A DNA stretch of 50,310 bases from Clostridiales bacterium (GTDB lineage: Bacteria > Bacillota > Clostridia > Christensenellales > Pumilibacteraceae), in assembly GCA_022508425.1 (NCBI GenBank), contig JAFLVF010000003.1, positions 1 to 50,310 of the forward strand. Direction: 5' to 3'. Of this stretch, positions 1 through 50,310 are shown in pieces; position 1 is the first letter of the stretch, and each line of letters starts with the position of its first letter. The position numbers and the translations under genes are program-made. Below the pieces are notes generated by a model that was not told the origin of the DNA, did no database searches, and saw only the letters and a program-made list of their open reading frames with translations.

Positions 1-1745
1 AGCGACGAGATAAGACCTATGTTCTGACCTTCGGGCGTCTCTATCGGGCACATACGCGAATAGTGCGTGTAGTGAACGTCACGGACGGCGAAGGTAACGT
101 GCTCGCGGTTGAGACCGCCGGGACCGAGTGCGGACAGCTTGCGCTTGTGCGTAAGCTCGGCTATCGGGTTTGTCTCGTCCATGAACTGCGACAACTGCGA
201 CGAGCCGAAGAACTCTTTGATAGCGCTCGTCACCGGACGAACGTTGATCAGAGTCTGCGGCGAAAGCTCGGAATCGGTCTGAATCTGCATGCGCTCGCGC
301 ACAACGCGCTCGAGACGGAGCATGCCGATGCGGAATTGGTTTTGCAACAGCTCGCCCACCGAGCGGACGCGACGGTTGCCGAGGTGGTCGATGTTGTCGC
401 ACGAACCGAAGCCGTGATGTAAGCCCATGATGTAGTTTACCGTCGAGATGACGTCCTCGACGACGATGTGCTTGACAATAAGGTCGTCGACGTGGCTTGC
501 GCACAGGTCGGCTAGCTTTGCCCTATCGCCGCCCGCCTCTTCCATGAGCTTCTTGAGCATCGGATAGTACACCATCTCATTGATGCCGATGGAGCGCGGG
601 TCGACGTCGATGTATCCCGCAAGGTCGACATGGTTGTTGGAAATGATGTTGAATTCCTTTCCGTTCTCGTCGAGAACGCAGACTTCGTTGATACCTGCGT
701 TTTGAATCTTGACGGCGAGCTCTTCGGTGAGAACGTCGGCCGATGTGTGCAGTTCCTTGTTCTCGGCGCGCGCGTAAACAACGCCGTCCTCGTCGATGAC
801 GTCTTTTGCAACGCGGTAGCCGTCGACGCGGTAGCGAAGAGCGAGCTTCTTATTGTACTTATAGCGCCCGACGCGCGAAAGGTCGTACTTCCTGCGGTCG
901 AAGAACATGCCGTGAATGTACGTCTTGATAGAATCGATTGTGGGAGTCTCGCCGCTACGAAGCTTATGGTTAAGCTCATACAATGCGCGCTCCTCGTCAA
1001 GCTGAGGCTTGTCCTCTTTGTCTGCATAGCGCGCGCAAGTAACGTCGATAATCGGATCGTCGGCGAAAATGCGACGGAGCGCCTCTTCCGTGCCGAAGCC
1101 GCCGTCGGTGACTGCCGAAAGACAGCTCAACAGAACTGTTGCCAGCACCTTCTTCTGCCTGTCGACGCGCACCCACAATACGCCCGAAGAATCTTCTTCG
1201 AACTCAAGCCATGCCCCGCGCGACGGAATGTTCTGCGCGCTGTAATGCGCCTGACCGGTCTTGATATCCTTCTTGTAATCGAAGTACACGCCGGGCGAAC
1301 GCACGAGCTGACTGACTACGACGCGCTCGGCACCGTTTATGATAAACGAGCCGGTCGGGGTCATTTTGGGCAGGTCGCCCATATAGACTTCGGAGCGGGT
1401 GGACTCGTCGGTCGCGCAGTTGCGCAAACGCACCTTTACATACAAGGGCGCGGCAAACGTAGCGTCGCGGTCCTTGCACTCTTTCTCGGTGTAGTTGCGT
1501 TTTTGATTATTGCCCTCTTTGAAGCCGAGCGAATAGTCCTCGAAGAAGAGCTCGACACGGTTGGAATAATCTGTGATGGGCGAACAATCGCGCAGCACTT
1601 CCCTTATACCGTTGTCAATAAAGTCGTTGTAGGACTTTTTCTGCACCTCTACCAAGTCCGGCATATCGATCACTTCGCGAATCTGCGCGAAAGACATACG
1701 CTCGGTATTGCCGAACTTTACTTTGGTAATCTTTCTGTCAGCCAT
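1..1745 (-). CDS. rpoB: DNA-directed RNA polymerase subunit beta, N-terminal part (truncated by window edge)
   Basis: Minus-strand translation from ATG at 1745: [43 protein letters not shown]...; contains [24 protein letters not shown] and [64 protein letters not shown], classic RpoB motifs. Absent from the supplied ORF track because it has no stop in the window. Confidence 0.98.
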
Positions 1746-1787
1746 ACAAACTCCTAAAAAGGTTATTTATCAGATAAAATACACATG

Positions 1788-1813
1788 AAAAACCGAGGAC
1801 GGAACACGCCCTC
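1788..1813 (-). terminator. Terminator-like hairpin in rpoB leader (possible attenuator)
   Basis: Minus strand GAGGGCG-TGTTC-CGTCCTC (7 bp, one G-U) followed by GGTTTTTC, lying between the putative promoter and the rpoB start. Confidence 0.5.
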
Positions 1814-1912
1814 TAACGCAATCAAAGTTTTATTTGATTAAATCGAAGATTTGCAATCGATTTCATCTCTTTTTATTTATTTCGCCTTGCATGTCAAAAC
1901 GGCATACTACGC

Positions 1913-1940
1913 ATTTTATAATTATATCACCGAGTGTCAA
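1913..1940 (-). promoter_or_regulatory. Putative sigma-A type promoter for rpoB
   Basis: Minus strand TTGACA - 16 nt - TAAAAT about 170 nt upstream of the rpoB start codon. Confidence 0.5.
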
Positions 1941-2077
1941 CTTTTGTCAAATCATTTATAACCGTTTTTTACAAAAAAATATAAGAAATTTTGAGGAATT
2001 ATTGCAATTCCGCTTTCGAAACGATTATCATAGCCCGATATCACCGCTTTACCGAAGTTTTCCCGCTCTATCGGCAC

Positions 2078-2118
2078 AAAAAAACCTCCCGCAACTACAT
2101 TGATTGCGGGAGGTTTTT
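2078..2118 (-). terminator. Rho-independent terminator downstream of the pullulanase gene
   Basis: Inverted repeat CCTCCCGCAA (2085-2094) / TTGCGGGAGG (2104-2113); minus-strand copy is followed by a 7-T run. Confidence 0.9.
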
Positions 2119-2146
2119 GCTTTTCGTCATTATGTTTAGCTAACCG

Positions 2147-5100
2147 TTATTCTTCGCTTTTAGGCTCTTCCGGTGTTTGTTCGGCAGACTCTTCGGCGGG
2201 AGCTTCCGACGGAGCTTCTTCGGGTTTTTCGTCGGGGGTACCGTCGCCTGAAGCTTTGTCGTCGGCACCTTTGCCCTTCTTGCCCTTCTTCTTGCTGTAC
2301 ATTACACCGAACACGACGCCGCCGGCAATCAATACCGCCGCGGGTATACCGATGCCGAGGCCGAGTGCGAGGCCGAGCTTTCCGTTGTCGTCGTCCTCGA
2401 CTTCCTTAATGCTGTACTTCCAGCCGTTTACGTCAAGATTATCGGCTTTCATTACGACGGCCGAGAACGCGCCCACGGTGAAGCTGTCGCCGGTAAACGT
2501 CGCTACGGGCGTCGTGCCGTTGGCCTTCTTGCCGTTGATATACACCGAATAATTGCCTTGGGGAACATTTATCGCGGTCTTAGTCGACGTGCCGTTGAAG
2601 AGCAAGACTACATACTCGTTGGAAGTCGGATTCTTGATGGCATAGCATGCAACGCCGTCTCTCATCTTATCGTCGATGATCGTGACGTTCGCGTCGATTT
2701 GCGCCTTGGTGGAAAGGTGGAACTGCGGCGTATTCTTCCTCAGTTCGATGAGCGCTTTGTAGTAATCGACCATATCGGAATTTTTGTCGGCAAGCGACCA
2801 ATCGATAGCGTTGGTGCTGTCGGGAGACTTGTACGAGTTATCCGCGAAATAGTAGTCGTCGTACAGCCACTTTTCGGGCCTGTTGTCGTAATCGTTTTCC
2901 TCCGTCGTGGGTTTGGAACGAAGCAGCTCCTCGCCCGCAAGCATGAATACCGAGCCCTGGCTTGTAAAGACGGCCGTGGCGGCCAATCTGTTCATGGCCT
3001 TCTTCGTCTCGAGCGCATTTCCGCCGAAGTCGCCGTTATCCGCACACGCATTGATTTTGTCCCAGAGCGTGGCATTGTCGTGGCAGGAAACGTAGTTGAT
3101 GTTTTGCAGAGGGCTGGAGGCAAACGCCTTCTTTTCGAGTATGCCGTAGCCCGCCGCCGTGTTGGCCGTTCCGCCGACCGCGCCGACGTATATCGCGGCG
3201 TCCCTCTTCGAGCCTTCGGCAAAACCGCGGGCTGTAATGGGAATATCGAAACCGCCTCCCTTGATCGCGTCACGCGTAATATCGTTGAAGAACGCGATGT
3301 TGGGCATGTACGACGCATGCGTCATATCGGCCTTTTTCATAGTTGAAGTTTCGGCCATGGTGCCCATCGTCCAGCCCTCGCCGTAAACCATGATGTCGGG
3401 GTTTTTCTCGGCAAGGGTGTCGTAAACATCATTCATGGTAAGCGTATCGTGCAAACCCATTAGGTCGAAACGGAAGCCGTCGAGCTTGTACTCGTCCGCC
3501 CAATAGTTGACGGAGTCGACTATAAACTTGTGAAACATATACCTTTCGGACGCGGTATCATTGCCGCAGCCCGAGCCGTTGGTGAAGCCGCCGGCGCTGT
3601 TGGTGCGGAAGAAGTATCCGGGCAAAATCTTCTCGAAATTAGAGTTGGCCGCGTCGCTGACGTGGTTGTAAACAACGTCCATGATTACACGGATATCCGC
3701 CTTGTGGAGCGCCATTATCATCTGCTTGAGCTCGTTGACGCGCTTTGCACCGTCCGCGGGATCGGACGAATACGAGCCTTCGGGAACGTTGTAGTTGAGC
3801 GGGTCGTAGCCCCAGTTAAACTGATTTGCCGCGCCGTATTCCGCGACATTGAAATTCTCGTTAACGGTGGCGAAATCGAACATCGGCAGGATGTGCACTT
3901 CGGTCACGCCCAACGATTTGATATAGTCGAGCGGAGTTATCTTGTCACTGTACGATTCGGTTAGTCCGAGGAACTTGCCCCTGTTGGCTTTGGAAACATT
4001 GGAGCTTTCATGGATGGTCATATCGCGAATATGCATTTCGTAGATAATCGCATTGGAGTACGAGCCACGCGCGGCCGGACGGTGGTGATTGGCCCAACCG
4101 TCGGGATCTGTCGTGTCGAGATCGAGTATCATGCCGCGCTTGCCGTTGCGCCCTGCGCTACGCGCGTACGGATCGACTATCTCGGACTTCGTACTGCCCG
4201 TCAAGACTGAATACGTATAGTACTTGCCGCTCATATCCTTGCTCGTTTCCGCCTCGAATACACCCGCTTCGCCTTCCTTGTCGCTGCGCTTCATTTCGAT
4301 GGTTTCTTCGGCATCGCCGCCCTCGCCGCTCGCATAGATATTGAGCGTGACCGACTTGGACGCGGGCGCCCAAAGTTTATACGTGATCTTGTCGGCGGAG
4401 AATGTTACGCCGAGGTCCTTGCCGTCGTAGTTGTACTTGCTTCCGAACACCTTATCGTTGTCGTACAGCGAAACTTTGCTGATAGCTGTGGACTTGTAGC
4501 GCGTGTCCTCATCGGTGGACTCGTCGACGAGCATATACGTTTCGCCGAAATCGAACTCGCCTTCGAAATCGATGTTGCCGTTTGACTTACCGACGTTGGG
4601 ATTCTTCTCCTCGCCCTCGGGGATAACCGTGCAGTCGAGCGAGCCGTGTACGCCGCCGTTAGAATCCTTAATCTTAAGCACCGTCGTTTCGGAAAGCGCA
4701 AGCGAACCGGTCGTGAACTGCACGCGGTAGATATCATTCAAATAGCTGAATTTAACTGTGCTGAACTTGTTGGACAAATCGGCGTCCTCCTTGTCATAAT
4801 AAATCGTCTCGTCGCCTGCAACAAGAAAAATCTCAATCTTGTTGTTGACTATCTTGTTTGCGGGAATCATCAAATCCTTTGATTGATATCCCCAATCGGC
4901 ATTGCTTGACGTGCCGTGCTTGTAAATTACGCCTATTGCGTCCTCGGCGGGCTTGTCGCTGTCGAACGGAACGCCCTCTATAGTCGCCGTAAGCGTCTTC
5001 CACTGCTTGTCGCGTATTGTCACCGTCTCCGCCTTAAAGTCGTAACGGCTTCCGTCGCCGCCGGCCGGCCAAATCCACATGTTGTACGGGAATCCGCCGA

Positions 5101-5311
5101 CGGTGTATGCGGTGGCATAGAGATTGACGGTGATTTCGACCGACGCCTTAGTGGCGGCGCTTGCCTCAACCTCTGCTTTGACGACCGACGCCGCGCGGTT
5201 TCTGTTAAGCGCGCCTATCGGCAATGTGACAAACGCTATTGCGGCGATCAGGACGGCAACAAGAGCCAATCTCAACGCTTCGAAATAGCGCAACTGTCTG
5301 CTTCTCTTCAT
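2147..5311 (-). CDS. Secreted type I pullulanase (GH13) with N-terminal CBM41-like domain, C-terminal TM anchor and low-complexity tail
   Basis: Signal-like N-terminus MKRSRQLRYFEALRLALVAVLIAAIAF; QFNWGYDPLNYNVPEGSYS (pullulanase NWGYDP motif), VIMDVVYNHV, DGFRFDLMG GH13 motifs; C-term TM LALGLGIGIPAAVLIAGGVVFGVMY. Start refined from the 5542 ORF start to the ATG preceded by AGGAGGAGA. Confidence 0.93.
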   Translation of the reverse strand: MKRSRQLRYFEALRLALVAVLIAAIAFVTLPIGALNRNRAASVVKAEVEASAATKASVEITVNLYATAYTVGGFPYNMWIWPAGGDGSRYDFKAETVTIRDKQWKTLTATIEGVPFDSDKPAEDAIGVIYKHGTSSNADWGYQSKDLMIPANKIVNNKIEIFLVAGDETIYYDKEDADLSNKFSTVKFSYLNDIYRVQFTTGSLALSETTVLKIKDSNGGVHGSLDCTVIPEGEEKNPNVGKSNGNIDFEGEFDFGETYMLVDESTDEDTRYKSTAISKVSLYDNDKVFGSKYNYDGKDLGVTFSADKITYKLWAPASKSVTLNIYASGEGGDAEETIEMKRSDKEGEAGVFEAETSKDMSGKYYTYSVLTGSTKSEIVDPYARSAGRNGKRGMILDLDTTDPDGWANHHRPAARGSYSNAIIYEMHIRDMTIHESSNVSKANRGKFLGLTESYSDKITPLDYIKSLGVTEVHILPMFDFATVNENFNVAEYGAANQFNWGYDPLNYNVPEGSYSSDPADGAKRVNELKQMIMALHKADIRVIMDVVYNHVSDAANSNFEKILPGYFFRTNSAGGFTNGSGCGNDTASERYMFHKFIVDSVNYWADEYKLDGFRFDLMGLHDTLTMNDVYDTLAEKNPDIMVYGEGWTMGTMAETSTMKKADMTHASYMPNIAFFNDITRDAIKGGGFDIPITARGFAEGSKRDAAIYVGAVGGTANTAAGYGILEKKAFASSPLQNINYVSCHDNATLWDKINACADNGDFGGNALETKKAMNRLAATAVFTSQGSVFMLAGEELLRSKPTTEENDYDNRPEKWLYDDYYFADNSYKSPDSTNAIDWSLADKNSDMVDYYKALIELRKNTPQFHLSTKAQIDANVTIIDDKMRDGVACYAIKNPTSNEYVVLLFNGTSTKTAINVPQGNYSVYINGKKANGTTPVATFTGDSFTVGAFSAVVMKADNLDVNGWKYSIKEVEDDDNGKLGLALGLGIGIPAAVLIAGGVVFGVMYSKKKGKKGKGADDKASGDGTPDEKPEEAPSEAPAEESAEQTPEEPKSEE

Positions 5312-5352
5312 ACATCTCCTCCTAAATGATAAGTTTTTTTTGGATTTTAATT

Positions 5353-7119
5353 TTACGCTTCGGTTTTGAGCAATGCGACCGTTCCGCCGTCGAGCGTCAT
5401 GCGCCCGTTCGCAAACGTTGCACTGCCGCCGCCGACGGCGTGAAGTTCTCCCACTATTTTGTAGTTTGCATAGCCGGGCGCGTCGAACGAAATGCGCTCT
5501 GTCCCGACGTTGTGGACTATAAATATAGTTTCGTTGTTCCAAGTTAAAGTATAAGCCGCAATATATCTGTTATTCTCGTTTATCGTCGGATAGCCGGAGC
5601 CGCTCGGTGCGATTTCCTTTGCGTCGCCGAGCACGCCGTCGCCGTCGAGCGCGAGCGCGTCTATGACTCCCCTGCCTATCTCGGGGAAACGGTTGCGCAT
5701 CTTAATGGTGCGACGGTAATAAGTCAAAATCGAATTTGCGTCTGTTGTCTGACTTATGACCGTACCGAGATCCTGCGTGCCCGAATAGTTGGCCCCGGAC
5801 GGGTCTGAAACATTTCGGCTGTCGCCCCAATTGAAGTGCATCCGCTTGTTCTCGTCCCTGCCGCTGCCTTTTGCGCCTATTTCCTCACCGTAATAGATGT
5901 ACGGATTGCCGGGCATGAGCATGTACAGCGAAGCGCCCATTTTGATTTTGGCGACGTCGCTTCTCAACAGCGCCGCACTGCGGTCGTTGTCGTGCCCGCT
6001 GAGGAAGTTGGAAAGGAGCGCCGCATCGCTTATTTCCAAAATCTCCGACTGCATGTCCTCGATATTGCTGACCAATGTGGCCGCCGACTTACCGTTGATG
6101 ACGCCGCAAAAACCGCTGTCGGGTTGAGTAGCAAACCCGTAATTAAAGCAGCTCATCTTGGTATTGTAATACTGAACAACCGTAGGCGTAGACGACCACA
6201 CCTCACCGACGTTGTAGCAATACTGCGAGATGCCGGGATAGCGCTCGCCGTACACCTCTTCGCCCTTCTCTGCGCACATCTCGTTAAACCACGTCCAAAA
6301 CTCGGCATTTGCCGCGCTGTAAGCGGCGTTGCTGGGCGTGCCAAACGCCGAAGGAACGGCGTCGAGACGGAAGGAACGAACGCCTTTTTTCAGCCAAAAC
6401 TCTACTATTTTTTCTATCTCGTCGCGCACCTCTTGATTGGCAAGGTTGATATCGGGCATTTCTTCTGAAAAGTTGCCGATATACCAATAGTCGGTAGTGC
6501 CCGGCACCCTTCTCCAAGTCATACCGTCGTACGGTGCGGTTTCTTGATGAATAAATGTATATTTTTGCATGTTCTCAGCCGCGGGATCGTCGGGCTCCAA
6601 ACCGAACTGCGCCTCTTCGACAGCCGCCTTAAACCAATCGTGCTGATTGGAGCTGTGATTGAGCACGAGGTCGATTTGCACCCAAATTCCGCGCTCGTCG
6701 CACGCGGCAATCAGCGCTTCGAAATCATTCATCGTGCCGTACTGCATATCTATCGAATAGTAGTCGTCGACGTTGTACTTGTGATACGACGAAGATTGAT
6801 GAATGGGCATCAGCCATATCCCGTTGATGCCGAGATCGGTCGTAGTCGAATCGTCGCCGTCGTTGAGATAGTCGAGGTTGTCGATAAGCCCTTGAAGATC
6901 GCCTATCCCGTCGCCGTTGCCGTCGGCAAAGCTGTGCACGAATATCTCGTAGTACGTCCGACAATAGTCCTGAGGTATATTATACTCGTAAGTATTGACG
7001 GGCGTAGCGTCCTCCGGCGGCGTGTTGGTTTTTTTGTCCCCGCATGCAATTGACGACAAACCTATAGCCGCCACCGCCGAAATGGATGTTAGCAGTGAAA
7101 TAATCTTTTTCAGTTTCAT
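5353..7119 (-). CDS. Alpha-amylase family (GH13) lipoprotein
   Basis: Lipobox GLSSIACG; YEIFVHSFADGNGDGIGDLQGLIDNLDYL, VLNHSS, SFRLDAVPS, NFLSGHDNDR GH13 motifs. Confidence 0.92.
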   Translation of the reverse strand: MKLKKIISLLTSISAVAAIGLSSIACGDKKTNTPPEDATPVNTYEYNIPQDYCRTYYEIFVHSFADGNGDGIGDLQGLIDNLDYLNDGDDSTTTDLGINGIWLMPIHQSSSYHKYNVDDYYSIDMQYGTMNDFEALIAACDERGIWVQIDLVLNHSSNQHDWFKAAVEEAQFGLEPDDPAAENMQKYTFIHQETAPYDGMTWRRVPGTTDYWYIGNFSEEMPDINLANQEVRDEIEKIVEFWLKKGVRSFRLDAVPSAFGTPSNAAYSAANAEFWTWFNEMCAEKGEEVYGERYPGISQYCYNVGEVWSSTPTVVQYYNTKMSCFNYGFATQPDSGFCGVINGKSAATLVSNIEDMQSEILEISDAALLSNFLSGHDNDRSAALLRSDVAKIKMGASLYMLMPGNPYIYYGEEIGAKGSGRDENKRMHFNWGDSRNVSDPSGANYSGTQDLGTVISQTTDANSILTYYRRTIKMRNRFPEIGRGVIDALALDGDGVLGDAKEIAPSGSGYPTINENNRYIAAYTLTWNNETIFIVHNVGTERISFDAPGYANYKIVGELHAVGGGSATFANGRMTLDGGTVALLKTEA

Positions 7120-7159
7120 GAAGCAAATCCCTAAGTATTAAACGTTTTAGCGCACATAT

Positions 7160-7194
7160 AAACAGCATATGGGCTTAAGACCCACATGCTGTTT
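7160..7194 (-). other. Intercistronic hairpin between malG-like gene and amylase gene
   Basis: AAACAGCAT a TGGG cttaaga CCCA c ATGCTGTTT inverted repeat (9+4 bp). Confidence 0.6.
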
Positions 7195-7207
7195 ACGTGC
7201 GAATTGA

Positions 7208-8080
7208 TTAGCCTTTCGCCGCGCCGCCGGTGATGCCTGCGACATAGAACTTTTGCATAATAAGGAACAGTATGACGATAGGTACGGAAATAAGTACGCC
7301 TGCCGCGCAGAAACGCGTAAACATCGTAACTTGGAGTGTGTTTTCCATGACCCACCGACGGATACCTACCGCTATCGTGTAAACTTCCTTCTCGCGAACG
7401 AATATGGACGCCATAATGAAGTCGCACCACGGGCCGATGAAGGACGTCAACACCGTGTAAACGATAATCGGTTTGGACAGAGGAATAATCATCTGCCAGA
7501 ATATGCGGTTCTTGGTCGCGCCGTCTATGCGCGCCGCTTCGTCAATAGCCATAGGCACCGTATCGAAGAAACCCTTGACTATATAGTAGCCTGTACCCGA
7601 AGCGAGCGAATATGCGAGAATCAAACCGAGTAGGCCGATACGCGGATGGTTCATGTTGGCCGCAAGTCCGATCGCCTTGAAGAACTGATAGAGGCAGATT
7701 AACGACATGAAGCCGGGGAACAAGCCGAGTATAAGCGAGATGTTCATGAGCTTCTTACGCGCCTTGAAGCGAAGCCTCGAGAGCGCGAACGAAACCATGA
7801 GAACAAACAGTGTCGATATAGCGCACGAACCGAGCGCTATTATGAGCGTGTTGAGCAACCATGTTCCATACGGATAGTTGGAATCGGTAAACAGCTTCTT
7901 GAAGTTTTCTGCCGAATACACCGTAGGCAAAACGGTCGCCGACGCCATACCGGGGTTCTTTCCGTCAAATGCGCGCAGTATCAACCACAGTATAGGGAAC
8001 AGCCAAATTACAACCATCACAAGGAGTATGATATAAATGACCGTATCCGCAATAATACGTTTAGATCTCAATCCTATCAT
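7208..8080 (-). CDS. malG: Maltodextrin/carbohydrate ABC transporter permease (MalG-like)
   Basis: Multi-TM protein with EAARIDGATKNRIFWQMIIPLSKP (EAA loop); 4-bp overlap with the upstream malF-like gene. Confidence 0.88.
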   Translation of the reverse strand: MIGLRSKRIIADTVIYIILLVMVVIWLFPILWLILRAFDGKNPGMASATVLPTVYSAENFKKLFTDSNYPYGTWLLNTLIIALGSCAISTLFVLMVSFALSRLRFKARKKLMNISLILGLFPGFMSLICLYQFFKAIGLAANMNHPRIGLLGLILAYSLASGTGYYIVKGFFDTVPMAIDEAARIDGATKNRIFWQMIIPLSKPIIVYTVLTSFIGPWCDFIMASIFVREKEVYTIAVGIRRWVMENTLQVTMFTRFCAAGVLISVPIVILFLIMQKFYVAGITGGAAKG

Positions 8081-9654
8081 TGGAAGGTATCCTCCTGCGT
8101 GTTGGATTTGGAGCTGTTGAACACTATGAGCGCGAAGAACGCCGTAATGACGAAGATGAACATGCCTATGACAGCCGCGTTGCCGTACTCTTGCGGCGAC
8201 GCGTCTGCAATCGTCAGGTTGTACAGCCAGGTGATAAGCAGCTCGGTCTTGCCGTAAGTGATACCGGCTTGCGTGGTCAGCTTCGGACCGCCGCCCGTCA
8301 AGAAGAATATGACGTTGAAGTTGTTGATGTTGCCCGTAAACGTCGTGATGAGCTGAGGCGCCATGACGAACATGATGTACGGGAATGTGATCGAAATAAA
8401 CCTTCTCACAGGACCCGCGCCGTCTATCCTGCTCGACTCATACATCTCTTCGGGTATGTTCATGAGAATTCCCGAAGTAGCGAGCATGGTATACGGCATA
8501 CCGCGCCACATGTTGATTACGATAACCATTATGCGCGCAAGCCACGGCTCGTTCTTGGTCGTAGCGCCGCCCAGCCAGTCGATGTTGACGTCGAGATGGA
8601 ACCACTGCTGCAAAATCTGGTTAAACGCACCCGTCAGCGACTTGTCCGCGGCAAAGCCGAAGAACTTGCTCATCATCAACAGCGTGATGAAGTCGGGAAT
8701 AGCGATTACGATGATGAAGCACGTGCGCCAAAACGCCTTGAGCTTGATCGACTTCTTGTTGATCATCATCGCAAGGAACATGCCGAAGAAGAAGTTGGTA
8801 AACGTCGCAAAGAACGCCCAAACAAGCGTCCAGCCCAATATCTTCCAGATTATCGAGCCGTACGATGTGGCGAACACGGCGACGAAGTTTTTGCCCCCTA
8901 TCCAACCGAAGAGCTCGGCGGGCGGCATGTGCGCCTTGTTGAAGTTGGTAAACGCGACCAATATGTTACAAATAAGGGGCAAAACCGTGATAAGCAAAAC
9001 GCCTATGATGGGAAGCGCCAAAATCGTAACATGATAGCCGTCGTTGAGTGCAAAGTTGAGCTGTTGCTTGGGCGTGGAAAGTTCCTTGCCCGCTTCAACC
9101 ATCTTTTGCGTCTCGAATGCTACCTTTGTGTATTTGACCCACATATATATGAAGAATATAGTGAGAAATACGGTCAACACACAATATAAAAGTATGGAAA
9201 CCGAGTTGTCGATTACGTCGTAACCTATTCCGCTCGGCCTATCCCTTGTTGCCTCAACGCCTATTTGCTTATAGCTAAGCCCCGGCATCGTAACGGCAAT
9301 CTTGGAAAAGTTGGTAATACCTACAAAAATCAGAAAAACTATATACAGCGCCTCAACCGCAAACCATAACAGTCCTTTGAGTATCTGATTTTTGCCACGC
9401 GTGAAATTGCCGAATCCCATAATCAGATACGAGAATCTGGTGCGCAAATCACCGTGTCTGAATCTGTACCACAACCCCTGGAAGCCGTGCCCGATAGCCA
9501 ACCCCAATCCCTTTAGCTTCTTGGGGATAGCCTTGAGTACGCCCCATATCATCAGCGCTACATTCCTGATGTAGCCCAAAATAGTGAGGCCTAACTTTTG
9601 GTACCACGGGCGGTTAAACTGCTTCCAAGTGGGGGTGTCATTTACTTTTTCCAT
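8077..9654 (-). CDS. malF: Maltodextrin/carbohydrate ABC transporter permease (MalF-like) with extended N-terminus
   Basis: EEMYESSRIDGAGPVRRFISITFPYIMFVMAP EAA loop, multiple TM segments, adjacent to malG-like gene. Confidence 0.87.
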   Translation of the reverse strand: MEKVNDTPTWKQFNRPWYQKLGLTILGYIRNVALMIWGVLKAIPKKLKGLGLAIGHGFQGLWYRFRHGDLRTRFSYLIMGFGNFTRGKNQILKGLLWFAVEALYIVFLIFVGITNFSKIAVTMPGLSYKQIGVEATRDRPSGIGYDVIDNSVSILLYCVLTVFLTIFFIYMWVKYTKVAFETQKMVEAGKELSTPKQQLNFALNDGYHVTILALPIIGVLLITVLPLICNILVAFTNFNKAHMPPAELFGWIGGKNFVAVFATSYGSIIWKILGWTLVWAFFATFTNFFFGMFLAMMINKKSIKLKAFWRTCFIIVIAIPDFITLLMMSKFFGFAADKSLTGAFNQILQQWFHLDVNIDWLGGATTKNEPWLARIMVIVINMWRGMPYTMLATSGILMNIPEEMYESSRIDGAGPVRRFISITFPYIMFVMAPQLITTFTGNINNFNVIFFLTGGGPKLTTQAGITYGKTELLITWLYNLTIADASPQEYGNAAVIGMFIFVITAFFALIVFNSSKSNTQEDTFQ

Positions 9655-9686
9655 AAAATTTCACTCCCGGTTTTATTACATGACAA

Positions 9687-9714
9687 CAGCCGAGCCGACA
9701 TGTCGACTCGGCTG
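9687..9714 (-). other. Inverted repeat between malE-like and malF-like genes (possible mRNA-stabilising or attenuating hairpin)
   Basis: CAGCCGAG-ccgacatgtcga-CTCGGCTG; no T-run follows on the minus strand. Confidence 0.6.
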
Positions 9715-9738
9715 TAATCACTTATAGCTTTTGAAATA

Positions 9739-11010
9739 TTATTCTGCCTTCGTTCTCAACGCAGCGTCAAGAGCATCGACAGCAGCGTTGATGTTGGCAG
9801 CCGTTGTCTCGCCGTTGTAGACGCCGTTGCCGAACGTCTCAAGGCCTTCCCAGAACTTATCGGGAGTGACGAGCTGCATGTGGCCGCCGGCAGCATTCTG
9901 CTCGGCAAGCGCGGCAAGCATCGGGTCGGCAGTTACACGGGGATCTTTAGCGCCCTCGATGTTGGTCGGGCAGTCGCCGGTCGCAATGTAACGCTTGATC
10001 TGGTTCTCCTTCGTGTTGAAGTAGTTGGCAAGCGCAAGCGAAGCCTCTACCGCCGCTTCCGATTTAGCCGGGTTGACGCCGCAGTACTTCGCGCCCATGA
10101 ACGAGCCCATCTGATACTCTTTGCCAGTCGTGTCGGTGAACTTAGGAAGCTTGGTGAAGCCGATACGCTCTCTGCTCCAGCCGTCCGTGCTGTCGGCCAT
10201 GTTGTAAAGCGCGTTGTTCTCGTTGACCCATGTTCCCATGACGCCCGCAACAACCGTGCCGGCCTCGAAGCCTACTGCAACGGAGTTGTTACCGGTGCTC
10301 GCGGTGAATGCGCCGTTGGCGCCGGTGCCGAAGTACTTAAGGAAGGTTTTGCCCGCCTCGTAGCCTTTGTCGGTCTTCAGGGTGATCTCGTTGTTGCTCG
10401 CAGTGTCGCCGAGACCTACGCCCATAGCGAAGAAGAACGTCGGGTTATAGAAGCCGTTGCCGTAATCGAAGATAATCTTCTTGCCGGAAGCGGTTGCTTT
10501 CGTAACCATCGTGTCGAGCGACTTAACGTCGTCGGCGGTGAAGAATTGGGTATCGTAGATAAGGAAGTAGCCGTTGGAGTTGGCGTTGGGGAAGGCATAG
10601 TACTTGCCGTCGATTGCCGCCGCGTCAACAGCGCCTGCGCCGTCGCGAGCTTGGATCTCGGTGACGTAGTTGTTGGGAAGAGCCTGAAGCGCGCCCTGAG
10701 CCACGTTCTTGTCGATCTGGTCGGACGCAAGGAAGTAGATGTTGGGACCGGTTGCAGGGTCGGTACGAACAGCCGACGCCGCGTCGCCCTCGCCCTTGGC
10801 CTCGAACGTTACGTTCCAATCTTTTGTTTCATCGGGATGAGCGGTCTTGTAATCTTTGACCATTTGCTCATAAGCGGTGATAGCGCCGTCGGGGCACCAT
10901 ACCTTAATGACCAAACCATCATCCTTTTTTTCGCCGCAAGCCGCAAGGCCGCCGCAAACGGAGAGCGCCATAGTAGACGCCAAGAGTAATGAGAGCAATT
11001 TCTTTTTCAT
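9739..11010 (-). CDS. malE: Maltodextrin-binding lipoprotein (extracellular solute-binding protein, MalE-like)
   Basis: MKKKLLSLLLASTMALSVCGGLAACGEKKDDGLVIKVWCPDGAITAYEQMV; lipobox GLAACG; permeases immediately downstream. Confidence 0.9.
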   Translation of the reverse strand: MKKKLLSLLLASTMALSVCGGLAACGEKKDDGLVIKVWCPDGAITAYEQMVKDYKTAHPDETKDWNVTFEAKGEGDAASAVRTDPATGPNIYFLASDQIDKNVAQGALQALPNNYVTEIQARDGAGAVDAAAIDGKYYAFPNANSNGYFLIYDTQFFTADDVKSLDTMVTKATASGKKIIFDYGNGFYNPTFFFAMGVGLGDTASNNEITLKTDKGYEAGKTFLKYFGTGANGAFTASTGNNSVAVGFEAGTVVAGVMGTWVNENNALYNMADSTDGWSRERIGFTKLPKFTDTTGKEYQMGSFMGAKYCGVNPAKSEAAVEASLALANYFNTKENQIKRYIATGDCPTNIEGAKDPRVTADPMLAALAEQNAAGGHMQLVTPDKFWEGLETFGNGVYNGETTAANINAAVDALDAALRTKAE

Positions 11011-11049
11011 AATTTCCTCCAATATGATTTTTTATAATTGCTTGAGCTT

Positions 11050-11078
11050 ATTATAACATCGAACACATTCATTGTCAA
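11050..11078 (-). promoter_or_regulatory. Consensus sigma-A type promoter for the mal operon
   Basis: Minus strand TTGACA - 17 nt - TATAAT about 40-70 nt upstream of malE-like start. Confidence 0.85.
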
Positions 11079-11214
11079 TAGGATTTTTCAAAAATGTTTA
11101 CATTTTTTTGTTCAATTTGACTATAAATATACCTGTATTTTTCCCCGTTTTCGACAAATTATGCGCGGCGTTATATGTGCCGCGTACACGATACCCCACC
11201 CGCGCAAACGCATA

Positions 11215-11253
11215 GATAAGCGCCGCTTTTGTGTCACAAAAGCGGCGCTTATC
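11215..11253 (-). terminator. Long perfect inverted repeat, possible terminator of the 1288-aa lipoprotein gene
   Basis: GATAAGCGCCGCTTTTGTG-T-CACAAAAGCGGCGCTTATC: 19-bp perfect stem, 1-nt centre; no clear T-run. Confidence 0.55.
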
Positions 11254-11285
11254 CTCAATTATTATCTCTTACATTTTAGCTATAA

Positions 11286-14200
11286 CTATTCTTTATAATT
11301 GGGCAGGTATGTAATTCCGTCTGTCGTCTTGCCCCATTCGTTGATTCTGTAGTACTTGACGGTGCCGCCGTCGGTTATCTTGATGACGCTGTTGTTGGCG
11401 CCGTTACCCTCGACGAATGCCGCCGTCACTACCCTGCCTACCGCATTTTCGGCCGCCGACAGTATGTACGTCTTTTCCGATCCGACAGTGATTTCGCGTA
11501 TTACCGTGCCCTCGATGCCGGCTACCCTACTCGAGCCCGTCGTGAAGTATTCGGTAAAGCTTTCCGTGCCGACGGCGGTCAAGCTTATCAAACCGTTGGC
11601 TATACGCTCGGCAGTGGCCGTTATGTAGTTGCCGCCGTTGTACACCTTGATAAACACCTTGTCGGTGCCGTCGGGCATTGCATAGCCTATATACCTGACG
11701 CTACCGCAATCGATGACGGCACGACCGAAGGTATCCAGAGTCAAACTGTACCTACTGTTGAGCACGCCCGCCCCGTAAGTGATTAGAAGGGGGTTGCTCG
11801 CATAGCTCGCGTCGGCCATTATAATCTGTATCGTGTACTTGGCCATAACGGGAGCGCCGTCTACGTTGAGGCTGACGGTAATCAGATAATATCCGCTCGC
11901 AGTGCAACTCAAGTTGCCGAAGTCGACTGCCGCTTCCTTGCGCGCTCCGGTAAGCTCGCCGTCTTTGGTAGTGATGCTTATCGCGTTGAGAATTTCGCTC
12001 TTGACCGTCTGCTCGGACCGCGTGCCGCGACTGCCTGCAAACTCGTACTGCGCCAGCTTGACAATCGCACCGTCGGTGATAAGAACATTTTCAAACGTTT
12101 TTCCGGCGAAGCTTTCCGCGCCGCACGACTTGGTCGTCAACGTGTTTAGAAACTCGCCGACATAGAATTCCGCGCCCTTGCCGTATTGGAACGTGGGCGA
12201 AGTGTCGATATACGTAATGTACATCACGCCGCCGCTGACCGTATAACGGAATTGCGTACGCTGGAAATTGTTGATTTTAGAAGTGGTAAAATTGACTATA
12301 CCGGTGCCGTAGCCGTCAACGAAAATGTATTCGTTCTCGCCCATATACAGGCCGTAATACACGTCCTTATCTTCGACCGTAAACCTGTTGTTGACCGTGT
12401 CGAGATGGAATTTGTACGAGAATTCTCTGCCGCTCTCGTATAAATAATACAAGAATAAGACGTTGTTTTGCGTGTCGATATACGAATTCTTGTAGTTGCT
12501 CAGGTCTCCCATGGTGTACGAGAACTTCGTCGTGCCGTTCACGCTCAGTGTGAAATTGCCGCTCGACGCGCTAAGCTGGGCGTTGACGCCGTCAACCGTG
12601 CCGAGGAAGGTCTTGCCTGCGTACGGGTTGGTCGTCGACGTCTGATTGACCTTGCCTGCCGTCGCACTGCTCATTGTGAAGTTATACGTCACTCCGTTTA
12701 GCGTGACGCTTGACTGTACGCCCGATTTGGGCTCGAAGCCGTCGGCATACACCGCGTCGCCCCAATCGACTACATACACGGTATCCGACGCCGTTTTCTC
12801 GGCGAGCCGTATGTACAATCCGTACCACTTTTCGCTGTTGTCCTTCTTGTTTTTAATGTGGAAGGTGTCAATGCTGTATGTCGAAAACGTGCCTGCAAGT
12901 ACGTGTTGTGAGCCGTAGTTGATTGTAACAGTCTCTTTTATTTCCCATATACTCTCATTGAAAAATACAAACGGACGTTTGGCGTCATGGAAGCCGAGCT
13001 TGACCGAGTTGTCCGGATCGAGCACGATTATGCCGTTGTCATAGTAGAGTGTAAAATTGTTGGAGCCCAATCTGACTACAAGTGTGTTCTCGTTAATGCC
13101 GTATAGAACTTCACCGCGCAGGTTGCCGAAAGTCAGTTTGCTGTCCGCACCGATGACCAAATCGTCAATCCAAGTGGCCGCCGAAGCCTCGACCGCCGAA
13201 GTGCTGACGCCGAAGCCGTCGGCAATACTGTAGTATCCGTAATCGCCGTCGCCCCAATCCACGTCGTAATCCGAGTCGTAGTCGTCGTCATCGTCGTTGC
13301 CCGACGAGATAGTCGTCATCTTGGTCTTGTACGTGCCGCGCAGTGCGTCGTCCGTCACGGTAACAACAGCCGTAGCCGACGCGCCGCCGTACTCGAGCGT
13401 GATTTCATAAATGCCCGGAGTGAACGTATCGACTTTGCCCGAAATCATGTCGTATGTTACAGTGACCGGCCGGCCGTCCTCTGTCACCGTAAACAAATCC
13501 TTTGTAAACACCGTTTCGCCGGTGAACACGCCTTTGTCGGTGGGCGTGATGACAACATTTGATCTGACAACTGCGGTGTATTCGACGGTAATGGGGTCTT
13601 TGTCGTTGCCGTAGACGTATACCGCTATGCGCACCGTCTGCGGAGTGGACTTAGTATAATCAAGATCGCCGGACAAAACCTTAGCGTAGCACGTAATGGG
13701 CGTGACGAAGTCGGGATTGTTCGTCAGGCTTTGTGCGCGGCCGTCGACCGTAACCATGAGGTTGCTGAATAAGTTGTAATTTGTCTGCGTTTTGGGGACA
13801 ACCACGTTCTGATCGACTACCTTTACCTCTCCCACTCTGTCGACAACCACATATTTGATTGTAAGGTCGGAATAGGTAAAACTCGCACCGCCCGACAGTG
13901 ACGGAGGATTCTCGCTGTACGGCAAGTGAAGCTTTACATTATACTCGCCCACCGTGTTGAAGTCGACCTGCTCCACCCCTTGCAAGAAATCGTCGGGTAT
14001 CGCGTAAAATTTGATTCCGTTGATAATCAGCCTGAAATCCTTGGAAAACGCATACGTGTTGCGATCCGTGCCTTTTTTGACAATGACCGTGTCCGTATTC
14101 GCATAATCGAGTATTACGCCGTACTTGACCTCGACAGTGGCCGTATATTCGTGATTGTTGAAATGAAGGGTGATTGTATAAATACCCTCTTGCGTATACT

Positions 14201-15152
14201 TGACATCGCCTTCGACCATGTCGGGCGTTACCGGCACGTCCTCGTCGCCGAGCTTGATTGAGAACAACGACGTCAAATCTACCGTGTCGCCGTGCGGGTA
14301 AGTGACGACATTGCGCGACGAAACGGTATACGCTCTGTCGGCAACGACCTTTACTTTGGCGACCTTGGTGCGCGTCACTTGGTCAGTGTGCGTGTAGCTG
14401 AGCTTTACGTCAAACGTATCGCCTACCTTCGCGCTTGCCGCAGCGCTCTTGTCGAGCATGGCGTTGGTCACTCGCACGGCAACGCCGTCCACGTACAGCG
14501 AGAACAGTTGTGTGTAGTCATAGCCCGCAACCTTGCTCGCCTCAAGCTCTTTTAACGCGTACGACGCGACGATAGTGACATCGTCTATGACCCGCACCTT
14601 GAGCGTCTTGACCTTATCTCCGTGCGTAACTGTGTATGTGTAATCGCCCTCTTCCGCTTTTACATTGGAGGTGACCATATCCGCAGTAATCGCAACCGCC
14701 GTGCCGTCCGTCTTTGCGGTGAAATACGACTTGAAGTCGGTCGTTGCCACCTTGGTGGTGAGCACCGTCACCGATTCTTGCTTGAGCTCGAGCGAATATA
14801 CGGTCGCCTCTACTTCCACCTCCGCAGTAACAGACTCTTGCTCGTACGTGCAAATTACGTCGTACAAGCCGGCCTCCGCCACTACCGCCGAATGGTCGAC
14901 ATACGAATCGAGCACCGTAACTTGCGCGCCGTCGCTCGTAATGGAAAACAACGATGTATAATCGTATGTTTCCACTTCCGTTATCTTGACGGTGGTTTTC
15001 GGGCGCACCGCGGTGACGCTAATTATCGGATCGTGCGGCGGATCTACAGGACCTCCGCCGTCGTCGTTTTTATTCTTATTCTTGCACGCGACAAGCGACA
15101 TGCAACCGAGCGCGGCGAAAACAACCGCCGCAATAGCCTTTTTCGGTTTCAT
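11286..15152 (-). CDS. Large lipoprotein with about seven tandem Ig-like repeats and an Asp-rich segment, function unknown
   Basis: Lipobox CMSLVACKNKNKN; recurring ~75-100-aa units with the pattern 'DYTxLFSIxxDGxxVxVTxDMV...GxYxVTLxY...AxVxV'; DDDDDYDSDYDVDWGDGDYG stretch. Confidence 0.85.
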   Translation of the reverse strand: MKPKKAIAAVVFAALGCMSLVACKNKNKNDDGGGPVDPPHDPIISVTAVRPKTTVKITEVETYDYTSLFSITSDGAQVTVLDSYVDHSAVVAEAGLYDVICTYEQESVTAEVEVEATVYSLELKQESVTVLTTKVATTDFKSYFTAKTDGTAVAITADMVTSNVKAEEGDYTYTVTHGDKVKTLKVRVIDDVTIVASYALKELEASKVAGYDYTQLFSLYVDGVAVRVTNAMLDKSAAASAKVGDTFDVKLSYTHTDQVTRTKVAKVKVVADRAYTVSSRNVVTYPHGDTVDLTSLFSIKLGDEDVPVTPDMVEGDVKYTQEGIYTITLHFNNHEYTATVEVKYGVILDYANTDTVIVKKGTDRNTYAFSKDFRLIINGIKFYAIPDDFLQGVEQVDFNTVGEYNVKLHLPYSENPPSLSGGASFTYSDLTIKYVVVDRVGEVKVVDQNVVVPKTQTNYNLFSNLMVTVDGRAQSLTNNPDFVTPITCYAKVLSGDLDYTKSTPQTVRIAVYVYGNDKDPITVEYTAVVRSNVVITPTDKGVFTGETVFTKDLFTVTEDGRPVTVTYDMISGKVDTFTPGIYEITLEYGGASATAVVTVTDDALRGTYKTKMTTISSGNDDDDDYDSDYDVDWGDGDYGYYSIADGFGVSTSAVEASAATWIDDLVIGADSKLTFGNLRGEVLYGINENTLVVRLGSNNFTLYYDNGIIVLDPDNSVKLGFHDAKRPFVFFNESIWEIKETVTINYGSQHVLAGTFSTYSIDTFHIKNKKDNSEKWYGLYIRLAEKTASDTVYVVDWGDAVYADGFEPKSGVQSSVTLNGVTYNFTMSSATAGKVNQTSTTNPYAGKTFLGTVDGVNAQLSASSGNFTLSVNGTTKFSYTMGDLSNYKNSYIDTQNNVLFLYYLYESGREFSYKFHLDTVNNRFTVEDKDVYYGLYMGENEYIFVDGYGTGIVNFTTSKINNFQRTQFRYTVSGGVMYITYIDTSPTFQYGKGAEFYVGEFLNTLTTKSCGAESFAGKTFENVLITDGAIVKLAQYEFAGSRGTRSEQTVKSEILNAISITTKDGELTGARKEAAVDFGNLSCTASGYYLITVSLNVDGAPVMAKYTIQIIMADASYASNPLLITYGAGVLNSRYSLTLDTFGRAVIDCGSVRYIGYAMPDGTDKVFIKVYNGGNYITATAERIANGLISLTAVGTESFTEYFTTGSSRVAGIEGTVIREITVGSEKTYILSAAENAVGRVVTAAFVEGNGANNSVIKITDGGTVKYYRINEWGKTTDGITYLPNYKE

Positions 15153-15182
15153 TGTTACCTCTCGTTTAACTGAATACGCAAT

Positions 15183-15224
15183 GCGCGAGGTTGTGTGCAG
15201 AACACACTTTACGCAACCTCGCGC
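15183..15224 (-). other. Intercistronic hairpin
   Basis: GCGCGAGGTTG ... CAACCTCGCGC 11-bp perfect stem with inner GTGTG/CACAC pairing; no T-run on the minus strand. Confidence 0.6.
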
Positions 15225-15429
15225 TATACGTCGGTTATTTAGATGTTCCGGTTTGTACCTTAGAGAGACTCTTCACAAGTGACGCGCCAAGATTGAGCAT
15301 GAAATTTCTGCGATAGGCAGGATATGCGTCGCGGTCGTATTCATAGCGGTACGTCCGCGACACATAGACGAACCTAGCGCTGAAATTGGCAGCAAGGTTG
15401 GTGCACGAACTTGTGTAAGAGGCTCTATA

Positions 15430-17859
15430 TTACGCCGCGCGGTTGTATTCGCCTGCGTTGTAGAAGTACAGCCAGAAGTTCTTTGTAAAGTTGTTTTCAA
15501 GAACTATGGTGATCTTGTCGGTCGTCCAGACGACATAGCGCGAATATCTGCCCGACTCGCCGCCCGAGACGTCCGTTTGCTGCATGTCTTTTACGAAGCC
15601 CTTCGCACCGAACACCTCGTCGCACTTAGCTACTATCGCGTCGAAATTGGTGACCATGCCGTTCTCGTCGTACTCAGTGCTCCTGAGCGTGAGCGACAGA
15701 TCGCGGCGAAGCCACTTCGTGCCGTCCGGCTTTTCCATCTGACGGTCGCCGTAGAACGGGCCGCTAAGCTCGTCGCCGAATATGTTGAGTATATCCTCCG
15801 CTGTGGGAAGCCCGCTTGCATTAGCGCCGTAAATATCTTCGATAGCCGCTTGAGCGTTCATGTCGTTTATGCGTTCGCCGTTGATATCGTCGTAGTACAT
15901 GACGGTGTACTGATCCCAGGACGTGCGCCAGCCGCGTTCGACATAGTTGGTCGCAAGGTCGGAGCTGATCGTCGTTGCATTTATGCCCGAGTACTTGACC
16001 GTGCAGTAGCCCATGTAGACGCCGGACAGCGAATACGGATAACGAGCACTGATAAGGTGGCCGTCCGCGTCAACGGTGAGCGTGAGCACCGACGCCGAGC
16101 CGGAAATGGCAGTCGCGCTGTCCGCATAATACATCGTGTCTATCTGAAGCGCAATGTCGCGGATGACGGATGTCTCTTTGAGCGTGAAGATATAAACCTG
16201 TTTACCGTTCTGTATGCCCTCGACGCAAGAGAACAGCGCCGACGAGAACTCGAATTTAGGCATCACGGACATCAGGTTGCCTGCGACGTGCTTGGTACCT
16301 TTGAGGCCGCCGACTTTTTCTTTGGCTTCATTGGTAATCGTAGAGTCGTACTCAAACTTCTCGTAGTAGCCGTCGAATTGTCTGTAACCCGAGTACTCGA
16401 GGTGATACGCTTTGCCGTCGGACGTAGCGGAGTACTTGCCTGTCTTCTCGACGAGGATCGCGGCAGGAGTGACCCAAACGCGCGTACCGACCGTGCCCTC
16501 GGAATCGTTGCGATTCTTGACGGTTACGCCGCAATTGACGGCGGCGTTCTTGGCGCCCATAGTCAGCGAGTTGGAAAGCGACTCGACAGAATAGTCGCCC
16601 TCGTCATATTCGGGTTGGTATGTGGTGGTGTCCGTCAACTCGTAATGATAGCTGGTTGCTTTGTGCATTTCATCGAGCGCCGCAGTCAGCTTGTCGGCGT
16701 TCTTGTCCGCCGTGTACTTCGTAACGCCCGCAACGGTCGTGTTGCCTACGCCGGTAAAGTCGAGCTCCACTTCGGTGTAGCTCATAGACGACCAATCGAC
16801 AAGCGTGCCGGTCTGGGAATATTCGGCGCCGCTGTACGAGATATAGGACTGGCCCTTAAGCTTGACTATTTTGTCGTCGTCGTCAAGCACAAGCGTGAGC
16901 GAACGAAGCGAATCTTCGCCCGTAAGCATGGGAGTGAGCGAAACAACGATGTACGCCATCAAATACAGAGTGTCTTCGTCGGCGTTTTCGTCGAGCTCCA
17001 TCGTGTATATTTCCGGGGTATCGGGATCGTACGTAAATTCGTTGACGTTAAGCTGGTAGAGATGATTCCAAAGATGCTGGGTCTCCCACGCGGTAGGTAC
17101 GCTCAAGTAGTCGGTAACCGCCTTTGTCGCAATGTTGTTGTCCTTGTCGATGTACTCGGTGAGCATCTCATAGCCGTCGGCATATTCCGCTCTATAGCCG
17201 TCGGTAGCCACTACGTACTTAGTCTTGTTCGTTCCCCTCTTGTAGACGTTGGCGATGTACTCGTCGTTCGAATTCTTGACGCGCCACTTACCGCTCCACT
17301 TGCCGTCTTCCATCTTGACTTCGCTCTCGTACGAGGTGGTCCTGTCCTTACCGGAATCGTAATGATTGCGGTAGATATCCGTAACGGTACCCGTAGCGGT
17401 GATGGCGTCATTGCCTATCGCCTTAATCGCGGCGGAAGTCAGGCGACCTACGGTGCCCTCGACTACAGCCGTCTTTACACGGATGGGTTTGGTGTCCTTC
17501 TTGGTCGGATCTGCGGCCGAGGTCGCCGTCACTATAACGTTCTTGTCGATCTTCTCGGGAGCGGTGACCACCGAAACAAGTCCGGTTTCGGACACCATGA
17601 GCGTCGCGGGATCGGATACCGACCAGTTTACGGCGGTATTGTCGGTGCCCGTAACGGTGGCGGTGAGTTGGATAGTCTCGCCTGCCGAAATAGTACTCGC
17701 CGCATCGCCTATCTTAACCTCGATAACAGGCACATCCGGCGGGACGTCCGGCGGGGTGTTGTTCTTGTCCTTATTGTGGCAAGCCACAAGAGAGAAAGAC
17801 ATGATCAACACAAGAGTGTAAATCACACCAAGCGAAAACAGTCTTTTGAGCTTTTTCAT
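15430..17859 (-). CDS. Large lipoprotein with N-terminal Big2-like domain (paralog of 17902-20265)
   Basis: MKKLKRLFSLGVIYTLVLIMSFSLVACHNKDKNN lipobox; IEVKIGDAASTISAGETIQLTATVTGTDNTAVNWSVSDPATLMVSETGLVSVV Big2-like. Confidence 0.87.
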   Translation of the reverse strand: MKKLKRLFSLGVIYTLVLIMSFSLVACHNKDKNNTPPDVPPDVPVIEVKIGDAASTISAGETIQLTATVTGTDNTAVNWSVSDPATLMVSETGLVSVVTAPEKIDKNVIVTATSAADPTKKDTKPIRVKTAVVEGTVGRLTSAAIKAIGNDAITATGTVTDIYRNHYDSGKDRTTSYESEVKMEDGKWSGKWRVKNSNDEYIANVYKRGTNKTKYVVATDGYRAEYADGYEMLTEYIDKDNNIATKAVTDYLSVPTAWETQHLWNHLYQLNVNEFTYDPDTPEIYTMELDENADEDTLYLMAYIVVSLTPMLTGEDSLRSLTLVLDDDDKIVKLKGQSYISYSGAEYSQTGTLVDWSSMSYTEVELDFTGVGNTTVAGVTKYTADKNADKLTAALDEMHKATSYHYELTDTTTYQPEYDEGDYSVESLSNSLTMGAKNAAVNCGVTVKNRNDSEGTVGTRVWVTPAAILVEKTGKYSATSDGKAYHLEYSGYRQFDGYYEKFEYDSTITNEAKEKVGGLKGTKHVAGNLMSVMPKFEFSSALFSCVEGIQNGKQVYIFTLKETSVIRDIALQIDTMYYADSATAISGSASVLTLTVDADGHLISARYPYSLSGVYMGYCTVKYSGINATTISSDLATNYVERGWRTSWDQYTVMYYDDINGERINDMNAQAAIEDIYGANASGLPTAEDILNIFGDELSGPFYGDRQMEKPDGTKWLRRDLSLTLRSTEYDENGMVTNFDAIVAKCDEVFGAKGFVKDMQQTDVSGGESGRYSRYVVWTTDKITIVLENNFTKNFWLYFYNAGEYNRAA

Positions 17860-17901
17860 ACTTTTTTCTCCTTTTGGAAATTTTGATACTTCTTAATATG
17901 C

Positions 17902-20265
17902 TTACGCGCCGACCGCGGGAGTCGTCGCCATACGCCAAACGTTAATATTAAGGTCGAGCGAGTTGTCGAGAGGCTGAACGTATATCTCGCCTTTTGCAAA
18001 CACGTCGCCGCCGATATGCTTGTAGCCTGCGGCGTACAATTGCTGTCTTACCGCCTCGAGCGACGTCTCGATGGAGTAATCGACATCGAGCGGAACGTCG
18101 AAGTAGAACACGATGCTCGGTCGCAAAATTTGCTGATAGAGCTTAAACTGCGTAAGGCCGAAACCGTACGTGTCGCCGAGCACAACGCCGAAGTACGGCA
18201 GCTTGTCTGCTATATCGTCGTCTTTGAAGAAGTCTTTAAGATAATCGAGCGCGTTCTCTTCCTCGTCCTCCGCCGTGTTTGCACTAGACGACGAAACGGA
18301 TATCGTCACCTGCGACCACGAAGTCGGCACCTGACGGGTTTCCATTGCTTCGAGCTTTTCGACAACGGTATCGTCGATCGTCGTCTCGTTAAACTTGCCG
18401 TACGCTATTTCGACAACGCCGTACAGATAGCCGAGGTAGTAATAGAAGCCGGACTCTACGATATAGCCGTCCTTGACGACGACGTACGGGGTGAAAGACG
18501 ATGTCGCCGAGGTGTACCCTTCCTGCGCGAACAACCCGTACAGTGCGACGTCGTTGCCCACGCCGTAATAGAACAGCGACGCGACGGATGACATCGGCGA
18601 ATCGACGTAATATGTAATCGTACCGTCAACCTCGTCTACATAGCGCTTGGTAAACAGCTCTGCGGCAAAGGTGAGCGACGGCTTCGCATTGAAAAAGTCT
18701 TTAGCATAAGCGCGGTTTGCTTTGAAAACGTTGCCGTCGGTGTAATAGGTGTTGTACAGCGGATCGCCGTCCTCTTCCGTACGGTCGACATAGCCGTATT
18801 CGTTGCCTGTATATCGCTTTGTGCCTGTGCCTACGCCCACGCCAGAATTGGAGTCGGGCGTATACAAATACGGCTTGAAATGGCAGACGTCGGACGTCAC
18901 CGCTTCTTCAAACCCTTCCATATCATAGCTCGACGTGACGACGTTTGCGCCGATGTTCAAAAAGTCCATCGTATAATTGTCGAGTGCTTGCATATTCTCA
19001 AGAGCGGTCTTGAGCTCGGCATGGAACTCCTCGTCGTAATCGTACTTGTGTATAGTCGGCACCTTGACGTCGTCTCCGATATTGATTGCAACGGTGAGCG
19101 ACATGCGCGCGACATACTGCTCGGCCACAGTATAATCGTCTTCCGACTCGGCATAAATTCCCGCGACCTCGCCGTCCTCTATTATGAGTGAAAGATTCTT
19201 CGCTTCGAAATCATACGGACAAGCGGACGCTACGACGCGCTGGGCAAGATTGTCGTCGTCGCCGTCGTACGTGCGCCGCCAAGTCTTCTCGTCAAGCGGG
19301 AAATCCGCCGCGTCCAAGTCTACAAAGTTGTTGTACAGCCCCGAATCCTCCCATGATACGGCGTTGCCGTTGCGGTCCTCCATGGGGGTAAACGATTCCT
19401 CGTTTGTAAAGCTGACGGATACAAGCGACGCTATTCCGTCCTTGTTCTTATAGTACAGGTCTGCCAATATGCCGCTACCCGCCTCGTATTGAGCGAACCA
19501 ATTGGTCCCATCCATGGCCGTCTTGATATCATAGCTGAAGGTGGTGTAAAAACGGTTTGTCGCCATGGAATACAAATCGATTATCAGATAACCTTCAAAG
19601 CCGATTTTGTCGCCTTCAAGCGCGTCGAGCATGCCTTGGGTAAGCTCGGGTTTCGCCGTGATTGTGATGCGCTTTATTGCGTAAACACTGCTGTCCTCCG
19701 CACTCGTAGCGCGCACGGTGATCATCTTGTCGCTGTCGACGGCCTTTGCTGTAATTTGGGCTCTGTTGTTGACGGTCTCGATTGTGGCGTACTCGCCGCC
19801 GTCGGTGATAGACCATGTTACGGCGCTATTGCTCGTGCCGCCTACGGTGGCACTCAACGTAAGGGTGCCTTCGCTGTGCACCTCCGAGCTCCCTATTATA
19901 CCGATTGTGATCTCCGGCTTTTTGAGCGTGACCGTCGCCGCGGCCGAATCGGTGTAACCGTCGGCATGCGCGACAACCGAAATAGTGTAATCCACCGCTA
20001 CGTTGAGTATCTGATAATATGTGTTGGACGTAGTATGTCCGTCGTCGCCGTTGAGCGTAACGGTATAGCTCGTCGCATTGTCGACTGCCGCCCAAGTGAC
20101 TACGCCGACAGTGCCGCTAAGCACAGCCGAAAGATTGGTCGGTGCGCCCAGCGTTTCTTCCGTTACGGGCGTATTGCCGGGAGTGCCGCCCTTGTCGGCG
20201 GTATCGCACCCGACAAAGCACAGTGCCAGACATATAACAAGAATAAAACTAATCAATCTTTTCAT
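17902..20265 (-). CDS. Large lipoprotein with fibronectin III-like and Big2-like N-terminal domains
   Basis: MKRLISFILVICLALCFVGCDTADKGG lipobox; APTNLSAVLSGTVGVVTWAAVDNATSYTVTLNG (FN3-like); EGTLTLSATVGGTSNSAVTWSITDGGEYATI (Big2-like). Start refined to the ATG at 20265, adjacent to the upstream stop. Confidence 0.87.
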   Translation of the reverse strand: MKRLISFILVICLALCFVGCDTADKGGTPGNTPVTEETLGAPTNLSAVLSGTVGVVTWAAVDNATSYTVTLNGDDGHTTSNTYYQILNVAVDYTISVVAHADGYTDSAAATVTLKKPEITIGIIGSSEVHSEGTLTLSATVGGTSNSAVTWSITDGGEYATIETVNNRAQITAKAVDSDKMITVRATSAEDSSVYAIKRITITAKPELTQGMLDALEGDKIGFEGYLIIDLYSMATNRFYTTFSYDIKTAMDGTNWFAQYEAGSGILADLYYKNKDGIASLVSVSFTNEESFTPMEDRNGNAVSWEDSGLYNNFVDLDAADFPLDEKTWRRTYDGDDDNLAQRVVASACPYDFEAKNLSLIIEDGEVAGIYAESEDDYTVAEQYVARMSLTVAINIGDDVKVPTIHKYDYDEEFHAELKTALENMQALDNYTMDFLNIGANVVTSSYDMEGFEEAVTSDVCHFKPYLYTPDSNSGVGVGTGTKRYTGNEYGYVDRTEEDGDPLYNTYYTDGNVFKANRAYAKDFFNAKPSLTFAAELFTKRYVDEVDGTITYYVDSPMSSVASLFYYGVGNDVALYGLFAQEGYTSATSSFTPYVVVKDGYIVESGFYYYLGYLYGVVEIAYGKFNETTIDDTVVEKLEAMETRQVPTSWSQVTISVSSSSANTAEDEEENALDYLKDFFKDDDIADKLPYFGVVLGDTYGFGLTQFKLYQQILRPSIVFYFDVPLDVDYSIETSLEAVRQQLYAAGYKHIGGDVFAKGEIYVQPLDNSLDLNINVWRMATTPAVGA

Positions 20266-20266
20266 A

Positions 20267-23200
20267 TTATTTGCCCTCCTTTTTGCTCGTACCGCCCTTT
20301 TTGGCTCCACCGCTCTTCTTAGTTGCAGCGGACTTGGCGGTAGCTGACGCGGGCCGGACTTTCTCCTCTTCGGCAGTCTCTTCTTTGGCTTCTTCGGTCT
20401 TGTCTGCGACCTGCTCTACCGACTCCTCGGCGGGCGTCTCCGCCGCCACTTCGGCAGCAGATTCCGCGGGTGCTTCGACAGGCTCTTCGGCGAGCGCGCC
20501 CTCTGTCGCTTGAACGGCGGTTTCGGGCTTAGCTTCATGCTTGTTGTCGTCGGCGTATTTCGAGTTGGTGATGACGACGTAAGTGATTAGCGCCGCGCCT
20601 AAGACGACTACTATTACGACGACTATTATTGCGCCGAGCGCCGAACCGTCGGGTTCTTCTATGGGTTCGGGCGCCAATTCGCCGCGCCGCTCTTGGAGGA
20701 TACGCTTTGCTTTTTCCACGGCGGCTACAAGTTCGTCCCACTCCTCTTGCGTATAGCCGTAATCGAGTGCGTTGGACGTCGTCGATTTGAGCGCGGCAAT
20801 GGCCTCGTCGATGACGGCCTCGTCGGCAAACGACAGATTGGTCTTAGCCTTGATGGCCTTGGCGTAATCCAAGAATTTCTCGAGGCTTTCGTCCATAGCG
20901 ACATAGTCGCTTCTCGTAGCGTCCGCGACCTTGCCGAAGAAAACCTCATACACAAGCGAGTCATAGCCCGATATATTGGAGTTGACAGGCAACGTCATGA
21001 ATATCGGATTCCTCTTGCCGGCAAGATCGATGAAAGTAAAGTAGCAAAGCTCCGTGCCGAACAGGTCGAACTGGCTGTGCAATATGCCGTATCCGGGATC
21101 GTTCTCGTCGAGCGGATCGTCGACGGCGTATATGCTGTTGGCGGTGTTCTCGAGCACCGGCGCAACGCGCGAGCGGAACTCTACCATCTCAAGCGACGTA
21201 TAGCCGAAAAACGCGTAATTGTTTATGCTCTTGAGCGAGTTGGGCAGGATTATCGTCTTTACATACTGGTTGTCGTTGCCGGCGTACAGGTCTATGGTCA
21301 CGGTGCGTTCAAGCACGGTCAGCGTTTCCATTTCCTTTGCAGCGGGCACCGACTCGAGCATGAGCTCGCCGTTGATTGTACGAACGTACAGTATGCCGTC
21401 GGCAAGCAAGGCATAATCGTTGATTTTGCCGTCGGCGACCTTCGCGCCGTCTTGCATATAATAGAAGCTCTTCAGCTTCTTGCAACCGTTGAATGCAAGC
21501 GGTCCGATCTTGACCAAATCGGAAGAGAACACGAATTCTTCGAGCTTTCTGTTGTTCTGGAATGCGGCGATGCCGATTTCTTTGAGATTCTTTGCGGAGA
21601 ATGAATCGAGCGTCGCGCCCTGGAATGCGTAATCGCCAACCGTAACGAGGTTGTCTGCGACGATATGCCCGTACGCACCAGTGTCGGCAAATGCGCCGAA
21701 GCCTATCGTAACGGCCGAGCTCAAATCGATTTCGCCGAGGTAATACGACGATGTAAAGGCATAGTCTCTGAACTCCTCGACATTTTCGAGATTGACCGTA
21801 ACAAGCTCTTTACAGCCTGCAAAGGCGTACTTGCCTATCGTCTTGACGGACGACGAAAGCGTAACCTTGTTGAGAAGCAAGCAATACGCAAAAGTATAAT
21901 CGTCGACTACTTTGACAGACGCGGGTATTTCGATTTCCAACAAGCTCTCGCAACCGATAAACGCACCCTGTCCGATTGACGTGAGCGTATCGGGAAGCAA
22001 TATGCGCGACACCGCTATACCGCCGCCGCCGTACTCGGCGTTCCTGCCGAACGCGCCGTCGCCTATCGTCACGACATCGGGAATGAGCATTTGCGTAATG
22101 TTGTAGCAATCGGCAAACGCAAAATCGCCTATCGTCTTGACTCCCGCAAGGTCGAGCTTGGTGAGCGCAATGCAGCCGTAGAAAATCTGCTCGGGTATCG
22201 TGCCGTCCGTCTTTGACAAATCGATGGTGGACAACGCCTTGTCGCGCGCAAAGCACAGCTTTTCGAAGTGGACGCCGCCCGCACTCGGCATATTGACCTT
22301 AGTGAGCTTCGTGCAGTCTTGGAAAGCGCCCAGTCCGAACGATGCGCCCGCACCGATTGTCACTTCTTTTACTTCCGACAGGAAAAACACGCCCTCGCCG
22401 TACACGGCGTTCGCTCCGATACGAGCGTGATTGATCTTGGTCAGGCGGAAAGCATAATCACCCACCATCTTGACTTTGTCGAGGTTGGACACCTCTGTCA
22501 GTTTGTCGTCGTTGTCGAACGCGCGTACGCCGATGCTGACGACGCCGTCCGCCGGAAGATCTACTCTCTCTAAGTTTTCGCAGTTCTCGAACGCATAGTC
22601 GCCTATGACCACCTTGGGATTGGTGATGATCAGCCTTGTTATCTTAGCGCCGCCGAATGCGCCTGCGCCGATGACTACGTCGTCGGTAATTGTGTAAGTA
22701 TCGTCGGTAAGCGCTGCGACGGCAACCATAACAATGGCCTTGCTGCTCTTCTCAATCAACAACTTGCCGTCGGTCGAAACCTCGTATACGGTATTTCCGG
22801 CCGGCACCGTAAATGTAGTAAGCGCCGTGCCGCCGAACGTCGATCCGGAAAGATTGGTTATCTTGGTCTTGTCGCCGAACACGATGGTAGTAAGCGTTTC
22901 GCAATCCAAGAATGCGTAGCTTCCGATTTCTACGTCGTTATTGGGGAGCGTGAAGCTCGTCAGTTTCGGGCAATCGTAGAACGCCTCTCGCCCGATGACC
23001 TGCACGCCTTTAAGCGTTACCGACACGAGATTGTCGTTCTCGCAGAACGCCCCGCCGGCAATCTCCACAAGATCGTTTTTGATTATGACGGTTGTTAAGT
23101 TCTTGCACTGCGCGAAGCAATACTCGGGAATTGTGAGCTTTTCGAAAATCTCGACGCTCTTAAGTCCCGACTTCGCAAACATCCCGTAGGAAAGCTTGGT

Positions 23201-26200
23201 GTTTTCGGCCAGTGTGACCGACTCGAGCTTTTCACAGCCCTGGAAAACCTGTCTGCCGCTGTTTCTGAGCGCGGTGATATCTATGCTCTTAAGCGAGGTG
23301 CAGTTCATAAACGCGCGCTCGCCCATTGCGACGGCCTTGCCGACGTTGAGATTGTCGAGCTTCTCGCAGCCGTAGAATGCGTAGCGGCCGATTGTCTGAA
23401 CGTTGTCGAGATTGATCTCCTCGAGCTTGACGTCGTTGTAGAAGGCGTATTCGCGAACATACTTGACAGTCGACGGAATAGTCACCTTTCTGAGTCCCGA
23501 GCAGTTGTAGAATGCGTATTTCTGTATATCCTCCACTCCGTCTGGTATGACAACCTCGGTAACGGACGTATTGGACTGCGGAATCTTGTTGGCGTCGTAA
23601 TCCTCGTCGGTTACCTCGACGGTGTTGTCGGTGTCGTAAAGACAGAATGCGTACGCTCCGATATACCATATTCCCTCGTCGTCGGGAATAACTACCTTGC
23701 CGCCTAAGCCTTTATACGCTACGAGCATGCGGTCTTCTATTATAAACTCGTTCTTGACGACGACTACGATACTCGCAATCAGGTTGGACCCGCTTACTCG
23801 GAGCGAGATAGTGGTCGATCCCTCTTTGAGTGCAGTGACAAGCCCGTCTTGATTGACGGTCGCAACGGTCTCGTCCGTCGAGCTGTATGTGTATGTGTAA
23901 TTGTCTTTTGCATACCACGGCTTGACGTCGTAGTGAAGCTGAATGGATTCGCCGGGATAGAAGCTGACGCTTGACCCCACCGAGTTGATGAACATCCTTG
24001 TGCCCGTCGCGCCAATCTCGCTCGTCTGCGCCGCGCGCGAGTATGCAAACTTGGTGTCGAAATAACTGAATCTGATATCGGTCAAGCTCGCGTCGGCTGC
24101 ACTGTCGGCGTTGTTGTTGGAGTTTACCGCGCCCTTTTCGATAGTGTCGGCCTCGGTCGCTTGTGCAGGCTCGTCACTCTCTCTCGCCTTGACGTTTATC
24201 AATATGTACGCCTTTTTGAGATTCATCTGTTCGCTGGCGCATATTGTCGACCTGCCCGGCTTGAGTCCGACTACCTGACCGTGCTCAACAATAGCGACGT
24301 CCTCGTTGGAAGAAGTCCAGCGCATGAACTTGAGATAGTCCTTGTCGGCGTCAACCGTCGTATCGGCCGTCGCAAGATAGTTTGTCAAATCGACTACCTC
24401 GTCCTCGTATATGGTGAGAATGGTCAGATTACTGCCGTCAAACTCGCCGTTGCGCGTGAACTTGAAGTCGCCGCGAGTGCCGGGAAGCTGGCAGAGGAAT
24501 ATGTTGGAGTTGAGCGCATAGTCGTCGATGACAAACGCCAGCGTACTTGTAATCAGCGCATCATAGAACACGTCGTCGAGATAATCGGTTATCTCGATGC
24601 GTATGCGGTTGTCCGCGCCCTTGACGCTATACACGGGAATCGCGCCCTCGCCCAGCGTCGTGTACGACGACGAGGAGTTGAAGATTATCGGCATGACCGA
24701 CTGCACGTAATGGTTGTCGTAAACAACCATGGTAAGGTAGTATCTATCCTTTTTGAGCGTGCTGTCGTATTCCTTTTCGTACGCAACGCTCTTGATAACG
24801 GGCGCCTCGTTGTCGAAGGTGAAGTCAAATGAGAAGGTGTTGTTGAGATTGGTGGTGTAACCGCCGTCGCCGTAGTCCAAAAGCCCTACCATCTTAAACT
24901 CGTACTGACGGTTGTTCACCATCAGGTAATCTTTCATCTTCCAGTTGAGATACTCGTAGTACGGAATGGGTGTTCCGCCCAACGAATAAGCCTTCGATCC
25001 GTTGTAGTCGACGAAATGCTTGATGACCTCGCCCGTCACCTTGTCGGTGATGGTGTACGTCATCGTCTTTGCATTGCGAAGCAGTCCGCCGTAAACAGCC
25101 GACAGTCCGTCCACGCATGCAAAGTCGGAAGATATCGCTATATGCTCTTTCGTAGCGGGAATCTCGTCGTACCCTGCCGGCACGTCGTAAAGGTACGTTC
25201 CGAGCGGAACGATATAGTTATAGAAGTAAGAGCCGTACGGAGTGGTCGCGAAGTAATCGGCCTTAATCTTGTCCTCCTCGTCTATCGACTCGTCGTGCTT
25301 TTCTGACTCGACGTCGTAGTACGTCTTGTCAAACATAGGCGCCTTCGTCCAATCGCCGTAGAACGCGAGAAAAGGAATGTTGAGCTTGATTCCGTCTTTG
25401 TACGTCGGATCGAGCTTGACAAAACCCTCTACGTACATTCCGTTGGGGAACGAGTTTTCAATTATGCTCTTGTCCTGCGCGGTAAGAGTGTATGTAACGG
25501 TCACTTTGGCCGTAGCATTTGCGGACACGCGAACTTTGCCGCCCGAATACGAGCCGTTCTCGACGACGACGCTGTAACCGCCGCTCAAGATTTGGCCGGT
25601 TTCCGCTACGAAATCTTTGTCAGACGCCGACACAGTCTCGGTCATGCCTACAAGGTCGAGCTTGTATTCGAGGTTGGAATCGGAAATATTGACGACGTTA
25701 AAGTTCATGACGTATTTGCCCGTCTGCTTGGGATCGTCGCCCAATTCGAGCTTGGACCTGTCTATGCCGTCGACTGACAGATATGCCTTGGTGTTGACGA
25801 CGTTAAACAAGCTCGCAAGACCTGCACCCTGCTTGCGCGGCGAGTACGGCACACCCTCCTCGTTGAGAATAATGGTTGCCGTCGACATGAGCATCTGGTT
25901 GGCGAGCACGACTATCTGCTGTTGAGAATAGTCGGGGAACTTCTCCTTGAGGAACTGGCGGATAAGGACTACCACCCCGCAAAGGTTGGGAGTCGCCATG
26001 GACGTTCCGCTCAGTTCGTCATATCCGCCGCCGTGAACGGCCGATTTGATAGAACCGCCGTGCGCCGTAATTTCGGGCTTGAGCTTGAGATCGGGCGTGG
26101 GGCCCCAGCTCGAGAAATCGGACATAAACGGACCGGCCTGGTAATCCATGCTTATCGTAAACGTGCCGGTTTCACGTTCGGCAAGACCTTTCCCGATTTC

Positions 26201-27877
26201 CTTCGATATGGATATCGTCGGGATATGTTCGGTCTTACCCATCGACATATTGATATCGCCCTCTACGTTATTGTATATAATACAGGCGATTGCGCCGGCA
26301 TTCTTTGCGCGAAGCGCTTTGTCCTCGAACGTCGTTTCTCCGCGGCGGACGAGCGCTATCTTGCCCTTGACGTCAAGACCGGAATAGTTCATGCGCGAAC
26401 CTATACCCGGTATCGTAACGTATTCAAAGGTGTAAGTCTGCTTTTGGTCGAGCTTTTGGCTCTCGTACAGCTCTTTGACAAAGTCATTGGGCTTGCCATT
26501 CATCGCGTTGGACTCGATGAAGAATACGACCTGCTCATTGTTGGCGTACAGATATCTACTCTTGACGCCGCTGACCGATGCGACCGAAAGCGACGCCGCG
26601 TATGTAGACGGAGAGCCGACGGTCGACGAGTCGGGATTTGTAACCTTGTTGGTGTTGCCCAGATCGCCGCCGAACGCCGAGCTGTAGCTGTTGCTCGCCG
26701 CGGTAATAAGGCTGATGCCGCTCTTTTCAATCTTGTCGTAGACTTCGTTTATGCGGCTGCCGTCCTCTTCGCGCGAGAAACCACACGACGAGCCGAGTGA
26801 CATGTTGATGCAGTCCACGCCAAGTAGCACCGCGTCCTCAAGCGCCGCGAGAATATCTTCTTCGTCCGCGCCTTCGCTTAGGTCGTGGAAAACTTTCATC
26901 AGTACGAGCTGAGTATCGACCGCAACGCCCGTGATTACGCTGTCCTTGCCGCCGATAATGCCCGCAACGTGCGTGCCGTGCTCCGAATCGTACGGGAATA
27001 CGTCCTTGTCCTTGTCGGCGTAGTCGTACATAAAGGGAATCTTGTTGCTGTACCAAACATCGAACAAGCCGAGACCCTTGGTCGTCTTGGCGGCGTTGCT
27101 CTCGGCGAGCTTAGACGAAATATCCTGCTGTGTGAGCCACAATTCGCCCTCGGGCTGACGCGCGAATACGGAGTGCGAGCAGTCAAATCCGGAGTCGAGT
27201 ATGGCGACCGCCGTACCCTTGCCGGTAAATTCCACACTGCTCGAGTTGAATATACCCGTGTCGTAAACGTCTACGTTGTTGGTGACTGTGCTCGGTACTT
27301 CCGCCGCCTGCGGGAAGTTGTACGTGTTCGAAAGTATCACCGCCTCCACTTCGGGGAGCGCGTTGATTTCCTCGATCTTGCCGTATTCTACGGTGACGGC
27401 AAGCGCGTTGATTATAGTCGAATAGCTGTTGTTTACGCTCTTGACGAGGTTGTTGCCGAGTAGCTTGTTTGAAAGCATCGACTGATTGTATTGTATACTG
27501 CGAATGCGCGGTGCGCCCTTGTCGATAGCATATTCGCCTATACGGTCGCCTGCTTCGATATCGTTGAGATAAACGTCGATAAGCGCTTCGTCTTTGAGCT
27601 GGACGATTGCGCCCACCTCGTCGCGCGAGCGGTAGCCGCCGTTTTTGAGCAGATACTCCGCCTTGACGCGCGAAACGGATTGCTCTTCGGACATCTTAAA
27701 ATCGGAGTTGAATATCTCAAGCTCCTGCGACGAAAGCACGACCGCGTCTTCGCTCGCCGTCTTGGGCGCGCCGACAAACGACACATTGCTCAAAAGAAAG
27801 CACACCGCAAGCAATACAACTATTGCGATTGCGATTATGCTTCTTCTTACCGATGTAGTGTTTTTGAGTTTCTGCAT
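20267..27877 (-). CDS. Giant cell-surface subtilisin-like serine protease (S8) with PA insert, Big2-like domains, long BspA-type LRR region, FIVAR-like region, C-terminal TM and Lys/Glu/Ala tail
   Basis: Catalytic triad motifs AVAILDSGF (Asp), SEHGTHVAGIIGG (His), LSGTSMATPNLCG (Ser); PA-like GKIALVRRGETTFEDKALRAKNAGAIACIIYNN; many 'IxxxAFxxCxxLxxVxLPxxVxxIGxYAF' repeats; TM GAIIVVVIVVVLGAALITYVVI. Confidence 0.94.
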   Translation of the reverse strand: MQKLKNTTSVRRSIIAIAIVVLLAVCFLLSNVSFVGAPKTASEDAVVLSSQELEIFNSDFKMSEEQSVSRVKAEYLLKNGGYRSRDEVGAIVQLKDEALIDVYLNDIEAGDRIGEYAIDKGAPRIRSIQYNQSMLSNKLLGNNLVKSVNNSYSTIINALAVTVEYGKIEEINALPEVEAVILSNTYNFPQAAEVPSTVTNNVDVYDTGIFNSSSVEFTGKGTAVAILDSGFDCSHSVFARQPEGELWLTQQDISSKLAESNAAKTTKGLGLFDVWYSNKIPFMYDYADKDKDVFPYDSEHGTHVAGIIGGKDSVITGVAVDTQLVLMKVFHDLSEGADEEDILAALEDAVLLGVDCINMSLGSSCGFSREEDGSRINEVYDKIEKSGISLITAASNSYSSAFGGDLGNTNKVTNPDSSTVGSPSTYAASLSVASVSGVKSRYLYANNEQVVFFIESNAMNGKPNDFVKELYESQKLDQKQTYTFEYVTIPGIGSRMNYSGLDVKGKIALVRRGETTFEDKALRAKNAGAIACIIYNNVEGDINMSMGKTEHIPTISISKEIGKGLAERETGTFTISMDYQAGPFMSDFSSWGPTPDLKLKPEITAHGGSIKSAVHGGGYDELSGTSMATPNLCGVVVLIRQFLKEKFPDYSQQQIVVLANQMLMSTATIILNEEGVPYSPRKQGAGLASLFNVVNTKAYLSVDGIDRSKLELGDDPKQTGKYVMNFNVVNISDSNLEYKLDLVGMTETVSASDKDFVAETGQILSGGYSVVVENGSYSGGKVRVSANATAKVTVTYTLTAQDKSIIENSFPNGMYVEGFVKLDPTYKDGIKLNIPFLAFYGDWTKAPMFDKTYYDVESEKHDESIDEEDKIKADYFATTPYGSYFYNYIVPLGTYLYDVPAGYDEIPATKEHIAISSDFACVDGLSAVYGGLLRNAKTMTYTITDKVTGEVIKHFVDYNGSKAYSLGGTPIPYYEYLNWKMKDYLMVNNRQYEFKMVGLLDYGDGGYTTNLNNTFSFDFTFDNEAPVIKSVAYEKEYDSTLKKDRYYLTMVVYDNHYVQSVMPIIFNSSSSYTTLGEGAIPVYSVKGADNRIRIEITDYLDDVFYDALITSTLAFVIDDYALNSNIFLCQLPGTRGDFKFTRNGEFDGSNLTILTIYEDEVVDLTNYLATADTTVDADKDYLKFMRWTSSNEDVAIVEHGQVVGLKPGRSTICASEQMNLKKAYILINVKARESDEPAQATEADTIEKGAVNSNNNADSAADASLTDIRFSYFDTKFAYSRAAQTSEIGATGTRMFINSVGSSVSFYPGESIQLHYDVKPWYAKDNYTYTYSSTDETVATVNQDGLVTALKEGSTTISLRVSGSNLIASIVVVVKNEFIIEDRMLVAYKGLGGKVVIPDDEGIWYIGAYAFCLYDTDNTVEVTDEDYDANKIPQSNTSVTEVVIPDGVEDIQKYAFYNCSGLRKVTIPSTVKYVREYAFYNDVKLEEINLDNVQTIGRYAFYGCEKLDNLNVGKAVAMGERAFMNCTSLKSIDITALRNSGRQVFQGCEKLESVTLAENTKLSYGMFAKSGLKSVEIFEKLTIPEYCFAQCKNLTTVIIKNDLVEIAGGAFCENDNLVSVTLKGVQVIGREAFYDCPKLTSFTLPNNDVEIGSYAFLDCETLTTIVFGDKTKITNLSGSTFGGTALTTFTVPAGNTVYEVSTDGKLLIEKSSKAIVMVAVAALTDDTYTITDDVVIGAGAFGGAKITRLIITNPKVVIGDYAFENCENLERVDLPADGVVSIGVRAFDNDDKLTEVSNLDKVKMVGDYAFRLTKINHARIGANAVYGEGVFFLSEVKEVTIGAGASFGLGAFQDCTKLTKVNMPSAGGVHFEKLCFARDKALSTIDLSKTDGTIPEQIFYGCIALTKLDLAGVKTIGDFAFADCYNITQMLIPDVVTIGDGAFGRNAEYGGGGIAVSRILLPDTLTSIGQGAFIGCESLLEIEIPASVKVVDDYTFAYCLLLNKVTLSSSVKTIGKYAFAGCKELVTVNLENVEEFRDYAFTSSYYLGEIDLSSAVTIGFGAFADTGAYGHIVADNLVTVGDYAFQGATLDSFSAKNLKEIGIAAFQNNRKLEEFVFSSDLVKIGPLAFNGCKKLKSFYYMQDGAKVADGKINDYALLADGILYVRTINGELMLESVPAAKEMETLTVLERTVTIDLYAGNDNQYVKTIILPNSLKSINNYAFFGYTSLEMVEFRSRVAPVLENTANSIYAVDDPLDENDPGYGILHSQFDLFGTELCYFTFIDLAGKRNPIFMTLPVNSNISGYDSLVYEVFFGKVADATRSDYVAMDESLEKFLDYAKAIKAKTNLSFADEAVIDEAIAALKSTTSNALDYGYTQEEWDELVAAVEKAKRILQERRGELAPEPIEEPDGSALGAIIVVVIVVVLGAALITYVVITNSKYADDNKHEAKPETAVQATEGALAEEPVEAPAESAAEVAAETPAEESVEQVADKTEEAKEETAEEEKVRPASATAKSAATKKSGGAKKGGTSKKEGK

Positions 27878-27893
27878 TTTTTCTCCTTATGTC

Positions 27894-28208
27894 TCAATGC
27901 AACCATAAATATAATATAATCGCCGCTATCGAGAAGCACCCTATCACTCCCAAAAATATGGGTAGATAGTGCGCGAACGCCGCTTTGATAAGTGCGCGTT
28001 TTTCCTTCTTTGAAAGATCGAGTGAATCTTTGTCCTTGTGCTTACTAAGCCCTTCCATGCTGTAGACCGTGCGGCCGTCGTCGACAAACTTCGGTTTCTT
28101 CTTCTTGATTTTTTCAGAGCTTTTATCGTCTATCGGCTTTTCGGCAGCCTCGGTCCTGTCGCTCTCTTGCGCTTCGGGCTCTACGACCTCTTTGTCCTCG
28201 CCGCTCAT
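27894..28208 (-). CDS. Small tail-anchored membrane protein, charged N-terminus, unknown function
   Basis: 104 aa; FVDDGRTVYSMEGLSKHKDKDSLDLSKKEKRALIKAAFAHYLPIFLGVIGCFSIAAIILYLWLH; 4-bp overlap with oppF. Confidence 0.75.
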   Translation of the reverse strand: MSGEDKEVVEPEAQESDRTEAAEKPIDDKSSEKIKKKKPKFVDDGRTVYSMEGLSKHKDKDSLDLSKKEKRALIKAAFAHYLPIFLGVIGCFSIAAIILYLWLH

Positions 28209-29938
28209 TTGTCGTCTCCTACGTTATTAGCTTCGGTCGCGGGCTTGGAAGCCGTCGCCTTCTTTGCAGTTGTCGATTTACCTGCTGTTGTCGACTTCTT
28301 TGTCGCAGTCGATTTATTCGCTGTCGTTGATTTCTTTGTCGTAGCCGATTTATTCGCCGTCGTTGATTTCTTTGTCGCAGTCGATTTATTCGCTGTCATT
28401 GATTTCTTTGTCGAGGTCGATTTATTCGCTGTCGTTGATTTCTTTGTCGAGGTCGATTTACCTGCCGTCGTTGACTTCTTTGTCGTAGTCGATTTATTCG
28501 CCGTCGGTTTCTCTGTCGCAGGCTTGGCTTCGGGCGTTTCGGGTTCCTCTGTCTGTCTCTCCGCCTCCTCCGCTTTTTCCGCAACCTCTTCGGTCGGGGT
28601 TTCGACCGTTTCGGCCTGCGGTGAAGTTTCCGTAAATTGATCTGCGATTTCCTCCGTCGGCTGTTTTTCGACAGCCTCTTCAATCGGATTTACTTCTGCT
28701 TTTTCTTCGGTCGCCGCGATTTCGTTGTCGGCTGTCGGCGCTTTTGTGTCGGCAGTCTTAACGGGCTTGATTTTTCCGATGATTTTTTTGATTATATTTT
28801 TCTCTTGCGATGCGGCGAGCTCTTCGGCTATGCGCTTTTGCTCCTCGAGCTTATCGTACTCCTCGTCGTACGCCGCGAGATTTGCCATTATTCCCTTATT
28901 ATATAAGTGACATGCTACGAAGTGATCCTTTTCGACCTCGATGTATTCGGGGACCTTGAACTTGCACACCTTCATACATTCCGAACAACGCGTGTGGAAT
29001 TTGCAACCGCTCGGCGGGTTGGCGGGAGACGGAATGTCGCCCTCGAGCACAATCCTGTTCATCTTGACGTTGGGGTTGGGTGCGGGAACTGCCGAGAACA
29101 GTGCTTTTGTGTACGGGTGCAACGGATTGTCGAACAGCTCTTCGGTCTCGCTAAGCTCCATCGCGTTGCCCAGGTACATTACCAAAATCTTGTCGGTTAT
29201 GTACTTGACGACGGACAGGTCGTGAGAAATAAACACGTACGCAAGCCCCATTGTCTGCTGCAATTCTTTGAGCAGGTTGATTATCTGGGCCTGAATGGAA
29301 ACGTCGAGAGCGCTGACCGGCTCGTCGCATATGACGAGCTTGGGTTTTACTGCGAGAGCGCGCGCAATGCAAATGCGCTGGCGCTGTCCGCCCGAGAACT
29401 CGTGCGGATATCTGTCGTAATGCTGGGGCTTTAGCCCGCACTTTTTCATAATGTCGAGCACGTACGAATGCACCTGCTCTTTTGGCACTATCTTGTGCAC
29501 TCTGACAGGCTCGGCGATTATACTGCCGACGGTCATGCGCGGCGGGAGGCTGGAATACGGGTCTTGGAAGATAAGCTGAATGTCGGTGCGGTACTTCTGC
29601 ATCTGCCCTTTCTTGAGGTCGGTGATATCGTCGCCCTCGAAATATATCTTGCCGCCGTCTATGCCGTACAGCTTAAGCACCGTACGCCCGAGCGTCGTCT
29701 TGCCGCAACCAGACTCGCCAACGACGCCTATAGTCTTGCCCGTGTCTACGTCGAACGAAATGTCGTCGACCGCGCGCAAAACTTTAGTGGGCTTGCCGAA
29801 GAGATTGGTCTGTATGGGGAAGTACTTCTTCAGCCCGACTACCTTTAATAGCGGCATATTGCCTTTAGCGCTCGACTCTGCCGTTGCGTCGGCTTGGGTT
29901 TCGGGCGCGTAAACTTGCTGTTTTTCCGCTTCGCTCAT
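28205..29938 (-). CDS. oppF: Oligopeptide ABC transporter ATPase (OppF-like) with ~230-aa low-complexity C-terminal extension
   Basis: [20 protein letters not shown] Walker A, FSGGQRQRICIARAL signature, VICDEPVSALD Walker B, CKFHTRCSECMKVCK; then Glu-rich and KSTTxKKSTTAN-type repeats. Confidence 0.93.
   Translation of the reverse strand: MSEAEKQQVYAPETQADATAESSAKGNMPLLKVVGLKKYFPIQTNLFGKPTKVLRAVDDISFDVDTGKTIGVVGESGCGKTTLGRTVLKLYGIDGGKIYFEGDDITDLKKGQMQKYRTDIQLIFQDPYSSLPPRMTVGSIIAEPVRVHKIVPKEQVHSYVLDIMKKCGLKPQHYDRYPHEFSGGQRQRICIARALAVKPKLVICDEPVSALDVSIQAQIINLLKELQQTMGLAYVFISHDLSVVKYITDKILVMYLGNAMELSETEELFDNPLHPYTKALFSAVPAPNPNVKMNRIVLEGDIPSPANPPSGCKFHTRCSECMKVCKFKVPEYIEVEKDHFVACHLYNKGIMANLAAYDEEYDKLEEQKRIAEELAASQEKNIIKKIIGKIKPVKTADTKAPTADNEIAATEEKAEVNPIEEAVEKQPTEEIADQFTETSPQAETVETPTEEVAEKAEEAERQTEEPETPEAKPATEKPTANKSTTTKKSTTAGKSTSTKKSTTANKSTSTKKSMTANKSTATKKSTTANKSATTKKSTTANKSTATKKSTTAGKSTTAKKATASKPATEANNVGDDK
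28244..28495 (-). repeat. Tandem 36-bp coding repeat (7 units, 12 aa each) in the oppF tail
   Basis: Protein units KSTTTKKSTTAG/KSTSTKKSTTAN/KSTSTKKSMTAN/KSTATKKSTTAN/KSATTKKSTTAN/KSTATKKSTTAG/KSTTAKKATASK. Confidence 0.95.
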
Positions 29939-31122
29939 TATGCTTCGCCGCCCTCCCCGTTATTGTCGTCGGCGTAGAGGTAGCACGCAACGGAGTGCGT
30001 GTCGCTGACCTTTACGGTGTCCGGATATTTGCCGTTGCACTTGTCGGTGCAGTGACGGCAACGATTTTTGAAATAGCACGAATCGGGCAGGTTTATGGGA
30101 TTGGGAACCTGACCGGGTATCGAATACAGCGGCTTTGACGCGTCCGAAGACAACAATGGTTTACTCTTTTGCAAGCCTATCGTGTACGGATGCATGGGAT
30201 GGAAGAAAATCTCTTCCGCCGTTCCATGCTCTATCACGCGCCCGGCATACATTACAACCACCTCGTCGGCCATTTCCGCAATGACGCCGAGGTCGTGAGT
30301 AATGAGCATTATCGAACAGCCCTCTTGCTTTTGAAGGGATTTGAGCAGTTCCAAAATTTGGGCCTGTATTGTGACGTCGAGCGCGGTAGTCGGCTCGTCG
30401 GCTATAATCAGCTTGGGGTGGCCGGAAACCGCCATAGCTATCATGACGCGCTGGCGCATGCCGCCCGACAACTCGTGCGGATAGCTCTTGTAAACATGCT
30501 CGGGCATGGAAATGCCCACCTTTTTGAGCAGCTCGATGCTGTACGCCTTGGCGGACTCTTTCGTCGCCGTTTTGTCGTGGAGCATGGTCACTTCGTCGAG
30601 CTGGTAACCTATGGTAAAGACCGGATTGAGGCTTGTCATAGGCTCTTGGAAAATCATCGTTATGTCCTTGCCGCGAATGTTGTACATTTCGTGCGAGGGC
30701 ATTTTGGCAATGTCGTAAGCAAGCTTTCTGCCCTGCTCATCGTACCCGAGCGCGTCCGAGTTAAACCTGATCTCGCCCGCCGTCGTCTGACCCTGCGGGG
30801 CTTGAACGAGTTGCATTATGGAAAGCGAGGTGACGCTCTTGCCGCAACCCGATTCGCCGACGACACCTACAATCTTGTTCTTGCCGATGTTAAACGACAC
30901 GCCGTTTACGGACACTACAGTACCCGCGTCCGTAAAGAAACACGTTTTCAGACCGTCCAGCTCGATGATGTTGTTCTCATCGTGCATGACCGTTGTATAC
31001 TCCTCGGGAGCGCGCTTAGCGCGCTTGAGAGATTCATAGTACTTCATCTGCTTGATGTTGTACTTGATTATCTTTCGGCTCTCCCGAATAGAGATATAGT
31101 TTGTCGTCTTCTTTTCGCGCAT
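29938..31122 (-). CDS. oppD: Oligopeptide ABC transporter ATPase (OppD-like)
   Basis: [58 protein letters not shown]-terminal Cys-rich RCRHCTDKC. Confidence 0.94.
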
Positions 31123-31125
31123 TGT

Positions 31126-32253
31126 CTATTTCCTTGCTTTCGGGTCCATTGCATCGCGCAGACCGTCGCCTACGAAGTTAAAGCCGAGAACGGCTATGAC
31201 TATCAGTATACCGGCAGGCAACCATACGTTCATGTGGTATTGGAATATAATGGGATCGTTGACCTGCGCTATCATCGTGCCCCAGGCCGCTTTGGGAAGC
31301 TGAACGCCGAGGCCGAGATAACTCAATGTCGATTCGTACAGTATGACGCTTCCCAAGCCGAGCGTCATGGAAACAATGAGTTGCGGCATTACGTTTGGAA
31401 TAAGATGCCTGAATATCTTTCTGCCCGTAGACAGACCCATGACCTCCGTAGCCGTCATGTATTCCTGTTCGCGCAGTGAGATTATCTGACCGCGCACCAA
31501 TCGCGCAACGCCGCTCCAAGAGAACATCGTGATGATTACCATCAATACGTAAATCTGCTGATCGGGCTGGAGCTGCCACGAGTCGATAACGGCAGAAGCT
31601 ATCAAAAGTATAGGCAATGTCGGTATGCAGTTGAATATGTCGACTACGCGCATTAATACTTGGTCTACCCAACCGCCGAAATATCCCGCGATTCCGCCTA
31701 TCACTATCCCGATAACAGTCTCGAGTATTACAACGATAAAGCCTATCATCAACGATATCCGTCCGCCGTACATCAGCCGCACGAACACGTCGAAGCCCTT
31801 GTCATCGGTACCCAAGAGGTGGTTGCTGCTCGGGCTTGCGTAAGTATTGGTTTTGCCTATATACGTAAATTCTTCTACGACGGTTATCTCGTCGCCGTTC
31901 TCGTCGACGTACGTATAGTTTTGAATAATGGTAAACTCCGTCGGAGTTTCGTCCACTTCCTCCTCGCCCCACTTGCAAAACAACGGGCCGAGGAAGGAGA
32001 ATACAAACAGAAACGCTATCATTACAAGCCCGACTATGGACAGCTTGGAACGGAAGAACCGCCGCATGACAAGTCGTATCGGGCTTATCTCTTTGTACGT
32101 CTCCTCTTCCTCGCCGCTCTCCGCAATGGTCGTAGCTTCGTCCGCCGCGTCGGAAATCGACTGTGCGATGGCGAGCTTGTCGGTCTTGACTGCGACAGCG
32201 GCCGTCGTCTCGGAGACAGCTATTTCGTCTACGTTTTCAAGTTCGTTTTCCAT
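31126..32253 (-). CDS. oppC: Oligopeptide ABC transporter permease (OppC-like)
   Basis: LLGTDDKGFDVFVRLMYGGRISLMIGF; SYLGLGVQLPKAAWGTMIAQ; FNFVGDGLRDAMDPKARK. Confidence 0.93.
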   Translation of the reverse strand: MENELENVDEIAVSETTAAVAVKTDKLAIAQSISDAADEATTIAESGEEEETYKEISPIRLVMRRFFRSKLSIVGLVMIAFLFVFSFLGPLFCKWGEEEVDETPTEFTIIQNYTYVDENGDEITVVEEFTYIGKTNTYASPSSNHLLGTDDKGFDVFVRLMYGGRISLMIGFIVVILETVIGIVIGGIAGYFGGWVDQVLMRVVDIFNCIPTLPILLIASAVIDSWQLQPDQQIYVLMVIITMFSWSGVARLVRGQIISLREQEYMTATEVMGLSTGRKIFRHLIPNVMPQLIVSMTLGLGSVILYESTLSYLGLGVQLPKAAWGTMIAQVNDPIIFQYHMNVWLPAGILIVIAVLGFNFVGDGLRDAMDPKARK

Positions 32254-32263
32254 AGCTCACCTC

Positions 32264-33259
32264 CTATTTAGTCAATTTGACGCGCGGGTCGACGATGGCG
32301 TACATTATGTCGGACAACAGCGTGCCGATGACGGTAAGAATCGCCAAGAACATATTGTAGCCCATGACAAACGGAATATCGCCGTCTTTTAGCGCAAGAT
32401 ACGCAAGTCGGCCGATACCGTCTATAGCAAAAACTTCCTCTGTGATCATCATTCCGCCGAAAAGCCCCGGCAATATACCGGCAAGCAAGGTCGCAAGCGG
32501 AATGAGAGTGTTTCTGAACGCATGCTTATATATGACGGTGTGCTCGGACAAGCCCTTTGCACGCGCCGTCCTTATGTAGTCGGCGTTGAGCACCTCGAGC
32601 GTATTGGTACGAGTATAGCGCATAAGTCCGCCGATAGACAGCACTACGCTTACGAGTATGGGCATGATAAGATGCACGGCCATATCGCCGAACTTGTGCA
32701 TTTGTCCTGCGAAGTTAGCCGCGTAGCTCACGCTCGTATCGACAAGTCCGCTGTTGGGTAGCCACCCGAGGTCGACGGAGAATATCTTGATGACTATTGC
32801 CGCGAAGAAATACGTCGGGAAGGACAAGCCTATCATTGTAAGGACGGTAACGGTATAGTCGCGCACAGAGTACTGATGGGTCGCGCTCGTAATGCCGAGC
32901 GGAATAGCAATCAGGAACTGCAAAATCGTCGCGACAAGCGCTATCGAGAACGATATCCACATGTAATCGGTGATAACGTCCGTAACGGGGCGGTTGTACT
33001 TGAACGAATTGCCTAAATTGCCGCTGAGTAGCCCTTTAAGCCAAGTGAAATATCCGCCTACGATGCTGCTGTTGAGCCCGTACAAATCGAGGAATCGATC
33101 GATATCTTCTTGCTTAATAGTACCTTGAGCGAGCTGCGCCGCATACTTCGTTTCGACGTAGTTCATGGGCATCATGCGAACAAGCGCATACACGATAAAT
33201 GATACGCCGAGAAGTATTATGATGGCAAGCAATAGCCGTTTTACTATGTACTTAAACAT
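32264..33259 (-). CDS. oppB: Oligopeptide ABC transporter permease (OppB-like)
   Basis: YIVKRLLLAIIILLGVSFIVYALVRMMP; ADYIRTARAKGLSEHTVIYKHAFRNTLIPLATLLA; YAIVDPRVKL. Confidence 0.94.
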   Translation of the reverse strand: MFKYIVKRLLLAIIILLGVSFIVYALVRMMPMNYVETKYAAQLAQGTIKQEDIDRFLDLYGLNSSIVGGYFTWLKGLLSGNLGNSFKYNRPVTDVITDYMWISFSIALVATILQFLIAIPLGITSATHQYSVRDYTVTVLTMIGLSFPTYFFAAIVIKIFSVDLGWLPNSGLVDTSVSYAANFAGQMHKFGDMAVHLIMPILVSVVLSIGGLMRYTRTNTLEVLNADYIRTARAKGLSEHTVIYKHAFRNTLIPLATLLAGILPGLFGGMMITEEVFAIDGIGRLAYLALKDGDIPFVMGYNMFLAILTVIGTLLSDIMYAIVDPRVKLTK

Positions 33260-33279
33260 GCTTTATCGAAAAGATTTTC

Positions 33280-35928
33280 TTACTGCTCCTGTGTGCTGCG
33301 TGTTACTAACGACACGGACTCTATGTCGCTCAACAATCCCTTATACGACGAGAGGTCGTCGTTGAAGGTGTTGACGTCTATTCTGGTCTCGTTGTAAGCG
33401 AAGAGGTCGTTTCTCTGGTAAGTGGGAAGCTCGACGGCAAGCTGCATGACGAGGTCAAGCGCACGCGAGTAGATTGCGGCGCGGTCTTTCTGGTTGTTTG
33501 TTTCGCGCGCGTACTCGATCTGCTTGGAAAGGTCGTTGAGGATGCCGTACTCGAAGTCGTATTGGTTGCCCGAATTGCGGATGATCTGCGGATAGCCCCA
33601 GTTGAGTACGGAGGTAGCCGTCGAATCCTTGTGATAGACCTGATACATATCGGGGTCTATCGTCGAGCCCCACGCCGCGCCCCATACGGTAAGCGCGCCG
33701 CTGCTAAGCTTTTTGAGCGCTTGCGCGTCGTTTTTGACGGTGATGTCAAAGCCGTAGCTGTTGAGGCGTTGTCCCGCGTTGAACAGCGCCGACCATGCCG
33801 GGTGGTCCGTGACCTCGCCAGCTATGGTGAATGTGTAACGGCAAACGTGATTGCCTTTCCTATATGTGCCGCTCGCATTGCTGAATCCTGCGTCGGACAT
33901 GAGCTTCTCGATAAACTCTTTCTGCTCGGAGTCGGTCAGCTTGTCGCCTTCCTTCTTGCCCTTGCCCGTCACGAAATTCTTGTAATAGGGGTCGACAACG
34001 TCGAGGTTGGCGGGTACGGGATCACCGATGTACGGATAGTACGCAGTCGAGCCCTCGGGATATGCCCAGCTCGACGTGGACATAGAGCGGTAGATAGGCG
34101 TTGCCTCGCTCTTGTAGTAGTCGATGCAAAGCGAAGTGTCGATGCTGTACATGATGGCGCGGCGCACATTGATGTTAGGAATCTTCGCCGCGTTGATTCC
34201 TATATAGCCGTAGCCGGCCGTCTCTATAGATATGCTGTTATAGCCCTTTTTGCCGTTGATCTCGGTGACCGTCTCGGGCTTGGCGTTGGGTTCTGCGAAG
34301 TCGACGCTGTTTGTGTACAAGCTGTTGAGCATCTGCGTGGATGACACCACAACAAGGCGGAGCTTTTTGATCTTTGCCGGGCCTTTGATATAATAAGGAT
34401 TGCGCTCGTAGTAGATAACGCCGTTGCTGTAGAAGTCGCTTGCCGTAACGTTGTCGGTGCCGCCGCTATCCTTGGACGCCATGTACGGGCCTGCGCCGAC
34501 GGGCACGCCGATTTTGCTCGGCGCGTTGACTATATCTTGCATAAACGACTGCGAGCTCCAACGCACGCCGAAGTTTGAAACATAGTCAAAGTCCTTGTAA
34601 ATGCTGTAATCGGAATAATAGTACATGGGCGCAACGCCGAAAGCGAAGTTCCAAATCGCCTTGGGGTCGACGCCGTGAATCTGTATGGTCAACACCTCGT
34701 TGCCCGTCGACACCGAGCCGTCCGAAGCGTAAGTAGGCGTCGCATAGTCTTTGCCATTTACCTTGACCGAGTCGGCACCGCCGCGCGCGGCGCCGCCGTT
34801 GGCGAACTTAATGCCGCTGATGTTGGGGAACTTCATGACCTTGGTTGCGGCGTCCGCCTCAAGCTCCTCGTTGGTGATAAACTCGAACAGCGACACCGAC
34901 GTTGCCCAATACTGGACGACCTGCTCTATCTCGCCGGGAATCATGTCCTCGACTATGTACGCAATGGCCTGGTTCTTCGTCCAATTCTTGAGCGACGAAA
35001 CGTTGTTGGTTATGCTCGACGACAGCTCGCCGTCGCGCCTACTCCACGTTATGTAACCCTCGTTGTAGAGGAAAACCTCGACGTCGGTCGTAAACAGGTG
35101 CTCGTAAGTATTGCCTTCGCGATCGGAGAATACTGTGTCCTCGTACGAGTTGAGCGAGTTGGAATAGTCTGTCTCAAGCTCCTCTTGGAACAGCTCAATC
35201 GCCTTCTCGTAGTCTTTGACAAGGTTTTTGTACGCCGCATTATTGCCGTTTTGCTTTTTCTCGAGCTCTTCTTCGAAGCTGTCTATGTCGAAATCTTTGT
35301 TCGGATTGGCGTCGAAAATCTCGTTGGAAGCCGAGACGAGCGCATTGATTCGCGCTTCGGCGGCTATCTGGTACTGCTTCATGAAGCTGTCCTGCTCGGC
35401 CTCGCTCGATTCCTGTGTGCGGTATTCCTTCAATCCCACTATATCCGTCGAGTAAATAGTGCTCGAGCCGGTGTACGCCATATCCAAATACACGTAAAGA
35501 TTGAACAAAACGTCTTTTATCGTCACGGGCGAACCGTTGGAGAACTTGACGTCGTTTTTGAGCACGAACGAATACGTTGTGATGCGCTCGTCCTTAGCGT
35601 TGCCGACGGGCTCGTCGCCCTCTGTCACTACCGACATATCCTTGACAAGCACCGCTTCGTCGTCGCCGTATGTAGGATTGCCGTCAGCGTCGTTACCGAG
35701 CATACCGAGCTGTGTAAAGCCGATAACCGTGCTGTCGGTGCCCGACGTCGAGAAGAAAGGATTGAAAACCTGATCGACTTCAAGCGTGGATAAGCGCAAC
35801 GGATCTTCTTCGTTGTTGAAGTACTGCTTCTCGCCGTCGCCGTCTTTCTTGTTGCCGCACCCTACGAAAGAGAACGCCATGCAACCGGCAAGCGCTGTAG
35901 CCAAAATCTTTTTTGCAAAATTTCTCAT
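33280..35928 (-). CDS. oppA: Oligopeptide-binding lipoprotein (SBP family 5, OppA-like), unusually large
   Basis: MRNFAKKILATALAGCMAFSFVGCGNKKDGDG lipobox; ...FSNGSPVTIKDVLFNLYVYLD..., INVRRAIMYSIDTSL...; upstream of oppBCDF. Start refined from the 35988 ORF start. Confidence 0.9.
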   Translation of the reverse strand: MRNFAKKILATALAGCMAFSFVGCGNKKDGDGEKQYFNNEEDPLRLSTLEVDQVFNPFFSTSGTDSTVIGFTQLGMLGNDADGNPTYGDDEAVLVKDMSVVTEGDEPVGNAKDERITTYSFVLKNDVKFSNGSPVTIKDVLFNLYVYLDMAYTGSSTIYSTDIVGLKEYRTQESSEAEQDSFMKQYQIAAEARINALVSASNEIFDANPNKDFDIDSFEEELEKKQNGNNAAYKNLVKDYEKAIELFQEELETDYSNSLNSYEDTVFSDREGNTYEHLFTTDVEVFLYNEGYITWSRRDGELSSSITNNVSSLKNWTKNQAIAYIVEDMIPGEIEQVVQYWATSVSLFEFITNEELEADAATKVMKFPNISGIKFANGGAARGGADSVKVNGKDYATPTYASDGSVSTGNEVLTIQIHGVDPKAIWNFAFGVAPMYYYSDYSIYKDFDYVSNFGVRWSSQSFMQDIVNAPSKIGVPVGAGPYMASKDSGGTDNVTASDFYSNGVIYYERNPYYIKGPAKIKKLRLVVVSSTQMLNSLYTNSVDFAEPNAKPETVTEINGKKGYNSISIETAGYGYIGINAAKIPNINVRRAIMYSIDTSLCIDYYKSEATPIYRSMSTSSWAYPEGSTAYYPYIGDPVPANLDVVDPYYKNFVTGKGKKEGDKLTDSEQKEFIEKLMSDAGFSNASGTYRKGNHVCRYTFTIAGEVTDHPAWSALFNAGQRLNSYGFDITVKNDAQALKKLSSGALTVWGAAWGSTIDPDMYQVYHKDSTATSVLNWGYPQIIRNSGNQYDFEYGILNDLSKQIEYARETNNQKDRAAIYSRALDLVMQLAVELPTYQRNDLFAYNETRIDVNTFNDDLSSYKGLLSDIESVSLVTRSTQEQ

Positions 35929-35991
35929 ATTATGCTCCGTTTGCGGTAAAACCGCATAAAGTTGATAACTGATTGGTGATTTGTCCAACGG

Positions 35992-37206
35992 TTATTCGAG
36001 CACGACTTGGTTGTCGATAGCGAGCGTTATTTGCTCTAACGTCGAACGATCGTTGAAGTAACAGCCCTTAAATTGTTCGTCGTTTGCGACTATAACGATT
36101 TCTTTTCGTTTGTTAACGGGCAAGAAGCCGTTGGGCAATCTCGTCATTGTGTAAGTCGCGCTTACCGACACGTTTTCAAACTTACTGTCCGTCGCCTTTA
36201 CGCAAATGGGCGCGACTATAATCTTACCTATCTGCGAGTTGTTCGTGTCGATATCTATTGTGACGTTTTCGAACTTGACGTTCTTGACCTCGGCGTTCTC
36301 CGCCTTGCCGAACAGACTGATGTTGAGTATAAGTCTGCCGTCGTCGTCAAGATCCTCGTCGTAATCGAGGCTGTCGGTAACCGAGCTGTAAGTGAGCTTG
36401 AAATTCCTGATCGTATGCCCCTGACCGTCGAACAAATGCTTGTAGTCGGCAAAGCCGGAAAACTCTGCGCCGCCGAAGTCTATGTCGGCGACCAGCCTGA
36501 TGTCTTTGTTATAGCTGTTTCTAAGCTCCGCCGCAGTTGCCACGTCGATGTATTCGCCCTTGGTATACTTGACGATTACCTTGATCTCCGTGCTTGTATC
36601 GCCGCCCGGGTGAACAAAATCTTCGTCCCAAGCGTTGCCTTCCTCGTCGAAGAAGCCTATGGGCGTATATCCCGCGCGGCTTTCGGCATAGTGCGAAATG
36701 TCCTTGAACTTTGCTCCCTCTTCCACATTGTACGCAACGCCTATTTTTACAAGCTCGCCCGTAACCTCGTCGACGTAATACAGTTGATATGTATACCGCA
36801 AAAGTCTGTTCCACTTGGCGTACAGCGTAACGCCCGCGTCTGTCACTCTGTCGTTCTCGAAATCCCACCGACCCTCGTAGGTAACGTTGCCTTCGCCGTC
36901 CTCTGAACGGGTTCGGTACCATCCGTCGAATGTGTACTCGGCGCGGGTTATCTCGGACTTTGACAGTCTGGCGTTTCTATCCTCCGCCGCGGGATCGTGA
37001 ATGAGATTTGTCGTCCCCGGCTTAAATCCGTAACGGTAAACGATCGGCGCTTCCGAGTTTTGAAACCTTCCGCCCTCGAGCATAAAGGTGATTTTTACAC
37101 CCTCGCCGACGCCGAGCACGGCATTGCCGCTTTTGCACCCTATCATAGGGAAAGCGAACACCGCCACCGCTGCAAGTATTAAGATAAAAGCCTTTAGTTT
37201 TTTCAT
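35992..37206 (-). CDS. Lipoprotein with InlB-type B-repeat-like and GLUG/ZmpA-like segments, first gene of the opp run
   Basis: FPMIGCKSG lipobox; YTFDGWYRTRS...VTLYAKWNR (B-repeat-like); LVADIDFGGAEFSGFADYKHLFDGQGHTIRNFKL (GLUG/ZmpA-like). Confidence 0.8.
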   Translation of the reverse strand: MKKLKAFILILAAVAVFAFPMIGCKSGNAVLGVGEGVKITFMLEGGRFQNSEAPIVYRYGFKPGTTNLIHDPAAEDRNARLSKSEITRAEYTFDGWYRTRSEDGEGNVTYEGRWDFENDRVTDAGVTLYAKWNRLLRYTYQLYYVDEVTGELVKIGVAYNVEEGAKFKDISHYAESRAGYTPIGFFDEEGNAWDEDFVHPGGDTSTEIKVIVKYTKGEYIDVATAAELRNSYNKDIRLVADIDFGGAEFSGFADYKHLFDGQGHTIRNFKLTYSSVTDSLDYDEDLDDDGRLILNISLFGKAENAEVKNVKFENVTIDIDTNNSQIGKIIVAPICVKATDSKFENVSVSATYTMTRLPNGFLPVNKRKEIVIVANDEQFKGCYFNDRSTLEQITLAIDNQVVLE

Positions 37207-37340
37207 TTTCTTCCTGACTCAAGCGCCTGCCGTCTATCGGCGAAAAGCCGCTATTTTGCCGCGAATATCGCCATATTTTGCGAATTTTCGATATGACAAA
37301 ATAGGGGAATCTCGCCATCGAGATACCGACACTTAGCGGT

Positions 37341-37369
37341 ATTATATCACAACTGACAAATCAACGCAA
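37341..37369 (-). promoter_or_regulatory. Putative promoter of the opp/protease run
   Basis: Minus strand TTGCGT - 17 nt - TATAAT, ~135 nt upstream of the 404-aa lipoprotein start; the leader contains short hairpins such as ATCTCG-CCAT-CGAGAT (37309-37324). Confidence 0.55.
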
Positions 37370-37425
37370 CTAAATGACCGCCCATAAACGCTCTTTTATG
37401 ATTTTTTTGGCCATAATGAACAAAA

Positions 37426-37458
37426 CGGCGCGATCGGAGATTTCCCCGAGCCGCGCCG
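37426..37458 (-). terminator. Terminator of the 1290-aa membrane protein gene
   Basis: CGGCGCG...CGCGCCG with inner ATCGG/CCGA(G) pairing; minus-strand copy is followed by TTTTGTTCATT. Confidence 0.7.
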
Positions 37459-37507
37459 CCGCTTACTTTATATTATATTACGCTCTATTACTTTTGTTGT
37501 ATATATA

Positions 37508-40500
37508 TTAAATGAAAGAGTAATTGTTCACCGAAGCCTTTATCGCGTTGAGCGAGGGGATGCCCTTGTACGTAAACTGCATTATGCCCACTCCGTTTCC
37601 GCCCGAAGTCTCGAAATCTATCGTGCCGGTATAACAGAAGCCGTTTAGCAATTTTTCCGCCATAGCCGTTACGGTCGTGATATTGACGGTTTCCATGTCG
37701 GTTGCGTCTATACCCATCAATTGGGCAAGTACTTCGTACGCGTTGTGGCTCATTGCATTGAATACAAGTCCATTTTCGTTTACAAGCCTAAACTCTGTGG
37801 ACTCGTCGCCTATCCTTTCAAACACTATGGTCGCATACACCGATTCGGGCAAGAGCGATTGTACCGAGTTGCTGTCGCCTGTCTTGGCATAGCTACCCAT
37901 ATCCATTTCGAAGGTGATGAGCATATAGTCTTTGCCGTCGTCGATAGGCGAATTTGCGAGCTTGCCGTTGCTGTTTAGCCAGCGCCTCAACGCACTCGGC
38001 GTATCGCTATTGTCGCCTGCTTTGAGAATTACGGTCTGCAACGCTTTTACGCCGTTGTACTCACCGGGCGACATTGCCACCACTTGTCCGTCGAGGAAAT
38101 CGTTAAACTGCGTATCGGTGTAAGGCGTGCCCTTATCGCCGGGCTTGGGCAATTGCACTTCGCCGTTCGCCGATTTGGCTGCCGTAAACTTCTCTTTGTC
38201 GAACACGCCCCTATCCTCTAACGGCGTTTCGTTAAGCACAAAGTCATTAGTATTGTAGTTATTGGCGTTGAGCAATTCCGTAATCTCGGATTGGGCGTAC
38301 ATGCCCTGCACCGCTTCTTTTACAGTGTTGGGATCTTCGTTCGGCATGCCCAGCTTGTTGGCAAGGAACTCGTAGAAGCTCTTGAGCTCAACACCGTCGT
38401 CGGTGAAGGTTGTAAAGCTGTTTTCGTCGTTGCCGCCCAGCGATTTGTTAAGGGATTGCAGTTGATCGTACAGTATGGTGCCGAATTCTTTGATCTGGGC
38501 GTCGAGATCGAAGCTCGCCGAGAAATGCTTGGCAATCTTAACCGTATTGTCGCGCGTGGCCTCGTCCATGTTGTTGATATTGTATGTTATGGGATGACGC
38601 TTGGGATCGCCCTCCGCACCGGTGCCGTCCACACGGCTCGTAACGATGCGGGCCGTGATATACAGCTTCTCGGCGCTCAGCAGCGTCTTGACCTCGCCGG
38701 GGAAGAGATCGGACGTCGCTATCGACAGCTGCGCGACAATGCCGCTGTCTCCGCCGTCGTTGCCGAAGGTCTCGACGCTTTCTACGGCGAAGTTTTCGAC
38801 GCTCGTGCCGAGATTCTCGGTGATAATCAATCCCAGCTCGCCGCCGGTAAGTATCGGATGGAGAGCGGAATTATTCCGCGCGTCGTAAGCGAGATACTTA
38901 ACGCTCTTATCGTCGCCTGTGATGTTGAATCTACTGCCCGTTATATCGCCGTCGATATATCTCGTCAGATCGGAGAACTTCTCGATATCCTGATTTGTCG
39001 TATTGAGATAATACTTGTCGGACAGCTCGTCGCGGAAGCTGTTGTAGTTGTCGGCAATCTTCTCGCCGAGCTGTATATCATTCTCATCCACGTTCAATCC
39101 CGTCAAAACGTTTTTGAATTCGTCCGCAGTCACAACCGTTTTCTTCTTGCCGGTCTCCGGGTCGACGTTGTTCTCGTCGACGAGAACGAGCCCCGTCATA
39201 ATCGTGAATATGTCGGGCATGTGCATTTCGCCCGATTGAAGAATCTCCGCGTCGAGATCGGACGGGACCAACTTTATTTCGAACTTGCCGTTGAGCTGTG
39301 CAATCATATCTTTAAGCGCCTTCTCGATATTGACGGTGAGCCCGTCGAGATCGAGGTCGGGCATAATTTTGCCGAGCGTATCGAACACACGCGCAGTGTT
39401 CTCGAAGTCGTTGAACATGAATATGGGATCATCGGGCACCTCGCCTGCGGGCAGATTGCTGTCTGGTGTGGCTCCCGTTATGTCGATACTGACGGTGAAC
39501 AGAATTCTTTCGGGCATGATGTTGCTCGCCATCTTGCCGAGCGCACTGCCCTCGCCTCCGAAGTCGAGGAGTGCAGACATATCGATCTCCACCGCGAGCG
39601 ATGCATACATGTGCCCCGGTCGGGACTGACGTTTTGTAAATGACATCGCGTCGAGTATGAGCTCGAGGTCCTCATAGCCTGCCCCCGCGGATACGATGGA
39701 CGACATCTGATCGGAGAACAACGCACCGAGCATTCTGTCGGTGATTGTGAGCTTGAAATCTTCGGTCGCCTTGCCGGCATCGAGTTTTGCGTTAAGCGAC
39801 GCCGAATCCATCCAATCGAGTATCCTTTTGTTGCCCGACTCGGACGACGACGAACTGCCGCCCAGCGAAATACCCATCATCGAGAAAAGGTCATTGAGCG
39901 GGGTATCCTTGTCGAGACAGTATTTGTCCACTATCTCTTTGCGCAGTTCTTCTCTGTAATCTACTTCTTCATATCCCGTCTTGTCGTCGGGGTTGTAAGC
40001 CAATTTGTCGTCGGCGGAACGATACCAACCCTCGTACAGATAGGGCTGCAACTGCGATTTACGCGCTTCGAGATCGGAGGTCAACAACACCTGCAACAGA
40101 TACATGAAATCCGCTTTGGTCAACGGATCGACGCTGTCCGAATTGTTGATCATGTTAGCCATCGAGCCGAGAAGATCGATGCCTATCTCGCCGTTGGACG
40201 CACCCGAAAAGTCTATCGCGTCCGCCGATTTCTCGAGTATGGGTTTAATCTGTTCGGCAAAGCCGCCGAGAATATCCTGTATGGTCTGAGAGCCGCCCAT
40301 GCTTCCAAGCACGCCGTTAATCAGCTTGTACATGCTTTCGCGCTTCTTTGCCGTCATATCGTTGAGAGTGATATCGGTGGTCGCGTCGCCGTACAGCGGC
40401 ATAGTTATCGTAGCATAGAGATTTTTGGGGAGAATTACATTGCCTACCCACGCGGCAATACCGCCCGCCCAGCCGACTCCGGCTTCGTTCAGGAGTACTT

Positions 40501-41329
40501 TAAGCGCTTGACCCACGGCGTCCTGTAATCCTATCCAAACAGTGACGTCGGCAGTAGTGGCCGAGACGGTCTTCTCGCCCAGCTCGTTTGTCGTCGCCGT
40601 AGCGCCGAATCTGATCTGCTTGAGCGCAACGACCTTTTTGAAATTAATCATATCGCCGAAGCCGGACAACATATCGACTTTCGCGGCATTGTCGAGCACT
40701 GTGTCGAGAATGGAAGCGACAAACGCCGCGAGCTGTTTGTCGCGCAGCGCAAATATGTAATTGTCGTTGTCCTCCGAATATTGTTTCAGCCGCTCGACGT
40801 CGATATTCTCTCGTGTGAACACGTCCGCTATCATGTCCACGAAAATATCCATAATCTCGCCCTTGCTCTCGCCGCCTTGCGTGTCGCCGCCGTCGGGCTC
40901 GCCTTCGTTACGCGCGCCGATATTTTTCGCATTAGCCGCGTCGGCGCTCGAGCCGCCGAGATAGCCCTGTATCGCTTCGTTAAGTGCCGCTTTGAAATCC
41001 ACATCGGCGTCGGATTTGAGCAAAATGTTCGTTTTAATCTCCGAATAAAACCCGTCGAGATCGCTTGCATTGTAAGGATTGGTGACGACGTCTTTGTCCT
41101 TGGTGCCGTACAGACCGGTAAACACGCTCCATGTTTCTTTCATGGTAACGCCGAAATTCTGCTTGAGATATTTGTCGCCGAGGAACCAGCCGACGGTAAA
41201 AGCGATTGCAAGCAAGACTATGCTCGTGATCAGCGCCGTAATACAGCAAGTACAACACTTACTGCGCTTTTTCTTGACTCTCGTTCCGCCCGATTTATTG
41301 TCGTCGGGCACAACCACTTTTCTTGCCAT
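37508..41329 (-). CDS. Large single-pass membrane protein, extracytoplasmic part with four divergent repeat modules, function unknown
   Basis: MARKVVVPDDNKSGGTRVKKKRSKCCTCCITALITSIVLLAIAFTVGWFLGDKYL N-terminal TM; recurring 'LLPexLYATIxxx...N.M..' modules. Confidence 0.85.
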   Translation of the reverse strand: MARKVVVPDDNKSGGTRVKKKRSKCCTCCITALITSIVLLAIAFTVGWFLGDKYLKQNFGVTMKETWSVFTGLYGTKDKDVVTNPYNASDLDGFYSEIKTNILLKSDADVDFKAALNEAIQGYLGGSSADAANAKNIGARNEGEPDGGDTQGGESKGEIMDIFVDMIADVFTRENIDVERLKQYSEDNDNYIFALRDKQLAAFVASILDTVLDNAAKVDMLSGFGDMINFKKVVALKQIRFGATATTNELGEKTVSATTADVTVWIGLQDAVGQALKVLLNEAGVGWAGGIAAWVGNVILPKNLYATITMPLYGDATTDITLNDMTAKKRESMYKLINGVLGSMGGSQTIQDILGGFAEQIKPILEKSADAIDFSGASNGEIGIDLLGSMANMINNSDSVDPLTKADFMYLLQVLLTSDLEARKSQLQPYLYEGWYRSADDKLAYNPDDKTGYEEVDYREELRKEIVDKYCLDKDTPLNDLFSMMGISLGGSSSSSESGNKRILDWMDSASLNAKLDAGKATEDFKLTITDRMLGALFSDQMSSIVSAGAGYEDLELILDAMSFTKRQSRPGHMYASLAVEIDMSALLDFGGEGSALGKMASNIMPERILFTVSIDITGATPDSNLPAGEVPDDPIFMFNDFENTARVFDTLGKIMPDLDLDGLTVNIEKALKDMIAQLNGKFEIKLVPSDLDAEILQSGEMHMPDIFTIMTGLVLVDENNVDPETGKKKTVVTADEFKNVLTGLNVDENDIQLGEKIADNYNSFRDELSDKYYLNTTNQDIEKFSDLTRYIDGDITGSRFNITGDDKSVKYLAYDARNNSALHPILTGGELGLIITENLGTSVENFAVESVETFGNDGGDSGIVAQLSIATSDLFPGEVKTLLSAEKLYITARIVTSRVDGTGAEGDPKRHPITYNINNMDEATRDNTVKIAKHFSASFDLDAQIKEFGTILYDQLQSLNKSLGGNDENSFTTFTDDGVELKSFYEFLANKLGMPNEDPNTVKEAVQGMYAQSEITELLNANNYNTNDFVLNETPLEDRGVFDKEKFTAAKSANGEVQLPKPGDKGTPYTDTQFNDFLDGQVVAMSPGEYNGVKALQTVILKAGDNSDTPSALRRWLNSNGKLANSPIDDGKDYMLITFEMDMGSYAKTGDSNSVQSLLPESVYATIVFERIGDESTEFRLVNENGLVFNAMSHNAYEVLAQLMGIDATDMETVNITTVTAMAEKLLNGFCYTGTIDFETSGGNGVGIMQFTYKGIPSLNAIKASVNNYSFI

Positions 41330-41365
41330 TATGCACTCTCCTTGCGGCATTCGGTTACGTATAAC

Positions 41366-41394
41366 ATTGTACGATAACATCGCGATTTTGTCAA
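41366..41394 (-). promoter_or_regulatory. Consensus promoter for the 1290-aa membrane protein gene
   Basis: Minus strand TTGACA - 17 nt - TACAAT about 40 nt upstream of the ATG. Confidence 0.8.
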
Positions 41395-41559
41395 CAGATG
41401 TTTAGAATTATAACGCTATTCTAATCGTATTCTAATTTAAGCAAAGGTAAATATGAGTCGGGCGCCTCAAGCCCAAACTCCGCAGTCGGGACGCAAGTTG
41501 TTTTCGGAATAAAAAACGCATATATATAATAACATCGAATTTAAGGAGCGCAATTATAA

Positions 41560-42579
41560 ATGAAAGATATAGTAATAGCGATAAACGCCGACGTCGGTTG
41601 CGGCAAAAGCCCGGTCATGCCGTATGTCAAAACACCGTTCGACGGAAGCGAGTTCACAGTCAAAGCAAAGTTCTGCCTTGCGGCGGCGATGTTGAGATGC
41701 GGATTCGATATTTACGACGTCAATCCGATGGGTGCAAATATAGAGCAAGCCGATATCGCCATGCGCGTAAACCGCGCGGGCGCAGACTGCTTTATCTCGA
41801 TGTCCTATGCCAAGTTTGGCTCGGGCAAGAGCTTTAACGGCGCGTTCGGCGCAGTAGTGCGCTATCCTGCGCTTCGCGCAGATCGCTCGCGGGTTTTCGC
41901 CGAGGACATTTGCGCGAAACTGTCCGACGAACGCGGCACGAGCGTTACCATGGACGGCGAAGTCATGCCCGTACACTGCCCTGCGGCAAAAATCGACGCA
42001 GGATACATAACCAACTTCGACGACGCCAAGCTCGTCTACGATCCGGATTTTGCCGTGGGCACGGCAGAGCATATCACGCTCGGCGTGTGCGAGTATTTCG
42101 ACGTGCCGTACGTGCGCCGCGACGATATTTCGGCATATCCGCTGTTGTCCGCGGCGCGACGTGGCAAAAAAGTCAAGCTCCTACAGAGCCTGCTTAACTT
42201 CTACGGCTATTCTCTCCCCCTCGACGGCGTTTACGGCGCGGCGACCGACGGCGCAGTCAAGCAATTGTGCCGCGACAACGGCAAGAGCGAAAACGGCGGA
42301 GTCACCGCCGACGTTTGGCGCGACTTGCTCCTCCTCGACATGCCAAAGCTCGGCTACGGCGCAAACGGCTGTGCCGCACAATACTTACAGCGCAAGCTGT
42401 ATTCTAAGCTGTACCCGCTCGAGCTGAACGGCACGCTGGACGCGCACACGCTGAACGCGCTCAACGATTTCCTATCAGACGAAGTCGGCGATCTCGAGCT
42501 AAAAGAAAACGACGTAGTAGACGCCGACATATTCAACCTGTTGCGCCCGATCGGCGGCGGCCGCCACCGAATAATTTAG
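41560..42579 (+). CDS. N-acetylmuramoyl-L-alanine amidase (amidase_3)-like protein with substituted active-site positions plus peptidoglycan-binding-like repeats
   Basis: CFISMSYAKFGSGKSFNGAFGAVVRY and PAAKIDAGYITNFDDAKLVYDPDF align with amidase_3 SIHANAF.. and PAVLIECGF.TN.. blocks; C-term VKLLQSLLNFYGYSLPLDGVYGAATDGAVKQL is PG_binding_1-like. SD-like AAGGAG upstream. Confidence 0.75.
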   Translation: MKDIVIAINADVGCGKSPVMPYVKTPFDGSEFTVKAKFCLAAAMLRCGFDIYDVNPMGANIEQADIAMRVNRAGADCFISMSYAKFGSGKSFNGAFGAVVRYPALRADRSRVFAEDICAKLSDERGTSVTMDGEVMPVHCPAAKIDAGYITNFDDAKLVYDPDFAVGTAEHITLGVCEYFDVPYVRRDDISAYPLLSAARRGKKVKLLQSLLNFYGYSLPLDGVYGAATDGAVKQLCRDNGKSENGGVTADVWRDLLLLDMPKLGYGANGCAAQYLQRKLYSKLYPLELNGTLDAHTLNALNDFLSDEVGDLELKENDVVDADIFNLLRPIGGGRHRII

Positions 42580-42656
42580 ACAGCAATTGCACTTTGACGA
42601 AGTATCGCGCCAATTAACGCCACTAAAACTTTATGGGTACGACACATTAAAAAAAT

Positions 42657-42685
42657 TTGACATTATGTCTAAACAGGTGTATAAT
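42657..42685 (+). promoter_or_regulatory. Consensus promoter of tetR-family gene overlapping a palindrome
   Basis: TTGACA - 17 nt - TATAAT; GACATTATGTC palindrome (42659-42669) overlaps the -35. Confidence 0.85.
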
Positions 42686-42712
42686 ATTGGATAGATAAAT
42701 GTAGGAGATATC

Positions 42713-43279
42713 ATGAATACCACGAGTAAACAAAAGACGCCCGCGAAGATTCGCGCCGCATTCGAAAAACTTTTGGCAACGACCGCAATCAACGATATAA
42801 CCGTTACCGAGCTTTGCCAAGCCGCAAATATCAACCGTGCGACATTCTACTATCATTACAATTCCGTTTCCGACGTATACAAGGAAATCGAAAAGAACAT
42901 GGAGGACGATTTCAAACGGTTTATGGAGCTGTCCACCGTGACAGACAACGGCAGTCCCGAGAAGAGCTTCTACGTTACGTTTTTCGAGTTCGTCGCGCGA
43001 AACGCCAATATCTGCCGTTTTCTGATCAACTCGCCGTGCACGAGCAAAACGTTCTTGGCCGACGCCCTCGAAGCGGGGCATCAGAAGGTGCTGAACGATT
43101 TGGCCGAGCTGTATCACGACTGTTCCAAAACGAAAATAGGCTACTATTACCTGTTCGTGTCGAGCGGATTCCTCGGTCTGTTATCGTACTGGTTGAACGG
43201 AGGCATGAAAGAAACCCCCGAAGAGATTGCCGCAATCGGCGAAAGCGTATCCCAGAGCGGCATAAAATACTTGGCATAA
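42713..43279 (+). CDS. TetR/AcrR family transcriptional regulator
   Basis: N-terminal HTH ITVTELCQAANINRATFYYHYNSVSDVYKEIE; GLLSYWLNGGMKETPEEIA C-terminal region typical of the TetR_C/DhaS-like group; SD GTAGGAGAT. Confidence 0.92.
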   Translation: MNTTSKQKTPAKIRAAFEKLLATTAINDITVTELCQAANINRATFYYHYNSVSDVYKEIEKNMEDDFKRFMELSTVTDNGSPEKSFYVTFFEFVARNANICRFLINSPCTSKTFLADALEAGHQKVLNDLAELYHDCSKTKIGYYYLFVSSGFLGLLSYWLNGGMKETPEEIAAIGESVSQSGIKYLA

Positions 43280-43298
43280 ATTACAAACATAAACGACA

Positions 43299-43330
43299 AC
43301 GGCGGCGTATCAAGCTCGATACGCCGCCGT
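43299..43330. terminator. Bidirectional terminator between convergent genes
   Basis: ACGGCGGCGTATC-aagctc-GATACGCCGCCGT, 13-bp perfect stem between convergent tetR and the 235-aa membrane protein gene. Confidence 0.8.
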
Positions 43331-43345
43331 TAAATTTTCAATATA

Positions 43346-44053
43346 TTATTCCACTGCTTCGGGCGAAACGGTTTCGCCGTTATGCTTCATTTGCTTAGCC
43401 GTCACTACGATTAAAAACACTATACATGCGACGAAATATGCCGCAACCGGTATAAACGATAGCGCGCCTGTTATAAACACGCCGACTATGCCCGTGCATA
43501 AAAAACCGTATGCCGCGACATTCCAATACTTATCCAACGACTCGTCCATTGCAATTCTGCGCGCACTCCTGTTTACCTCGCCCGCTTTGTACGACGGCGT
43601 GTGAACTATTGTCGGAATCAGCGAGCTGAAGATTGAAATCACCGCCGAAATGCACAGTGATATCATGTTGAGCGTGTCTATACTGCGAACGGAATTGGAC
43701 GCGTCGAACTGTTGCATTATTCCGTATATGCAAATTCCGCTTAAGCTTCCCGACAGCACAATGCAAAACAGCGTAATCGATTGGAAGTTGTGCTGCATTT
43801 TTCCAAACCGTCTGAGCAATCCCGCCACTATCATAATCATCGCGGGGAATATCGATACAAACACTATCAACAGATTGTTGTATTTGGAGTAATACTCGAC
43901 TTCCATGTCCGTCGTTTTGTAAAATATAGTGACCATGTCGGGCAACATGGGCAACGTCAACGCAGTGGCAAACAGCGCTATCATGGATATCCACAGCGCT
44001 ACGGTGATGAATATTTTGTCCGAATCGGTCAAAAGACTTCTCTTGTGTTTCAT
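43346..44053 (-). CDS. Multi-TM membrane protein with DUF1648/SdpI-like N-terminal region
   Basis: TLPMLPDMVTIFYKTTDMEVEYYSKYNNLLIVFVSIFPAMIMIV pattern and several hydrophobic segments. Confidence 0.65.
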   Translation of the reverse strand: MKHKRSLLTDSDKIFITVALWISMIALFATALTLPMLPDMVTIFYKTTDMEVEYYSKYNNLLIVFVSIFPAMIMIVAGLLRRFGKMQHNFQSITLFCIVLSGSLSGICIYGIMQQFDASNSVRSIDTLNMISLCISAVISIFSSLIPTIVHTPSYKAGEVNRSARRIAMDESLDKYWNVAAYGFLCTGIVGVFITGALSFIPVAAYFVACIVFLIVVTAKQMKHNGETVSPEAVE

Positions 44054-44063
44054 CAGCTTTTAC

Positions 44064-45080
44064 TCACTCCGATTGTATTTTGAGATAACTGACAGCGTTG
44101 AGATCGAGTCCTGCGGGCGGAATATTCTCTTGCATCATTCCGCGCGCGCGAGCGCAAATCATCGCGGCGTTGTCCGTGCATAACGACATGGGCGGAAAGT
44201 AAACGGTAAAATTATTTGCCTTGCACTCCGAAGTTATCTTCTCGCGCAGATACGAATTTGCCGCCACTCCGCCGGCCAGCGCGAGCGTCTTTATGCCGGT
44301 GCGTTTCGCCTCGTTGACAGCAGTGTCAACCAACATGTCAACCGCGGTTTTACTAAACGACGCACATACGTCCTCAACGTTCGGCTTTTCGCCGCGCTGT
44401 TCGAGAGTGTGCAGATAATTTACGACCGCTGTCTTCAAGCCCGAATAACTAAGCTCGCTTCCGCGGTGCTTGTGCGAGATAAATTCGATATCGGCCTTGC
44501 CGAGCTTACTGCGCTTGTCTATCTCCGGCCCGCCGGGGTACGGCAAGCCTATCGCGCGCGCCACCTTGTCAAACGCCTCGCCTATCGCGTCATCGGTAGT
44601 GGACGCGAGCATTGCAAATTTGTTGTACCCGTCTACGCGCACGATACCCGTGTGACCGCCGCTCGCGACAACCGCCAAAAACGGCGGCTTAAGCTCGGGC
44701 GACGATATATAGTTTGCGGCAATATGCGCTTCGATATGATTGACGGCGTACAGCGGAACGTTAAGCGCATAGCTAAGCGACTTTGCCGCCGACAGCCCTA
44801 CAAGCAACGCTCCGACCAGCCCCGCACCGTATGTAACGGCAATTGCGTCGATATCAGTCAGCTTGACGCCCGCTTTGTTTACGGCTTCGTCTACGACGGG
44901 AATGACTGCCGTCAAATGGTTGCGCGACGCTATCTCGGGCACCACGCCGCCGAATCGCCTGTGAATATCTATCTGCGACGAAATCACGTTAGACAGCAGC
45001 AGTTCGCCTTTCATGACCGCCGCCGAGGTCTCGTCGCACGACGTTTCTATTCCGAGTATAATCTTTTCGTCCATGTGCAA
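44064..45080 (-). CDS. tsaD: tRNA N6-adenosine threonylcarbamoyltransferase
   Basis: ILGIETSCDETSAAV, PLYAVNHIEAHIAANY, VVASGGHTGIV, ALAGGVAANSYLREKI, PPMSLCTDNAAMIC. Confidence 0.98.
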   Translation of the reverse strand: MHMDEKIILGIETSCDETSAAVMKGELLLSNVISSQIDIHRRFGGVVPEIASRNHLTAVIPVVDEAVNKAGVKLTDIDAIAVTYGAGLVGALLVGLSAAKSLSYALNVPLYAVNHIEAHIAANYISSPELKPPFLAVVASGGHTGIVRVDGYNKFAMLASTTDDAIGEAFDKVARAIGLPYPGGPEIDKRSKLGKADIEFISHKHRGSELSYSGLKTAVVNYLHTLEQRGEKPNVEDVCASFSKTAVDMLVDTAVNEAKRTGIKTLALAGGVAANSYLREKITSECKANNFTVYFPPMSLCTDNAAMICARARGMMQENIPPAGLDLNAVSYLKIQSE

Positions 45081-45089
45081 GATTTCCCG

Positions 45090-46187
45090 TCAATGCGACT
45101 TTTTAAGATAGTCTATAATAAAACCTTCAAGTTCGCCGTCCATGACCGACTGAACATCCGAATTTTCGTACCCCGTTCTGTGATCTTTGACAAGCGTATA
45201 CGGCTGAAATACGTACGAGCGAATCTGACTGCCCCATTCGATCTTCTTGATTTCGCCCTTTAGACTGGCCGCCTTTTCGCGCTGTTCGCGCTCTTTCAAT
45301 TCGACCAGCTTGCTCTTGAGCATGGTAAACGCCATCTCGCGGTTTTGCGTCTGACTGCGCTCGTTTTGGCAGGTGACGACAATGCCCGTCGGGAAATGGG
45401 TGATGCGTATTGCCGAGTCCGTCTTGTTGATATGCTGACCGCCGGCGCCGCTGCTCCGGAACGTATCCACCCTTATGTCATCGGGATTGATTTTGATTGT
45501 CGTATCGTCCTTGATCTCCGGCATGACCTCGAGGCTGGCAAACGACGTGTGCCGCCGCGCCGCCGCGTCAAACGGCGAAATGCGCACAAGTCTGTGCACA
45601 CCCATTTCGGCCTTGAGATAGCCGTATGCGTTTATGCCGCGTACGAAGAAAGTCACACTCTTGATCCCCGCGTCGTCGCCGTCTAACCTATCTACGACTT
45701 CGACGGAATATCCCGACTTCTCCGCGTACATTTTGTACATGCGAAAGAGCATTGACACCCAATCCTGCGCCTCGGTGCCGCCCGCTCCGGCGTGCAGCGA
45801 CAATATCGCGTCCGACTTGTCGTACTCGCCTTTCAACAGCGCGCTGATTTGCGCCTTCTCCGCATCGACGGAAAGCTGCTCGGTCTCGCTGACGAGCTCG
45901 GCAAACAGCTCGTCGTCGGGCTCGACGGCGAGCAATTCCGTCATGGCTTTCAGATCCGCTACGGTAGAAAAGAGCTTGTCAAAACGCGCGAAAGTATTGT
46001 CTATATACTTCGCTTGCGTGTTGACCGACTGCGCCGCTTTGGGGTCGCTGTACAGCGCGGGATCGTTTTGCCGCGCCTCCAACTCTAACCGCCTCGCTTT
46101 CAGCTTGTCGGGCTCTACTGCGGCGAAAGCGTCGTTTATCATGCCCTCCGCCGCCGATATTTTGACTTTGCACTCTTCTAAATCCAT
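45090..46187 (-). CDS. prfB: Peptide chain release factor 2
   Basis: LHAGAGGTEAQDW, VRISPFDAAARRHTSFASLEV, RSSGAGGQHINKTDSAIRITHFPTGIVV (GGQ and SPF motifs). Confidence 0.97.
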   Translation of the reverse strand: MDLEECKVKISAAEGMINDAFAAVEPDKLKARRLELEARQNDPALYSDPKAAQSVNTQAKYIDNTFARFDKLFSTVADLKAMTELLAVEPDDELFAELVSETEQLSVDAEKAQISALLKGEYDKSDAILSLHAGAGGTEAQDWVSMLFRMYKMYAEKSGYSVEVVDRLDGDDAGIKSVTFFVRGINAYGYLKAEMGVHRLVRISPFDAAARRHTSFASLEVMPEIKDDTTIKINPDDIRVDTFRSSGAGGQHINKTDSAIRITHFPTGIVVTCQNERSQTQNREMAFTMLKSKLVELKEREQREKAASLKGEIKKIEWGSQIRSYVFQPYTLVKDHRTGYENSDVQSVMDGELEGFIIDYLKKSH

Positions 46188-46193
46188 ACTTAT

Positions 46194-48896
46194 TTATTCT
46201 TCGTTTTTGCCACAGCAGTTTTTGTATTTTTTGCCCGAGCCGCAGGGGCACGGATCGTTTCTGCCGACCTGCTTGCCCTTTGTTTCGGGCTGGCTGACCG
46301 TGCGCTCTTGGGCGCTTCCGCCGTGGCTTTCTATGAGCTCGGTCTGTTGCTTGGGAGGCTCGGGCGGATACTCGACGTTGACGTGGACGAGCATCGATAC
46401 GACGTCCTCGCGTATGCGGTCTATCATCTCGTCGAACATCTCGAAGCCCTCTTTCTGGTACGCTATTACGGGATCCTGCTGGCCGTATGCCTTTAGGCCT
46501 ATGCCGCTTTTAAGCGCGTCCATGTTGTCGATATGGTCCATCCATTTCTGATCGACGGCGCGGAGCATGACATACCGCTCGATGTTCTCGAAATCGACGT
46601 TGTGTTCCTTGGCTTCGGCAATCTTGGCCTCATAACGCGTCTTGAGCTCCTCGTACAGCATGTCGGTAAGCTCGTCGGGAACGTAGTTTTTGAGCTTGTC
46701 CTCGGTGAAGAACTCGTGCTCGCCGGGCAGAAGCTTGCGCTCGACCTCTTTGTTGAGCTCCTCCGAATCCCACTCGTCGTAGTCGACCTTGGGATCGGTG
46801 TACGCGCCCACAATGTATTCGCAACGGTCGCGCATAATCTTGAGTATCTCCTCGTGCATAGGCATGCCCTTGAGAACTTTGCCGCGCTCGGCATAGATTA
46901 TTTCGCGCTGTTTGTTCATGACGTTGTCGTATTCGAGAACGGACTTACGCACAGAGAAGTTTCTTCCCTCGATGTTGCGCTGTGCCGTCTCTATGCGCTT
47001 TGACAAAATCTTGGCTTGGAGCGGCGTGTCCTCGTCTACTCTGAACAGCGCCATGACTTTTTGAAGTCTGTCGCCCCAAAGCCTCAACACGTCGTCTTCC
47101 GCCGACAGGTAGAATATGGACGAGCCGATATCGCCTTGACGACCGGCACGACCGCGAAGCTGGTTGTCTATGCGTCGCGACTCATGCCGCTCTGTGCCTA
47201 TTATACGCAGGCCGCCGAATGCGACTACCTTTTCTTTTTCCGCCGCAATCTCTGTCTTGAGCTCTTCGATATACTGATTGTACATCTCGCGCGCTTTTAG
47301 CACTTCTTCGTTGTCGGACGGGAATACGGAGGACGCTATGTCGATTGTCTCATCGTCGAAGCCGTCCTTTTTGAGCCGCTCTTTCGCGGTGAACTCGGCG
47401 TTGCCGCCAAGCATGATATCCGTACCGCGGCCCGCCATGTTCGTGGCGATTGTTACTTGGTGTAGCTTTCCCGCCTGCGCGACGATGGCCGCCTCTTTCG
47501 CGTGGTTTTTAGCGTTGAGAACGTTGTGCGGAACTTTCTCACGGCGCAAAATCTTGCTCAATTCCTCGCTCTTCTCGACGTTTGTCGTGCCGACAAGGAC
47601 GGGTTGACCGCGGTCATAGCATTCTTTGATGTCCTCGACGATGGCGCGTATCTTGCCCTTCTCCGTCGTGAAAAGCAAATCCTCTTCGTCGACGCGCTGG
47701 CTAGGCAGATTGGTGGGTATCGTCACAACGTCAAGCTTGTATATGGAACGGAACTCGTTTTCCTCCGTCTTGGCAGTACCGGTCATGCCGGACAGTTTAT
47801 CGTAAAGTCTGAAGTAGTTTTGGAATGTAATAGTCGCAAGCGTTTTGTTCTCCGACTGAATGCGAACATTCTCCTTGGCCTCGATAGCCTGATGCAAACC
47901 GTCGCTGTACCGCCGGCCTATCATCAATCGTCCGGTAAACTCGTCGACGATGACAACCTCGCCGTCGCTGACGATATAGTCTTGGTCGCGGTGCATGATG
48001 AAGTTGGCTTTGAGCGCATTGTTGATGTAATGATACAGCTCGGTGTTTTCTATATCTGCGAGGTTTTCAACCTCGAAGTATGTTTCGGCGCGCTCGATGC
48101 CCTGCTCGGTGAGGTTGATTGCGCGCTTCTTCTCGTCAATCTCGTAATCTGTGTCCTTGACAAGCCGACGGGCAAACCTGTTGGCGCGCGAATACATCTC
48201 GCTGCTCTTTCCGCCGCGGCCCGAAATAATCAGAGGCGTGCGCGCCTCGTCGATGAGTATGGAGTCGACCTCGTCGATGATAGCAAACGCAAGATCGCGC
48301 TGGACCATGTCCGCTTTGCGCGTGACCATGTTGTCTCGAAGATAATCGAAGCCGAGCTCGTTATTGGTGCCGTATGTGATATCGCAATTATATGCGGCGC
48401 GTTTTGCATCCGGCTTCATGCCCGAAACCGCTACGCCGACGCTAAGCCCCAAAAACCTGTGAATCTTGCCCATCCACTCCGCGTCGCGGCGAGCTAAGTA
48501 GTCGTTGACGGTGACTACGTGCACGCCGCGCCCCGCTATCGCGTTGAGGTATGCCGGAAGGGTTGCGACAAGAGTCTTGCCTTCGCCCGTGCGCATCTCG
48601 GCGATACGGCCCTGATGGAGCGCAATGCCGCCCATGATCTGCACTTTGAAATGCTTCATATCGAGGACGCGCTTGCCCGCCTCTCTTACGACGGCGAACG
48701 CCTCGGGCAACAGATCGTCGAGCGTCTCGAAGTTCTCGTTGTAACGCTTCTGAAACTCCGCAGTCTTGCCCCTGAGCTCGTCATCCGTCATTGCCGCGAA
48801 CTTGTCCTCGAGCGCGAGGACCTGCTCCGCCTTGGCAGACAGTTTCTTTACGTTGCGACGGTTGTCGCTGCCCGTGATAAATGAAATAAGTCCCAT
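46194..48896 (-). CDS. secA: Preprotein translocase subunit SecA
   Basis: MGLISFITGSDNRRNVKKL; MRTGEGKTLVATLPAYLNA, VTVNDYLARRDAEWM, ATNMAGRGTDI, C-terminal SEC-C RNDPCPCGSGKKYKNCCG. Confidence 0.98.
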   Translation of the reverse strand: MGLISFITGSDNRRNVKKLSAKAEQVLALEDKFAAMTDDELRGKTAEFQKRYNENFETLDDLLPEAFAVVREAGKRVLDMKHFKVQIMGGIALHQGRIAEMRTGEGKTLVATLPAYLNAIAGRGVHVVTVNDYLARRDAEWMGKIHRFLGLSVGVAVSGMKPDAKRAAYNCDITYGTNNELGFDYLRDNMVTRKADMVQRDLAFAIIDEVDSILIDEARTPLIISGRGGKSSEMYSRANRFARRLVKDTDYEIDEKKRAINLTEQGIERAETYFEVENLADIENTELYHYINNALKANFIMHRDQDYIVSDGEVVIVDEFTGRLMIGRRYSDGLHQAIEAKENVRIQSENKTLATITFQNYFRLYDKLSGMTGTAKTEENEFRSIYKLDVVTIPTNLPSQRVDEEDLLFTTEKGKIRAIVEDIKECYDRGQPVLVGTTNVEKSEELSKILRREKVPHNVLNAKNHAKEAAIVAQAGKLHQVTIATNMAGRGTDIMLGGNAEFTAKERLKKDGFDDETIDIASSVFPSDNEEVLKAREMYNQYIEELKTEIAAEKEKVVAFGGLRIIGTERHESRRIDNQLRGRAGRQGDIGSSIFYLSAEDDVLRLWGDRLQKVMALFRVDEDTPLQAKILSKRIETAQRNIEGRNFSVRKSVLEYDNVMNKQREIIYAERGKVLKGMPMHEEILKIMRDRCEYIVGAYTDPKVDYDEWDSEELNKEVERKLLPGEHEFFTEDKLKNYVPDELTDMLYEELKTRYEAKIAEAKEHNVDFENIERYVMLRAVDQKWMDHIDNMDALKSGIGLKAYGQQDPVIAYQKEGFEMFDEMIDRIREDVVSMLVHVNVEYPPEPPKQQTELIESHGGSAQERTVSQPETKGKQVGRNDPCPCGSGKKYKNCCGKNEE

Positions 48897-48992
48897 ATTC
48901 TCTGCTTCCTTCAATCACAGATTGATTATTTGATTTCGTTATTTTATCTGTAAATTGCCGTTATTTACATAATTGAGTACGCTTTATTTATA

Positions 48993-49790
48993 TCATAACT
49001 GCGCCCTGTCACAGTCGTACCGTCCCAAACAGCGAAACGCCGTGCAGTGTTTCGCCGCCGCTTGAAGAAGCTTGTTGAGCTCGGTGTTGGAAAGCGAAAA
49101 GTCGAAGTCGGTAAAAAACCTGTATTCGCCGCTACCCGATCTGTGCGGGCGCGAAAGTATGCGCGTTAGATTGATATTGTGCTCGTCAAACACCGACAAA
49201 ACTCTCAACAGCGCGCCCGGCCCGTCGACAAGGTCAAACGCTATCGACACCGTATTGCCACGGTCGCTCTCCTTCTTGGACAGTAGCGCAAACCTCGTCG
49301 CGTTCAAGAGGCTGTCCTGTATGCCTTCGGCAAGCGCGATTTGGCCCTCTTTCGGCCTAAACGCAATCGCCGCGACCGTGTCCGTCGCCAATCCAAGCGC
49401 CGCCGACGTCGACGACATCGCGATCACGGGTACGCCTATCTCGGAAACAAACTTCCGACACTGCGCTATCGCCTGCGGGTGCGACATTATCTTTTGTATG
49501 CCTTCTAACTTCGCCCCGCGCTGTGCAATCAGGCTGTGGCGAACAGGCAAAACGATCTGGCGTGAAATATACAGTCCCGAGTCGAACAGCGCGTCGTAAA
49601 CCTCGTTGACAGTGCCCTCGACGTTGTTTTCGAGCGGAAGAACGGCCCACTCGCATTCACCGACTGCCGCGGCCAAAACCTCGGTCATAGTGTTATAACC
49701 TTTCAGCCCGCCGTTTACCAACCGCATCGCCGCCGCATGGCTGTATGAATTCTCGTCGCCGAGATATGCTGTCATACCATTATTACACAC
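48993..49790 (-). CDS. pheA: Prephenate dehydratase with ACT domain
   Basis: AVLPLENNVEGTVNEVYD; MSSTSAALGLA; ACT: FDLVDGPGALLRVLSVFDEHNINLTRILSRP. Confidence 0.93.
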   Translation of the reverse strand: MCNNGMTAYLGDENSYSHAAAMRLVNGGLKGYNTMTEVLAAAVGECEWAVLPLENNVEGTVNEVYDALFDSGLYISRQIVLPVRHSLIAQRGAKLEGIQKIMSHPQAIAQCRKFVSEIGVPVIAMSSTSAALGLATDTVAAIAFRPKEGQIALAEGIQDSLLNATRFALLSKKESDRGNTVSIAFDLVDGPGALLRVLSVFDEHNINLTRILSRPHRSGSGEYRFFTDFDFSLSNTELNKLLQAAAKHCTAFRCLGRYDCDRAQL

Positions 49791-49881
49791 CGCTTAATAT
49801 TTTATCACAGTCGGTTTATAAAATCAAGGGATTTCGCGCAAAGAAACGCATAATATATCGCGCGTGCGCTAAACTATTATT

Positions 49882-50031
49882 ATGAATACACGCGTATGCA
49901 TCTGCTGCGGCAAGGAATACCCGATAGAAAAGATTTTGCACTGCACGTCGTGCGGAAGCTGCTTTTGCGAACGGTGCGCTCAAAAGCTCCACGGCACGGA
50001 ATGCGCCAAGGACCTATCATACTTCGATTGA
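49882..50031 (+). CDS. Small zinc-ribbon-like protein (49 aa)
   Basis: MNTRVCICCGKEYPIEKILHCTSCGSCFCERCAQKLHGTECAKDLSYFD*: spaced CxCC/CxxC pairs; followed directly by a terminator. Shorter than the supplied ORF-track cutoff; no strong SD. Confidence 0.6.
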   Translation: MNTRVCICCGKEYPIEKILHCTSCGSCFCERCAQKLHGTECAKDLSYFD

Positions 50032-50053
50032 CGTATAAACAATAAAGCGTTGA

Positions 50054-50088
50054 AAAGAGCGGACTCGGTACAACCGAATCCGCTCTTT
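50054..50088 (+). terminator. Rho-independent-type terminator after the zinc-ribbon ORF
   Basis: AAAGAGCGGACTCGGT-aca-ACCGAATCCGCTCTTT with one mismatch, followed by T-rich GTCATTTATT. Confidence 0.7.
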
Positions 50089-50159
50089 GTCATTTATTAT
50101 CTGTTTGTCTGAATCGACGGCGTAGTCGCGGCGCGAGAGCAGGAAGCCAAGTGCCGACC

Positions 50160-50191
50160 GACGGGAGTTTAGTAAAACCTAAATGACCGAG
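50160..50191 (+). repeat. 32-bp exact repeat, copy 1 (GACGGGAGTTTAGTAAAACCTAAATGACCGAG)
   Basis: Identical to 50271-50302, 111 bp period. Confidence 0.97.
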
Positions 50192-50270
50192 GGCGGCAAA
50201 CCGATAATGGTGGAAAGAACTATGCTGACGGCGGAGGCCCGCGTCAGACGGGCAACAGGCGACGAGGCGC

Positions 50271-50302
50271 GACGGGAGTTTAGTAAAACCTAAATGACCG
50301 AG
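50271..50302 (+). repeat. 32-bp exact repeat, copy 2
   Basis: Identical to 50160-50191. Confidence 0.97.
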
Positions 50303-50310
50303 CGCCGAGG

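Follow-up and report, generated by a model that had tools for sequence, protein, structure and literature searches.

The window, the 50,310-nucleotide stretch of DNA analysed here, closes with two truncated units in tandem, which belong to what is probably a new family of small, non-autonomous, dispersed hairpin elements, mobile or recently mobile, with a fold specific to one strand. A sequence-only reading had proposed one large non-coding RNA (ncRNA) continuing past the window. Found instead was an element of ~123 nt (TGACGGCGTA...TACGCCGTCA), defined in full by iterative profile searches and spread over the order, for which the 1.83-Mb assembly of the same genome gave 45 BLAST matches and 71 covariance-model matches, the latter count including fragments and several weak matches. 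The element has the properties of the MITE-like small dispersed repeats (ERIC, YPAL, BOX, RUP), being short, non-coding, organized as an inverted repeat and present in many dispersed copies.

Two incomplete units at the contig edge

The 32-mer GACGGGAGTTTAGTAAAACCTAAATGACCGAG occurs twice on the plus strand, at 50160-50191 and 50271-50302, with starts 111 nt apart, and both copies lie 3' of the last ORF, in the ORF-free segment where the duplication had been reported. Segment 50100-50310 folds with z = -4.2 relative to shuffled sequences, and each 32-mer forms the apex of a larger unit. The first of these, unit 1 (50115-50197, plus strand), detected as an nhmmer/covariance-model match, covers model positions ~2-84 and is devoid of a 3' arm; its apical part is 32-mer copy 1, whose arrangement as CGG-GA-GTTTAG-loop-CTAAAT-GA-CCG had been given correctly. 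It is followed by a 28-nt linker, AAACCGATAATGGTGGAAAGAACTATGC (50198-50225, plus strand), also located between the units of the L009, L012 and L037 arrays, and then by unit 2 (50226-50310, plus strand), which has a type II core (AGACGGGCAACAG...) and is interrupted by the end of the contig, so that its 3' arm is missing. Because the window covers unit 2 only up to about position 85 of its 123 and unit 1 is without its 3' arm, neither unit is complete. The "strong hairpin" described between the two 32-mers, at 50225-50247, does fold, but it is not a separate structure: for want of the 3' arm, the 5' arm of unit 2 folds back on itself here. In complete copies, the same 5' arm pairs with ...CGCCGTCA ~100 nt downstream. 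On the other side, a terminator-like intrinsic hairpin (50054-50099, plus strand), recognized in the sequence, belongs to the preceding small ORF (49882-50031; 49 aa, rich in cysteine); it lies outside the element and marks its 5' flank.

The final 49 nt of the window (50262-50310) recur without a mismatch as nt 1-49 of contigs C67 and C120 of the same genome (BLAST), which makes the repeat the most likely cause of the contig end. The assembly breaks at these elements, leaving the true right neighbour, probably C67 or C120, ambiguous. Arrays in this genome consist of truncated units with the conserved linker, followed by one complete element. On the folding strand, the arm retained by the partial units is the 5' one, and they have a common end point; a retro-copy origin was set aside on these features, which suggest a composite element or slippage. 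Near secA of a Clostridia metagenome-assembled genome (MAG) from sheep colon, three elements are found in direct tandem (L327, 2309-2676), a layout that differs from these truncated-unit arrays. Short remnants with outer-arm sequence only, resembling internal deletions, are located behind nusG in L165 (G017) and L149 (G002).

A search of the window with cmscan gave no Rfam match at the gathering threshold, and permissive E-values applied to complete copies and distant relatives gave nothing worth keeping over the element. As nothing in Rfam matches, the raiA-type RNA suggested by the sequence-only reading is unsupported. That raiA, ROOL, GOLLD, OLE or another known large ncRNA is cut by the window is hardly conceivable: the pointer to it was the genomic neighbourhood alone, as given in that reading, whereas neither the window nor the complete copies match in cmscan and the unit is only ~123 nt long and dispersed. 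The element would be a previously unlisted family absent from Rfam, although a large survey of RNA candidates from the human microbiome (PMC8040213) might include it without annotation. Two other identities were rejected. An intrinsic terminator was discarded since the inspected flanks show no T-run behind the hairpin on either strand, and a phage origin since one IMG/VR copy with its flanks was unmatched in an annotated phage collection. Divergent copies do occur on IMG/VR contigs classed as viral (L331, L332, L334, L336).

Fold, folding strand and distribution

The copies are of two core types, which were aligned apart: alignment A3 contains 48 type II copies (AGACGGGCAACAG...ACGTAGCCCGT) and alignment A4 contains 46 type I copies (AGAG/AGAC..AGGAAG...CTGACGAAC). 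Each gives a single long imperfect stem, composed of P1 (~10 bp), inner helices interrupted by conserved purine-purine internal loops, and an apical tandem-GA hairpin. Paired cells amount to 96.5% in A3 and 95.0% in A4. Shifting the partner by 1-3 columns lowers this to 23-39%, and 500 shuffles yielded no value as high as those observed, both controls correcting for kinship of the copies only in part. The outer stem is found as TGACGGCG, GAGTGCG, TAACTGCG, CGGCGGCG, TTTTGGCTTA and TGAAAGCACA, with the partner largely matching in each variant, and the GA/GA apical motif is kept in 48/48 type II and 45/46 type I relatives. The complementarity seen in the flanks of the two 32-mers is borne out by the covariation check: the outer stem varies but stays paired, and two-sided changes that preserve pairing are found at 30 of 38 pairs (A3) and 31 of 37 pairs (A4).

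These data bear on the earlier opposition between an RNA structure and a DNA repeat, which is supported in part: the fold is strand-specific and covarying, with the GA/GA motif, but the sequence is a dispersed repeat all the same. Similarly, a dispersed repeat without flank pairing had been named as the case that would speak against an RNA structure; the copies are dispersed, but their flank pairing is conserved. Since the element also folds under DNA parameters, folding draws no distinction between RNA and single-stranded DNA. The folding strand itself can be read from the mismatches. Among isolated mismatches within the hairpin, scored in a strand-neutral way, G.T exceeds A.C (63 vs 20) and G.A exceeds T.C (143 vs 7), the G.A counts being inherited and so non-independent; in the consensus helices of the two core types, G.T exceeds A.C by 142 to 19 and by 133 to 23. 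Judged from these counts, the folding strand is the plus strand, as previously read.

Copies are present in all 19 sampled congeners (2-33 each), and several other genera of the family have 24-45 copies, the element being found in some, not all, genera. The A4 model gives a match in 126 of 297 sampled genomes and in 46 of the 121 genera of the order; across a phylum-wide sample, only 9 of the 348 other genomes match, with much weaker scores. By SecA, the nearest named records are MAGs labelled "Clostridiales bacterium" (90% identity), one of which has a strong copy (L255).

Placement at gene ends and empty sites

Placement was assessed in 157 arrays from the window's own genome and its relatives, with ORFs called mechanically, without annotation, and gene names obtained from reading the sequences. 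In 96 arrays the 3' side of the element is no more than 12 nt from a stop codon; for the 5' side, this is the case in two. In 109 arrays the element has a gene end at its 3' side and is also flanked by a neighbour at its 5' side; 89 of these are within 12 nt of the stop codon, compared with 20.7 expected under uniform placement in the spacer. Copies are thus found 0-12 nt behind the stop codon, and the TGA is often supplied by the element itself. Many of the exceptions immediately follow the T-run of a terminator, and in one member of the order a copy is directly 3' of a tRNA; mis-called ORFs probably explain part of the remaining ones. In L117 (G005; element at 1366-1489), the upstream gene runs 18 nt into the element and stops at its TGA, meaning that the insert replaced the C-terminus of that protein. 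The same 18-nt read-in pattern is found in three further copies. In the subfamily with the outer stem TTTGAAAG, AGGAG and a start codon regularly follow 20-40 nt further on (L093, L102, L103, L117, L078, L013:4539-4662), as if it were specialized for tight operon junctions.

Because stop codons cluster at the 3' side of the element, the folding strand is antisense to the preceding gene. An independent antisense ncRNA made from each copy, the sequence-only proposal transferred to single elements, would agree with the RNA-like plus strand (tandem G.A, conserved G-U pairs, strong covariation), but this is improbable given that inspection of the flanks by eye showed neither a promoter-like sequence common to the upstream sides nor a T-run after the 3' arm, and that Rfam contains no match. 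Another type of hairpin with this placement is the attC site of integrons, an imperfect bottom-strand hairpin immediately behind a stop codon. Similar placement, length class and bottom-strand fold could make the copies attC-like recombination sites, recognized through the bottom strand just past the stop codon. We consider this very improbable, since the neighbours, as identified by eye, are not a cassette array but housekeeping genes from scattered loci, and RYYYAAC/GTTRRRY is missing from the conserved ends of alignments A1, A3 and A4, also by eye; the element differs from attC in having neither core sites nor a cassette array.

Comparison of loci between species, using whole-locus and joined-flank searches, revealed empty sites. 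The nusG-rplK and rpsG-fusA spacers are filled in some species, with differing core types, and vacant in others. The copy of L093 (G015) is missing in 7/7 relatives, in which just TAATATG or a similar sequence lies between this gene pair, and that of L117 (G005) in 4/4 relatives. At the site of the L103 copy (G007), G015 and G009 have an intact overlapping stop/start, TGATG, which the element interrupts, and L106, L115 and L116 have one empty comparison each. At L093, L103 and L117, a Shine-Dalgarno sequence is located between the element and the downstream start codon; it may have come with the insert, by duplication or through later selection. As for target-site duplication, a flanking repeat (AAGGAGA) was found at L093 alone, and none is clear at L103 and L117. 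Copies at separate loci within one genome reach 97.5% identity, and copies at the same locus in different species are not always mutual closest relatives. The simplest reading, by parsimony, would be an evolutionarily recent insertion between the stop codon and the next start; the direction of change comes from this parsimony argument, the empty sites being comparative, with no transposition event observed.

Two other inserts were encountered at these loci. The rpsG-fusA spacer of G006, G010, G013, G016 and G002 (L179, L183, L191, L193, L194) contains a longer palindrome-like insert, for example CTTGCTGTCGATTTT...CGACGTGGCGCTGCTACGAC, in species that do not have the ~123-nt element at this site; it may represent another family sharing this placement. 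The right flank of L116 (query positions 2497-2573) contains TTTTGTCATTCTGAGCGTAGCGAAGAATCTCAACC, a second dispersed repeat that is present several times in G015 and dozens of times in G004, G009 and G012.

The position behind potD, nusG and rpsG is common to several species, which could reflect vertical retention for function. On this basis, the element could be domesticated and cis-acting, its copies being kept for a host function of the 3'-end hairpin (mRNA 3'-end stability, control of termination/reinitiation, or protection from antisense transcription), so that conservation reflects function and not transposition. The order-wide conservation of the fold, the identical position behind these three genes and the consistent placement at stop codons and terminators all agree with it. 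However, the strand that folds best (G.T, tandem G.A) is antisense to the gene, so the mRNA bears a poorer version of the hairpin; close species differ in presence at the same gene, and copies that follow terminators would be mostly untranscribed. Domestication is accordingly rather unlikely. Selection against harmful insertions, taken alone, does not readily account for the fixed orientation and for the proximity to stop codons in long spacers.

Possible mobilization and comparison with known repeats

For a mobile or recently mobile element, which is the preferred reading, copies would spread via a trans-acting putative enzyme that recognizes the folded strand and targets the 3' ends of genes. 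At the RNA level, a copy within an operon would confront the terminating ribosome with a strong hairpin and uncouple translation of the next gene, which would then use the Shine-Dalgarno sequence lying between the element and the start codon. Two resident enzymes were considered and rejected as mobilizers. RAYT/IS200 transposases were discarded because the own genome (G000, assembly ~94% complete) has no Y1 gene, with zero matches to PF01797 (Y1/IS200/RAYT) while control genomes were positive. A resident reverse transcriptase was discarded because RVT_1 (PF00078) is absent from six copy-rich genomes (G000, G005, G007, G015, G028 and G033). It is conceivable, though doubtful, that the element represents a class of mobile elements recognizing gene 3' ends as such, through the folded bottom strand or an antisense RNA, in one orientation; insertion at the stop codon or terminator would then be tied to termination of translation or transcription. 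If so, a gene-end-recognizing element has shaped operon spacing throughout an order of Clostridia, and if insertion truly targets gene ends, it would provide a tractable case of a mobile element sparing its host. Moreover, insertions in operons (nusG-rplK, rpsG-fusA and overlapping gene pairs) constitute natural experiments on translational coupling. The element also helps to account for assembly breaks in such genomes and adds a structured family missing from Rfam.

Small palindromic repeats are found in many bacteria. The movers proposed for them are trans-acting transposases, most of them unidentified (PMC2229807), and the mobilization suggested here is modelled on this analogy. YPAL/RU-2 of Yersinia is a dispersed palindromic element of 168 bp with known empty and filled sites, termini without TA, target duplications of variable size and no known enzyme (PMC2229807). 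The present element resembles it as a palindromic dispersed element with empty and filled sites, and is set apart, by description, by its host group, its order-wide fold, and its near-fixed orientation and stop-codon placement. ERIC (IRU, RU-1) of enterobacteria is an imperfect palindrome of 127 bp that inserts in operons and, in one orientation, is reported to destabilize upstream transcripts (PMC2229807). Length class, imperfect palindrome and operon insertions are alike, but ERIC ends in TA and carries inverted repeats at its termini, whereas here the outer stem is variable yet paired. The BOX repeats of Streptococcus pneumoniae are modular and dispersed, with large folds, and 36 copies provide the stop codon of a gene (PMC3049150). 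Dispersed repeats with large folds that supply stop codons are thus common to both, but BOX is made of separate A, B and C modules, in contrast with repeats of truncated unit and linker followed by one full element. REP/BIME sequences, associated with RAYT transposases, are palindromic and structure-based, and often lie 3' of genes (PMC2817692). They are similar in palindrome, gene-3' location and structure; however, REP is much shorter, with a GTAG/GTGG head, compared with ~123 nt, a variable outer stem and no Y1 in the genome. Altogether, the strand-specific fold conserved across an order, in addition to the bias in orientation and placement, distinguishes the element from ERIC, YPAL and BOX. 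To our knowledge, few small palindromic repeats have a covarying fold that is both deeply conserved and specific to one strand, together with an almost invariable orientation and position at stop codons.
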